A program made the position numbers and the translations under genes. A stretch of DNA of 64,000 nucleotides, from NCBI GenBank assembly GCA_963575745.1, contig CAUYUJ010022415.1, positions 555,001 to 619,000 of the forward strand, in the 5' to 3' direction. Of this stretch, positions 1 to 64,000 are shown piece by piece. Numbering within the stretch: the first letter of the stretch is position 1; each line of letters begins with the position of its first letter. Below the pieces are notes generated by a model. That model saw nothing but the letters and a program-made list of their open reading frames with translations. It was not told the origin of the DNA and made no database searches. The stretch comes from Prorocentrum cordatum. Taxonomy: Eukaryota; Sar; Dinophyceae; Prorocentrales; Prorocentraceae.

Positions 1-605
1 CCTGGGGCCTCCTGGGGCCTCCTGAAACCTACTGGGGCTTCCTGGGGTCTCCAGGAGCCTCTTGGGACCTCCTGGGACCTCCTAGGAAGGTTTCGTGCCC
101 CAGGAGAGGCGCAATCTATAGCAACAGACGTACATAAAACATTGCGGATTAGAGCCACAGGAGAAGGGCAATCTATAGGAACACGCGTAAAACACCAAGG
201 ACTCGTGCCCCAGGAGAGGCCCAATATATAGGAACATGAGTAAAACATTTAGGATTGTGTACACAAGAGAAGGACCATCTATAGAAACATACGTAGAACA
301 TCAAAGAATCGTGCTCCAGGTGAGGCCCAATCGATAGGAGCATACGTAAAACACATGGGATTGGAGCCACTCCTGTTGCCTTCTGAGGCCTCCTGCTCCT
401 GGGGCCTCTCGGGGCCTCCTGTTGCCTTCCGAGGCCTCCTGGCGCTTCCTGTTGCCTCCTGGGGCCTCCTGTGGTTTCCTGAGGCCTTCTGGAGCTTCCT
501 GGGGCCTCCTGGAGCCTCTTGGGACATCCTGTGGCCTCTTGAGTCTTTCTGTGGCCTCCTGATGCCTCCTGGTACCTCATGTGGTTTCCTGGGGCCTCCT
601 GGAGT
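1..605 (-). repeat. Short G/C-rich array (CCTCCTGGGGCC type) interrupted by a ~57-bp tandem repeat
   Basis: Positions 1-80 and 360-605 are imperfect repeats of a 9-12 base unit reading CCTCCTGGGGCC on the plus strand, the reverse orientation of the CCAAGAGGCCCC arrays found elsewhere. Between them, about 90-365, lie roughly five degenerate copies of a 52-60 bp unit containing CAGGAGAGGCxCAATCTATAG followed by ACGTAAAACA. The open frames here (both strands, Gly/Pro/Arg-rich) only reflect the repeat period. No gene signal is seen. Confidence 0.8.
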
Positions 606-1640
606 CTGGCCCACCTGGGGGGTGAAAATTAGCGCCTCGCTCGAGACATCCTCCAAATCTGCTCCGAAAGCGAAGGATTTTGGGCCCAGAAACAAGCAAA
701 CCGCCTGAGACATCCCCACAAAATGGCCGCGAACGAGCCCGTGCAACCACCCCTGGCGGCTCCCCTTAGGGCCACGAGCCTGGCCACCAAAACAAGCAAA
801 CCGATCGAGACATCAAAAGTCTGGCCCACCTGGGGGGTGAAAATGAGCGCCTCGCTCGAGACATCCTCCAAATCTGCTCCGAAAGCGAAGGATGTTGGGC
901 ACAGAAACAAGCAAACCGCCTGAGACATCCCCACAAAATGGCCGCGAACGAGCCCGTGCAACCACCCCTGGCGGCTCCCCTTAGGGCCACGAGCCTGGCC
1001 ACCAAAACAAGCAAACCGATCGAGACATCCTCAAAATCTGGCCCACCTGGGGGGTGAAAATGAGCGCCTCGCTCGAGACATCCTCCAAATCTGCTCCGAA
1101 AGCGAAGGATGTTGGCAAGACAAACAGGCAAACCGCCTGAGACATCCCCACAAAACGGCCGCGAACGGGACCGTGCAACACCCCTCGGCGGCTCCCCTTA
1201 GGGCCACGAGCCTGGCCACCAAAACAAGCAAACCGATCGAGACATCCTCAAAATCTGGCCCACCTGGGGGGTGAAAATGAGCGCCTCGCTCGAGACATCC
1301 TCCAAATCTGCTCCGAAAGCGAAGGATGTTGGCAAGACAAACAGGCAAACCGCCTGAGACATCCCCACAAAACGGCCGCGAACGGACCGTGCAACACCCC
1401 TCGGCGGCTCCCCTTAGGGCCACGAGCCTGGCCACCAAAACAAGCAAACCGATCGAGACATCCTCAAAATCTGGCCCACCTGGGGGGTGAAAATGAGCGC
1501 CTCGCTCGAGACATCCTCCAAATCTGCTCCGAAAGCGAAGGATGTTGGCAAGACAAACAGGCAAACCGCCTGAGACATCCCCACAAAACGGCCGCGAACG
1601 GGACCGTGCAACACCCCTCGGCGGCTCCCCTTAGGGGTGC
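601..1640. repeat. 216-bp tandem repeat, about five copies
   Basis: The anchor TCTGGCCCACCTGGGG recurs at 605, 820, 1037, 1254 and 1470, giving spacings of 215, 217, 217 and 216 bp. The first copy joins the preceding array; the last breaks off near 1640 into a diverged fragment. Copies 3-5 are nearly identical, so the array expanded or was homogenised recently. Each unit holds three copies of GAGACATCC at uneven spacing, which suggests that the 216-mer itself grew from a shorter repeat. Confidence 0.92.
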
Positions 1641-1699
1641 TGAAACCAGCGCCCCGCCTGAGACATCCTCGCAATCTGCTGTTTATCGAATAAGTCAGA

Positions 1700-1965
1700 C
1701 AATGAGAAGGTCTGAGTATGAGTAATTCTGAGTATGAGTAAGTCTGTGTATGAGGAACTCTGAGTAAAAGGAGGAGGAGAAGGAGGAAGTCTGAGTATGA
1801 GTAAGTCTGAGTATGAGTAGGTCTGGGTATGAGTAGGTCTGAGTATGAGTAAGTTAATGTGATCAGGTCTGAGTATGAGTGAGTCTGTGTATGAGTAAGT
1901 CTGTGTATGAGTAAGTCTGTGTATGAGTGAATCTGAGTATGAGTGAGTCTAAGTAGGAGGAGACG
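1700..1965. repeat. 16-bp minisatellite (GTCTGAGTATGAGTAA)
   Basis: About fifteen imperfect copies of a unit close to AGTCTGAGTATGAGTA, with variants GTCTGTGTATGAGTAA and an AGGAGGAGAAGGAGG interruption near 1771-1787. It starts just after the 216-bp array and ends in a GAGGAGGAG-rich stretch. The Leu/Thr/His-rich frame reading through it on the minus strand is a product of the repeat. Confidence 0.85.
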
Positions 1966-2039
1966 AGAAGAGGGGAGAAGGAGAATGAGGAGTAGGAGGC
2001 GTCCAAGTAATAACAAGAACCCCATCTTAGGATATGGGG

Positions 2040-2985
2040 AACAAAGATTTGGGCCCGGGGCCATCTGGGCCGACTTGGAGCGCTCTGGGGCCTCCCGCTC
2101 CCGCTCTGTGGCCCAGCTTGGGCCTGTCCTGGGGCTCTCTTGGGCCGTCTGGGGCTCGTCCCGGGCAATTATCGGGCTCCCTGGGGCCGTCTTGGGGCTC
2201 TTTTGGGTGCCTCTTCGGCGGTCTCGGGGCGGTCTTGGGGGCGTCTGCGGCCGTCTTCGAGCATTGGAAGCTCGAGAATGCGAGAGAACGGAAAACATCG
2301 AACGAACCGATGCAGATACATGATGTGGGCCTCTTTGGGCTCTCTCGGGGCGTCTCTCGGAGCTCTCTGGAGCCCTCTTGGAGACCTCTTGGCCTCTTGG
2401 GCCTCCCGCTGCCGCTCTGTGGCCCAGCTTGGGCCTGTCCTGGGGCTCTCTTGGGCAGTCCTGGGCTGCTCTTGGGAAATCTTCAGGCTCTCCTGAGCCA
2501 TCTTGGACCTCTTTTGGGGCCTCTTCGGAGGTCTCGGGGCGATATTGGGGGCGTCTTCGGCCGGGTTTGAGCGTTGCACGCTAATGCGATGAACATTCGA
2601 AACAAACAACCGGAAATCAAGGACCTCTTCGGGCTCTCTCGGGACGCCTCTCGGAGCTCTCCTGGGGCCTCTTGGAAGGCTCTTGGGCTGTGTATTGGCC
2701 GTGTTGGGACCATCCGGGGCCACGTTGGGGCCATCAGGGCCGTCTTGGAGCGCCTTGGGGCCCCGCGCTCCCGCTCTGTGGCCCAAGTTGGGCCTGTCCT
2801 GGGGCTCTCTCGGGCCGTCTGAGGCTCGTCCCGGGCACTTTTCGGATTTTCGGGCTCCCTGGCGCAGTCTTGGGGCTCTCTTGGGGGCCTTTTCGGCGGT
2901 CTCGGGGCGGTCTTTGGGGCGTCGTCGGCTGTCGTGGAACGTCGGAAGGTCGAACACGCGAGCCACCGAAAACATTAAAAACAAT
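2040..2985 (-). repeat. CCAAGAGGCCC-type array, minus orientation, with three embedded AT-richer cores
   Basis: The plus strand reads as repeats such as GGGGCCGTCTTGGGGCTC, the complement of CCAAGACGGCCCC. Cores at about 2258-2330, 2568-2632 and 2934-2990 break the array. Read on the minus strand they share the plan of the plus-orientation cores elsewhere in the window: a T-rich run, then TTCTCGCxTTxC and a short purine-rich exit into the array. The dispersed unit is thus core plus array, not plain low complexity. Confidence 0.7.
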
Positions 2986-2987
2986 TC

Positions 2988-3145
2988 GCCAGCCCAACGG
3001 GCCAGAGGCGTGCTAAGATCTCCGGTAACTGCCAAATAATACTTCTACTTCGCGCGCGCGGGGCGGCCCCTGGGGGTCCCCGGACGAAAAGTACCCCGGG
3101 CGATCCCCGGCAGGGTCGGGTCAGAGATGGTTTTCCTCCTGGTGC
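2988..3145 (+). repeat. Spacer module, copy 1 (strand-switch point)
   Basis: About 158 bp of non-array sequence beginning near GCCAGCCCAACGGGCCAG and ending with GGTCAGAGATGGTTTTCCTC. A close copy lies at 4618-4790. Shared blocks include GTGCTAAGATCTCCGGTA, a CGCGCGCG block, CGGCCCCTGGGGGTCC, GTACCCCGG and GTCAGAGATGGTTTTCCTCC. Both copies sit where the flanking arrays change from minus to plus orientation. I do not recognise the module; its GGCCCAACGGGCC is a small hairpin. Confidence 0.75.
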
Positions 3146-3149
3146 CGCC

Positions 3150-3700
3150 CCCGTGGCCCACCAGAGAGCCCCAAGAAGGGCCACGAGGCCGCCAAGAGCC
3201 CTCCAAGATGGTTCAAGAGTGCTCCGAGATGCCACACGATCGTTCCAAGACGGCCATGGCCCCCAGACGCCCCAAGAGGCCTCCAAGAGCACTCCCCAGA
3301 GGGCCCCAAGAGGCAAAATTCATTTCTTGTCCTTAGGTTTTGGCCAGATTTTGGCGTGTCCATCTTTTCGGCTTCCCGACGCCCCAAGACGGCCCAAGAG
3401 GCCCCCAAGATCGCCCCAAGAGGGCCCAAGGTGGTCCCAAGAAGGCCCCAAGATGGCCCAAGAGGGCTCCAAGACGGCCCCAGAGGCATCCAAGACGGCC
3501 CAAGAGGGGCCCAAGAGGGCCCCAAGCGATGCCCCAAAGGGGGAACACAAAACAAAACTTCGAGCCCTCGGCCTTAAGAAGCCCCCAGGAGGCCTCAAGA
3601 GGCCCCTGAGAGGCCCCAAAAGCCCCCAAGAGGCCCTCAGGAGGCTCCCAAGCGACGCTGAAGAGGCCCCCCAGCGGCCCCAAGAGGCTCAGTCATGCGA
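3150..3700 (+). repeat. CCAAGAGGCCC-type array, plus orientation
   Basis: Imperfect repeats of CCCAAGAGGCCC and CCAAGACGGCCC, with a T-rich core at about 3320-3385 (TCCTTAGGTTTTGG through CGGCTTCCCGACGCCCCAAG). The Arg/Pro/Lys-rich frames on the plus strand and Leu/Gly/Trp-rich frames on the minus strand only mirror the repeat. No start codon context or codon structure suggests a gene. Confidence 0.75.
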
Positions 3701-3704
3701 AATG

Positions 3705-3985
3705 GGCCGGCGGAATGAGCGAAGCGATTCAATAATGAAAATTAAAGATTTGGGACTCTTCGGGCTCTCTCGGGACGCCCCTCGGAGGTCTCTTGGGGCC
3801 TCTCGGAGGCTTCTTGGGCTGTGTATTCCGGTCTGGAACCCATCTGGGGCCACGTTGGGGCTATCTGGGCTGTCTTGGAGAGGCTTGTCGAAGTCCCCCA
3901 GGGGCTTCTGGGAGCGTCCAGGAGCTCTCTGGGGCAGTCTGGGGGCTCCACGGCCCCTCCGGGGTGCTCTGGGAGCGGTCTGAGA
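3705..3985 (-). repeat. Conserved end motif and CCAAGAGGCCC-type array, minus orientation
   Basis: At 3707-3738 the motif GCCGGCGGAATGAGCG continues as AAGCGATTCAATAAT. The same motif occurs inverted at about 6732-6762. Downstream to 3985 the array is again in minus orientation (CTCTTCGGGCTCTCTCGGGACG). The motif looks like a fixed edge of the dispersed composite repeat. Confidence 0.65.
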
Positions 3986-3989
3986 AACC

Positions 3990-4053
3990 CCGGAGCTCCC
4001 ATGCCCCCCCGTGGCGCGCGCCCCAGGCGCCCGGGCCTCGTGTACGGGGATAC

Positions 4054-4084
<31 letters not shown>

Positions 4085-4345
4085 TACATACATACATACA
4101 TACATACATACATACATACATACATACATACATACATACATACATACATACATACATACATACATACATACATACATACATACATACACATACATACATA
4201 CACATACATACATACATACACATACATACATACATACATACATACATACATACATGCATGCATGCATGCATGCATGCATGCATGCATACATACATACACC
4301 AGGACCATCGCGCGCGCTTCGCGCGCGCGCTCAAGTTCTAGCTAC
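3990..4345. repeat. (TACA)n/(CATG)n microsatellite module with GC-hairpin flank
   Basis: A GC-rich left flank (CCCCAGGCGCCCGGGCC) leads into (TA)n, then (CATA)n and (CATG)n to about 4300. The right flank at about 4306-4342 is a hairpin-forming run, ATCGCGCGCGCTTCGCGCGC, followed by CTCAAGTTCTAG. Nearly the same right flank follows an unrelated-length CATA tract at 61025-61065. The microsatellite is therefore part of a defined dispersed module. The Tyr-Ile-His and Cys-Met-Tyr frames here are artefacts. Confidence 0.75.
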
Positions 4346-4617
4346 GCTTGATAGGCTAATTCATGGAATCTCATTTCGGTGGCTCTTTGCATCCAGGGAC
4401 TCCCTTGGAGGCCCTGCACAAGCCTCGGAATCGTATAGAGGGGGAAATGCGAAAACGCAGAAAACATAAATTTCCTTTAGGTATTCAACGATGTGGGGCC
4501 CTCAAAGGCTTCCTGGGCTCTTTTTTGGGAGGTAAGGGGGGTCTGAATTGTGGTCTGTTGTGCAAGAAAAGACTGGGGGCCAAACGTAAAACAAATGATT
4601 GTGGGATTCCCATTTCC
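4346..4617. other. Unassigned sequence between repeats
   Basis: About 270 bp with more balanced base composition. It holds one notable shared motif, TTGTGGGATTCCCATTT at 4601-4617, which recurs inverted at about 6712-6728. No coding frame worth calling is seen. Confidence 0.5.
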
Positions 4618-4795
4618 TCGCCGGCCCAAAGGGCCAGAGACGTGCTAAGATCTCCGGTACCTGGTTCACAATAGTTCTATACTTCGCGCGCGGAGCGGCC
4701 CCTGGGGGTCCTCGGCCAGAACGTACCCCGGCAAGGTCCCGGGACACTCCCGGCAAACTCAGGTCAGAGATGGTTTTCCTCCTGGGTGCGGCCTT
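4618..4795 (+). repeat. Spacer module, copy 2 (strand-switch point)
   Basis: Second copy of the module at 2988-3145, with the same block order and several small indels. It carries GGCCCAAAGGGCC in place of GGCCCAACGGGCC, so the small hairpin keeps its stem while its loop changes. The sequence after 4800 is a plus-orientation array, as after copy 1. Confidence 0.75.
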
Positions 4796-4799
4796 CCAC

Positions 4800-5290
4800 G
4801 CTCCCCGGAGCGCGCCAAGAGGGCCCCAACAGGCTTCCAAGACGGTCTAAGAGGGTTCCGAATCACCGAACGATCGGCTCAACACGCCCAACACGGCCAA
4901 AAGACGGCCCAAGAAGCTTCCAAGACTTCCCAAGAGAGCCCCGACCCTTTCCAAGAGAGCCCCAAGAGGCCAAAACCATTGATTTCCATTTGGTTTTTCA
5001 AGGTTTTTGGATTCCTCGCCTTTTCGCGTTTCCGACGCTCCAAAACGGCCCAAGAAGCTTCCAAGACCACCCCAAGACGGCCCAAGAAGCCTCCAAGAGA
5101 GGCCCACGACCGTCCAAGAGAGCCCCACGACAGCCCAAGAGACGCCCAAGACGGTCCAAAAGGACCCCAAGAGGGCCCCAAGAGAGGCCCAAGATGGAGA
5201 CCACGAACCGAAAATCCGAGCCTTCCGCTCCAAGAGGCCTCCTGGACGCCCCAAGAGGCTCCTAAGAGGCCCCAACAAGCGACAAGGGGC
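4800..5290 (+). repeat. CCAAGAGGCCC-type array, plus orientation, with one core
   Basis: Repeats of CCCAAGACGGCCC and CCAAGAGAGCCCC, interrupted by a T-rich core at about 4978-5044 (ATTTGGTTTTTCAAGG through TTTCGCGTTTCCGACGCTCC). Right of the array, 5291-5507 is unique-looking sequence with no recognisable gene. Confidence 0.75.
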
Positions 5291-5507
5291 CCGAACAGTG
5301 CATAAAGGAAACTGCCGAATGTTGTCTTGTTCCCTGCGGTCGTATTGACGAGCAGCCATCTTCCGAAACAGAAGGTTCAGGCGGGCAAAGAATGGTTCCC
5401 GCCTGCGAAATCACCCAAAGCCAGCCATCCATAAACAAAAAAACGACCCACCAGCACCCCATTGACAACGATCACACGGGCACTCGGCAGCCGTGCACCA
5501 ATACACC

Positions 5508-5868
5508 GCATGCGAACACCCCCACTGGGGCCTTCGGTGGAGCTCCCTATGGGGCCACGAAACGCTGCCCTGGGTGGGGGAACCGCATGCGAACACCCCC
5601 ACTGGGGCCTTCGGTGGAGCTCCCTATGGGGCTACGAAACGCTGCCCTGGGTGGGGGAACCGCATGCGAACACCCCCACTGGGGCCTTCGGTGGAGCTCC
5701 CTATGGGGCCACGAAACGCTGCCCTGGGTGGGGGAACCGCATGCGAACACCCCCACTGGGGCCTTCGGTGGAACTCCCTATGGGGCCACGAAACGCTGCC
5801 CTGGGTGGGGGAACCGCATGCGAACACCCCCACTGGGGCCTTCGGTGGAGCTCCCTATGGGGCTACGG
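5508..5868. repeat. 77-bp tandem repeat, five copies
   Basis: The anchor GCATGCGAACACCCCC starts at 5508, 5585, 5662, 5739 and 5816, exactly 77 bp apart; the fifth copy is partial. Copies differ by one or two bases (GGGGCCACG or GGGGCTACG; GGAGCTCCC or GGAACTCCC). The reverse complement matches the 89-bp repeat at 48050-48600 over most of its length. 77 is not a multiple of three, so the three long plus frames here are one peptide pattern rotated through frames. Confidence 0.95.
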
Positions 5869-6930
5869 AGACCCCAAGAAAGGTCCGAGAGGCGTCCCGG
5901 GACGGCCCGAAGAAGAGGCCAACATCGTAGACTGTCATCGGTTTTTGCAATGTTTTTGGCTTCTCGCGTTTCCGAGCTTCAACGGTCCAAGAGCGCCGAA
6001 GAGGCTCCCAAGACCGCCCCAAGACCACCCAAGAGACCCTCAGGACGGCCCCAAGACGGGCCAAGAGGGCTCCAAGACAAGAGGCACCCAGGACAGCCCC
6101 AGACCACCCCACAGCAGGCCCAAGATGGGTCCAAGAGCGGGAGCAGGAGGCTTCCAGAGACCTCCGAGAGGCTTCCTGGACCCCCCAGAGGCCCCCAACA
6201 CACCCCCGATCCCTGAGAGGCCCCAACAAGACTCCGATGAGGCTCCTAGAACAGCCCAAGAGAGCTGCGCGAGCCGTTCCGAGAGAGCCCAAAGAGGGTA
6301 ACATCGTTGATGCCCCATTGTTTTTCTAATGTTTTTTCGCCTTCTCACGTTTTCCCGCTTCCAACCCTCGAAGATCAAGGATTTTGAAGAAAAATAGTGA
6401 ATTCCAAGAATTCCCAATCTTTTTTCAAAGTGGGACTCCTACTCGGGTCCTACACATCCCCTGACATCTGGCCGGTACCGCGCCTCCTGGCTTCCAGGGG
6501 GAGACCCCAAGATGCCGAAGGACAGCCTATGACGACCCCAAGGAGCCCCCAGAAAGTAAAGAACGGCCCAACACGCTCCCGCGCAGCCTCCAGGATTTCT
6601 CCAGAACCCCCAGGGGGTAAAGAAGATCCCACACCCCTGAGGGGCCCGGCTAACAAAACCCGCGAGGCACAAACAAAAAACAGCACCGAACAGCGCCGAG
6701 GAAATCTGAAAAAATGGGAATCCCACAATTATTGAATCGCTTCGCTCATTCCGCCGGCCTGCCTCGAGAGCCGTCGGAAGGCAGACTGAGGCTGCTTGGG
6801 AGCGTCTTGGACCATCCTTTCGCATTCTGGGCGCTCCTGCGGGTCGTCTTGGGCCCTCCTGGAGCGCCGTGGAGGCTCCCCAGAGCGCCTGGGGGAGCGG
6901 TACCAGGAGCGTCCCCGAGATGCGGCGGGG
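5869..6930 (+). repeat. CCAAGAGG array with two cores, then mixed repeat sequence
   Basis: Plus-orientation array at 5869-6300. T-rich cores lie at about 5930-5990 (CATCGGTTTTTGCAATG through TCTCGCGTTTCCGAGC) and 6305-6370 (CATTGTTTTTCTAATG through TCTCACGTTTTCCCGC). 6381-6720 is weaker array-like sequence. The inverted edge motifs shared with 3707-3738 and 4601-4617 lie at 6712-6762. 6765-6930 is minus-orientation array. Confidence 0.65.
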
Positions 6931-7554
6931 AGGTGTGGCACCCGGGGCCGGGGGGAGGGTATTTACTTGTATATTTATGATGTCTCTCTCCCCCCTTCTC
7001 TCCCCTCCCGCTCCTCTCTCCCTGTCCCTCCGTCCCCCTTCTGCTCGTTCCGAAGTGTAATCGACGCGCCGATCATTAACACAAGCACGCTGGCAACTTC
7101 CAGAACCGCGCGGCTGCTCCCCCCAAGGGAATATGACTGGTCCTTGGCCGCGATCTTCAGGGAGTTCGGGCCCGAGGCGTTTTCCACGTCCTCGCGGGGC
7201 AGAGGGCAATGCGTCACGAGTCTGAATCATTGGGATCCCAGTTGCGGCCAGGTTTCGGCACTCGATAATACAGACAGGGTACAGAGCAAATGGTAGTGGA
7301 GAATCGAGAATCGAGTATAGAGTGCATAGGGCAAAAAACAAAGTACATAGGATAGAGAGAACCAATGGTGGACGGGAAGAGAGTAAAAAACTAGAAGAGG
7401 GTAGCGAGGGTAGGGTGGAGGTGGGTGGGTAGGGAGCAGATAGTGCAGAGTGTGGGATGCTGATAGCGTGTATGGTATAGCACTATACAGTGCAGGGCAG
7501 CAAACTCAGAGCGCAGAGCAGATAGACTGGAGCGAAGAACAGAGAGCAACAAGT
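6931..7554. other. No gene seen
   Basis: CT-rich tract near 6980-7040, then mixed sequence, then a purine-rich degenerate repeat (GAGAATCGAGAATCGAG, ATAGAGTGCATAGG) at about 7290-7540. I find no convincing coding frame or RNA gene. Confidence 0.5.
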
Positions 7555-7790
7555 TCGCGGTGCCCCCCCACATGCCGCGATCGAGCAACTTGCTGAGACC
7601 TCTTTCTCTGTAGCAGAAACAAAGCACTCCTCTTTTGTCATCCACCCACCAATCCTTCTGTTCCTGCCGCGTCTTGGTGTCCGGCGTGCCGACGAACATG
7701 TTCGAGACCCAGGTGCGGTTGGAGAGCTGTGAAAAGACCTGGGAGAATGAAGGCGAGGTTCGGCTCGAGGCGAGGCATCACATCAGCAGC
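7555..7790 (-). CDS. Possible exon, unidentified
   Basis: A minus-strand frame reading down from about 7790 has ordinary protein composition, unlike the repeat-driven frames around it. It includes WVSNMFVGTPDTK, then QEQKDWWVDDKRG and VLCFCYRER. It is cut by no stop until well past 7555, but the lower part (below about 7560) turns into degenerate repeat. A pyrimidine-rich stretch ending in CTACAG lies inside it and could be a splice acceptor. Family not recognised. It could be a fragment of a mobile-element protein or a host exon. Confidence 0.3.
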
Positions 7791-8678
7791 GACAGTGCCC
7801 CCTGGGACAGCTCGTGCGAGGCCTGGCGATGCGAGATGGCACTGGTAACTCGTCTGTCGGTGCGGGAAGGCGGGCAGAAGCAGCAACACCTGTCGGTGCG
7901 AGAAGGCAGGCAGTGACAGCACGAGTTCTATCAGCTACACTGCTGAAAACAATCCCATGTGAGCAGGCTGGCAGTGGCAACGCGGACCGTCAACGCCAAC
8001 AGAAGGACGGAACCAGGAACACGTGCGCGCGATGGCCGCGGCGGCGACCGATTGCAAGACGGGCAGAACAAATTGCAGGGGAGCCAAGTACCGTCAGCTA
8101 TCCTGCGAAGGGCTGGGCTCAAGTTGGAACCCACCTCACGAACAGTGGCTTGTGAGATCGAACCTAGCCCCCCAAGACAGGCCTGCGGATAGGGAAGTCT
8201 GTACCGCCACCGGTTAGAACTCCGTGGGATCTTCCGGAGGTCTAGACACTCATACCCAGCTATAGATTCCTTCTCCTCCTCCTCCTCCTCCTCCTCCTCC
8301 TCCTCCTCCTCCTCCTCCTCCTCCTCCTCCTCCTCCTACCATCCTCCTTGTGCTAACCATCCTGCAAGCCCTCTGGGCGTGAGAGGTGTAGGGCGTTCCT
8401 CCCCCTAGCCCGCCTATCCTTACTTCCTATGATTAAACACCCCCACATCCACACCTAGCTGGCCGATAGCAACCCCGCCGTTCTGACTGTCAAAAAGCAG
8501 CACCAACTAATGCTTTGTCTCGACGACATGTCGCCGAGTTGCGAATAGTGTAGCAGGAATTTGGCATAATGAACATCGCTTGGGTAACCCTGAGCGGGTG
8601 GTCGCTTCCTACCCATCAACCAACAATACAAAGGCAACGTTTTTCTCGTCATCGTGGACTTTCTTATCGTCGACGCTG

Positions 8679-8682
<4 letters not shown>
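7791..8682. other. Unassigned sequence with (TCC)n tract
   Basis: 7850-7920 has two copies of a CTGTCGGTGCGxGAAGGCxGGCAG motif. 8272-8338 is an almost pure (TCC)n run of about 65 bp. Nothing else I can name; a B-box-like GGTTCGATCTC on the minus strand near 8155 was examined and rejected as a tRNA. Confidence 0.5.
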
Positions 8683-8723
<41 letters not shown>

Positions 8724-8770
8724 AACGAAGTAGCAGGAATGGGGCGTTGCGCGCATCGCGCGCGGACGCC
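8683..8770. repeat. (AT)n microsatellite with GC-hairpin flank
   Basis: About 38 bp of (AT)n from 8682 to 8719, followed at about 8749 by GTTGCGCGCATCGCGCGCGG. An AT microsatellite next to a CGCGCG hairpin repeats the plan of the modules at 3990-4345 and 60760-61075. The short repeat GTAGCAGGAAT occurs on both sides (about 8549 and 8730). Confidence 0.6.
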
Positions 8771-9990
8771 TGGCCAACCCTACGCGGGACCCCCCGTAGC
8801 GGCAATGGGATGCCCCACGAATTCCCAAGAGGCATCATCCTTTTCCTCCTCAGTGTCTCCCTCCCTCCCTATGTTCCTCCCCTCCTCCTCCTCCTCCCCC
8901 TCCACCATGCGCGGCAGGAGCGAACCGATTGGCGGTACAACACGCGTGGCTGGAATGAGACGCGGCCTCGCGCGCTGGACATGTTGCCGCCGACGATGCA
9001 ACATGAGAGGCCAGAGCGGGGCGCGGCGTACATCGAGCGCGGTCCTGTTTCCCGCCGACGTTGCTCAACACGCGGCAAGAATAGTACGCAGCTCACGTCG
9101 CGTGCTGAACGTCTAGCCGCCCACGGTATGAGATGAGCAACAGGCGTCGGACGCGACGAACTGGCTTCTTATGTTGCGGGAGGGAGGGTGGGAGTGGACG
9201 GAGCCCTGTGGCTCGTTCGACCTGGCTAACTTGATCCTCCCCCTACCCCCTACCCTGGACCTGGGCGGGGGGGCCGCAAGGGGGTCTGGAATGTCCAGGA
9301 TGGCCCAAGATGGCTCGAAGAGGGCCTCAAAGAGCCGAGGATGAACTCCAGGATGGCTCGAGATGGCTCAATGTAACTCAAAATGGCTTCAACATGCTCC
9401 AAAAGTCCCAAGGCCGCACCAAGGCGGCCCTAAGAGGCCACGGAACCTCTTAAAGAAACCATCAAGAGGCCGACATCCATCAAACACCTGAAGGACATGG
9501 ATGTGGTCTGCATTCTCGCCTTTTCGATGTCGACCGCCATGCGAAGCCTCACGATGGCTCCAAGAAGGCTCAAGGGAGCCCCACGAGTAGCCCAGGCGGG
9601 TCCCAAGATGGCCCCAAGACCGCCCAAGAGCGCTCCAGGAGGGGTCCACGAGGCGATGTTAGGGGCTCTGGAGGGGCAGCGCTACTTGAGTTCCCCCCCT
9701 CATGTATTGAACTGCTCCCAGATGGCAACCCAAAGCTCCCTACATTGCCTCAAGAGGGCCCAAACCGGCACCCAGAAGGCCAATAAGGAAACCCCCCAAA
9801 GGTCCACAAGAGGTCTGCAAGAGACCTCCAAGAGGCCCGATGAGGATGTCCCGAAACACTCAAGACGCTCCAGGAGGCACCCGGGACCGCCAAGAGGCCC
9901 CAAAGACGCCCAGAGAGGACCCCAAGAAACTCTCAAAAACATCTGAAGAGACCCGAGAGGCATCAAAGAGGCCTTTGTCCTTTCTACTCG
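8771..9990. repeat. Mixed unassigned sequence then CCAAGAGG array
   Basis: 8771-9235 has no recognised gene. 9240-9280 is a C-rich block (CCCCCTACCCCCTACCCTGGACCTGG) with a relative at about 49235-49270. 9280-9975 is a plus-orientation array with a possible core near 9490-9555. The pyrimidine-rich run that follows (9980-10091) is the sequence into which the copia element inserted. Confidence 0.55.
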
Positions 9991-10086
9991 TCCTCCTCCT
10001 CCTCCTCCTCTTCCGCCTCGTCGTCCTCCTCCTGATTCACCTGATCCTCCTCCTACTCCCTCCTCCATCCTCCCCCTCTCCCTCAT

Positions 10087-10091
10087 CCAAC
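10087..10091. repeat. Target-site duplication, left copy
   Basis: CCAAC directly outside the LTR, matched by CCAAC at 19715-19719. Five bases is the usual duplication length for Ty1/copia elements. Joining the flanks restores a continuous CTC-rich tract. Confidence 0.88.
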
Positions 10092-10353
10092 AGTCAACGT
10101 ATACGCTCGTCTTGTACTCCCTCTCACTGCGCTGCCCGCTGCCCTGCTCTCGTACAAGCTATCGCGGCGGAACCTTTCCAAGGGAAGGAGAGGAAAGTAC
10201 ATTCTCAGTGCTCGTGCCGCCACCTCCTGGCGGGAAGACCTGCGCCGTCTCTCGGCGCGCAGAACACGGGCTGCAGCCTTGATACGAAACAGCGGCGGGG
10301 GCGCGGGGTCAAGGCGAGGCACCGACGAGCCCGTCGAGAGGGTTCTGATCACT
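10092..10353 (-). repeat. 3' LTR of copia element
   Basis: 262 bp. On the element strand it starts AGTGATCAGAACC and ends CGTATACGTTGACT. Hand alignment with the 5' LTR gives about ten substitutions and one 1-base gap, roughly 96% identity, and most differences are transitions. No clear polypurine tract precedes it: the bases just inside (10354-10375) read CAGTTTCGAAGTACTACCAG on the element strand. Confidence 0.92.
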
Positions 10354-10381
10354 CTGGTAGTACTTCGAAACTGCTCGCTCC

Positions 10382-11182
10382 TCATGATCTCGTCCTCTCA
10401 GTAGCCGATGTCACCGGCTTGTCGAGCTCCTGACCCCATACCGACTCACTGGATCCTCGAATGGGAGTGCACCCAAGACGTAGTCGTGCTGACTTGGAAG
10501 ACTTGGTCAGCTGCCGGCGTCCAGACGAAAGCGCATCCAGAAGTGGTTCTCGTGCGCATGCGCCCTTGGTCATAGCATCTGCCAGCGCGTCGACCGTACT
10601 GCACCACCACAGTCGTTCCAAGAGACCAACACTGAATTGTTCTCTCACGGCCATCACAATACTGATGAGTGACTCCTCTAGCGGCAACTTGACGTCCTGG
10701 GCGGTCACGGACTTGAAAACCGAGTCTGCGTCGATGACTGCCTCCATGCGTATTGGCCAGTTGCCTTGGGATGCGTCACTTGCCATCTTGTGTGCAGTGG
10801 TGGTGCGGTTAACCACTTCACTGTGCTGCATTGCGATCACTTTACCTGGTTCAATGGCGTCATCCATTCCATTGATCTCCGCCGCGAAAGTCGATCTCGT
10901 CACTCGACGATGTCGCTTGGATACGGCCTCTAGCCAGTGGGCTCTGCCGCCGGGGTTGTCGTCCTGCTTCTCAGCCAACGCCAGTAAATGTCCAGGGCGT
11001 GCCATGACTTCACCGTTCTCTCGCTTGAAGGCCGAGTCGCTGATGACAAGAATACGTAGCGGCGGCGTCAACTTCTCAAAGCGGATCGCGCAGGGCTTGC
11101 GTTTGACCCACTTCAACACGCGGTTCAGATTGATCACGTCCATGATGGTGGGGGCCTTCTGGTGGCGCTGTAGGGCTCCCAC
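10382..11182 (-). pseudogene. pol: copia pol, RT connection and RNase H domain
   Basis: RNase H degrades the RNA strand of the RNA-DNA hybrid during reverse transcription. The frame continues upstream of 11182 as RHDIAVYVGAL, matching the copia RT thumb/connection motif (RPDIxxAVxxLSR in typical members), then LKWVKRKPCAIRF. Acidic residues in copia RNase H positions are D49 (ISDSAF), E102 (FAAEI) and D151/D153 (VIDADS). DALADAMTKG near the end matches the usual LADxLTKG signature. This 266-codon frame has no stop and is the best preserved part of pol, but it is separated by frame and by a deletion from the remains of the RT. Confidence 0.85.
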
Positions 11183-11195
11183 ATAGACCGCAATG

Positions 11196-13661
11196 TCATG
11201 CCTGGTGTTGACGGTCCATCCTAAGCCCTCTCAGGAAAGCGTTGCCAATGTCCCAGCTGAAGATGGCCCAACCAGACTGCACTCCAGCACTAAGTACGAG
11301 GCGCTGTGAAGTGCGCCTTGCAGTAAAGCTGGCTGTGTCGAGGCCGCCCTGCTGCTGGTCCATAAAACCTCGAACGACTAGACGCGCCTTGACAGCCTTC
11401 GCGCCGTCGATGATCTTCCACCGTAGTACCCAGCGTCCAGTCATAACGTTCTTGACAGCTCCTCTTGGCACAGGGCAGAAGGCCTCGAGCTCCACCCAGG
11501 ACATGAGCTCCTTCAGCTTAGCTGCGAGTACGTCCTTGTGATGGATGCTTTCTTCCTCCTTGGAGAGGTTGTGCATGTCCCTCTCGATGAGGAAGCACCA
11601 GCTCTGCCTGGAGGACTCCCACCGTGCTACGAGACGCCCGTCTCGCCAGTCGTTCATGCGGGTGACGAAGTGACCACGCTCCATCCAGTGCACCAGCGCG
11701 TCATCGAACTCAATCTCTGGAGGCTCGCTGCCAGTGCTGTTCAGCTGGGTCACTTCAGACAGTGCTTCGTTCATGTTGAAGAAATCCTTTGTCTCGATGA
11801 CCTGCCTGCGACAATGACTGCTGGCCGCAGTCCACCAGGCGTCAACATAGAGGTCCTCATCGTGCGCCTCCTCGTCGTCATCCATCGAGACTTCGTCGAG
11901 ACGATCTCCATCCTCATCATGCGGTATGGTCTCGAGCTCAGCTGGGTCGTCATCCTCAGGTACTTGAACTTGTCCAGCCTCAGATGCTGAGGCATTCGGT
12001 CCACTGTTTGACGAAGTTCCTGGCATAACTGTCCGTGGTACTTCTTGAGCATGAGGTTCTCGCAGAGGAAGAACAGGTTGTCCAGATATTGCGGGCTCCT
12101 TCCTATCCATCCGAGCTCGTCGTGATGGCGTGGGCGGTCCAGCCAGGGGAGGTGCACTTGATCTGCCACGCTTCGATACTCGTGGTTCGTCACTGCCTGC
12201 TGGTGGCGCAGTCGGAACAGGCGTTGCGAAGCGAACGGATTTGTCAGATCTGCTTCTTGATGTCGAAGGTGTGGGCGTTCGTTGTCGTGGGTCCATGGGC
12301 TGGTCTGGAACAGGCATCTCCTGGTCAGGTCCAGGAGGATCTGGAGGATCTCGAATCTTTTCTGGTATAGATGATAGCTCCCGGCTCCGACTTCGTTCGC
12401 TCTGTGGAGGCGAACGACCACGACTGACATCAGGTGGTGCTGGTGGTTGTGCAGGTCGTGGTGGCAAGCCTGCTGGGATCATGTCCTCGTCGGAGTCGTC
12501 ATCGAAGCTGCCCATGGCCCCGTCCATGTCGATGTCTGGTGATGCACGATCTCGTCCCTCACGCTGTATGGTTCTTGCGTCCGTATCGGCGACTGTGAGG
12601 AACTGCACCCAGGAGGTGTCGTGCCAGCGCCAGCCAAACACCTGTGTGGTGTCAAGACGTCGAGTCCCCTGCCACTCTAGGTAGTTGTAGCCATCTTGAC
12701 CAGTGTTCCAGTAGGCGACGGGAGTGAAAGAAACTGCATCCATCTCAGGAGAGGTGTGCATGCCATAGCCTACTCTGATACCCACACAGTTGGTGAGACC
12801 CATATGCATGTTAGCAGTCATGAAGCCCCTAGCAAATATCCCAGGATGAAGTCGAGCCCCCTGATATATGATCCAGCCCTGTGCTGCATAGACCCAGCCG
12901 ATGACAATCATGCGACGTCCGAGTTCAGTGACGAACTCACGCAGCGGGGCCCACTCGTCTGGGAACTGCAGGAAGAAGCTCGACCAGAACGTGGAATGCC
13001 TCCTGACGTCCTGGAGCCTGCAGATGAGCACGCGGCCTCCCCAGCGTACATGTACAATGCCATCGTTGAGCGTCTCCTCCGTGGCATCCACGATCTTCGC
13101 CGGGCCTCTCCATCCGTCAAGGTCCTTGTTGGGCGGTGCCCGGGAAATATCCACAAGATCACCTGTTTTGTACTGAAACTTCTGACCAGCAGGACGTGTG
13201 CGTGAACGCTCAGATCTGATGAGGCGCTCAGTCGCTGTCTGTTCGATCATGCTGGAGAGAGCAAGCTCGCGCGCACGTGCTCGATGAAGATGCTGTTGGT
13301 CTTCCTGCTGAGTGGTCGTGGGAGTCTCGAAATCCTGGGGCAGATTGGGCGTTTCACCCAGAACAGCCTTGTACGGTGTAGTCCTGCCAATAGTCATCAG
13401 AGCGTTCTTAGCGTAGCACGACTCACGTACGATCTGCTCGGGTTTGATTATGATGCCCTCGCGGTCACACTGCTCCTTAAAGCGGTGACAGACTCCCCGA
13501 AGAAGTTCATGATGTCTCTCGACCTCCTGGGCGTGTTGATCCACAGCCCTGAGCTTCCTATGGAAGCGTGACGTGCGCACATCGCCATGCCGGCGTCGTG
13601 CGCGAAAGCTCCTTCTTGGTCGATGATGAGAATACGTGGAGGTCCAAAAATCGCGATCCAC
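11196..13661 (-). pseudogene. pol: copia pol, integrase C-terminus, linker and N-terminal RT
   Basis: 821-codon frame. Residues 46-48 (QEVERHH) carry the third integrase catalytic residue (Glu of DDE). An RNA-binding-like stretch follows (YKTGDLVDISRAP, about residues 165-180), then a long Ser/Arg/Pro and acidic linker (about 390-620). The RT start is at about 700-810: KARLVVRGF and SWDIGNAFLRG, the RVT_2 finger and first palm motifs. The frame then ends after 10 more residues. The next recognisable sequence, 14 bp on, is the connection domain, so motif B and the YxDD active site are missing. Typical copia RTs have about 150-200 residues there. Confidence 0.85.
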
Positions 13662-14010
13662 ATGTCTTCAACGGCAGGAAGGCATCTCCTTCTTCTCGCG
13701 AGGGAACGGCTCGAACTGCTGTCCATCTGGTGGCCTCATCCAGTACGTGCAAGATGGCGAGCTGGAAGATAAAGAAGAAATCCACCTGCACGACCTGGTT
13801 GAGTCGAGTGGTGAGACGTACTGCTGACATGGGTTTGGCAGCGGGTCGTTGCCACATCTGGCAGACCGTGCAAGCTCGAACCACGGGGGCCACCATGTCC
13901 AGGATACGCTGTCCGATCCCGGCGGCCTCCAGCAACTCGATCAGCTGGTCCGCTGACTGGTGATAGTGTCGTATATGTAAACGCTGAATAACTCGCTTGA
14001 CCTGAGCATC
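13448..14010 (-). pseudogene. pol: copia integrase, zinc-binding and catalytic core
   Basis: Integrase inserts the cDNA into chromosomes. The HHCC zinc module is visible at about 13977-13861 (LHIRHYH ... CTVCQMW). The core begins VQVDFFFIF with the first catalytic Asp at about 13782; the second Asp is in ILIIDQEGAF at about 13621; the Glu lies at about 13520. The three residues fall in three reading frames: frame changes occur near 13690 and 13600. Upstream in the same long frame (15150-14000) are a CPAC...CRW cluster at about 14480-14410 and an acidic/proline linker. Confidence 0.85.
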
Positions 14011-14939
14011 GTTGCCATTGCGCAAGACCTGCAGCGACCGCCCCAAGTCGAACCGAGACCAGTCCGGCTCGTCCCAAGCATCAGTAGCCTGTGTCCCGAT
14101 GGTGGGGGTGCTGCGTCTTACTGGTGCCACCGATGATGCCGATGGTCCTGATGATACCGCAGCCTTCGGGTTCGTCGAGACAGCAGGAGGTCCCGAAAGA
14201 GCTTCGCGAATGCGAGCACCGCTGGCTGCCCGAGCCTCGGCTGGATCCATCTCTGGTTCGTCATCTTCCTTCTCAGGATCTCCAGGTGGACCCCTGCCAG
14301 GAACAGGAGTCCGTGGAGGAGGATCAGCCTTCTCGCTGCTCTTCGGCTCGGTGGCATCGCCAGCAGGTGCTCGTGGAGCTGCCTTCCCACGTTCTTCTAT
14401 CTGCTTGGAACTCCACCTGCATTCGTCGCCCTTGAAAGTGTGTCGAGGATCCCAACGATTGGCCTTGACCTTACAGGCCGGGCAGGCAAAACGTCGATTC
14501 CATACACTGCGAGTGGTCGCTGCTGGGATATCTGGATAAAGACACTCGCCTGCGACCCTGGTATGCGTGGGGTCATCCTTGCGTTGTCTGCGTCTGCATG
14601 CCAAACGACCGGCGACCGTCAGCTCTTCTGCCGTAGGATGCGCCTCCACTGACTGCATGTCCAAGGCGCACTCGATACCTCTGGCGAGCAGTCGGCAGAA
14701 TCGCTTCGGCCAGACCTGAGTATAGGGCGATCGGCCGTTCTCATTAATCTGATGAACATGCTGTGGCGAAACTCCAGGGCAGCGCAGTATCCGAAGGGGT
14801 CGAATGATCTCTGGGTGGTTCGCGACGATGAGAGCATCTTTCTTGATGAGCCGTGCTCTGTGTTCGTCGAAGGGGTCGCGAAGCCCAGCTGCGCACATCT
14901 GAATCGTAATGCTGTAGACGTCATCTCTTCCAAGTAATG

Positions 14940-16380
14940 CCTCCCAGTGCGGTAGCTTCCACATCTCGCTCGCATATGGATTCTCCACTACGAAGAGGAA
15001 GCCCTGGGAGGCCTGATGCTCAGCAACTTGCGCAGCCATCCTGGCAAGCTTCTCGCCGATGATGCGATTGCGGCGCCAGGTGTCATGGCTGCGAGGTTGA
15101 TGCCGACGCACGTGCGACCACAGACTGGAGGCGGTGCACGGAGGGGCCATGACGATGACGCGTGGGCGACACTTAATGATTTAATACCACAGCTGTCGCG
15201 CATCTTCCTTCAGCGCCAAGTCACAGCCGGTGACGATGTCGAAGTTCCGGCCGCCCCTCAGGCCCAAGCGTACGCTGGACCTGGTCGTGCCCGCCTCACC
15301 GCCGTATATTTCCATAATATCAACAGTCGTTTCGGCGAGGTAGTGCTCAAGGTCGTGAAAGTTGCCCTCGTAGAAGCACTTGGTGTCCATCGGGTCGTCG
15401 ACTTCGTCGTCAATGTAGTAGATCTCATCAGCCTGGCTGGCGCACATGACAGTGAAGTTGGCGACGGCGGCGACGCGCTCAGCGTGCCACTCCTGAGAGT
15501 ATTCACCGTGCTTGTCTTTCATCAGGAGAGGGGTGAAGTCGTCGCCGCAGTCCCCCGAGCACTCGTCTGGTAGTACGAGCGTCGGCATGGCCCGCTTCTT
15601 GGTCTTGGTGACCACCTCCGCCTTGAAGATAAGGGGCTTGGCCGAGGCCATTTCCGTAGTAGAAGCCGATGTAAAGGGTTCTGATGCACTCTGGTTGTAC
15701 TTCTCGCTCTCTTCACTCCTCAGCTGCATAAACTTGATCAAGTCACAGTGAGCTCCCCTGATAACTTGCTCGGGGTACTCCCTGGATGCATTGTTGCGGT
15801 CCAGGGCATTGGAGGACTGAAAGCGCTTCCTCGTAGCTTGATGCAGATGTGATGGTTGACAACATTGTGCCCGATAACTGCCCACAGGCCAACCACTGCA
15901 GAGGTAAGATAAATCGATAGTAGATAAAACTCGTCGAACTCGATGCCACGGTCGGCCCGTCACAGGGTCGACGGCGCCCAAGCCACACCAAGAGTACTTC
16001 CAATGCTTGAGGCGCTCGTGTGCAAGTCGTGATTGAAGCTCAGCCTGCTTCCAGAAGTGGCTGCCTGCAGTCGTGTCGATGACGACGTGGAGACCCTTGT
16101 CCAGCTGAGTGCGGACGAGCTCGGTGACGTACCTGGCCAGCTCGTGGTCCTTGGCACTGCCAGTGCCTTTGGCCGCGCCTGGAGGGTCTAGCCACAAAAC
16201 CTGAGCAGGTTCTTCTCACACTTGCCGGAGTAACTCGAGCTGATGAGTCCGCCACAAGAGATTCCACTTCGTCGTCAGGTCGACTGGTGATCTGGTACGC
16301 ATGCCGGCTGCCTTGCCCAACTCGGTGAACTTGCAGGAGCCGCTGAAGATTTCCCTGAAATGATAGAGTTTGTGATATCC
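14940..16380 (-). pseudogene. Two methyltransferase-like blocks within copia pol
   Basis: One frame, with stops at 16216-16218 and 15181-15183, lies between protease and integrase. Block 1 (16353 down to about 16160): REIFSGSCKFTELGKAAG, resembling the cofactor loop of Rossmann methyltransferases, then SPVDLTTKW and LWLDPPGA. Block 2 (about 15330-14940): DIMEIYGGEAGTTRSSVR, FDIVTGCDL, VIVMAPPCTA and FVVENPYASEMW. PPC and EN followed by a hydrophobic approach resemble motifs IV and VI of C5-cytosine methyltransferases. Retrotransposon-borne cytosine methyltransferases have been reported from Symbiodinium. I infer a methyltransferase origin from motif shape only; catalytic motif spacing is not canonical and block 1 lacks the Cys (PPG). 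Confidence 0.5.
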
Positions 16381-16673
16381 GTCTCCTGCTGGTGGGTCTG
16401 GCGTCGTTGAAAGTTGTCTGCGCTCGTCGAGCCAGTCGCGAGCTGACTGCTGCCAGTCCAGAGACCTCGCGATGAAGCACTCGTGGGAACAGTCGAGGTG
16501 CTAGACGGTGCAGTAGAGGAAGTAGCTGCCGAGGGCGGTCTCGAAGAACCTGCAGCGGCGGCTGTCGTCTTCAAAATTGAACGTGTAGCGATAGTGCTTG
16601 CAGTGGTACTGCGGGGGATTGCCGATGGCACAGCCGAGCCCTGCCCCCGCTCACTGCTCGGCCCGCCGGGCCC

Positions 16674-17711
16674 TCACGGTGGCGTCGGTGCTGCGGAGGG
16701 CGCCGCAGCGTCGTTGCTGCCCAGCTGGCAGCACGCACCGTGGGGGGCCCACTTCGTAGAGGACTTGATCACCTTCTTATCCGTCTCCTCGAAGTCCGAC
16801 ACGGGAATCATCATGTGTCCCGAGATCGCGTTCTCACACCGTATCGCCTTGCTGCCGAGGCTGAGAGTCATCGAGAAACCTCCAGGGTCAGGGATGATGA
16901 CTGCGTTGCCACCGGTGTCGATTATGGCGCGTGACAATCTCTGCGATCGTAGGCCCCACAGAGCCGGAACGCCAGCGCCGTCGCCCATCAGACAAGGGGC
17001 TCGAAACTCAGCGGATTCATCATTGAGTTGGATCGGTACAACTGCCTGGTGCGTAGCCTGCTGGCTACCCTTCCCTACGCCGTTAACCACGACGGGGTGC
17101 ACCATGGGCTCGAAATGAATCTCGTAGCCCGCCGTCTTGGCGATGACACTCCGGCGATCTACGAATTGTTTGCCGGCGAGGTTGTCGATGGCGCCGCTGT
17201 CGACCAGGAGTCCTTCACGAGTACCTGGTAGCTGCGACGCCGAGTGAGCCTGGTATCCAGTCCAAGATCTCGCGATACGTATGTCGCTGAGGTCGCTGCA
17301 CCACGGGTAAAGGGGCTGAGTGCGCACCTGTGAGCTGCCCTGGCCGCGGCCAGCACGCTCTTCTCCACGTTCCCAGCAGTGTAGATAATCGTCGTAGGCC
17401 ATACATTGATGACAACACTCCTTCTTGCAATACTCACATTCAAAGAGTTCATGGTGGTACTCCGTCTTGCAGTTGTGGCAGATGTGGTCCTTGGCGATGT
17501 TGTAGTGCTTGGGCTTCCTGGGAGCCCCCTCGTCCTTCTTGCCAGCTGTCCACGTCGTAGGCTTGAACGGTGTAGCGCTGCTGTCGAGAGCCGATATCCT
17601 GGAAGGTGAAGGATTTCCCATCTGGTCGATCACCATGCCTGACGCGGGGCCTGCCTCGATCGGAATGAAGCCCTGCATGTGCCACATCTTGTTGTCGTTG
17701 CTAGGCGCCAA
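16674..17711 (-). pseudogene. pol: copia aspartic protease with N-terminal zinc cluster
   Basis: 345-codon frame. Residues 78-103 form a Cys-rich cluster (CHNCKTEYHHELFECEYC then CCHQC) suited to binding one or two zinc ions. The retropepsin active site follows: LLVDSGAIDNLAG at 168-180 (DSGA in place of DTGA), with ALWGLRSQRLSRAIIDTGGN near residues 250-270 as the flap/late region. Retroelement proteases cut the Gag-Pol polyprotein. The frame ends in a Pro/Ala tail at a stop about 16674; a low-complexity Ser/Thr stretch in the same frame continues to about 16275, while the conserved downstream sequence is in another frame. Confidence 0.75.
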
Positions 17712-17779
17712 AACATCTCTGTGAGCTTCTCCGCAGTAGTACTTCCATGACTTCGGAGATGCTGGCCGATGACCTTCGG

Positions 17780-19235
17780 GTTCAGTCAGATGGCGGCTGC
17801 TGCGGTGGCGGTGGTTCTCCCCATGCGTCTGAGGGGGGCCACATCAGGTAGCCGCCCAGGGAGGATCCCGTAGATGTTGGCGCCAACCGTGGAGGAAGAT
17901 GCGAGACAAGGAAAGGGTTTGAGAATGTATTGTTGGGTCCAGCATTCATCCTTGGTTTGCCTCCCCTTCCGAAGCGCTTCTTCTTCTTCTGAGGACAGAA
18001 AGCTCGTGGATGATCGTCGCTGTCGCGGATAGAGCAACGAAGTGGTTTGCAATTTTTTCCCAGTGGGTTCTTCTTGCCCATCTGGTAGTCAAACCGTCGC
18101 TCCGGAGAAAACTTGAATCGAGATCGTGTCTCGGCCGAGATTCACGTCGTTCTCCATGGCGGTCTCCTCGCTTGTGGAAATCACGTCGTCGTCGTCCGAA
18201 CTTGCGAAACTTGTTCCAGCGCCGCGCGTTCTCGAGGAAGACCTGGTACCTGTCTTCGATCTCCTAGGGCAGGACAAGGTTTTCCCACTCGGCGCAGCTG
18301 CTCTCGTACTGCCGGTACGCTGCCTGAGCCTGGCCTTCGCCCTCGAAGTCCAGGTCATCATCTGAGTCGTCGTCGCTGTCCAGGAGGTCCAGCTCGTCGT
18401 CGTAATACTACTCAGTACACATGCTGCGTGTCAGACATTATCCACAGTGTTGGCACTGGTTGTGGCCCATGTTGTAGCTCTGGTGCGTAGCTGGCGTCCG
18501 TGAAAGCATGCGGTCCCAGAAGGAACCAGACGAGCTGCCACGTGGCTGTTCAAAAACCGGGAATGCTGAAAAGTGACCATGCGCACCTCCTCCACTGTTG
18601 CCCACTGGACCTCGGGGGGCCTGAGGTCGCATAGCGTTATTCTTCCTGAAGTGGAGGGAGAGATTGCGCTTCAGATGCCTCAGGAGTGTTTCATATTCCA
18701 TCTCGGTGCTCGGAAGCATACCTCGAATTTCCACAAGAAGATTGGACCAGGCATCCTCTGGGACGTTGAAGGCCAAGAGGAGCTTCCGAGCGAGGGATGC
18801 TGGAGCAGTTTGATGTCCGGCTTCATCGCGAGCTCGAATACGGCTGATGTCAAAACGTGTGAGAGCATCTTCATAATCCTCACGAGGGCCGACATCGAAC
18901 TCATCATAAGCGGCTAGGAATTGCAACTGCTTGTCTCAACCCTCGCCGCCCCATCGTGCTCGAAGGGCCGACGCGAGGATCTTCACACCTGGGCGCCCGT
19001 CGGCGCCATAACTGATCACGTTGTCTGGAATATCGCGTAGCAAAGTCTTGGCCAGGCCGGAAACACGCTGGTAGATGGTTCCGCCGATCTGGTCGGCCTG
19101 TAAGTCTGTGAGCCTGATCCAGTTCGTAACGTCACGCTCCCAATCCCTGAAAGTATAGTCCGCGCCCGGCTGCCATGCCGGGGGAATACGATGAGTGCCC
19201 TGAACCTCCACGGCTCCGGGCGCATGGTTCGCCAT
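17780..19235 (-). pseudogene. gag: copia gag
   Basis: Starts MANHAPGAVEVQGTH at 19235, 217 bp inside the 5' LTR. 99 residues run to a stop at 18936; the same frame resumes as a second 162-residue segment (18926-18438) with helix-rich capsid-like sequence (RKLLLAFNVPEDAWSNLL, ETLLRHLKRNLSLHFRKN) and ends CQHCG before a stop. A further frame at 18081-17782 carries NCKPLRCSIRDSDDHPRAFC, which looks like a decayed CCHC-type knuckle. Gag would form the particle that packages element RNA. Broken by at least two stops and two frame changes. Confidence 0.75.
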
Positions 19236-19433
19236 TGTAGTAGTCGATGTTGATATTTATATGGGGATGTTCGTAAAGATGCCGTTGTTGAAGTAGTTGA
19301 TGATGATATCGACATGGAGAGTGTTCGTCTCGATGCCGTCAGTGACGTAGTTGATGAAAATCTTGATACAGAGTATGTTCGTCTCAATGCCGTTGTTGAA
19401 AATCTTCGTGTTGTGGGTGCTCGTGGACTGGAG

Positions 19434-19451
19434 CCGAAGCTCCGCTACCAA
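19434..19451 (-). promoter_or_regulatory. Primer-binding site of copia element
   Basis: On the element strand, one base after the 5' LTR, reads TGGTAGCGGAGCTTCGG. The leading TGGTAxxxGAGC pattern is that of sites complementary to the 3' end of initiator methionine tRNA, the common copia primer. The match to this organism's tRNA cannot be tested here. Confidence 0.55.
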
Positions 19452-19714
19452 AGTCAACGTATACGCTCGTCTTGTACTCCTTCTCACTGTGCTGCCCGCT
19501 GCCCTGCTCTCGTACAAGCTATCGCGGCGGAACTTTTTCCAAGGGAAGGAGAGGAAAACACGTTCTCAGCGCTCGTGCCGCCACCTCCTGGCGGGAAGAC
19601 CTGCGCCGTCTGTCGGCGCGCAGAACACGGGCTGCAGCCTTGATACGAAACAGCGGCGGGGGCGCGGGGTCAGGGCGAGGCACCGACGAGCCCGACGAGA
19701 GGGTTCTGATCACT
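19452..19714 (-). repeat. 5' LTR of copia element
   Basis: 263 bp, same ends as the 3' LTR (AGTGATCAG ... GTTGACT on the element strand). The promoter for the element should lie here, but I see no clear TATA-like box; dinoflagellate promoters usually lack one. Followed outside by the CCAAC duplication. Confidence 0.92.
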
Positions 19715-19719
19715 CCAAC
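19715..19719. repeat. Target-site duplication, right copy
   Basis: CCAAC, identical to 10087-10091, directly outside the 5' LTR of the copia element. Confidence 0.88.
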
Positions 19720-19953
19720 TCTTCCTCCTCCTCCTCCTCCCCCTCCTTTTTCCTCCTTTTCCTCCTCCTTTTCCTTTCCTCCTCCTCCGCGTTGCACGTT
19801 TGAATGCCAAGGGCGCTGCGGTGCGATACCACGATCAACAATATTGTTTCTGCTCCACCTCCTCCTCCTATTCCCCTTCGATGGCATCATCATATGTATC
19901 CTCCTCCTCCTTGTCCTCCTCCTCCTCCTCACCCCCATCCCCCTCCTCCTCCT

Positions 19954-19984
<31 letters not shown>

Positions 19985-20640
19985 ATCATCATCATCACCA
20001 TCACCATCACCATCACCATCGCCAGCATCATCATCATCATCATCAGCATCATCATCCTTTTTATTCTTTTTCAACATCGTCATCATCACCATCATCGTCA
20101 TCGGCACCCCCATCATAATGATATTGGTTACCATCACCACCACCATCATCATCAGCAACATCGCCGTCAACATCAGCATCACCATCATCAACATAACCAT
20201 CGTCATTACCAACATCAACACTATACTCATCACCATCCGGTGCCATCCGCCTCATATTCGCCCTCATCATCACCACACGCATCCGCATCCGCAACATCGT
20301 CGTCGTCATCGTCATCGCTACCGTCATCATGATCCATCCCACATCACGCATCACCCACCATCCGTCACCAACCATCGGCATACGCATCATCACGATCAGT
20401 ACCCTCATCATCCACAACATCAACATCATCGGCACGATCGCCACCGTCATCATCATCAGCACCCGCATCACCATCGTCACCAACAGCATACGCACCATCA
20501 GTTTCATCATCGTCGTGCTCCTCCAGGCCCTCAACATCAGCACCGCCACCACCATCACCATCGTCATCATCACCATCGCCATAAGCATCACCACCACCGC
20601 CATCAGTCATTCACAAGAAGAACACTGTTCATGGCAAGCC
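19720..20640 (+). repeat. CTC tract then ~650-bp imperfect CAT/ATC tract
   Basis: CTCCTC-rich to about 19980, then CATCATCAC-type trinucleotides to about 20615. It continues the pyrimidine-rich target of the copia insertion. Frames on the plus strand (Ser-, His-, Ile-rich) and minus strand (Met/Val-, Asp-rich) are the same repeat read in each phase. Similar tracts lie at 24795-25480 and 54775-55880. Confidence 0.88.
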
Positions 20641-20904
20641 GGGTTTGATAATGGAGCTCCAACGTTGGTCCCATCCGTCATCTCAACACCGCGCTGCCAC
20701 AGAAAAACCGCGGGCGATTCTAGGGGGGCGACATTGATGGCGCCGCGCGAACCAGATAAGGGGGAAGAGCAGCAAAAACACAAACGCCCACAGCAGGCTT
20801 GCATTCCAAATAGTTTTCGCCTCGGCGCCGCTGGCATTCACTCGGGCAATTAGCAGGAGCTTCGCGGATTGAGGGCGGAACGGTTTAAACATCTAGCTCT
20901 CGTC

Positions 20905-21303
20905 TCAGCGCCGCGCGCATTCGTTTTCTTAGACGCGCGCGAGTTTCACTGTTTACGCAACGCACCGTCTGCGCGCAACTCGGCCATGAGGTCGCGACGC
21001 ACATTGTTTTGATGGCGGCCTTCGAAAGCAAAGTAGTAGGCACGGTCAGGAAAGGGCCCTCTCTCCCTGCCTTGCGCAATATTGCCACAGGTGCCGGATC
21101 CACCACGTCTCTTCGAAACTGCGCGCGCGGTGCCGGTTCAAAATGGGGAACGCAACGGGGTGCGGGCAGAAACGATCCGTGCCGACATCAAACTTCAGCC
21201 CAAGGTCCACGCCGACTCCCGATGGCGCAGGCACCATGGTTATATATCGTCTTGACCTTGGGCAGCCTCTAATAGCGGGGTCGTCAACTAGTTCGATTCC
21301 CAA
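20905..21303 (-). pseudogene. Broken gene fragment, unidentified
   Basis: Minus-strand frame from 21303 has ordinary protein composition (KFDVGTDRFCPHPVAFPIL, SFEETWWIRHLWQYCARQGE). After a frame change near 21060 it continues in another frame as FPDRAYYFAFEGRHQNNVR and RDLMAELRADGALRKQ, then a stop. Not recognised. It lies in line with other minus-strand fragments up to 24430 and may be part of the same decayed gene. Confidence 0.4.
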
Positions 21304-22355
21304 CCACTGGGCCGCAAAATAAGCATCGGGCGCGCCATTAGCATTGCGCTAAAACGTCGGTGGCCAGCGCGCCCCAGGCCCCAACTCAAACGTGTAATCT
21401 CTAGCTCGGTATGCCAACAGGACCTATTCGGCGCTTTGTGCTCCCCTTGTAAAATATGTGCAATGAGGTGCGCCTGCTGTGGTGGGGGCCCTTTTCTGCC
21501 TCGAATTGGAAGATGTCTCAGTCAGGTCCGATGCGATCAGCGCATCGATCCGCTTGCGCGCCCCCGAGAGTCCCAGAATTTGAAAGCCTATGTCAGGGCC
21601 CGTCCATATCAAGGCATCGGGGGGCGTCGATCATGCGACCCGCGACACCTGGGGCTCAACTCCCGAAGCCTCGCGGGATTAGGACTTGGAATCAGCTGGG
21701 TTCCCGTCGTCTTGCCCATCTGCTTCCAAAGCTCAAGAAGACGCGCGCTGGGTCCTTCGTCATCTTCACCATCGTCTCCCCCGTCTCCACCATCGCCGCG
21801 CGGTCCGCCTCCGCCTGCGCCTCCGATAGAGTCGGGGGCGTTGCGCTGGATCAAGTGGCTCATCTTATGCGTCGGGCGTCGCGGGCGGAGGGCGCCCAGA
21901 TGGTTCGTGGCCGCTCGCCGGCCTTCTGGGCGACAGGTGGTCTCACGAGGGCTCTCTTCCCACTTCCGCGACCTCTCTTCCCTTCGCCCCCCCCACCCCT
22001 CCACGTTTTTTTGTTCGGGGGGCCGCTGTTCGACCCCCAGGGGGGCCACTTCTCGACGCACTGCAAAAAGATCGCGGCCAGCGAGGGGGGGGGGGGGGGG
22101 GGGGGGGGCGCGTCGAAGACCCCCTTTCCGTTGACCGACCGCCCTCCAGATGGCCTCTACGCCCCCGCCCAGGGCTCCAGAGAGGCCCGCAAGAGGGCTC
22201 CGAGAGCGCCCCGAGAAGCCCAAGGACGCCTCCGAGAGGCACCCGGGAGGCACCCAGGGCGCCCCCGAGCGGCCTGGGAGAGCCCGGGGCGACGTCTAAG
22301 ATGGCCCAATATAGCCTCGCTGTTTGAAAATGCGCGTCTCTGCCTCTCCCCCCCG
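21304..22355. other. Repeat-rich stretch with poly-G run
   Basis: No gene recognised at 21304-22140; several overlapping GC-rich frames exist but none looks protein-like throughout. A run of about 22 G lies near 22086-22108. 22140-22310 is plus-orientation CCAAGAGG-type array (CCAGAGAGGCCCGCAAGAGG). Confidence 0.5.
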
Positions 22356-22680
22356 TCAGCCCATGGGCATCGTTCCTGGATCGGCCGGCGGGGGCGCGCG
22401 AGGCGCGCCGAGGTAGAGCGGCTCCACGTGGTCGAGGGGGCACCAATGACAGCCGCGCAAGTCGAGAATTCTCTTCGACTCAACTTCATGTGGTTTGCGA
22501 ATGATTGGCTTTCTCGATATTTTCTCGTTCTGTCCGCAGCTCGCGAAAATGTTCTTCTGCTGCTGAACGGGGATGGCCGTGCGCGCCTGTTCCATCGGCT
22601 TAGAACGCTCGCGCTCTTCCTGACTTGTCTCGGCAGCTTCCGCCTCGGTGTCCGCTTTCTCTCCCGCGCGCGCTGATTGC
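22356..22680 (-). pseudogene. Broken gene fragment, charged helix plus Cys/His segment
   Basis: Frame from about 22680 begins EKADTEAEAAETSQEERER, a charged helix, then IPVQQQKNIFASCGQNEK and LDLRGCHWCPLDHVEPLYLG. The CxxC followed by His may be part of a zinc site. Style resembles the Cys/charged tail at 38358-39377 and the fragment at 23140-23792. Function unknown. A (CT)n tract at about 22836-22905 separates it from the next fragment. Confidence 0.35.
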
Positions 22681-22837
22681 AGCGCTTGGCTATGGGGGCG
22701 ACGCGGCTACTGCGGCATGGCTGGGCGCGTCGAAGGCAATTCACCCCCTTCGCGTTTTGGCGAGAAAAACACACGTGGCGCATCTCCGTGGGCGGCGGTG
22801 ATCCGCGTTCGCGGCCCTCTCTCTCTATCTTTCTTTT

Positions 22838-22903
<66 letters not shown>

Positions 22904-23139
22904 TCTTCTCTGCGGCGCGACGCGTCGAATTTCCCGGCGTCAGAGGCCGAGCCTCTAACGCCGGGCCACTCGGCCGACCGTCCGCAGAGGGGCGAGCTCC
23001 AAATCGGGGTCGGCTGTTACCGAACTCACAGCGCGTCGCGCTGCACCTCGGATTCAGCGCGCGGCGCAGTCGACGCCGTCTCCCCGCTGGGCTCGGCCAT
23101 GCAGGGCGCCCCCCGAACGATAATCACATTATCATGCGA

Positions 23140-23792
23140 CTCTCTCTGTCTGGCGAGGTCCTCAGCTAGCGTTTCCATTATGTTCCAATATTTCACGCCT
23201 GATATGTGGCGGCGCGCTCTGGAAGGTCCGCTCGTTGGACAACTGATGTCGCCTCCTCGCTCGCGCTGTGAATCAGACCATCCGCCTGCGCACCTCTCCT
23301 ACGCATCGCCTCCTCCGCCAGCTGGCGGGGGCATCTCGCTTCAACTGCCGCCTTTTGCAAAAGCAAATAGATGTGCATTTCCTCTGCTGCCGTTTCCCTG
23401 TGTTCCCCGCGTCTATCGCTTCTCATCCTGCAGACTCTTCCGACTCCTCCTCTTGCCTCTCGACTTGGGCTGGAGACAGCCGGGCTGCCTCCGACGCGAC
23501 CTGCTGGCTCTGACGGGCGCGGCGCGCAAAGGTTTCCTTTTCGGCGTTGATTCTCTGCGGTCGTTCATCCTCCTGCGCGTGGATCGCGAGAATTTGCGCG
23601 GCCAGTTCTTCGCGTAGCTTCTTCCCGTGGGCCGCGCTTCCCCCTGCCGCTGTTCTGCTTTTTCTTTATTTGCCACTCGTGCTTTTCCATATCGGCGCAT
23701 TCCGAACGAAACCAACTGGGATTGCAATGCTTACATGCGCGCGAGCAGCTCCCACATGCAGGTCGGCGGCATGGGCCGCTGATGCCATTCAC
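23140..23792 (-). pseudogene. Broken Cys-rich and coiled-coil gene fragment
   Basis: From 23792 the minus strand reads GPCRRPACGSCSRACKHCNP then FRSECADMEKHEWQIKKKQN, a dense cysteine cluster followed by a charged helix. After a frame change the charged helical character continues (LREELAAQILAIHAQEDERP; EAARLSPAQVERQEEESEES) to about 23450, where a stop occurs. Resembles the zinc-cluster tail of the helicase relic at 38.4-39.4 kb in composition, not provably in sequence. Confidence 0.4.
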
Positions 23793-23930
23793 TTCCCCGG
23801 GGCATCAGTTCTCGGCTGCCGGATGGCATCGGGGCCTCGGCCCCATCGTCCCTACTCTCGCACAGGGGCATCCCGAAGAAAAACACATGCGCTCCCTGGC
23901 TACTCCTCGACCTAGTACGCAGACTGGACG

Positions 23931-24430
23931 CTAAAGGGGGCCGAGAAACTTACCGTCCGTCAACACTACGTGGAGGCAACGCTGGAGCGGTGGTCGACCC
24001 TGAAACGGCTCGCCTAGCTGGCAGATCTGATCGCCAAGCAAACTTCCTGCTAAGTTGGAAACCTGCATAGGCGCGTCATGCTCCATGCGCACGTCGCCGG
24101 GCCCTTCGGGGCGCTTCGCTTCTGGCGACTCCCCCGCGCCGTCTCTCGCGCAGTCCGCCTGGGATGCGGCCATAGTCGCCTTGCAGCTGATGGATGGATT
24201 CTTCAACTACGAGTCATCGTTTCCATGGTGGCTGCGAGCTCATGATCGACATTCCCCCCCTCGTCCATTAGTCGAACCAATGCTGGGAGGCTGTCTTCCG
24301 TCTGGACAATAAGGTCGTCAAGCAACGATGTGACGGAAATGCCTGGGGGGGATATGGCCCTTCGCGTCTTTTCTCGAGATGCTAGAACGATCTCGTGCAG
24401 TCCCGGAGAAAAAAAGCACATGCCCATCAT
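23931..24430 (-). pseudogene. Broken gene fragment, unidentified
   Basis: Two adjacent minus-strand frames look like one protein with a frame change at about 24205. The first reads GLHEIVLASREKTRRAIS, then VTSLLDDLIVQTEDSLPALV and RLMDEGGNVDHELAATMETM; the second reads CKATMAASQADCARDG, then MQVSNLAGSLLGDQICQLGE. Mixed hydrophobic and acidic composition argues against a repeat artefact. No family recognised. Confidence 0.4.
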
Positions 24431-24779
24431 TACCCAGGGTCATTTGTCTATCAGGTGCGACACTTAGCTTTCGGCTGGTAACCAGTCATTCGCCAGAGGA
24501 ACGCTGCTTCTAGCAGAAATGCGGGTTTGATAATGCAACTGAAGCGTTGGTTCCATCGTTCTAAATAGGTGTTCCTGACATGTGTCCCATAGCCCGCTAA
24601 GCTGTGAGAAAATGCATGCACGGGAAAAGCGAACAAGAATATGGACGACGACGACGACGACACCGACGACTTTCGCGATCGTTTACCTCTCGCGCAGAAG
24701 GGGCCCGCGGTGCCCACGAACAGCGTCATCCGTCTCTGATGCTTAAGCTGCTGCGGAGGCGGCGGCATAGAGCCAGCAT

Positions 24780-24791
24780 GGAGAGAAGAGC

Positions 24792-24822
<31 letters not shown>

Positions 24823-25223
24823 CCACCACCATCAGCATCATCATCAGATTCGCCGGCATCGTCATCAACATTACAGTCACCAGCACAATCAGCATCCGCA
24901 TCAGCACCAACATCATCATCAATAACACCAGAAACATCATCACCAACGTCAACATCAGCATCATCACCGGCACCATCACCACCGCCATCGCCACAATTCA
25001 TCACCCACAAACCAATGGCCACCACGCATCATCGATTACCCGTTATGCTTATCACCATCATCATCCTCAATAACCTCATCATCAACATCAGCACCAGCGT
25101 CGTCATCATCACAATCGTTATCACCCCTACAGACCTCATCGTCATCATCACCACCACCGTTATCATCGTCAGCACCATCTCCATCCTCCTCCTCCTCCTC
25201 CTCCTCCTCATCATCATCATCAT

Positions 25224-25267
<44 letters not shown>

Positions 25268-25485
25268 GCATCCTTATCATCCTCATCATCGTCATCAGCA
25301 TCATCATTAACATCATCATCATGAACAACATATGCAAGTTCATCTTCATCATCATTACCATCACCGTCAGCTCAATCAGCATCATATTCAACAACATCAA
25401 CATCAACATCAGCAGCAGCAGCAACATCAGCATTAACATCAGCAGCATCATCATCAGCAACACCAGGATCATCATACTTATCGTC
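24780..25485 (+). repeat. Imperfect CAT/ATC tract
   Basis: About 700 bp of (ATC)n/(CAT)n-like sequence with CAC, CAG and AAC interruptions. The same strand carries the CAT sense as in the tracts at 19980-20615 and 54775-55880. Frames through it are repeat artefacts. Confidence 0.88.
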
Positions 25486-25489
25486 CTTT

Positions 25490-25754
25490 CGATCATCGCC
25501 CCCCTTCCATCCCGCCCCTCATCCTCCACCTTCTCCTCCCCCTCCTCCTCGCCTCCCTCGCCCTGCTTCTGTGACACCCCTGGGGGAACCATCTTCAGCG
25601 TCCCCGCGCGCAGCTCCGGGGGCACGAGGCTGTACAAGTAGCAGATGGCCTTGAGCCCGCAGTCCGCGACGAAGATGGAGAGGCCCCCGACGGCCTGCCG
25701 AGAGGAGGCAGAGGAGGAGGGGGAGCGTGGCTCAATCCTCGGGGATCGCGGATC
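25490..25754 (-). CDS. Possible exon, unidentified
   Basis: Minus-strand frame reading GGLSIFVADCGLKAICYLYS then LVPPELRAGTLKMVPPGVSQ, followed by an acidic Glu/Gly tail that runs into the CAT/ATC tract. GC-rich third positions and mixed composition support coding. KQ|G at about 25565 and the upstream GCAG suggest exon edges, but dinoflagellate splice sites are weakly defined. Family unknown. Confidence 0.35.
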
Positions 25755-25759
25755 AAGTT

Positions 25760-26980
25760 TCGAGTATCGAGCCTTTCAGACCTCTTTCGTTCTTTCGCCC
25801 TCCAGGGGGCTTCTCGCCACCACGGCTGGCTCCGACCTGGAGTGCTGGCCAGAACGCACCCCAGGACAGGTCCAGGGGTCGCCTTGTGAGGAGGGGGCAG
25901 GACGAAGGGAGAAGGAGGTTGAGGAGGAGACTGAGGGCTGAAGAGTCTTTTCCGAGGCAACACAGAGGGTGAGTGACTCGCCACGAGCATGCCTGCCTGG
26001 TCGACCAGCCCTTCACCCCTCTTCCAAGTCCACCTCTGAGAGCCCCAACACCCGTCGGAACCTCGAACATCCATCCAGGGCTGGATGTTTTACCTGCCAC
26101 ACCGCACGCGTGCAGAACAAACACATCACTGCATACAAGCTATAAAGAGTCCTTGTGGAGCGCATGCGCGCGCGAAAACAAGGTTGAATGTTTCCGCGAA
26201 CTGCTGCTCTGTCAACACAGTCGGTCCGTCAGCTAGCTATGATGTTACAGCGAATCGAATGTGTGCTTCAGACACAGCCCTGCCGACGTTTGCCACGTCT
26301 GCTCGGACGGACGGAGTCTTGATCCGACAGTCGCACATAGTGGCGACTGGCGGCTACGTTTCAAAACAGGGCTCTCCCTGGGCATGTCCTAAGATTTGGC
26401 GATCGTGTCTCTGGAAATTTCTTCCAGCTAGAAACATGGAAGGCGGTTCTTTTTTAAATCAGGAGGGCTATCGCCAAAAGTGTGGCCAATTTAGCACCCG
26501 AATTTCAAGTCAAGGTGAAGCTCCCCGTACTGAAAAGAACTAGGACACATTCCTGTGATTGCGGCTTGCACGCTGGTTCCTGACACCGCGTGGATCGTTC
26601 ACCCTTGAACGATTGAACGATCGTGGCTTTTCGATAACGAAGGTCGTTCGCCATCGACCGATTCAAGGCCCATTGCGGCGTTCAAGCCTGAACGCCCGCG
26701 CGTGGGTCGCCGCCGCATCGACGCGGCGAGCGAACCCTCTGCACTGGTGGGGATCTTCGAGAAAGGAGCATAGCACGCGAGGCAGATCTGCAGCATCGCT
26801 GAAGCATGAACAGTTTCTGCGCGCACGCTGACATGCACTACGGACCCGTAGATCTGGCGCGTGGGCGCCAGATCCGCGGATCGGGGAAAGTGCCCCAGAA
26901 ATACGAGGCCGATGCCGCCTGACTTGGCGGCGGGGATCGCCGACTCCGCACAGAAACGGGTCCCGCCGCCGATCCACGCG
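25760..26980. other. No gene confidently seen
   Basis: A 152-codon plus-strand frame at 26085-26543 is open but has no family resemblance and no clear coding bias. 26560-26830 holds overlapping frames on both strands. Nothing supported enough to call. Confidence 0.4.
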
Positions 26981-27169
26981 GCGTGATCCTTGTTTGCGAA
27001 TCCTCGAGACTTGCTCCGGCTCGTCTGCTCCTCCTCGTCCTGCTCCTCCGACGACGACGCCGACTCCGACAATGACTCCGACCCCGACTCCAACCCCGAC
27101 GACGACGACCACCAACACCACCACGGCCACCATGACGCCGACGCCGACGCCGACGCCGACTCCTCCTCC

Positions 27170-27653
27170 GACAACCCCCCCTTTCGAGGGGGGCCCCCTG
27201 GGAGAGGAGGGCCTGCACGCACGCCCGGCAGATGTCCTCCATCCTCTCCGCCAGCAACCCCAGCATCTGCCCGCCGCGCGCCTCCCGCGGGCGACGCGCC
27301 CCGCACTGCCACTCACCGCCGGGCGCCCTCGCCCCACGCAGCACACTGCCGTCGTCCTCCATTTCCTCCTCCTCCTCCTCCTCCTCCTCCTCATTGCCCT
27401 CCTCCTCCTCCTTTTCTTCCTCCTCCTCCGCCTCCTCATCGTCGTGGTCGTCGTGGTGGACGTTGTCGTTTTCGTCGTCGTGATCGTCGTCGCCGTGGCA
27501 CGCGTTGCGTTCGCACCGTCTGTCCTGGTACAGTCCTGGGCCCCTGTGCCAGTCGGCAGCGCTGTTGACTGCTCTGCTGCGGAGGGAGGCGGTCGCGCTG
27601 CGTCTGGCCACGGTGGGCCTCGGCCCCAAAATTAAAGCCCCTCCTGAGCCCAA
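27170..27653 (-). CDS. Possible exon with acidic tract, unidentified
   Basis: Minus-strand frame from about 27653: ordinary sequence (ALILGPRPTVARRSATASL), an Asp/Glu tract at 27510-27360 coded by (CTC)n/(GTC)n repeat, then ordinary sequence again (GGQMLGLLAERMEDICRACV, QALLSQGAPLERG). The last segment looks like a real helix with two cysteines. A coding sequence with an internal expanded acidic repeat is one reading; chance openness is the other. No ATG starts it. Confidence 0.3.
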
Positions 27654-27949
27654 AGTGGCCCTAACTGAAACGTTTTGACCGCAAGGCGGAGAGGGCCAGG
27701 AGGAGGCCGTCGAACGTCTCGGCGGCGCACCGAGGGGAGAAGTGAGTAGGGGGGGATGCGCTCTCCCAGAAGCCCTCTGCCCTTCTGAGGAGCCCTGTGT
27801 AACTTTGGGGCAGGTTTAGGGCTTAGATCGTTTCTCAGAAGGCTGGATGCCTTCTGAGCCTTCTGAGAAAAGCCGCCCCCCCATGGATTTCCCCTCCAGG
27901 CGCGCCGCGGAACATCGTCGTCGCATCGGCCGACGTCGCTGGAAGCGGT

Positions 27950-28330
27950 CGCTGTCGCCGCCGCCGCCGGGCTGGTGGAGGAGGAGGTGGAGGAGAAGGT
28001 GGAGGAGGAGGACGAGGAGGAGGAGGAGGAGGAGGAAGAGGTGAAGGAGGATGGAGAGGAATAGGAGGAGGAGGAGGAGGAGGAGGAGGAGGAGGAGGAG
28101 GAAGAAACAAATCGAGGAGGACGGGGAGGACGAGGACGAGGATGAGGAGGAGGAGGACGAAGCGAAGGTCGAGGAGGGGGAGAAAGATGGGGAGAAGGAG
28201 TCTACCCCTGGGAAACACGCATGCTGCTGTAGCTGCGGGGCCGTCCGCTCCGATGCCTGCGTGGCCCGCTACAGCCTGTGCTGCAAGCGGGCCCACTCCA
28301 GCAGGGGATCCCCCTCGTAGCATCCGAGCC
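27950..28330 (+). repeat. (GGA)n tract with a possible Cys-rich frame at its end
   Basis: GGAGGAGGA and variants at about 27970-28200. The plus frame that runs through it (28051-28320) ends STPGKHACCCSCGAVRSDAC and VARYSLCCKRAHSSRGSPS, a cysteine-rich segment outside the repeat that may be a small exon. Low confidence for coding. Confidence 0.4.
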
Positions 28331-30093
28331 CGAGGTGCAAGCACTGTCGGGGGAACAGGAACAGGTAATGAGCTGGCTACCCTCCGAATGGGCCACGCCA
28401 GCCCGCTGCGCTATGCGTTGGACCGAGCAGGAAATCGGCGAAACATCGAAAGACACCCCCCTCGTCGTCTTTGTCATCCCTTTTCCCTGCGCCCCCCCTT
28501 TCCCTGGGCCCGTCGCCGCTCCCCCCCCTTGCCTTGGGCCCTCCTCCTCAAGCGCTGGGCCCGTCGCCCCCCCCCTCCCATTCCTAGGCCGTCTTCCTCA
28601 AGCGCGCCAGCCAAAGACATTAAGCAACCTCGTAAGCGATTCGAAAGAAAGCCCCTTCTCTTTGATCCCTCCTTCGCCGGGCTGGGGGGGGTCCCAAGGG
28701 GGGTCGCGGGGAGGAGGCCCCGGGGGGGGTCCCGGATCGGATGCGACTCCACCCCGGGGCCCCGAACCACCCCCCCAAGAGGATCCAAGCGGTCCCCGAC
28801 TGGCCGAACGATCTGTCCAAGACGCCTTGACGGCCTCCAGACGGCCCATGAGCCCTGCAAGACGGCCCAAAAAGACCCCAAGAGCACTCCCAAGAGGGCC
28901 CCAAAGAGGAAACGCAATGGTTTCCCATTGGTTTTTGCTACATTTCGGCGTTTTCGTCTCTTCCGCTTCCCGACGCTCCAAGCTTGCCCACGAGGCCTCC
29001 CATATCGCCCCAAGACGGCCCACGAAGGCTCCAGGAGGGACACAAAACGGCCCCAGAGGGCCCCATGACGGCCCAAGACGCCTCCAAGACGATCCAGAGA
29101 GGCCCCCAAGACGGATCCAGGAGGGTGCTCAGACGAGGGACAAAAAGGGACACTTCGAGCCCTCGGCCCCGAGAGGTTTTTTGTTTGACTGGAGAGCGCG
29201 AAAGCGCAGGTGCAGCCAACCCGCTCGACACTGTGCAATCGAGCGGGCGGCGAAGGGCAGCCAGTGCGCTGCCGACGCAGAACGGTGCTGGGGCCAGGTG
29301 TGGCATTGCATCCTGGGCCGCAGCAGCACCGAGAAAGGTAGGGCCACGGTCGGGGCGGACCTGCGTCCACCCCCGTGCTCGGGATTCCCTGAGATCCCCC
29401 CACCTCGACGGTGCCCCAAGGCTCGGGTACAAGGCTGGCTGCGTAACCAGCACCGCCGAGAGGAGGGGGAAAGAAGCGTGCGGCGCGCCTTCCCCCTGAG
29501 GCGGGGTGCCTGACGCGCGCGCAGGGCGTGCGCGCAAGCGCGCACACGCACGCCGCACTCTCGACAGGCTGGCGGCGCCCCAAAGCTCGGGTGCTGGGAC
29601 AGGCTGCGTAACCTGCACCGCCAGTCGGAACGAGAAAACGCAAAGTGGCTGAGCAGCCACCAGAAAGGACAAGCCAAAGTCGACCACCCACACAGGGACG
29701 ACGAGACCTGCCGCCCCAGGTGCAGCGAGCGCCAGGACGACGGCAGGCCTCGCCCCAGATGTGGGGCATGCGCACGGATGCCTGCCCTGAGGGCCAGTCG
29801 CATCGGGCCGCGCGCCATTGGCAGAACACAAAACAAAAGGCCACTTGAACAAAGAGCTGGCCAGGCCTAAAGAGATCGTCTAGAAGAAACAACCGTTCTG
29901 CACTGCTTTGCCCCCTGCTGTGGAAGTTGGCCCAGGGGGAGGGCCGCCAGACGCTTGCGCCCGCGGCGCGAGATTGGTCTACGAGGCTTGCCCAAGCCGT
30001 CGGAAAGGACCCGACATTGGCCATCCAGTCCACACGCAAAACAAAGCACCGTGCCCTGGACCCCCGTCTGGAGTCGGCGAGTTTGATGAATGA
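28331..30093. repeat. C-rich sequence, CCAAGAGG array with core, and a spaced direct duplication
   Basis: 28480-28780 is C/G-run-rich. 28780-29160 is a plus-orientation array with a T-rich core at about 28916-28980 (CATTGGTTTTTGCTAC through CGCTTCCCGACGCTCC). A motif of about 50 bp (CCCAAGGCTCGGG ... GGCTGCGTAACCAGCACCGCC) at 29412-29457 recurs at 29573-29622. A 569-codon minus frame and several others overlap here; they cross the array and were not called. A short plus frame at 29930-30121 (DWSTRLAQAVGKDPTLAI) might be coding. Confidence 0.5.
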
Positions 30094-30190
30094 CTCGGCC
30101 GAGAAAGAAGAAGAAGAATAATAAGAAAAACAACAAAAACGCACACGCACGCCGGCTCCACAAAGCGAGCAACAGCACGGCACGGCGCAT

Positions 30191-30620
30191 TCAGAACATC
30201 AGGAGCGGAATTCCCCAGATGCGGCGAGACCAGGCGCTTTGCGGTCGCGCCAAAAGGTCCGCTACAACCCTGGCCCAGGTCGCCTCGACCAGCTGCCTGT
30301 CGATGTCGTGGGTGGCCAGGAAGAGCGCCCATGAGTTGATCGCGCCCATGGCCGTCGTGATCGCGGGGTCAGAGTGGCCCATGTCCAACTGGAGCTGGGT
30401 GGTCAGCGAGGGTTGGCTGGAGCCCTTGCGCAGGATGCGGCCCAAAGCTCGACGCCATTGAAGAGGAACCGATGGAGGGGTGCCGTACATCTTCGCAGCG
30501 TAGGAAACACACGGCATGGCGGCAGTGACTGCGAGAAGTAATCCTATCCTTCGATGCGCCAGGGCCCCCCTGGCCAGGTTGCCGATCTTGCGAAATCTGA
30601 AACGAGCTTTCTCGACTCAC
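30191..30620 (-). pseudogene. LINE-A ORF, C-terminal region
   Basis: Frame from 30517: AAKMYGTPPSVPLQWRRALG then QLQLDMGHSDPAITTAMGAI and THDIDRQLVEATWARVVADL. The position after RT motif C and the helical make-up fit the thumb/post-RT region of a LINE protein. An upstream frame (30620-30520) appears shifted relative to it. No RNase H motif is seen in this element. Confidence 0.6.
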
Positions 30621-32330
30621 TTCTTATGCTTAGCTTGACCACGTCGAATGTTGCCACGATCAATGCCCAAGTCCACAACTCGATCTTTGTACGGGGCTGC
30701 GAGCCCCAACTGCTTCAAGTTGGCCTCCAGGACAACCCCAGCCAAGACAGATGAGTTGAGGATGTTTGACTTCGGCGAGATGATGAGGTCCAACTCTTCG
30801 CAGTCGTCGCGCAGGGTGGCGGCAACCTTGGTGATCTGGTCGACTGCAAACTTCGGTGGGGCTGCGATGCGAGTGTTGAGGTCGTCGACCCATGACTTGC
30901 TAGTGACAGGGGTAAGAGCCTCGCACATCTGCTCGAGTGTTCGATAGAGAATGCAGCGCGAGAGGTCGACTGCTGACCTCAGTCCTGCAACCATTGCCTT
31001 TTGGGGCTGAATAGGAAGAGAAATGGCCTGACTCCTTCAGGATTCTGGGGGCGAAACATTGCTGCATTGTCAGCGCCAGCGTGTGCGATGGAAACTTGCG
31101 ATCTTCTGCGGTGGTGATGAGCGCGACCCAGTCCAGGGAATCATAGAACGCCTTGAGATCCCAAAGAACTTCAAGGTGAACCAAATCGTCGAGGGGAGAC
31201 ATCCTGACTGCTTCATCTCCAAAATTGCGGATCAAGACCGCTCGCAAGGAGGAGGATCCAGCAATGACCCCATCCCAATGACCTGCTGCCTGGGCGCAGC
31301 GCTCACGGTCCAGCGGGCTCCTGATGGCCCCCCAGAGTCGAACTAATAGTGATGCCACTCCGATCGCCCGATCATCGTCGGTCGACTTCGGCAATAAACT
31401 GATGAAAACCACCATGAGCTGCCACGGCCACGAGACACATCTCTCAACTTTATGGTATATGTCAACTAACGTTTGGATCGCTTGGTCCGGTAGACGTCGG
31501 GGATCGCAGATGCTGAGAACCTCGCAGCCTTTGGCTTTCTTGGGAGAGATACGCTGTAGAATATGTCTGATCTGATCGATTGAGATGGGTTCCAAATCTG
31601 TGTCCAAGGCTTTCTGACGGGCCTTGGCGAAAGCGCCCATCACTTTCTGCTTGTCGAACCGTTTGCTGCTCCAGGCCTTCTCCCACCAGCCCCGCTTGGC
31701 GGTCATGATCTGAATGGGAGTCGCCATGGTCCCTTGAACCACTCGAATCCCATTCAGCGTGACTGGCGGGTGTCTGATGAAGCCATAGAGCTTGCCTGAA
31801 GTGGTGGACGCCATGGTGAGGATCCAGGAATCGAAACCCCGCCGTGATGCTGTGGCTGAGAAACGCTGTGCCCGAACTGCAGTATTCTCGATTGTTAGCT
31901 TGAGCCACTTTGGCTGAGCAAGGGTGAGATGATCCACTCTGTGTAGGGTGACTGTCAATTTTCTCCTGGCCGTCGGTGAAAGAGGAAGAGCTGCTGAGGT
32001 AGGCAGGGTGCAAATCAGCCCCTTGATGCGCACACGAATGACCAAGTTCTTGCGTGGATCCTCAAACTTCCTGATCAGCTCCTCGAAACGCGCCAGAGGA
32101 ATAGCCCACCGCTTCGTGGCCGGATCAGCCTGAACAGTGCACTGCTTGGGCGCCTTGATAGGTGCCATTCTGAACTGTCTCGCAGCCGCTCGCCCAGTAT
32201 ACGATCTGGCTGCATTGGGTAAGATATCTCGCATCCGCATGTAGAGCTTCTCAAGCACAGAGACCCACTTGCCATGCAATCTTCCAAGATGCAGGGCTGA
32301 TAACTGCGAGGCTTGAAATGCAAAGACTGC
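30617..32330 (-). pseudogene. LINE-A reverse transcriptase
   Basis: Copies element RNA into DNA at the insertion site. Frame 32279-30900 (459 codons): finger region ILQRISPKKAKGCEVLSI and SLLPKSTDDDRAIGVASLLV (equivalent of the PKxxxRPI block), then motif A LWDLKAFYDSLDW at about 372-384. The frame then changes near 30995. Motif B-like MVAGLRSAVDLSR and motif C SWVDDLNTR (catalytic Asp pair, 30886-30881) lie in the next frame. Both catalytic motifs survive but in different frames. Confidence 0.82.
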
Positions 32331-32334
32331 TGGC

Positions 32335-33560
32335 TTATATCCGTCGGCTGGTTGAGGAAATCTGAGAAAGAGGGGTCAATACTGCGCCAGACTTTATCTC
32401 GGGAAAGCTGCTGCTGTTATGGGGGGACCTGGGGCGGGTGCTTTTCCCATAGTCCACGTTGGAGGGGCCCCGACCAGCCTCAGAGAGGGCCCCCATCCCC
32501 AGGTCTCCAGGGTCTTCCATCATGAGGTCTGGGGGCAGGCCCTGCGCAGGTTCATCATCAGAGGACTCCTCCTCCAAATCTGCAAAAGTGAGATTGGGCG
32601 GCGGCAACCCTGGGATAGGCGGTTTGGTTGTCAGGGCCGTCTCCGACTTTACCAGCTTCCTCTGCTCTGTTTCTGCTGCAGTGGCTGCCTTGCGAGATCT
32701 TTTACTAGCAGGGTCTGCCTTTCCCCCGGGAAGAGGCTGATGCGTGAACGAACGCGGCAAAGAATAACGACGAGCTTGGGCCAGCACAGCTCGAGCTCGA
32801 AAGTCAATATTGAGCCCGTAGTGAGCTTTGCCAGCTATTGCATTGCGGGCCGCAACTACTGATGTGTCTGCTGCGAGGCTGGATATCAGAAGCCGCGCGT
32901 GCGGTGAGACAATGCCGTAGTCCAACATGGATCCTGAGCCGATGGTGCAAACATGTACCACGTCCGTCGGGACCCCCCCCCCCCAATCACGGTCAGCCAC
33001 CCTGACTGCATCAGGGTAGAAGGTGGAACGCTCCAGTCGGCAAAGATGGCCCATGGGAGGTGCAGGCTCTTGATGAAACTGCTAAGGATCGCGAGCTTCT
33101 GAAGGTCGATGCCTCGAATGCCAGTGGAGCAAATCAGATAAGCCGCCACGATGCAAATCGAGGTGCCTTTGGCGTGCCATACGATGGGAACAAAGTCGTG
33201 GAAGTCGACGCTGCCCTTGGTGGAGGCAAGGTCCCTCATGCCAATCTGCTGCGCCCTGTTGATGGCAAGGTGCCTAAAAGAGGAGGTGGTGAAAGTATTC
33301 TGCATGCCCAGAACCGCGCCTCCAGAAAGTTTGGCACGGTCAGTCGGCCTGGCAGGTGCGCAGGTAGCCCTGTAGCCATTCCTGCTGCAGTGCCGAAGAA
33401 AATCAGCAGAGTGCTCATCGCCAGCATGAGTTTCCACCAAGAGGATACCGTCGTAGTGTCGTTCATCAATAAGACCTTTGGCTGCAGGGCCCAGATCGAG
33501 AGGTTGCGAAAGTAGAAATGCCATGTCTTGTCCTTCTCATACTCTGGATGCTGCTTGCGT
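32335..33560 (-). pseudogene. LINE-A endonuclease (EEP family)
   Basis: Nicks target DNA to prime reverse transcription. Frame 33524-32886 has GILLVETHAGD (E31, in the place of the catalytic Glu), LSGGAVLG and AIFADWSV (D163, usual GDFN/GDWN site with Asn replaced by Ser). The frame shifts at the C-run about 32969-32981. The rest, in frame 33054-32335, gives GSMLDYGIVSPHA and KAHYGLNIDF, matching the IDY and SDH end motifs, with SDH altered to KAH. A Lys/Pro/Ser linker then leads to the RT. Confidence 0.72.
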
Positions 33561-34055
33561 TTGTAAGTGGCAGTAGCGGGGCCACCAGCACCAGTTGGGG
33601 ATCTACCGACCACGCTTCCAGCAAAGGCATGGTCAGGAGCTGGATCCCATCTGCTGCTGTCTGCGGGCGAGCTCCTTCTCGAAAGCGGCCGACGCCGAGG
33701 GCTCCTGGGGCGCCGAGGGCGCAGGCGGCGCCCCCTCGGCCGTTGGGGCCGCAGTGGCTCCAGCGGCTGCAGCACCCCCTGGAGTGGCCTGGGCCTCGCC
33801 GTTGCTGTCCTCGGCTCGGCGACGCTTGGAGGCAAGTCGACCCATCTGCTGCTGGTGAGCCGCCCGCGCCTCTATGGCCTTGTTGGCCGCATCTGCGAAG
33901 AGCTTCTTGGCGCCCCACCTGGAGGCCCTTGACGAGGGCACCCCGTCGTTCTTCAGCTTGCCGTAGTTCGTCATCGCCCAGACCTTCCCCGCCGCCCATG
34001 AAGAAGACGTCGCCGAAATCGATTACGAAACCGCCGGGCTTATTTTCCAAGAGCG

Positions 34056-34094
<39 letters not shown>

Positions 34095-34900
34095 CCTGGG
34101 TTCGGGTGCAGGGGTGGCTGAGCGAATCGAGACTGCCAGTTTGTCGCGTTCGACCTGTAGCACGTCCAAATGGGCCTTGAGGGAGACGACGTGCTCCCAG
34201 TGCTGTTCCAGGTCCTGTTGCCACTTGTGTTATCTACCCATGGCCCTCTTGAGTTTGGCGTCTTGATTGTCGAGGGCCCAGCGTGCCATTGAGAGACGGG
34301 TCTCGAGCGGTGGCTGAGGACGTGGGCCCTTGTCGAGCTCGCCCAGCCTCTTCTGGCGCGCTTGGACAAGATGGGTCTGGCCACGCTTGGTAGATGAAGC
34401 TAACATCGCCACCAACTCCGAGCGCTCGAGCTTGGAGACGCCCACCTCAGGGATGCCAGCGGGGGGGCCGTTGGCCCACTTGGAGCTCGGGTCGACCGCT
34501 CTCTCGTTGTCCAAGGCGCGGGTGATGTCCTTTGGCATCCACTCTTCGCAGCGGTTGCGCCACTGATATGATCCTGGATTCTTGGCGCGTCCGCGCGAGA
34601 GGAGAGACATTTCCACATGGGGCCTCCCGAGCGATGCGGGTCGCGTTTGCCCTTGGCGCCAGTGCGAACCCAGGGGCTGCAGGTCCAACTCCAATCAGCG
34701 GAAGCAAGATCAGCAGAAGGAGCCATGGCGCCTTGGTGTGCGATGTCGTGTCCGAGGTCGCGGTGAAAATTGGCCTGGTGGCCAGAAGCCCAGGACTGGG
34801 CGACGCTGCGTGGCCTGGCGGCTCGCGCAGCGGGGCGGTGAAGAGTCGAACACTGGCCGCGGACTAGCGGCATCCACTTGTTTCCGTTGGGAAACCAAAA
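33561..34900 (-). pseudogene. LINE-A N-terminal region (helical, possibly RNA-binding)
   Basis: Frame 34694-34230 reads YQWRNRCEEWMPKDITRALD then KLERSELVAMLASSTKRG and METRLSMARWALDN-type helix. After a TAA it continues in frame as HKWQQDLEQHWEHVVSLKAH and VLQVERDKLAVSIRSA, a likely coiled coil. It then reaches a (CT)n tract on the coding strand (34055-34090) and shifts. A later frame (33974-33633) gives KLFADAANKAIEARAAHQQQ and an Ala/Pro-rich linker. This corresponds in place to the ORF1-like part of LINEs; function inferred from position only. Confidence 0.55.
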
Positions 34901-34901
34901 C

Positions 34902-34943
34902 CTTGAGCCAAATGGCTACGGACTTGAACCAAAATGGTTACGG
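34902..34943 (-). other. Two tandem spliced-leader relics
   Basis: On the minus strand, outer copy (34943-34923) reads CCGTAACCATTTTGG then TTCAAG, differing from the dinoflagellate spliced leader (CCGTAGCCATTTTGG then CTCAAG) at two positions, G to A and C to T. One T follows, then the inner copy (34921-34902) CCGTAGCCATTTGGCTCAAG with a single T deleted. The base before the outer copy is G and before the inner is T, both allowed at the leader's variable first position. Tandem genomic leaders are the known mark of mRNAs that were trans-spliced, reverse-transcribed and reinserted. The LINE-A reading region follows directly downstream. Confidence 0.93.
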
Positions 34944-35110
34944 CCTCGGCCCCGAGAGGCCCCCAAGAGAAACCAAGAGGCCCCCGAGAGGCCCCCAAGA
35001 GGCCCCAAGAAGCCCCAGGAGGCCCCCAGGAAGCCCAGAGAGGCCCCAAAGAGGCCCACAAGAGGCGCCCGAAAGCGCTTCGAATAGACCCCAAGAAGAA
35101 TCCATGAGGC
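34944..35110 (+). repeat. CCAAGAGG-type array
   Basis: Plus-orientation array (CCGAGAGGCCCCCAAGAG) directly outside the spliced-leader relics; it is the site into which LINE-A inserted, or was copied next to it. Confidence 0.7.
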
Positions 35111-36137
35111 CTCTGACGCACGTCAGCGTCGTTGTCGTCGCCGCCGCCGCCATTGTCGTCGTTCCCCTTCAAGGTCGGCGGCGCCGGCTGCAAGGCCCTC
35201 GAAATGGAGAGACGCCCCCCTCCCCTCGCACTGCATCCTAGCAGGCGCGCGCTCCCCGGGCAGCCCTGCCTGGGGAATTCACTGCGCCCTAGCAGGGGGG
35301 GGGGGGGCGGGGGGGCGCTCGCAGGAGGGGGCGTGGAGAGGCTGCACGCGCGCGCGTGCGCACATGCACACATGCCACTGCTGCCCAATCACGTCGCGCC
35401 CTGGTTACTGTGGATGGGGTTTATAACCATGCTCGGTAACTGCCGTGCTCTCGTGATCGATATCCTCAAAGATCTTCAACCTCAGATCATAATGATCGTT
35501 GGTGTACTCGATCTGACTCGATATATTCCTCATGAGACCGACTCGGGCCCTCTCATCCTGCGCCCTCTAACTGAACACCGCGGAGAAACCCTGAATGATA
35601 ATGGCAATCGCTCCCGGTGACTTGGCTGAACTCACTTTTCGTCTGCCTGGAACTTCTTATCCTGTGGGCCGAGGTCGCATGATCAAGCTTGGCACTGCGA
35701 AGGGGTCCATCTGCTTCGGTGCCACGAGACGCGGTCCTAGGACGAGGGGCAGCCTTCGCTCTGGGGGCTGATGTTTCCGCTGCCGATGAGCTCGCCATGG
35801 CGGGCTGGTAACAATAACGCTGGTCGGCGTTCGACGGCGCCCAGGCTCGAGGAAAAACACACAAGTGGGGGAGTGTCGCCTCCATCGAAACCCCCTGTTA
35901 AAGGGTGACTCACGCGCGCCCGATGCGCTGCCAGCTTCGCGCGCGCCCGCCCCGCGTGCCTGAGTAGACCCAGACCCGCTTGCCCTCGCAAAGGCCTTCG
36001 GTAACGAGTCGGCCTTTGCTTTCGACCATATGCAACTGCTAGAACGAGTGCTCTAACGCGCTCGGATCCTCCATCAATTCACTTGCACAGGTTGCCTAAT
36101 GCGTGAGGGTCCCGACGTGAGATCTCAGCGCGCTTGA
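35111..36137. other. Unassigned sequence
   Basis: CGTCGTCGCC-rich repeat near 35120-35165, a run of 12 and 6 G near 35297-35316, then more balanced sequence. Frames at 35132-35620 (plus) and 35553-35991 (minus) overlap and neither is convincing. The plus frame passage MIVGVLDLTRYIPHETDSGP near 35490-35540 looks the most protein-like. Confidence 0.4.
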
Positions 36138-37110
36138 TCATGGTCTCTGTAAGCTGCGGAACTGCCTCTCTACCGCCCACTCCAACTCCGCGCGCGGCGC
36201 CGGCCCCGCTGACTTGATCTCCCCGAACTTGGCGATGGGCCGATTGAAGGCGACCTGCGGCCTGCCCACGTCGATCGTCTGCGGCGCCAGTAAAATCTTC
36301 TGGCCCACGGGCGTGGCTAACTGGATCGTCGTGATCAAATCGGGTTTCAATATCATGCTGCACTGGAACTTCATTTTGCGATATGAGTTCGCTGTCCCAG
36401 CTGGCTCGCGGCGCCCTTCAGGCGGAGAGCGCGAAGGGCCTCGTGGAATGGACATGACCTGGATCAATTATCCGGGACGGCGGCCAATGCGTCGTGCAGC
36501 GCTGAAATAATGCCTGCTGCGACGCGCTGGCGCGGCGGCCACCGTCCGCGCACCTTCTCTTCTGCCCGCGCGACTTCTCGATGTGCCGACCCCGCGTCCC
36601 AGCCGCCCTAAACTGGCTCAGCGGCTCAGCCGAGTAGGGGGGGAACTGCTGGATCGCTGCGACTTTCAAGCCCAATTCCTGGGGCGAGACAATGGCGATG
36701 TGAAGCTCGGGTGCTGCGGCGATCACTTCTATGTTTGCCTCCTTGGGCGCGCCCTTGCCCCTCGGTCCGCCCTTGCCCCATTGTGGCTCTCCATCTGCGC
36801 CTCCCGTGTCCATTGCCCCTCGCTCGGCGCTCCGTGCCATCGCCATCTCGTGTCCTCAGCGCTCCTACAAGACCTGGGTGTCGCGCTTTTGGAAAGCGTC
36901 GAAGTCCGATCCTTGATGCTCGCAAGCGCTGCAGACTAAATCCGTAGGCTCGATGACTTGGCAAGCCCATCTCGGATGGTCGACGCGGCAAATGCCGTGC
37001 TTCGTCGCTGTTCTAGCCGCGCGATCCGCTCCGATCTGAATCGCGAAAGTCGATCGACACCGCGGGCGCCGGTTGCTCACCACTAGCTCATGCAGGAGAG
37101 GAGGGGCACC
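36138..37110 (-). pseudogene. Broken gene fragment, unidentified, with Cys/His motif
   Basis: Minus strand, two frames. Upper (about 37090-36420): GICRVDHPRWACQVIEPTDL then VCSACEHQGSDFDAF, then after stops ANIEVIAAAPELHIAIVSPQ and GLKVAAIQQFPPYSAEPLSQ. Lower (36467-36138): MKFQCSMILKPDLITTIQLA, TPVGQKILLAPQTIDVGRPQ, AELEWAVERQFRSLQRP. Composition is that of a real soluble protein with a small zinc-like cluster. It lies downstream of the helicase relic on the same strand and may have belonged to it or to a neighbouring element gene. Confidence 0.4.
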
Positions 37111-37149
37111 GACGCGGCGAAAGCGCGCGCGGCGGGCGCGCGCAGCGGG

Positions 37150-38357
37150 GCCCGCGCACCCCCCATCCAGGGGCCTCTTGGGCCGTCTTGGCGCCCTCTT
37201 GGGCCGACTTGGGCGCCTCGTGGGGGCCTCTTGGGCCGTCTTGGGGCGGTCTTGGTGCTCTTGGACCGTCTTCATCGCCGTAAAGGCCGACAAGTCGTAT
37301 ATGATGGCAGTGTACGTTTTCCTATTGGAATTTGATGAGTTTCGGCTCTCCGGCCCGTTCTGAGGACTGTTATTGGAGGCCTCTCGGGCCGTCTTGGAGG
37401 CCTCTTGGCTCGTATTGGGGCCGTCTTGGGCGTCTTGGAGCGCTCGTTTGGCGTCTCGGGGCCGTCTTGGTGACGTCTTGGGGCCTTCTTGGCCCGTCGT
37501 GAGCCCCCTTTGGGTCCAAAACAGCCCGTGAGTCGCTCGGGCCGGGCGGAGGGGCCCAGGGGGGGCGTCGAATCGTCGGTTTGGGGCCCCATGGGGGGGG
37601 GTGGGGGGGGTAGGGGGGGGGGACTATTTCGCGCGCCTAGAGACCCACAAGGGGTCGGCGGATTTGCGCCCCTCCCTCTTGGACGCCCCCCTGTTGGCCG
37701 CCCCCGAGAAAGAGCTGGCCCCCCAAGACGGCCCAAGAGGGCTCCAAGACGGCCCCAAGAGGGGCCCAAAGAGGGGGAGCTTGAACCGACCATCCGAGCC
37801 TTCCGCCCCAAGACGACCCCAGAAGGCCCCAAGAGGCCCCAAGAGGCCCCCAAGAAGGCCCCAAACGGCACCAAAACGGCCCCCAAGAGGCTTCGAAACT
37901 GCCTCCAAGAGTCCCGCGAGAAGCCCCCCAAGAGATCCCTGCGATCACCGCGCAAGCCGCTCTCAGGGTGTTTTTTTTTTTTTGCGTCGCGCGGGGCATT
38001 GCGCGAGACATCCGCCCACCCTGTCCGCGGGGCATGTCGCGCCCGAGCATGCCGCGTCCGCAATCGGGGGTGCCCACGCCGCCCTGGGGTGCCATCCTTG
38101 GGGGGGGGGGAGGGAGGAGGGAGGCCGCCGCCGCCGTCCTCCCTCGCCGCCGTCGCTCGCCCGCGCGCGAGGCGTGGCGCCCGCGCGCGGCGCGGCGCGC
38201 GCGCGCCTCGGGGGTGCCCATATCGCCGTGTCTCTGTGTCCCTCTTGCCCTCCCCCCTCCTCCTTCTCCATCTCCCCCTCGCCCACTCATATTCTTCCCC
38301 CCTCGCACCCCGCCCCCCCCCCCCCCTCTTTCCCCCCCGACGCGCGCGCCCCGGACA
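37150..38357. repeat. CCAAGAGG arrays, G-quadruplex-prone run and C/T-rich tract
   Basis: 37150-37290 and 37380-37510 are minus-orientation array, separated by a possible core (37290-37370). 37590-37622 is four G-runs separated by T or TA, a strong quadruplex pattern. 37720-37960 is plus-orientation array. 38101-38345 is C/T- and CG-rich with no gene. Confidence 0.6.
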
Positions 38358-39377
38358 TCATTTACAAGTATTGCATTTCAGTGTGCCCTTTTTGGCATCG
38401 CGCGGGGCATTGCGCGGGTCGGGGAACGCCGGCTTCGGCAGTCTTCTCTTGCACGCGCCGCTGCGCTGATGCGCCTGGCAACCGCGGGCTGTGAGCCCGA
38501 GTTCCTCGCGGCCTCCGCGCGCCACCTTTTTCTGACTCGCCCGTCGATGATGTTCTTCTTGGTTCTGCCTCACATGTTTCGTGTCCGAGAAAGCCTCTCC
38601 GCGCGCCGCGCACGTCGGCTGCTTCGCTTCCGCCTCGGCTTTCCGTTTGCAATTCCCTGCCTCGCAATTCGCACGCAGAACCGCCTCCCCCCGCTCCTCC
38701 GCGCATTTCCGACAGAGCTTCTCCCCCGCAGCATTGTGCTTCTTCTGGGCTTCGGACATACCTGCCTCCTCTGGGAATTGTGATCGACAGACATTGTTCG
38801 AACGGCGCACTTTCCGTTTGCCATTCGCTGCCCCCGCATTTCTCCGCCGCACCTCTTTCTCTCGTTCTTCCGCACATTTCCGACAGAGCCTTTCCCCCGC
38901 AGCTCCCCCCCCCCCCCCCCCCCCCCGAGCTTCCGACATCTCCGCCTTTTCGTCATGCAGCGACAGGCACTTGTTGTTCGTGCATCGGACAGTGCCGACG
39001 CTCTCGTTCCACTTCGCGTTGCCATTCTGCGAGTTCTGCCTGGCATTGACTTGGCTGCAAATCGCGCAGTACATTGTCCTTGCCCTTTTCGCCCCCCCGT
39101 CGTCGGCCGCCGCGTCCGCGCGCCGACCGCTGCCATGGCGTGCCACGTCGTCACTCTCTGCTCTCGCTGCCCACCCTCTGCGCGTTTTGCACCGTGTCTC
39201 GTCCGCGTTTTTCATTTCCTCCGTGCTCTCTTGAAAGAACGCCGGCCTTTCCTTTCTCTGGAACTCGTACTTCGTGAACGCCTCTACCAACAACCTCCGC
39301 CGGCAGCGCTCGCACTGGTCTCGTGGCATCAGTTCCGCCCCCCACTCATCCCAATCGAAGCTCTCCCCTCGTAGCAC
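38358..39377 (-). pseudogene. Zinc-cluster tail of PIF1-like helicase relic
   Basis: Same frame as the last helicase motifs, after one stop at 39378-39380. It contains CERCRRRLLVEAFTKYEF near its start, MYCAICSQVNARQ, and a repeated block of about 50 residues: GERLCRKCAEEREKEVRRRN and GEKLCRKCAEERGEAVLRAN. Each block ends in a charged segment rich in Arg, Lys and Glu. This looks like two or three tandem small zinc-binding modules, perhaps for nucleic-acid contact. A poly-G/C run (38904-38926) codes a Gly stretch. Confidence 0.5.
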
Positions 39378-39380
39378 CTG

Positions 39381-41404
39381 CTACCGTTGTTTCGCGCCCT
39401 CCATCTCACCTGCGCTGCGCGGCCCCCTATCAGAAGGCCGGAACATCAGAAGGTCCTCTCGCCCGCTCACGCGCGCGGCGGCAACATAACTTGACATCCA
39501 ACTCACGCCGCGCCCTCTTTCAAGGTCTGCTATCACTGCGGCCATGGCCCGGCCCTGCGCAGAGTGCGCCGCCACTGCCAAAGCCGGGGTGATCATGGAC
39601 CGCGCGCGCTTCGCACTCAGTGCTGGATGCTTCCGATATCCGCCCAAGAATCATTGCCGCCCTTTCGATGGGAAGATCGGGCGCAGCCCTGGCTCCCACC
39701 CTGGCAGGCGCCACTCCTTCGCATGGAAGTCCAACACAATCGCTCTCGACAGATGCATCAATACTTCCTCGTCCTCATCTCCAACGACCCAATCCTCGTG
39801 CAGCGCCCAGCCATGGATCGTCGCTGTGCGACCCCGCAGAAGCTGCTTTTTCGACCGATCCAAGTGTCCCCCAAAACCACCGGCATCCCCTTGGCCAACG
39901 GCATCCACCCAGGCAAGCGTGCGCACTCCTTCTCGTGGTACCCCAGCCAACGTATCTTATCCTCCACCGTGCACGGCCGCCTCTGTTCCCCTCCGGTGGC
40001 AAGGGCGACCCCTGGCTGCGACCCGCAGAAGCTGTTCTCCTCGCCCCTTCGCCCACTGCACAGCTCTCTGCTTCCCGACGTGGCAACGAATGTCTTGATT
40101 CGCATAAATGGCGACAACATCAAGGAATATCTCCTCCCGAAGCCGCGCATATCCGGGCGACGTCGCAACGAGCTTTCTCTTCTCCCGCTCAGCTTTGCAA
40201 GCGGCACATTCGAGCTCGCTTTGCCTCGCAATTGCCTCTATGTCTTCGAGACAACGCGTCTTCCCGCACAGCGGTGCACCGTTCACCCGCGACCCCGGCG
40301 CATCCATCGGTCTGCCATGCAAGAAATTGCGCGTGCGCTCCGACAGCCCCCCCCGGCGGAACTCGTCCTGCACTGCGAGAAACCAATCGTCTTGATCCTC
40401 CACGCGTTTGCACTCTGTCAATGCTGTCAGTCCCTGCACTGCGCCTTCACCACCCGCTCCCCGAAAGATATACTGTCCGTGGTCCTTCGTGGCACCTGGC
40501 GCGAACATCCTCGCGTTTTTTCAAGTGCGACGTCGGAAGCGCATTAATGGCTGCGGCTCCAATTAATAGAAATCCCAGCAGAACAGCACATTCACGCCCC
40601 CGAAGGGCCTGGTTACGCCGTCTTCACCTACCTTCGCGTCGCTTGCAGCTGACATGCACGACCGCAAGTGGGAGTCTAGCGCCCCCATGAAGTTCGCGCT
40701 GACCATACTCACCTCGTCCACTATCAGCCACTTCTACTGTGACATACGCTGCGCGGCTTGCCTTTCTTCGTTTTCTTTTTCGCCTCTGCGTTGGCATCTC
40801 CCGCCGCGCCCTTCTCTTTCGTTTTCTTCACACCGAGCCCAAATGCACTGTGAATCGTATTCCCGTCAAGAGCTGACGCGTCTGTGGCCTGCAACGCTGC
40901 CGCCTGGAAATCTACGCCGCGCGCCCACCCCTGCTCTTTTTCGAGCAGCTCCTTTCGGATCTTATCCATGACGAAACTCTTCCCCGCCCCCGTGTCACCA
41001 TGAAACATCCACACAAGGGGCTGCATATCATAACGGCTCTGGCCCATTTTCCTTCCGCTCGCGGAACTCGCGAATTCTTGCGCCAACGCTCGATCTGCCA
41101 CCTTCTCAACGACGCTCCCCTGTCTCGCGTTTAACCCGCTATCCGCAAGGCCGGGTCTCCACTTCCGCACACTGGGCGCCGCCGCTTTCTTGGCCGTGAC
41201 CACTTCCTGAGCACCTTCCTCTCCGCCCGCGCCGCTGCCTTCTGCGGCCCTCGACGCCGCGGCCACCGCTTGCGCATTCTGCACTTCCGCGTCATCCCAC
41301 CTCAAGACAGCGTCCTCTCCGCGCTTCTTGCGCTTTCCATTGTTTCGACTCGTGGGCCAATATGCGGCCCTCTTCGGCCCCCCCTCGCCCTGTGCCAGCG
41401 CCAT
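39381..41404 (-). pseudogene. PIF1-like DNA helicase, broken
   Basis: SF1B helicase of the PIF1/Helitron type: unwinds DNA 5' to 3' using ATP. Starts ATG at 41404. Walker A MFHGDTGAGKSFVMDK at residues 133-148; AALQATDASALDGNTIHSAF is the motif Ia region. After a frame change near 40740 and a TAG, Walker B WLIVDEVSMV (40730-40701) and FGGVNVLF follow, then ALTECKRVEDQDDWFLAVQD and GMPVVLGD in different frames. The final motifs are ALAVAAHSAQGRAM and SSYVAAARVSGRED (39600-39450), equal to the HKxQG and YVAxSR motifs. Stops at about 40570, 40515 and 39650. No HUH Rep domain is visible upstream, so a Helitron is not shown. Confidence 0.75.
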
Positions 41405-43590
41405 AACGGAAAGAATATGCCGCGGCTTACCCAGAACTCATGGCAACCAGCGCCACTGAAAAAAGGGGTCGGCGGATGTGGCGTAAGCCTGTAGAATCAT
41501 GGCCGGCGGCACGTGCGCGGCCCAGGGGGAGCCGGGGGACGCATTGAAACAACAAGAGGCGCCGTGAAATCTGGGGAGATATCATGACCCTGCAATGAGA
41601 TCCCCACCCCAGGCTCGGCCGCCCCCGGCTTTCGGGCCGGGCCCTTCCTGGGCCCGCGGGGGGACGAGCACGGCGCCATGATAGCGATTGGCTCAAGATA
41701 CGTTCCAGGATTTCCAGAATAGCTAGCAGCCCTCGTGCCTGTCAGGAGCCCGTGCGGAACGCTATGGAATCTAGGAAATATGGGAAACTTGGAAGTCTTG
41801 GAACGTATCATTATCATGAACCCTTTGGATGAGCAGCAGCGTAACGATACGGATCATGATATTGTCGATCTCGCGCAGGTCACTGCTGCTGCGACCAGCC
41901 CCCCCCGGGGGGGGAGCATCTTCTCCGGGGACCTCCCCCAGGCGAGGAGAGGCTGAGAGGGGGGGGGGGGTCCCTCGGCCCACCTCAACCTCGGGGGAGA
42001 TGTGAGCTCGGGCGAGCTCAAGGTCGAACGGAAATCTCTATGCGATGCGTCTCACCAGTAGAGCGAGACAATACATGGAAAGGCCGGGTGAGAAACCTTT
42101 CGCGCATATTGACAAGGGGCGATAACTGCTAGGGGGTACATGCCTGGACGAACCTGGACGTAACACACAAAACTCTCGATCCGTCATGTTTCTCGTGTTG
42201 CTCCGCTGGTCATTTCCACCACAACAATGACGCTAATCGTGTATACGTGTAGCTCCCGCTCGTGAACTCGTGGTACCTGTCGTTGCAGAGCTCATGATGC
42301 TTAAATTTGTCCTGCTCCGTACTGTCTCTATACAAAGCACTTGCCCCGAAAAATCCCCAGGGCTTGCCTATTACACAGTGGACCCGAAACAGGGCTCGTC
42401 GCTGGTGGCGGCCGCCTCCACAATCACATGCGTCACAGCTCTTGCGCGTCTTGTGCCTGGCACTTGGACAAGGCTGGCGCGGGAACCTCGCCCCGATCTG
42501 GCTCCGCCCTTCTGAAGGCAGGCCTGGCGCACTTCGGACAGCACAGCGCGAATACTCCGTGTTGTTGCCAAGCCGACTTAAAGGAGAGCCCGCCCGCGGC
42601 TTCCAAATTCGCCACCCTACCCGATGACCTGTACCCCCGTGGCATCCCGCGGAGCTGCAATGGCCCCAGCAATATCTGCGTGGCAGCCAGGTCCACATCA
42701 ATGCCTAGGCCAGGCGATCAGGAGGTCGGTTGTCCGATGGGCGCAGCGTTTGACAAGAGCGGTGCCTGCAGCTGCTGCCATCTTGGATACATAGACGGCC
42801 ACTTTGCTACCGTGCAAACTCACTAGGAGCGTTTTCGAAAGGACGGTTGACACTCAACATCTGCTTGTCGGCAGGGTTTCGGCCATGCCAGCCCGAAGAG
42901 GCTGTGAGCAAAGGTCAGGTGGGCAAGAAGGAACACACTGCCCAGAGGCTGTGCGCACAGGTCAGGAGGGCAAGAGGGGGAACACTGCCCAACGCAGGTC
43001 CGCCTCAAGCGCCACAGCCTCGGCATCGGCCAGAGCCTCAGCCTTCACATCAGATGCGTAAGGCTTGTCGCAAGATTGGTCTCATCGCGCATGCTTCGAC
43101 CGCCGGTAGTCCTGATGAAGACGCATATATGAGCCTGAGCTACAATCAACGCGTTTAGCAAGGATGCAAGATAAGGATGCAAAGGCCTTGGAAGGCCATG
43201 TCGACACTTTCCAAGCGGGGCGCGGCCAGCAAAAGTGGCCAAGGATGGGCCAAAGGGTCAGAATGCAAGGGTGACCTTGGAAACTCGCTCATACTGTACA
43301 GGCACCAGGTCCTCAACTGGCCACTGGTCACTTCTGAGCACCCCTGCATTCTCCTCAACCCCAACTGAATCCTCAATGCTCCTCCTACTCCTCATCCACC
43401 CCCTCCCCCGCCCTCGCCCCGCAGCGCAGGGTGGCGCACCCGCAGACAAAGACGAAGACGCAAACGACGACGTCCCCAACGACGAAGGCCAACACGAAGA
43501 CGAAAACGAGAACGACGACTAATGTGGGATGACGATTCAGAAAAAAGGAGGGGGGAACGATTAAAACAAATAGTTTCCCACACCGGGGGG
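41405..43590. other. Mostly unassigned; one Cys-containing fragment
   Basis: At 42696-42433 on the minus strand, GLSFKSAWQQHGVFALCCPK then CARPAFRRAEPDRGEVPAPA looks protein-like, with a CCxxC cluster. Its relation to the helicase relic is unknown. 42900-43000 has two copies of a GTCAGGxGGGCAAGAxGGxxACACTGCCCA motif. G-runs lie at 41903-41913 and 41958-41970. No RNA gene recognised. Confidence 0.4.
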
Positions 43591-44240
43591 GAACGCTCAG
43601 AAGCAGGGCTCGCCTGTGTGGTCGTCACAGAAGGCCCGCCTCTGCGACGACCACACAAGCAGGGCTCCCCGTGTCGAGGCTCAAAAAAAAGGCCCGCCTG
43701 CCACGACCACACACGCAGCGCTCCCCTGTGACGAGGCGCAAGGAAAGCACCCGCCTGTGACGACCACGCAGGCAGCGTTCCCTTGTGACGAGGCACAAGG
43801 GGAGGGCCCGCTTCTGTGACGACCACACAGGCAGCGTCCCCTTGTTTGGAATCTGAATGAGAGGGCCCGCCTTTGTGACGACCATACATGCAGGGCTAGT
43901 AACTAAGCAGGGCTCCCCTGTGTCGAGGCTCAAAGACAGGGCCCGCCTGCGACGACCACACAGCCAGCGCTCCCCTGTGACGAAGCGCAAGGAAAGCGCC
44001 CGCCTGTGACGACCACACAGGCAGCGCTCCCCTGTGACGAGGCGCAAGGAAAGCGCACGCCTGTGACGACCACGCAGGCAGCGCTCCCCTTTGACGAGGG
44101 TCACCGAAAGCGCCCGCCTGTGACGACCACACAGGCAGAGCTACCCTGTGACGAAGCTCAGGGAAACTTCCACCGTGGGGGGGGGCGCGCGCCCGAGGAC
44201 GGCGGGGGGGGGGCGATTAAAAAATAGTTTCCCAGCCCGG
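43557..44240. repeat. 57-bp tandem repeat, about ten copies, with matching edges
   Basis: Unit of about 57 bp: GCCCGCCTGTGACGACCACA, then CAGGCAGCGCTCCCCTGTGA, then CGAGGCGCAAGGAAAGC. Copies run from about 43590 to 44170 with substitutions and one longer interruption near 43855-43905. Both edges carry CGATTAAAAxAAATAGTTTCCCA-like sequence (43557-43585 and 44213-44237), so the array sits between two copies of a border motif. The unit is a multiple of three and leaves frames open on the minus strand, but nothing else suggests coding. Confidence 0.88.
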
Positions 44241-44807
44241 GGCCGGTTTTTCCTAATCATCATCCCTGGCGCCGCCGCGTGAACACGACCCCCGGTCATT
44301 TCTTAATCATAATCCTCCATTACGGCGGCGAGCACCACACGACGATGACGAGAACGACGACGACGATCACGACGACGGCGGCGGTGGTGCGCAAAGGGGG
44401 AACGCACGCGGGGGGGAACCAGGGCCTGCCGCCGTAGCAGCACCGTCAGCCACACGATGCCGCAGCGGCGGTTGGCGTCGCGCTGGCGGCCGGCGTTCGG
44501 GGCCGGGATCGGGCGCGCTCGGGATTCGCCGTGGGGCCCAGGCCTGGCCACCCTCGGAAAAACAACGCAACGGAGGGATTTCTAGCCGTTCTCGGCTTCA
44601 CGGGGGGGTGCCTCACCGGGCCCCAGGAACGTCGACACAGCGGCTCGGGTCGGAGAGCCTGCCCACCCAGGAGAGGTCAAGAGGCCCTGAAAAGGCCCCT
44701 ATTCGTTCCTCCTGGAATTCCAGGGTGTGGCACTCGTCGCCGGGGTCGGACGCACCTCAAGGTCCTGATCAGGTCGCGCTCTGGGAGGGGTCCGCGGGTG
44801 GAGGCCT
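44241..44807. other. GC-rich unassigned sequence
   Basis: 44330-44395 is a degenerate GACGACGA repeat. The rest is GC-rich with overlapping Arg/Pro frames on both strands. No gene recognised. Confidence 0.45.
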
Positions 44808-45025
44808 CCCAAATTGGGTCCGAGTAGACGGGGTCGGAGGATCGCGCCGATGCATAGGCGATGCACGCCGATGCATTCGCGATGCATCGGCGATGTCGGC
44901 CGATGCATCGGCGCGCGTGGAAAAAATTGGGCTCGACCCGCATCGGCGATGCATCGGCGATGCATCGGCGATGCATCGGCGATGCGGCGCGATCCACCGA
45001 CCCCATCTGCTCGGACCCCATCTGG
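44808..45025. mobile_element. Inverted-repeat element filled with CGATGCATCGGC palindromes
   Basis: About 40-bp terminal inverted repeats, 44808-44848 and 44986-45025: the left arm GGGTCCGAGTAGACGGGGTC matches the reverse complement of the right arm, GGGTCCGAGCAGATGGGGTC, and continues through GGATCGCGCC, with about six mismatches in 40. The interior holds a dozen copies of GATGCATCGGC, itself nearly palindromic, at 44849-44990. The whole 218 bp can fold on itself. This suits a small non-autonomous DNA transposon whose core has been taken over by a palindromic repeat. No clear target duplication found. Confidence 0.7.
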
Positions 45026-47213
45026 AAGGCCCAGAGCGGAGGAGAGGGGGGAGGGCAAGTATCGAGGCTCAGTTCCCCGATGTCCTGCGCTGCGAGAACA
45101 CCGACCGAGGCGGTCAGATCCTCAGTGTCTGGGGTGGAGGCTCTCAGGCGGCTTCTCGTGGCTGTCGTGGGGGTCTCTCGTTGGCGCTGGGAGCCTGCCG
45201 GGGTAGCCTGGGGGCCTCTTTGGGCCGTCGTGGGGCCCTCCTGGAACTCCTGTGGGGCTCCCGGGAGCCTCCTGCGGGCGCCAGGGGGGGGGGGGAGGCC
45301 TCCGGGGAGGCCCCGGGAGGGGAGGTGCCGCCCAGGGGTGCCCGGGTGGCCCTCGTGGTCGGGGACCCTGGGGCGCTCGGGCCCTGGGGCGCCCTTGGGC
45401 GCCCGGGGTCAAACAGTTGAACGGATGGTGGAACGGCCGTTCACAGCAGTGCGCTCTCGCCGTGCCGCTGCGCGCATTCGGTGTGGAAACTTCGAGCAGC
45501 TGCAAAGACGGAGGCCGGCTCGTCTCCAAAAAGCATCATATGACCCGAAGTTACAAATTGTGCAATAGGTACGCGCATCGAGGGCGGTTCCCCTTCAACA
45601 TGGAACTCTCACTTGAGAAGTCCGCGCTTGTCTGATCAGAACCTTGAAATTTCGCAACACTACACGGCCGGAGGGCAGATCCGTGTCAAAACCGATGCTC
45701 CCATGAGCTGCATCACCCTACCTACCTCTTGCTGAACTGCTGTTTAGCTTGAATATCGACGGTGCATTATTTACAAACGGAAACTCGTCTGAGTGGCACG
45801 CCCATCCTTTGCTCGTCATTCAAAGGGAACGCTTCCCGCAGTGGAATGGAACACGTGCAGGGACTTCTGAGGGGGCGTGGGACGGGAGGGCGTCTCACAG
45901 CATCGTTGGTGCATCTTGGGTTTACTCTGGTCTTCCTCCTCATCCTGCTACTACGTCTCCTTCTCCTGCTACTACTTCTCCTCCTCCGCCTCCTCAACCA
46001 ACCTCCTCTTGCACCACCCGCCCCGAACACCCCTTCCTCCCTTTCACCACCCCCTGCCCACACGTCCCCCCATCCTAATTACCCTCCTCCTTCCCCCGCC
46101 CCGCCTGTCCGTGAGCGTCGTCGTCGTCGTTGTCCTCCGCCTCCTCATCCCCTGTGGGAGATGGGGAGAAGGCAACGGAGGAGACGGAAGAGAAGGATGA
46201 CGACGACCCTGACCACGATCTCGAGGCGACCCAGCCGTGGCGACGACAGCTGGCCCAGAAGCCCGAACGACAAAGAAGTCAAAGTCCTCGCGGTCGGTAA
46301 TGGAACAACAAACTGCAGAAAGGCAACCGCTCGGAAGCCCGCGCTGGTTGCCAGGGACGGCGCAAGACTCTTTCCCAACATACCCTCCCTTGGTCGCTGC
46401 TCTGGCGGCCCTGGCCTTTCATCCCGAGTATTTTGTTGACGGTCCTGGAGTTCTGGGGCACGGCAAGGGGCCCCAGAGGCCGTTTTCCCAGCGGCCGTGA
46501 TGCTCTAACGACGCGACGGGGGCCTGGGAATGACACAGGTCGAGCTCGTGGCCGTCCTCGCCGCCGCCGGCGCCAACAGCGGCGGCGGCCACGTCCTCGT
46601 CGCCAGCGGCGGCCACGGCGACATCGTCCTCTTCCCCGACGGCTCCGACGCCCTGGCCCGATCGGCGGCCACGGCCCCGCCGGACGCTGCCGACGGCGCC
46701 GCCGCCCTCGCCACCGCCGAAGCGGCGGCCACTGCGGCGGCCCGCAGGCGCACGTCGGACTCCGACGGCGGACGCCGTCGCCCTCGCCGCCAGCGAAGCG
46801 GCGGCAACGGCGGCGAAGCGGCGGCCACGGCGGCGGCGGGTCTCCTCGGCGGCCGCCTTCCTCGCGGCCTCGGCCGAGGGCGCCTCCGCCTCCGCGGTTG
46901 GCTTCTCGTCGGCGTCGGAGGGCGTCGCGCCTGTTCAGGGGACGTGTTCGGCCGCACGGGCTCCGGGCGGGCAAGGCAGGCCCCCTACTCCTCCTCCTCC
47001 TCCTCGCCCCATCCACCTCCCCCTCCTCCTCCTCCACCTCGCCCTTCCTCCTCCTCCTCCTCGCCCTTCCTCGTCCTCCTCCCCCTCTTCCCCCCGGCTG
47101 TAGGACGCAAGCGCCCTGACAGCCGACCCCGAGGCCCCAGCTGCACGGGCGAAGGGCAGAGCGGGCGCCAGCCAAGGGGGGGGGAAGGCGGGACCCCGTG
47201 AGGGCGCCTCCTC
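45026..47213. repeat. CCAAGAGG-type array, unassigned sequence, CCT-rich and very GC-rich tracts
   Basis: 45150-45415 is minus-orientation array. 45420-45900 is more balanced without a recognised gene. 45930-46080 is CTC/CCT-rich. 46150-46500 has an open plus frame with an ordinary-looking end (QDSFPTYPPLVAALAALAFH then PEYFVDGPGV), weak coding candidate. 46540-46960 is extremely GC-rich (GGCGGC/GCC), open in most frames and not interpretable. 46985-47090 is (CCT)n. Confidence 0.45.
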
Positions 47214-47300
47214 GCCGCTTCCTTTGTGAGTTCGATGGGTCCCAGCTGAGGGCACTGTGTCCGTTTGCCCAAACTGCCAGTCGAGGCTTTTGTGGCGATT
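47214..47300 (-). pseudogene. Decayed partial copy of the 47421-47831 frame
   Basis: Aligns by eye with 47634-47720: both have CGACTGGCA, GGGACCCATCGAA and a closing ACGG(T/G)GTC block on the minus strand, in the same order, with a 2-base gap between them. Read in the shifted frame it gives WDPSNSQRKRRGGALTG against WDPSKSPRRLRNDVLTV. The copy lies about 420 bp downstream on the same strand. Confidence 0.5.
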
Positions 47301-47420
47301 ATAAACGTAATCCTTTCTGTTACGGTGAAGGGGAGGACGCTCGGCCGCGCGGGCTCTTGCGGTGAAGGGGGGGGAACAGGTGGGGTGACACGATAGGGGG
47401 GACGGGTCAGGGGGAGACAC

Positions 47421-47853
47421 CTAGAGCATGAATCGGTGATACATCGCAGTTGGATCGACGATAGACCACGGTATCGTATCGAAGTGGCACGTTCCTGCGC
47501 GGAGTGGGCAATCGGGCACTTTTGGGTGATTTATGTGCGATTGGGGGTCGACGCATCCCCCAATGAGCCTATACCCCCCGAGCGTTACTGAGCAGGGCAG
47601 GACAGGCGCCGACACCGTCAGGACGTCGTTTCGCAACCTTCTCGGTGACTTCGATGGGTCCCAGTAGGGAACCTCGTCTGCACATTTGCCTGAGGTGCCA
47701 GTCGTGGTTTGTTGCGGCTTGTTTGTTGTGATGAAACAGGGAGCAGGGACGGGGGGAGAATCGGGTTTCGTCAAGAATGTGTGCGTGAATCCTGGAATTC
47801 TTCTCGATCTCGGGCCCCTGAAAGCCGGCAAGGGTTGGTCCAGGACGAACGAC
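47421..47853 (-). CDS. Unidentified open frame, about 136 codons
   Basis: Open on the minus strand from a stop at 47853-47855 to a stop at 47421, with no early ATG (the apparent start at 47831 is TTG), so an exon or a 5'-broken gene. Sequence is rich and non-repetitive: GKCADEVPYWDPSKSPRRLR, VSAPVLPCSVTLGGYRLIGG, CVDPQSHINHPKVPDCPLRA, CHFDTIPWSIVDPTAMYHRF. Four or five cysteines and several histidines could be disulfides or metal ligands. I do not recognise a family. A degenerate second copy at 47214-47300 supports its being a real, once-duplicated unit. Confidence 0.45.
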
Positions 47854-48049
47854 TACCATCGGCCCGGGAGACCGCTCAGGACCTGGGCGTGGGAGGAGGA
47901 TCGAGGTTCGAAGTGCAAGGACCTAATTGAGCAAGGGCGCCTATCCCAAGCATCCTGTGGTTGTGGGTCCTCGTTGTTCAAAGAGACAACGCCCCGCATC
48001 GATTTTTCCATCCTTCCTCCTCCCACTCCTCCCTCCTCTCATCTCTGCC

Positions 48050-48600
48050 TCTCCCTCCGCATGTCTCTGTCCCGGCACACCCCTCACACGGTTCGTGGCC
48101 CATTTGGAAGCTCTACCAAAGGCCCCAATGACAGGGTTCGGATGCGATTCCCCACTGGTTTCGGCACACCGCTCACACGCTGCATGGCCCAAAAGGGAAA
48201 TCCACAAAAGGCCCCAATGACAGGGTTTGCATGCGGTTCCCCGCCCATTTCGTCACGCCCCTGACACGGTTCGTGGCCCTACAGGGAACCCCACAGAACG
48301 CCGCAATGACAGGGCTCGCATGCGGCCCCCCGCCCACTTCGGCACAACCCTCACACAGTTCGTGACCCGAGAGGGAACTCCACAGAAGGGCCCAGTAACA
48401 GGGTTCGCTTGCGGCTCCCCACCCATTATGGCACACCCCTTAAAATTCCATGGCCCCATAGGGCGCTCCAACGAAGCCTCGGTGACAAGGTTCGCATGCG
48501 GCTCCCCGCTCATTTCGCCACACACCTCACACGGATCGAGGCCCCATAGGAAGCTTCACAAAAGGCCCTAATGACAGGGTTCTGTTGACCCAAGACCGTG
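48050..48600. repeat. 89-bp tandem repeat, about six copies
   Basis: The anchor ACAGGGTT (or variant) lies at 48131, 48220, 48309, 48398, 48485 and 48574, giving 89, 89, 89, 87 and 89 bp. The unit includes TTCGTGGCCC, GGAAxCTCCAC, AAAGGCCCCAATGACAGGGT and TCGCATGCGGTTCCCCGCCC. It is the same family as the 77-bp repeat at 5508-5868 in opposite orientation, with a roughly 12-bp longer stretch after CCCC. Confidence 0.9.
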
Positions 48601-48789
48601 CAGATTGGCCCAAGACGTCACTACGATTTCTTACAACAATCCACATACCTATACGACCAACCTTCGGATGATCAGGATCCTCGGGGGCCCGCGAGGCAGA
48701 GCTGAGCATTACCAGCCAGCGCCGCACGGCAGTCTGACGGGTGTGGCAACGCAGGGGATGAACGTCTCCCCCCTAGCCACTTAGACTTA
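48601..48789. other. Unassigned sequence
   Basis: Non-repetitive; may include further decayed LINE sequence continuing from the fragment at 48790-49190 (minus-strand LVMLSSASRAPEDPDHPKVG). Not called separately. Confidence 0.35.
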
Positions 48790-49190
48790 ACCCGCGGGAC
48801 TGCCGCGGGTCGAAGGCCGAGGCAGCACTCCATGCTCCTCCAAAGCCCGAGCTGCATTCTCCTCCCGCTCTCTTACTCGGGCCGCCAGCGCCTCCAGCGA
48901 TGGCAGGGGGCGCACACCCGAGTGAGCGGAGGGGCTACCAGTAGTGGCTGCAGGGAGCAGCACATACTTGGCAGAGGCGCGACATGTGACGCCAGAACCT
49001 GCAGCGACCTTCTCCTCCGATCTGTAGTGAGGATGAAGGCCTTGACGAATTCGGTGGAGACCGCCCCTGCCACTCGGTCAAGGCTTCCCTTTGCACCTCT
49101 CGCCGAGAAGGAAACACCGCTGGCGGGTGAAAGCTCCACACTTGAAGCAGAAAATCCCACCAGCCCTTTGGGCGTGAGTGGTTTAGCGAG
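48790..49190 (-). pseudogene. LINE ORF C-terminal fragment with zinc-ribbon-like motif
   Basis: Minus strand from 49179: THAQRAGGIFCFKCGAFTRQ then RCFLLGERCKGKP, a TGA at 49078-49080, then in frame PSGRGGLHRIRQGLHPHY. A CxxCGA ... LLGxxCxGxP ... LxxGLHP pattern is familiar to me from the C-terminal tails of dinoflagellate LINE proteins, and LINE-B ends with a comparable Cys cluster. Lower down, SLEALAARVREREENAARAL is a helix. An isolated, 3'-end fragment with at least one stop; no RT is attached. Confidence 0.5.
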
Positions 49191-49357
49191 CTCTCTCTGT
49201 CCTCGACCCCGCTTCTTCCCCTTCGGGGAGGGGTTTACCCCTCCCCCTACCCCCTCCCCCTGGACCTGGAGAGGGAGTTCCGAGTGGTGTCAAGGGGGGT
49301 CAATTTCGACTCTTGGGAGGGCTAAAAAACGACGACCATCACGAGGATTCTGGCCCC

Positions 49358-49397
<40 letters not shown>

Positions 49398-49884
49398 GTT
49401 TGGTGCCTCAGCTCGTCTTTGACGCAAAAAGCATTGATGTTACTAGGTTGTTGGCCCCATTTTGGATTTCTGAGGGGGCAGCGCTCCCCTTCCTTCATCG
49501 CAAAATCATTGATTTTACGAAGGTGCTGGGCTCATTTTTGACAAATCAGGAAGCAACGCTCATTTGCGCTTCTGAGGAGGTCGCACGAGGCTCCGAAGAT
49601 GGCCCCGAGAGGCCCCCAGGAGGCTTCCAAGAGGCCTCCAGGAGGCCCCAAGAGGCCCCCAAGAGGCCTCCAGGAGGCCCCCAGAGGCCCCAAGAGGCTC
49701 CCCAACCCCAAGACGCCCCCAAGAGACCCCCAAGAGGCCCCCAAGAGGCCCCAAGAGGCTCCAAGAGGCCCCCAAGGGCCCCACGAGGAGCTCGAAACGA
49801 CTCACAAGACGCCCCACCGGCCTCCAAGAGGCTCCCAAGGCCCCCAGAGGCCCAAGATGCTCCAAGAGGCCCCCGAGGCACCAC
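49191..49884. repeat. Poly-G run, unassigned sequence and CCAAGAGG array
   Basis: 49235-49275 is a C-rich block related to 9240-9280. 49360-49396 is 37 consecutive G. 49400-49580 contains two copies of a GTTACTAGGTTGTTGGxxCCATTTTGGATTTCTGAGG-like motif (about 49438 and 49512) without a gene. 49585-49884 is plus-orientation array. Confidence 0.65.
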
Positions 49885-50268
49885 GAGGAGCCCGAACGAC
49901 TCACACCAGGAACGGGGAGCCCGAACGACTCACACCACAAGGAGGGGCCCGAACGACTCACACCAGGACGAGGCGCCCGAACGACTCACACCACGAGGAG
50001 CCCGAACGACTCACACCACGACGCGGGCCCCGAACGACTCACACCACGAGGAGCCCGAACGAGTCACACAAGGAGGAGGGGCCCGAACGACTCACACCAG
50101 GACGAGGGGCCCGAACAACTCACACCACGAGAAGCCCGAACGACTCACACCAGGACGAAGAGCCCGAACGACTCACACCACGAAGAGCCCGAACGACTCA
50201 CACCAGGAACAAGGGCCCGAACGACTCACACCAGGACGAGAAACCCCCAACGACTCAAACCACGAGGA
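49885..50268. repeat. 26-29-bp tandem repeat (CCCGAACGACTCACACCA)
   Basis: About fourteen copies of CCCGAACGACTCACACCA followed by a variable 8-11 base linker (CGAGGAG, GGACGAGG, CAAGGAGGGG). The constant 18-mer is highly conserved and the linker varies in length, so the period drifts between 26 and 29. The linker resembles the neighbouring CCAAGAGG array, as if the 18-mer had invaded that array. Confidence 0.88.
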
Positions 50269-50400
50269 GCGCTTTCTCTCCCTCCTCCTCCGCCTCGTCC
50301 TTCTCCCGCCCCCACCACAAGGAGGATGCGCAAGGAGGCGGGAAGAAGGAGGAACAAGGGAGATATGCGGGGCCAAGCGGACACGCGCCTGGAGAAAAAC

Positions 50401-50519
<119 letters not shown>

Positions 50520-50539
50520 CGACTGTCGGCATGCTTCGC

Positions 50540-51513
50540 AAGAGTTGCTGCTGTGAGATGGGCTGGTGGGGATGCGCGAAGCGTGCAGAATTAGCATATC
50601 ACACTCGGCGGTCTGGCACAGGGAAGTGCACAGGAGGTGGCCCCGTTCGCTCTCCGCGCCTTGCAGGCGACGCAGGGCCGCGGGGGGTCCGCTGCACCCA
50701 GGCATCGGCCGATCGTCGCCATAGGACACCTTAAAGCACTTACTGCATCGATCCACGCTTTCCTGGTCGCTCTCGCCGCCAGGGTCGAGGATGGCCCATT
50801 CATGCCAGCTCAGGGCACGCGGGGGCGGCATCCGGGGGCCCGTCTTTTCCCGCCGACGCTCGAGCTTCGGGAAACAGGAAAGCACTGCCGCAAACATCGC
50901 CACGAGCTTGCGCAGCTTGACAAAATCTTGACCCAGCCTCTCCAGCTCGTCTGGGGCACGGCTGGGGTGAAAACTCAGCGCGTGCTTTGCCAACCTGTCC
51001 GCGTCGGCATTGCCTAGGGCGATCTTCCGCTCGCGCGGTGGGAGCGCTGCGATCGCCCCTGCAGAGCGATGCGCAGCCACATGTGAAACAGAACTGATGC
51101 TGGCCTGGCCATCTTCCGCCAGGGCCCTTCGTCGGACGCCCGCGAAGATCTGATTGGGGTCCAACTGCGCAGCGGGGCTCGAGGAGGCCAACCGCACCGC
51201 CCCCAAACAGTCGCTGTGCACATCACTTCGCCCCGTGGCCAGGCAGCTAGGAGTAGCAATCCCCAGATGTTCTTCCAGACTGCGCTGCATGGGGAAGACC
51301 TGGCCACACCGCGCCGAGAGCGCGAGCTCTCACCATGTAGTCCGTGCCAGGGTCTAGGAAAACAGCAGCATAGGTGGCGCGGTTGAGCTCGCGAAAAACT
51401 CCAGTGGTGGCCGACCCATCCACGACGATCTCCGTGTCGAGGGTCAGTCTACAAAACTCATCGATCGTTAATGGCTCCCCCTCAGGTCCCTGGAGGACGG
51501 GGTCGAGGTCCAA
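50540..51513 (-). pseudogene. LINE-B RNase H and C-terminal region
   Basis: RNase H segment 1 (51513-51247): TEIVVDGSATTGVFRELNRA has the first catalytic Asp (D32) followed by GS, and TYAAVFLDPG is the second strand. After a frame change, frame 51290-50540 has ISSVSHVAAHRSAG and GNADADRLAKHALS, the usual late Asp in a GNxxAD motif. It continues through a helix (LGQDFVKLRKLVAMFAAVLS) to WHEWAILDPGGESDQESVDR then CSKCFKVSYGDDRPMPGCSG, a Cys cluster that may bind zinc. Confidence 0.75.
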
Positions 51514-51736
51514 ACAAAGAGGAGGGGGGTGGGCTGAGCCATTATCAACCGAGACCAGAAAAGCAATCTATCGGGCGCAGCCGCTCTCGCCTCGGCGATT
51601 TCTTCGTCAGACAGGCGCTATCGCCTAGCTGCTCGGGGCTCGGAGCTGTCGCAGAAAAAGCTGTCTGTGGACCAGGGAATCGGGCTGACGACAAAGCGGG
51701 CGCAAACCGTCGTGAACGTGCCCCGAGGATCTCAGC

Positions 51737-52618
51737 CTATCTCCCGTCCAACAGGCCCCAGAGAAAACTGCACTCAGCCATTCTTTTCTCACGAGGGGAG
51801 GTGCGCTTGGAAAGCATCATTCTTTGGAGCGGGTCCGAAGCAACTCTGTCAGCACTGAACTCTGGCAATGCCTGCGCCATACGACGCTCATGTGATCTCT
51901 GAACCCCCTTCTGCAGCAGCTTATTGACCAGGGCAGGTGCCGCGTAGAGGAGATCGATAACGTACCCTCGGTCGTCGTGCCACACTGTGAAACTGGTAGC
52001 TGTCCACCCTATTCTGTGTAGGCACAACAGCATGCGGTGCATGGGTCCCCGAGATAGCTTCCAACCAGAAGGTTCCAGAACAAGAGTTTGAGCTTCCACC
52101 GTGTCCCGCCATATCTGGATGCGTTCCCGAAACGAGAAAGGTGATGAACGCGGCTGGGTGATGGACCTCCAGATGCCCGGGGCCCATTGGGCCGCTGGCG
52201 CAGCCGCCTGCTTCCACGCTGGATCGCCGTGCAAGACCAACTTAGCAGTGAGGGAGGCACCTTTGTGTGCTGGACTGCGTCCCGCCATTAGAGTACTCTG
52301 AAGTGCCCGTAGTTCGCCATCCGCAAAGCCGAGAATCATGGCTCCGTAGCCCGCTGCAGGACGAACAACATAAATCTTAGACATTATGGACTTGTCCCGT
52401 GGCAATCGGTTGCGGTAAAATGACAAAACACGGTGCCCCTTACGCATAGCTCGTAACCGTTGGTGACGCTTGTGTAGTCCTCCTCTGCATCTTCTCCTCT
52501 GGCCTGGTGCTAAATCTGCCCCAAGAGATACTACTGCATTCGATGCCACCGACGGACATGCCACTCGCAGCCTCCTGGAGAGCCTCGTCGCCAGTCTCTG
52601 CGAAGATGCAAAAGTCAC
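51737..52618 (-). pseudogene. LINE-B post-RT (thumb/connection) region
   Basis: Frame 52618-51737 overlaps the end of the RT frame; the join is a frameshift near 52500. Beyond it: HRVLSFYRNRLPRDKSIMSK, YGAMILGFADGELRALQSTL, TAKLVLHGDPAWKQAAAPAA, RIQIWRDTVEAQTLVLEPSG, RGYVIDLLYAAPALVNKLLQ. Ordinary helical composition and position between RT and RNase H identify it. No stop for 293 codons. Confidence 0.7.
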
Positions 52619-53617
52619 CGCCTTGTCCTCCGCTAGGTGGACGTTCAGCCGTTCCGAAAAAAATAGCTTTCAAGTCGTGGCCAGCCTTGGTTAGGTTCGC
52701 CACTATCTCGTCCTCGTCTCCATACGCGACTAGCGTGTCGTCATCTATGTAGGAGCCTAGCGATACCTGTGGATCTCGGAGAGAGAACTGGTCGAAATCG
52801 TACGTAACATATGCTCTAACGAAGACGTCGTTAAAGATGTCCCCCGCAGGAAGGCCTGAGCCCGCAAAGAGCACCAGAGGGGAGCAGTCGGTGCCCAATC
52901 TGAGTATACGGGGGCCTCGCCATAGGTTGTAGAGGGTCTTGATGAGGACCAAGGGGATGCCCCAATAGACGGCTCGATCTCGGAGCCAGGCTAGAACAAA
53001 GGACTCATAATATTTCATACCATCCCAAATGAAACCTGCTGTAGCCTTCCCAGTCGAAGAAGCCTGTTCCGCGAGGACGCTTTGTTTCCAGATGGCCACC
53101 TCCGAACTAGTTCCATTCCCGAAGGACCAGTAAGGCCGTTGGGCCCGCTCCAAAAACTCATCAGCTTGGCCCCGTCGGAGCCTCTCCCACAGGCGCACGG
53201 GCGCCCCCAGGAGCAGGATGGGCCGTAGACCTCCCTTCGGCTTCTCCAAGAGGGGCATCAACATCCACAGCAATTGGGACGGAAAACTTCCTATCCGCTC
53301 CACCGCCTTAAAGAGTAGCGCCAGGACCTCCAGCCCCATGTCGCTGAGGCAGGCAAAGTGACGCGGGTGGAAGCCGTCCAGCGACTGGGAGGTATGCCTG
53401 CTGAAGGACCTCGCCGCGACGCGGAGCTCCGTCGGTGTAGCTCGCGGGAAGCACTCACGATTTGGGACCCAAGCTGTTGGAGGACTTAGACTAGCATTCC
53501 AGTGCTCACCTAACTTAACCGTCTCGTCCATGAGGAAGCTATTCGGGTCCGAAGTGAAAATACCAGGGGAGCTTTGCACAACCGTGGGGGGGGGAGAGGA
53601 GGGGGAACCAACATCTG
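52440..53617 (-). pseudogene. LINE-B reverse transcriptase
   Basis: Motifs in one frame: SFSRHTSQSLDGFHPRHFAC (finger), LMPLLEKPKGGLRPILLLGA (PKxxGxRPI block), motif A region TAGFIWDGMKYYESF (Asp then Gly-Met-Lys, unusual where FxDxxxAFD is typical), motif B FAGSGLPAGDIFN, motif C GSYIDDDTLVA (residues 323-333, catalytic Asp pair at about 52745-52740). The RT core is uninterrupted for over 300 codons, so this copy is younger or better kept than LINE-A. The first 36 residues of the frame are translated satellite. Confidence 0.85.
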
Positions 53618-54565
53618 ACTCAATCGATCTCACGATCGATCTCACGTAACGGGACACCACGATACACCACGGGACACACGGAACACTTGTCGATTTCACT
53701 ATCGATCTCACTATCGATCGCACTCAAAAGGACACCACGGGACACCACGGGCCACCACGGGACACCACGGGACACCGTGGGACACCTCTCGATCTCACTA
53801 TCGGTCTCATTAAACTTATCGATATCACTATCGATGGGACACCACGGGACACCACGGGAAACCTGTCGATCTCACTATTGATCTCCCTATCGATCTCACT
53901 CAACGGGACACCATGGGGCACCTCGGGGCACCACATCGATCTCACTATCGATCTCACTTTTCGGGACACCACGGGACAATCCGGGGCACCACATCGATCT
54001 CAATATCGATATCCCTATCGATCGCACTCAACGGGACACCACGGGACACCACGGGCCACCACGGGACACTTGTCCATCTCACTATCAATCTCACTACCGA
54101 TCGCACTCAACGGGACACCACGGGACACCACGGGCCATCACGGGACACCACAGGACACCGCGGGACTCTCAACGGGACACCACGGGACACCACGGGACAC
54201 TTGTCGATCTCACGATCGATCTTACCCTACGGGACACCACGGGACACCACGGGACACCACGGGACACCACGGGACACCGCGGGACACCGCGGGACACCTC
54301 TCGATCTCATTATGGGTCACCACGGGACACCACATCGATCTCACTATCGATCTCCCTATCGATCTCCCTATCGATCTCACTCAACGGGACACCACAGGAC
54401 ACCACGGGACACCACGGGACACCTGTCGATCTCACTATCGATCTCACTATCGATCTCACGTTTTGGGGCACCACGGGGCACCTCGGGGCACCACATCGAT
54501 CTCAGTATCGATCTCAGTATCGATCTCAGTATCGATCTCACTATGGATCCCACTCGAGCTCACTA
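53618..54565. repeat. Composite satellite of CGGGACACCA and TATCGATCTCAC units
   Basis: Two short units alternate in blocks: a 10-mer CGGGACACCA repeated 1-6 times, and an 11-12-mer ACTATCGATCTC repeated 1-4 times, joined by linkers CTCAACGGGAC or ACTTGTCGATC. About fifteen block pairs are seen. The ATCGAT palindrome recurs dozens of times. The 10-mer has C-to-T/G variants (GGGCCACC, GGGGCACC). Frames through it (Thr/Gly/His and Ser/Ile/Arg) are artefacts, including the start of the LINE-B frame. Confidence 0.92.
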
Positions 54566-55526
54566 TCGATCCCCACTGCCAGGCTGGAGTCGCTCTCCGG
54601 TCACTGGCGGTCCTCAGACCCGCGCGGCGGGGCGCAGACATAACAGGGTGTGTCGGACCATCGGGCAACCGTTGCGACTGCACCGCGCGGTTGCGGCTCC
54701 CCGCCAGAGTCCATTCATGCGCTGGTCCTCTTGATTTCCTATACTCCTGCAATGCACCACCGAACATCATTGACGTCACCATCACCATCACCATCATCAG
54801 ATTCCTCGGCGGCCCTCGCCTAGGAAAATGCGCACGTCCGAGCGATGCCAAGTATCGTCATCCTCATCGTCATCGTCAGCGTCATCGTCATCATCCTAGT
54901 CATCATCACCATCACCATAATCAGCATCAGCATCATCTTCATCAGCAGCTTCATCAGCGTCATCATAAGCAATAGCATCATTAGCATGAGCATGAGCATG
55001 AGCATACGCATGATGGTGATCATATATCATCATCATCACCACCACCACCATCATCGTCAATATCACCACCACCACCACCATCATCAACACACTCAGCATC
55101 ACCATCATCACCACCATCATCAGCATCATCTTCCTCGCTGGTATCATCATCATCCTCATCATCAGCAGCAGCATCAGATTCACCAACCGCATCATCACCA
55201 TCACCATAATCACCATCATCATCACCACCACCATCCTCATCAGCAGCAGTCTCATCGTCACAATCATCACCACCGCCACCATGATCATCATCATTATCAT
55301 CATCACCCCTAGCCACCATCATAATCACCACCACCATCACCGCCACCAACACAACCATCATCATCGCCACCCACATCAACTACCCACCATCATCATGCAT
55401 CACCACAAACTATCATCACAACCACCATCATCATTACCACCACCACCCATCGTCGCTCATTACCCTCACCATCACCATCAACGTCATCGGCATCATCATC
55501 ATCAGTCATCAGCAGCAGCTCCGCCG

Positions 55527-55581
<55 letters not shown>

Positions 55582-55890
55582 GTCATCATCATCATCATCG
55601 TCATCATCATCACCATCATCATCACCATCACCATCATCATCATCATCATCACCATCATCAACAGCATCATCATCATCAACAGCGTCATCATCATCATCAT
55701 CATAATCATCATCAGCATCATCATCATCAGCACCAGCAGCATCATGATCAGCACCAGCAGCATCAACAGCATCAGCACCATCATCAGCATCATCGTCATC
55801 CCCATCATTCTCATTATCCTCCTCCTCGTCGTCCTCGTCGTCCTCCTCCTCCTCCTCATCAGACTCATCCTCATCCTCACCGCGCCTGCC
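54566..55890 (+). repeat. Short unique stretch then ~1.1-kb CAT/ATC tract
   Basis: 54566-54775 is non-repetitive with no recognised gene. 54775-55880 is imperfect (CAT)n/(ATC)n, the longest of the three such tracts in the window; 55524-55590 is nearly pure. The same strand carries CAT in all three. Confidence 0.88.
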
Positions 55891-56930
55891 AGCTCCATCA
55901 CCCGCCCGAACAACGCCTCGGCCACGCCCGTGGCCGCCCGCCCAGGGGCCGCCGACGGGTCCGAGATGGCTGCCGCCAGTGCAAGCCCGAGCGCCGCCAG
56001 CGCCTCCTCGGGGTCGCGCGGGGCAGCAACTGGCCCACGTGGTAAGGCTTCGGGTTCCGCACGGACAGCCCCCCCGCAGGTAGCCCCGGCTGGCCTCGAC
56101 AGGCCCCCCGAGAAGTATCGTCTGGCCTCAAGAGGCTCCTCGAGGAGCCCGGGGCCCGTTGAGGCCAGTTGGGACTACTCGGGGAGCCAGCTCGGAATAC
56201 CAGGGGGGGGCGTCTGTGTGCCGACCGAAGCCTGACCCAGGTTCGAGGTTCGCGGATCGAGGCTCTTCGAGGATCAATGTTCCCACGCTATTTTGTTGGC
56301 CTCGCGGAAGACGTCTCGTTCCCACGGTTGGCTTCCCTTCGAAGCTCTGTCCAGCGGGCCCACCAGCACAGATCTGGGGAGTAATCTTCTACCTCGAAAA
56401 GGTTGCAGCATAAGGCGGTCGGCCTCACTCGACCTCTCGGGGCCCTTGCCAGGCACCAGGACCGTAAGCTGGTCCCGGGGAGAGTCGAGACCTCCCGGAG
56501 TCCACGTCCACGAGGTCGGATGAATGGGGATGGGCGACGAAGTAAGAAGGGCCTTGCACACGACGGCGGATGGCTCACGGCGGCCACCAACGCGGCACAC
56601 CACGCGGAAAAGAAGGAGTTTACGTGCGACCTTGCCAGGGGAGCTTGCGCGCGAATGTCCACACGGTCGTCGAACCCCCTTTTGTTGCAGGTGGTGGGTG
56701 CCCAGGCATCCAGATTTGAAATCACCCCAGCAAAAAGAACCCCTATCATGACCAAAATTGTTCTGCGGAAAATGCATCAGGCAAACTCCACCTTGAATCG
56801 AGCCGGTACACACTGGCAACGTAATGTGCGCCAGACACGAGACTGTAGGTTATTTTCAGTCGCGGGGTGCATCGACCCGTTGATCCAAAAAGTGCGTGTG
56901 CACGCAGAGGAATACAATTTCATGCATTCC
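55891..56930. other. Unassigned; open frames on both strands
   Basis: A plus frame from about 56403 (KKEFTCDLARGACARMSTRS, PIMTKIVLRKMHQANSTLNR, CRLFSVAGCIDPLIQKVRVH) and a 181-codon minus frame (56819-56274) overlap fully. The plus frame looks slightly more protein-like until it enters the microsatellite at 56935. Neither is recognised; at most one can be real. Confidence 0.3.
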
Positions 56931-56995
56931 ATGTACACGCATACATATATACATACAAACATACATACATACATGCATGCATGCATGCATGCATG

Positions 56996-57043
<48 letters not shown>

Positions 57044-57045
57044 CA

Positions 57046-57076
<31 letters not shown>

Positions 57077-57451
57077 CGACTTACCCACATACATATGTAC
57101 ATGCACACATACATACATAAGTACATAAGTGCATAGGTACATACATACGCACTTACGTACACACACACGCATATATACATACACACATACATACACACAT
57201 ACATACAGACATACATGTAAGCATACACGCAAACATGAATGCGTACAGGCATACGTACGTACGTACGTACGTACGTACATGCATACCCACATACACACAT
57301 GCATGCATATATCCAGAGGAAAACCATACCGAACCATGTATACAATCATACATACAGACGTACAGACATGCATACACACATACATACATACATGTATACA
57401 CACATGCATGCACACATATACCGATACACACATACATACATACAAACATCC

Positions 57452-57483
<32 letters not shown>

Positions 57484-57695
57484 GGACAGGCAGACAATCA
57501 TACACACATGCATGCGCACACACACGCACACATACCAGCATCCGTACAAGCAGCAGTCCATCCATCCATCTACCCATACAAACATGCACGCATACATATG
57601 AACACGCACATACGCACACATACATACATACATACATGCATCCATGCACACATACACACCTAGATGCATGCAGACATACATACAGACATACATGA
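56931..57695. repeat. Long (CATA)n/(CCTG)n/(CAGA)n microsatellite complex
   Basis: Tetranucleotide tracts in sequence: CATA, CATG, (CTGC)n at 56995-57042, CATA, ACGT (57254-57278), CAGA (57453-57481) and mixed CATA/CACA to about 57690. Every block is a step or two of point change from CATACATA, so one founding tract has diversified in domains. Confidence 0.88.
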
Positions 57696-58440
57696 CAGCA
57701 GGCCTGGTGGAATTGAAGCTTGCGTGGCCAAGGTCTGATAAAAAGGCAGCGCTTTGGACGGGAGCGGAAGGATGGACAGGGAAGGAAAGGGCAATGCAAT
57801 GCAATGCGATTGCAAGACGCTGGAACGCAATGCGATTGCAGTGCGAAGTAATGCAGATCCAGTGCTATGCGATTGCATTGTGAGGGAGGAGGCTGGAAGG
57901 AGGGGAACGGAGATCCCTCTCGCTCCTGGGCCTCGGGCGGGGGGGGGGATCCCCATGACAACAAAAACGGGACGAGTGGCCTTGGAGGCCATGTGGTTCT
58001 TTCGGGCCGAAGGTAAACCTCGGTGTGGTTCCTGGAGGTTTGGATGTGTTCCCTGTGACCCCCCCCCCCCCCCCCCAGAGCCTCCAGCAGGAGGGAGGCG
58101 GAGGGAGCGTCGACGTGTCGCGCCTCCTCATTATCACATCCATCCCCTCCCTGCCGACCTGCCTCCCCCTCAGCTTCAGCCGCGGCCTCCAGCAGGAGGG
58201 AGGGGGGGAGAAGGACGCGCCGCGCCTCTTTATTTTCCCACTCCCTCCCCCTCAAAAGGATGCGCGTCGCCACCGTCGTCATCGACAGCATATTGTACCG
58301 CACCCGTCATCGCCATCGTCATCGGCATGACTTTCAAAAATATGCACGTCGCCACCACCGTCATCAGCAGCAGCTTGAACACATAAACAGAATGCGATTG
58401 CAACGCAGTGAGGGTACAACGCAATGACATGCGATAGGAA
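57696..58440. other. Unassigned with ATGCGATTGCA cluster
   Basis: 57793-57880 and 58388-58435 hold copies of AATGCGATTGCA and GCAATGCAATGC, nearly palindromic 10-12-mers. 58057-58075 is a C-run. 58250-58370 has CATCGTCATC sequence. No gene recognised. Confidence 0.5.
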
Positions 58441-60360
58441 TCCCCCGCCCCCCCGCCATCCCCCTCCCGCCTGGGGAAAAAGGGGAGAGAAGGAACCTCC
58501 TCCTTTCTGAAAGACAGAAACCAGAAAAGCCTTTTGCTCATCTTACCCTTCCTTACTGAGGGGGGAGGACGGCAAATAACCACACTCCTCCTCCGTACTG
58601 GGGGGACGCACAAGAAGGAACGCCCTCATCCTCCTGCTCCCTGGGGGAGGGAGAAGGAAGGTAACCTCCTCCTCCTCCTCCTCCTCCCTCTTCCAGAAGG
58701 AAAGAGGACGGGAAAAAAAAATCGTCCTCTCCCTTCCTGGAAGAAAAGGCAAACAAGGAATACCATCGTCCTCCCCCTCCTCTTCTTAAGGGAAAGGAAA
58801 GGGAAGGGACCTCCTCCTCCTCCTCACCCTCCTCCTCCTCCTCCTCCTCCTTCCTGAGAGAAAGGGAAATCATACCTCCTCCTGCTCCTTCCTGAAGGAA
58901 AGGGAAGAGAAGAATCTTCGCTCTCTCCCTTCTACAGTAATGGGAGGGGGAAAACCTCATTACCCTCCTGCTTCCTGGACTGAAGGAGAGGAAAAGAAAT
59001 TAACCTCCTCCTCCCCGTGTTCCTCCTCCTTACGGGGGGAGCAGAAAGGGAGGGCCCCTCCCTTCCCCGTCCTGAGGGAAAAAGGGAGGGAATGAACCTC
59101 ATCCCCCTCCTCCCGGGGGAAGGGAAGGGAAGGGATGCCTGCCTGCTTCTTCCTAAGGGGAAACGAAGGGAATGAGCCTCCTCCTTTTCCCCCGTCGGAT
59201 GGAAATGAAAGAGAATGAGCCTCCTTATCCTCCTCGCCCCTGGGGGAAAGGGAAGGGAAGGGGTCCCCCGCTGTTTTTCTTCCTGCAGTCAAGGGAAGAG
59301 AGGGATCCTCCTCCCCCTCCTCCTCCTATGGGAAACGGAAGGGAAGGGACCTCATCTTCATTTTCCTTCCTGTGGGAGAGAAGAGAATGAGCCTCCTCCT
59401 CATATTCCCCCCCCCCTGGTGGAAGGGAAAGCAAGGGAACCTCCCCCTCATCCTTCCCGAAGGATAGAGGCGGAGAGGAAACTCCTCCCACACCCTCCTC
59501 CTCCTCCTCCTCCTCCTCCTCCTCCTCCTCCTCCTCCTCCTCCTCCTCCTGAAGGAAAGGGAAGAGAAGGAACCTCCTCGTTCTCCGTCCTGAGCAAAGG
59601 GAAGGGAAGGAATTCCTCCTCCCCCTTCCAGAGGGGAAGAACAGGGAATGAGCCTCCTCGTTCTCCTCCCCCTGCTGAAGGCAATCGAAACGAATGAGCC
59701 TCCTCCTCCACCTCCCCATTTCTGAAACGAAATGGGGAAGGAAGGGAACCTCCTCTCCCTTCTTGAGGGAAAGGGTACGGAAGGATCCTCCTCCTCCTCC
59801 TCCCCCGCCTCCTCCTCTTGAGGAACAGGAAAGGGACGTGGCCTCATCGGCGTCCTCCCTCCCGAGGGAAAGTCCGAGAACGAGTCTCCTCCTCCTCTCC
59901 CCCCGTGCTTCCGGATGGAAAAGGAAAGGAAGGACACCTGGTCCTCACCCTTCCTGAAGGAACGTGAGGGGGAAGGCACCTCCTCCTTCCTCTTCCTCCT
60001 CCTCCTCCTGCTTTTGAAGGAAGACAAGGCAACGGAAGGACCCTCCCCCTCCGACCTGAGGGATCAGGAGGGGAAGGAAACTCCTCCCCCTCCACCCCCT
60101 CCTCCTCCTCCTCCTCCTCCTCCTCCTCCTCCTCCTCCTCCTCCTCCTCCTCCTTCTGAGGGAAAGGGAAGGACAAGATCTTCCTCCTCCTCCGTCCTGA
60201 GGGAACAGGAAAGGGAGTACACCTTCCTCTCCTCATCTTTCTTCCTCCCGAGGGAGAGGGCAGGGAATGGAACCTCCTCCCCCTTTTCTCTGGGAGGAAA
60301 AGGAATGAACAACCTCCTCCTCCTCCTCCTCCTCCTCCTCCTCCTCCTCCGCCTCCATGG
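58441..60360. repeat. Alternating pyrimidine/purine minisatellite field
   Basis: About 25-30 units of 55-90 bp, each a (CCT)n pyrimidine run ending TTCCTG, then a purine run such as AGGGAAAGGGAAGGGAAGG, then AACCT into the next pyrimidine run. The (CCT)n length varies most (nine to twenty-plus triplets near 59490-59550 and 60095-60150). Each strand therefore switches between all-purine and all-pyrimidine every 30-40 bp. All frames here are artefacts. Confidence 0.88.
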
Positions 60361-60447
60361 TGAGCCGTGCTCCTGGCGAGGTGGACGGCAGCTTGGGTAC
60401 ACACAAACAGACACAGAGACATACAGATCTAGAGAGAGAGAGGGATA

Positions 60448-60484
<37 letters not shown>

Positions 60485-60613
60485 CGAGGTAGTCATGTGT
60501 GTAGAGAGGGAGAGAGAGGGAGAGAGAGGGGAAGGGAGGGAGGAAGGGAGGGAGAGAGAGGTAGAGAGAGAGAGAGCGAGATACAGCGAGAGAGAGAGAG
60601 AGAGCGAGGGAGG

Positions 60614-60644
<31 letters not shown>

Positions 60645-60745
60645 GGAGGGAGAGAGAGGTAGAGAGAGAGCGAGAGAGCGAGAGAAACGGGGGAAACCTT
60701 CGCACATGAACCCCAAATAACGACCTTAACATCCACCAGGCCTGC
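60361..60745. repeat. (GA)n tract
   Basis: 60420-60690 is (GAGA)n with GGGAGG and GCGAGA variants; 60361-60419 and 60691-60745 are short non-repetitive edges. Ser/Leu-rich minus frames are artefacts. Confidence 0.88.
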
Positions 60746-61075
60746 GTTGCACCTCAAGCCACAGACATGCATGCCAGACATGCATGCATGCATGCATACA
60801 TGCAAGCATACATACATCAAACCAGCTATATATACATACACAGACATACACATTTACATACTCAGAAACACATACGTATCCACATACATATACGCATTCA
60901 AATACAATTACACATACACATGCATATACACGGTTGTACATATCAGCATGTGCATATGTATGTATATATATGTATGTATGTATGTATACATATAAATATA
61001 CACATGTACATGCGTGCATACATACTAGAAACATCGCGCGCGCGCTTCGCGCGCGCTCAGGTTCTAGCCCAGGCC
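60746..61075. repeat. (CATA)n module with GC-hairpin flank, second copy
   Basis: CATG/CATA tract at 60763-61024, then CTAGAAACATCGCGCGCGCG, CTTCGCGCGCGCTCAGG, TTCTAG. The flank is a near copy of 4302-4345. It can form a CGCGCGCG stem closed by the TTCG-type loop GCTTCGC. Confidence 0.78.
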
Positions 61076-61970
61076 GGGGGCGCGCTAGAAGATCTTGGAC
61101 AGCGCTATCAAGCACAGGCGCGTGACATAGTCGTGCCTCCTGAGGGCCTCTTGGGAACCTCTTGGGTCTTCGTGGGGGCATCTGAAGGGCTTCTGGGGGG
61201 TTCTCAGTGCTTCCTCAATTGGCTGTTGGAGCCCGGCGGCCCCGGCGGCGTCCCAGGAACGGTCTCAGGCTTTTGGACCGGAGGCCGCATGTAAACGTAC
61301 ATGAAGGTTTCTGGGGAACCCTCTCAGAAGCCCGTTGGGGCCCTCTTGGGGGTCTCCTGGGGGCTTCCTGAGAACCTCGGGGGGCCTCTCGGAAGCCTCT
61401 TTGGGGGCCTCTGGAGGCCCTTTGGGGCCTGCCGCGGGCGTCTTGGGGGCCTCTTGGGGCCTCTTGGGGATCTCTTAAGGGCCTGTTGGGGGCCTCCTGG
61501 AGCGGGGGGCTGGAAGGTTCAGTTGGGTTTCCCGTCTTGGGCCCCTCTTGGGGCCCTTCGGGGACCCGTTTGGGCCTTCCTGGGCGCCTCTTGGACTGTC
61601 CTGGGCCCCTCTGGGGCCGTCTTGGGGCTATCTTGTGGGCTTCGTGGGCCGTCTTGGGGCGGTCTAGGGAGAGTCTGAGGTCGTAAGGGACGGTACGAAG
61701 GACAAAAAATCGAATATAGTAAAAATGCACGTTTTACAAAGGGAAGGGGGCTATTTTTGTTTCCCGGGGCCGTCTGGGGGGATCTCTTGGAGGGGTCTTC
61801 GAGCGTCTTGGAGGCGTCTGGGGCGGTTCGAGACGCCTCTTGAGCCGCCGGAGACCGCTGGAGGTTGTCTTCAGGGTGGCTCTGGGCGGCCTTGGGCCGC
61901 CTGGACGGCCGTCTGGGCGCTCCGGGGGCCGACCTGGGGCCCGCTTGGGAGCGGGCTGGGCCCGACGTCC
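61076..61970 (-). repeat. CCAAGAGG-type array, minus orientation, with core
   Basis: 61130-61685 is minus-orientation array. 61690-61765 is a core whose reverse complement (CCCTTTGTAAAACGTGCATT) matches the cores of the 62.7-63.5 kb tandem repeat (CCCTTCGTAAAACGTACATT). 61770-61970 returns to array. Confidence 0.72.
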
Positions 61971-62424
61971 CCCCATTTGTGGTCGGGGCTGCGGCCCCGG
62001 GGCCCCCGGGCCCGGTGCGGCGTTATATGTAGACACACATGTATAGGCCATGCATACAAACATAAAAGCATACCTACACACATACAAGCATATATGCATA
62101 CACGCATACATAAAAACATGGATGTCTTACATACATGCGCACATGCTGACCTACTTACATGCATACATTGATTCATACACATCCATGTCTATATAAACAT
62201 TTGTGTGTATATACATAGCTATGCATACTTATCCACACATGCATGCATGCCTCCATACATACATGCATGCATACAAACGTACACACGTATGCACACGTAC
62301 GTACGTACATACATACACATATACATACATACAGACACGCATACATACAGGCATGCATACATACATAGACACGCACGCATACCTATACATACATGCATAC
62401 ATACATGCATGCATGTATGCATGC

Positions 62425-62455
<31 letters not shown>

Positions 62456-62517
62456 CATATAACGGCGCACCGGGTCCGGGGGCCCGGGGCCGGGACCTCG
62501 ACCGCAAATGTGCACCC
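61971..62517. mobile_element. Inverted-repeat element with microsatellite core
   Basis: Left arm 61971-62027 and right arm 62458-62517 are imperfect inverted repeats of about 57 bp, outside to inside: CATTTGTGGTCGGGGCTGCG against CATTTGCGGTCGAGGTCCCG, then CCCGGGCCCGGTGCGGCGTT against CCCGGACCCGGTGCGCCGTT. Between them is 430 bp of CATA/TACA/TATA microsatellite. The layout (GC-rich inverted ends, AT microsatellite core) explains the flank of the module at 3990-4345. Probably a non-autonomous element; ends lie within a CCAAGAGG array on both sides. No target duplication identified. Confidence 0.7.
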
Positions 62518-62569
62518 CGGGGGGGCCCGGAGGCTCGTCGGGGTTTGCCGGAGGCCTCCCCGGTCAGAC

Positions 62570-63715
62570 AAGACGGCCCCAGGAGCGCCCAAGACGGCCC
62601 AAGAAACTTCCAAGAGGCCTCCAAGAGGGCTCCGAGATGCTGAAGATGGCCTCCAGACGTCCAAGGACGCCCCCAAGAGGCCCCAAGAAGCCTCCAACAT
62701 GCGTCCCAAGAGGGCCCCTAGACGCAAAAATTGGCCCATTCCCTTCGTAAAACGTACATTTTTCAACAAAGTTGCTTTTTGGGCTTTCCGACGTTACAGG
62801 ACGGCCCACGAGGCGCCCAAGACCGCCCCAAGACGGCCCAAGAAGCCCCCAGGACAGCCCAAGAGGGCCCCAAGACGGCCCAAGAGGCGCCCAAGATGGC
62901 CCAAGAGGGCCCCAAGACGGGCCCGAGAGGGGGCCCAGAGGGGGACCACGAACCGCAAGCTCGAGCCTTCCGCCCCAAGAGGCCGCCAGGAGGCCCCCAG
63001 GAGGCCCCTCAAGAGGCCCCAGGAGACCCCAGACGTCCAAGGACGCCCCCAAGACGCCCCAAGAAGCCTCCAACATGCGTCCCAAGAGGGCCCCTAGACG
63101 CAAAAGTTGGCCCATTCCCTTCGTAAAACGTACATTTTCAACAAAGTTGCCTTTTGGGCTTTCCGACGTTACAGGACGGCCCAAGAGGCGCCCAAGACCG
63201 CCCCAAGACGGCCCAAGAAGCTTCCAAGAGGGCCCCAGGACAGCCCAAGAGGGCCCCAAGACGGCCCAAGAGGCGCCCAAGATGGCCCAAGAGGGCCCCA
63301 AGACGGGCCCAAGAGGGGGCCCAGAGGGGGACCACGAACCGCAAGCTCGAGCCTTCCGCCCCAAGAGGCCGCCAGGAGGCCCCCAGGAGGCCCCTCAAGA
63401 GGCCCCAGGAGACCCCAGACGTCCAAGGACGCCCCCAAGAGGCCCCAAGAAGCCTCCAACATGCGTCCCAAGAGGGCCCCTAGACGCAAAAATTGGCCCA
63501 TTCCCTTCGTAAAACGTACATTTTCAACAAAGTTGTCTTTTGGGCTTTCCGACGTTACAGGACGGCCCAAGAGGCGCCCAAGACCGCCCCAAGACGGCCC
63601 AAGAAGCTTCCAAGAGGGCCCCAGGACAGCCCAAGAGGGCCCCAAGACGGCCCAAGAGGCGCCCAAGATGGCCCAAGAGGGCCCCAAGACAGGCCCAAGA
63701 GGGCGCCCCGAGGGA
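62570..63715 (+). repeat. 376-386-bp tandem repeat, three copies
   Basis: The anchor TTGGCCCATTCCCTTCGTAA starts at 62731, 63107 and 63493, spacings 376 and 386 bp. Each unit is one T-rich core (through GGGCTTTCCGACGTTACAGG) plus one CCAAGACGGCCC array block ending in CAAGAGGGCCCCTAGACGCA. Copies are over 95% alike by eye, with small indels in the array. It shows the core-plus-array composite amplified as a unit. Confidence 0.92.
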
Positions 63716-64000
63716 ACCCCACGTGGGCCCAAGGAGGCCCAAGAGGGACCCAAGAGAGCCCCAAGAGAGCCCCAACATCGGTCACGCGGAAGAGCTCTCG
63801 CGTGACCGATGTTGGGCCCCTCTGTGGGCTCCTCTTGGAGCTCCGAGAGGAGCCAAAGATGGCCCCACGAGGGCCCCGACGAGACCCCAAGAGGACCCAA
63901 GCAGGCCCAAGAGGGACCCAAGAGAGCCCCAGCATAGGTCACGCGGAAGAGCCCTCGCGTGACCGATGTTGAGCCCCTCTTTGGGCTCCTCTTGGAGCTC
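63716..64000. repeat. 157-bp repeat with perfect hairpin, two copies to window end
   Basis: Hairpin 1: 63773-63788 CAACATCGGTCACGCG, ten-base loop GAAGAGCTCT, then the exact complement at 63799-63814. Hairpin 2 at about 63931-63973 has the same right arm and a left arm with changes near its tip. GGTCACGCG recurs at 63780 and 63937, 157 bp apart. Each copy is followed by GGGCTCCTCTTGGAGCTC, itself palindromic at its end. The window ends within the second copy, so the array probably continues. Confidence 0.85.

Follow-up and report, generated by a model that had tools for sequence, protein, structure and literature searches.

Dinoflagellate mRNAs receive a 22-nt leader through trans-splicing by the host. 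Relics of this spliced leader (DinoSL) on reinserted cDNAs were described by Slamovits and Keeling in 2008, as retold in passages of PMC6050394, PMC3229502, and PMC12014239; tandem relics in transcripts are described in an excerpt of PMC3229502 as cut at the internal AG, i.e., as the product of re-splicing. The type of reverse transcriptase (RT) behind the retrogenes is called unknown in a section of PMC6050394, with Ty1/copia favored. LTR elements or LINEs are suspected where SL relics are found on retrogenes or near viral inserts (passages of PMC6050394, PMC12014239, PMC3942190, and PMC10235124), and the same theme runs through excerpts of PMC8045281, PMC7245778, and PMC11453091. Endogenous dinoRNAV elements also carry the DinoSL, there the mark of retroposed RNA with LINEs as the suspected machinery; their cargo is viral, and the LINEs' own 5' ends go undescribed in that excerpt (PMC10235124). 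Tandem-SL genes and genomic relics with CCGTAG are reported for Fugacium, these being genes for SL RNA or related to such genes, some with the intron and some lacking it (PMC6616646, in part). The L1Tc/ingi LINEs of trypanosomatids, whose hosts trans-splice their mRNAs, are transcribed from a Pr77 promoter of their own into RNA that stays unspliced, and they have an HDV-like ribozyme (PMC8190864, in part). We found no description of LINEs with the leader as their own 5' end in a literature search that covered such excerpts and had most subscription journals outside its scope.

Here, we report an insertion in Prorocentrum cordatum, assigned to the LINEs by its protein relatives, that begins with two DinoSL copies. 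It lies in a window, i.e., the whole stretch of DNA that was analyzed, of 64 kb with a GC content of 59.3% (the genome is given as 4.15 Gb with 59.7% GC in the part of PMC10666404 cited here). Like the dinoflagellate retrogenes, this LINE has a relic leader at its 5' end, tandem leaders occur, and an inner leader cut at the internal AG is absent in the window copy and seen in eight others; unlike the retrogenes, which carry host genes, the cargo here is a LINE, the leader is flush with the target-site duplication (TSD), and there is mostly one leader. The SL relic is shared with the dinoRNAV elements, whereas the cargo is not, and the tandem leaders resemble those of Fugacium in lying in genomic DNA but sit here at the edge of a LINE insertion. 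Our data suggest that several LINE families leave the making of their front end, and probably its renewal, to the host. This bears on how dinoflagellate LINEs get a translatable 5' end and on which RT gives rise to the flood of retrogenes; where other LINEs rely on promoters or ribozymes, this would be an additional way of solving the 5'-end problem.

The leader pair is located on the minus strand at 34943..34902, and Tandem Repeats Finder gives the same pair. The outer copy (34943..34923) reads CCGTAACCATTTTGGTTCAAG and differs from CCGTAGCCATTTTGGCTCAAG by two substitutions (edit distance 2); the inner copy (34922..34902) reads TCCGTAGCCATTTGGCTCAAG, with one T deleted (edit distance 1), and is full length, without a cut at the internal AG. 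The initial annotation had described two minus-strand leaders head to tail, with two substitutions in the outer and one deletion in the inner, and our edit-distance scan bears this out. No further DinoSL within four edits is present in the rest of the window, and ten Markov sequences of the window's length and composition gave no match at up to three edits and a mean of 0.1 at up to four. The two substitutions of the outer leader (leader positions 7 and 17) affect both partners of a single base pair in the leader hairpin and are mutually compensatory, for which the chance is ∼0.007 to 0.012 given two random substitutions; we draw no mechanism from them. Only the first of these two substitutions is found in the copy L086. 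A third decayed relic behind the inner leader was considered and rejected, its best edit distance of 7 being no better than that of random windows.

The insert spans 34943..29177 (5767 bp), with the leader pair as its exact 5' edge and an A-rich tail (AAACAAAAAA, 29177..29186, minus strand) as its 3' end. A 16-bp TSD, CCTCTCGGGGCCGAGG on the minus strand, stands directly before the outer leader (34959..34944) and is repeated exactly, directly behind the tail (29176..29161); within the window, the 16-mer occurs at just these two sites. The outer DinoSL starts with the first base of the insertion, its leader position 1 being either absent or coincident with the final G of the TSD. The TSD is the sole 16-mer common to the two flanks (400 versus 800 bases), and two off-diagonal 15-mers are also in common because the flanks are repetitive. 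The insertion interrupts a GC-rich target repeat, with the upstream part at 34960..35070 (tandem repeat table and joined-flank alignments) and the downstream part at 28775..29160 (joined-flank alignments). When the flanks were rejoined, five uninterrupted paralogues of the repeat aligned across the junction with 63 to 75% identity, all without the insertion (3265-3688, 4837-5292, 61333-61827, 62645-63094, and 63010-63480). It follows from these edges, i.e., the TSD and the rejoined target repeat, that the last copied RNA had the leader pair at its start and A at its end. Dating of the insertion by comparing TSD and frameshifts was dropped for having too few sites.

On the evidence of its relatives, the insert is a decayed LINE, for which the endonuclease relatives are clear and the RT assignment is weaker. 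The leaders had been placed in front of a LINE reading the same way, which agrees with the LINE-type coding matches at 34448-30209 on the minus strand. The P. cordatum protein P0002 matches the insert with an E value of 0 and 1088 bits, P0003 and P0004 match it more distantly, and the protein relatives match in pieces between 34448 and 30209, the frames of the window copy being broken at several places. The region at 33003..34448 (minus strand; tblastn with P0002) corresponds to the N-terminal part and the endonuclease, that at 30209..32721 (minus strand; tblastn with P0001-P0004) to the middle part and an RT-type region; both have broken frames, and the latter contains WVDD at the expected place of the alignment, which we take to be the RT motif. 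The decayed window copy itself matches no Pfam family, and an APE-type endonuclease is recognized through relatives: P0003 matches PF03372, of the exonuclease-endonuclease-phosphatase type, above the cut-off (28 versus 24.5 bits), and the window matches P0002 over this region. The endonuclease and RNase H matches of P0004 are both below cut-off. No Pfam RT match was found in the window copy or in P0001-P0004; the open frame of L126, an SL-headed relative, aligns with RVT_1 over 157/205 positions below cut-off (E 0.071), and a profile of the relatives has one PDB match, to an RNA-directed DNA polymerase, which is weak at E 0.19. The RT assignment is less firm, being based on these weak profile matches and the WVDD motif. 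In most other measured copies, the 3' UTR lies further downstream than in the window copy, which is therefore probably shortened internally. A structure prediction of P0003 (mean pLDDT 37) was left unused, and an alignment with LINE relatives in viral contigs had no usable stretch. P0001, which comes from a green-alga data set in EukProt (Pyramimonas sp.), is 76% identical to the window LINE, by contamination or transfer.

The assembly that contains the window (4.128 Gb) was searched for other copies. A bait from the 5' UTR (34400-34901), with the leader left out, gave 41 matches from the 40 of 394 candidates that were scored, and 37 of the 41 were read. Among these scored candidates, the matches represent 30 loci and 29 distinct elements, of which 20 carry the DinoSL flush at the junction seen in the window copy, preceded by other DNA. 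Eight of the 29 have no leader: L009 and L012 end within the UTR, where target repeat follows directly, as expected from the 5' truncation of LINEs; L013 meets a stretch of N; and L014-L018, two of which (L014 and L015) have one common flank, stop for no evident reason. L019 has an exact leader and a truncated relic, followed by a UTR with a different start and by the same LINE body, which suggests an exchange of 5' UTRs.

With the start of the UTR alone as bait (34880..34901, minus strand; GTTTTGGTTTCCC(A/G)CGGAAAC), its 22 nt were found at 58 genome sites at up to one mismatch, against 0 for the reversed control. Together with two loci with two mismatches, the leader is flush in 60/60 sites of this UTR type; it is exact in 36/59, and the 60th site has a leader with two edits. 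These sites belong to more than one family, i.e., that of the window copy, which lies in the GC-rich repeat, and a more numerous group, mostly in (CCT)n, that has about the first 100 UTR bases in common with the window type; three members of the more numerous group that were read further (L127, L128, and L129) all match the LINE queries. Two other families gave the same picture. The leader is flush in 20/20 other copies of the L040 family, all in or beside (GGA)n (20 of 21 other base-1 matches read; 40 of 60 candidates scored), and in 6/6 other copies fetched of the L043 family, which has 10 other matches. Please note that the L040 and L043 baits were chosen for their leader, whereas the other copies of both families were not. 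In total, three leader-free baits found the leader flush at the same junction in 86/86 copies read, with differing flanks, and 82 copies remain after removal of three duplicated flanks and one identical locus. The DNA upstream of the leader in these copies is target DNA, differs between copies, and is often simple repeat. The check on junctions proposed in the initial annotation came out in its favor, which supports its inference that the host leader serves as the 5' end of the element and that this is general. Families headed by the SL (L022-L031, L052-L091, and L130-L156) occupy (CCT)n, (GGA)n, or a GC-rich 11-bp repeat, suggesting family-specific target choice.

The insertion ends of other copies were examined by fetching the 3' regions of eight of them, so that, with the window, nine copies were checked for a TSD. 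The TSD adjoins the leader in 7/9 copies, i.e., the window and six others, with lengths of 13 to 19 bp, and these copies have the A-rich tail and variable-length TSD that characterize LINEs. The TSD measures 14 bp in L005, 16 in L008, 19 in L010 (part of it possibly tail), and 16 in L020, where it adjoins the outer of two leaders; in L003 it agrees at 15/16 positions, as seen by eye with one mismatch, and in L004 it is weak (11/13). The two copies with no TSD result are L006, which has no 3' UTR match, and L007, the end of which is outside the fetched region.

SL sites were also sampled regardless of LINEs. Sites within two mismatches of the leader number 33,832 genome-wide (∼one per 120 kb), against 9 for the reversed control. 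We took 40 of the first 41 listed exact sites, omitting one inside a stretch already fetched; 20 were read with 6 kb downstream and 20 only in the zone of +3.0 to +4.3 kb (1.3 kb). LINE protein matches (E ≤ 1e-5) occur on the leader's strand at 14/40 sites (8/20 and 6/20), one of them weak (L124, E 8e-6), and on the opposite strand at 0/40. The first 20-site sample had given seven same-strand matches with fewer queries. For the LINE-containing window, 13% of random 6-kb starts meet a same-strand LINE piece. There is no LINE match at 26/40 sites, 20 of the 40 having been read only in the 1.3-kb zone, and the leader heads things other than LINEs too.

Whether the leaders are inherited or renewed can be judged from the variants that copies share. 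For the window UTR type, we started from 59 sites and removed three duplicated flanks, seven tandem copies, and four copies with indels or a shortened leader, leaving 45; two more gapped rows were removed on the UTR side (43 used). For the L040 family, two tandem copies were removed and L040 itself was left out (18 used). L060, L088, and the tandem L152 have a non-single leader. In the window UTR type, the leader has 0 shared and 13 private variants and the UTR 27 shared and 14 private; UTR positions 23 to 46 alone, outside the bait pattern, have seven shared and eight private (Fisher 0.007). In the L040 family, the leader has 0 shared and four private variants, the UTR 40 shared and 12 private (Fisher 0.005). 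When pooled, the shared variants are 0/17 for the leader and 67/93 cells for the UTR (26 private; Fisher 1e-8), the p-values of all these comparisons being indicative only, as the copies have a common history. In 8/86 copies, a second leader begins exactly after the internal AG. Together, the private leader variants and the AG-cut inner leaders imply that fresh leaders keep arriving. Most copies have a single leader and no stack, despite the many cycles that their families have gone through; leaders therefore appear to undergo replacement in each cycle rather than stacking. A single leader as the usual outcome is what splicing at the terminal AG of the old leader would give. If leaders are mostly replaced rather than added, their number is a poor count of retroposition rounds.

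We consider it quite probable, from the letters of the genome, that the window pair marks the 5' terminus of a LINE, and that the RNA of this LINE would be processed like a host mRNA, with the leader replaced in each cycle. The leader at the insertion edge, the TSD, the A-rich tail, the one junction, the private leader variants, and the truncated inner relics are read directly in the DNA; from them we infer a transcript, its cap and transcription start, the AG used, and copying by the element's own enzyme. The element would be transcribed, and the host would trans-splice the 22-nt leader onto the LINE RNA. The LINE machinery would then copy this RNA at the nicked target through the leader, and the new copy would start with a DNA leader, which in the next round would provide the splice acceptor. 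Usually the acceptor would be the terminal AG (after CAAG), and the old leader would be replaced one for one; occasionally it would be the internal AG (after CCGTAG), and a truncated second leader would remain. For the window copy, the acceptor was probably an AG just outside the old leader, such that a full-length second leader remained. Re-splicing at an AG just upstream of an old leader would yield a full-length tandem; the flank as it now stands, with GAG directly before GCCGTAACC, could do so again. The chances are about even, in our opinion, that this extends to dinoflagellate LINEs as a class, i.e., that the spliced leader is their self-renewing 5' terminus: host trans-splicing would make the 5' end and cap, the copied leader would bring its own 3' splice site to the next insertion, old leaders would be erased in every cycle, and the tag would be shared with host mRNAs.

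Most copies have a single leader and a junction that does not change, which would also fit a leader that was acquired once and is now element DNA, e.g., a promoter or start site, transcribed and copied in each cycle without new trans-splicing, and a promoter role for relic leaders was proposed earlier (PMC6050394, in part). However, the absence of shared variants in the leader (0/17 versus 67/93 UTR cells), the exact host leader as the commonest state (36/59 sites), and the eight inner leaders cut exactly at the internal AG, which need a splicing event, speak against this explanation, and we regard it as unlikely; part of the private-variant pattern could also arise if a leader that is inherited were under strong constraint. 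The leader might instead be added during integration, by an RT that switches template from the end of the LINE RNA to the SL RNA or to the 5' end of another mRNA. Other LINEs are known to switch template to small nuclear RNAs. Such switching hardly fits a join that is exact to the base in 86/86 copies, and a switch to the SL RNA should often bring its intron, of which there is none at the junction, leaving this route with very little probability. Given how common SL sequences are (33,832 sites at up to two mismatches), one may even think of an SL-bearing retrocopy that landed beside a LINE by coincidence. At ∼one SL per 120 kb, with one TSD pair bracketing leader and LINE together, and with the junction recurring in every copy read, the probability of this is negligible, and we exclude coincidence because of the TSDs and the recurring junction.

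For the window pair taken by itself, it had been claimed that the LINE RNA was trans-spliced and retrotransposed at least twice. From the sequences compared, at least two cycles are likely; the pair does not prove them, since one trans-splicing from a tandem-SL gene, or a local duplication, would leave the same arrangement. Tandem-SL genes are reported for Fugacium and put forward in that work as an explanation other than repeated splicing (PMC6616646, in part), the inner copy in the window is full length, and the outer leader, with two changes, looks no younger than the inner one, with one deletion, unlike what is expected of a fresh outer leader, so we dropped leader decay as proof of two cycles. 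On the other hand, the AG-cut tandems in other copies indicate that re-splicing occurs in the lineage, and L048 and L051 have full-length second leaders, with different decay, behind exact leaders. A tandem donor or a duplication is a possible but less probable origin of the window pair than two cycles.

The UTR behind the leader was inspected for structure. The stretch GGATGCCGCTAGTCCGCGGCCAG (34853..34875, minus strand), common to several SL-headed families by alignment and pair counts, contains a 4-bp hairpin, CCGC TAGTCC GCGG, ∼30 nt behind the leader, which is present in the window UTR type, L032, L038, and L039; in L036 and L047, two of the four pairs are changed on both sides (CCCT/AGGG). 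Over 12 hand-picked sequences, with one lineage showing the change, 48/48 cells pair, and no slid version exceeds 46%. A 5' ribozyme was rejected as a candidate: Rfam gave six chance-level matches in 34000-35400 (E up to 5), with no ribozyme among them and thus no HDV-like one, and nothing at gathering scores in the whole window, the search covering known families and missing any undescribed ribozyme. Both this LINE and L1Tc/ingi of the trypanosomatids (PMC8190864, in part) reside in hosts that trans-splice their mRNAs, and they differ in that the host leader forms the 5' end here and no ribozyme family was found.

It is evident from leaders that are flush with TSDs on LINEs that target priming in this genome copies SL-bearing RNA right up to its terminus, and this favors the LINE machinery as the source of the retrogenes. 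If the proposed cycle is true, the common 5' tag of LINEs and host mRNAs could explain why many host mRNAs become retrogenes. In the viral collection, a sole contig (L001, IMGVR_UViG_3300045993_001077; 1936-2913, minus strand) has the exact DinoSL and carries two, one of them 45 nt before a 254-aa frame without a Pfam match; the neighboring genes are AT-rich, and one of them encodes a glycosyltransferase. This may represent the retroposition of a dinoflagellate cDNA into the genome of a virus. The window contains a second LINE of another family (51274-53564, minus strand), broken off at its 5' end beside a tandem repeat; a TSD for it was dropped, as the only match was 11 bp of low complexity. 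L123 is an SL-headed relative of this second LINE (48% identity), so that lineage too has an SL-headed member. An 821-aa frame at 11196-13661 on the minus strand of the window has a weak, below-cut-off match to a Copia-type RT (RVT_2, E 8e-6).
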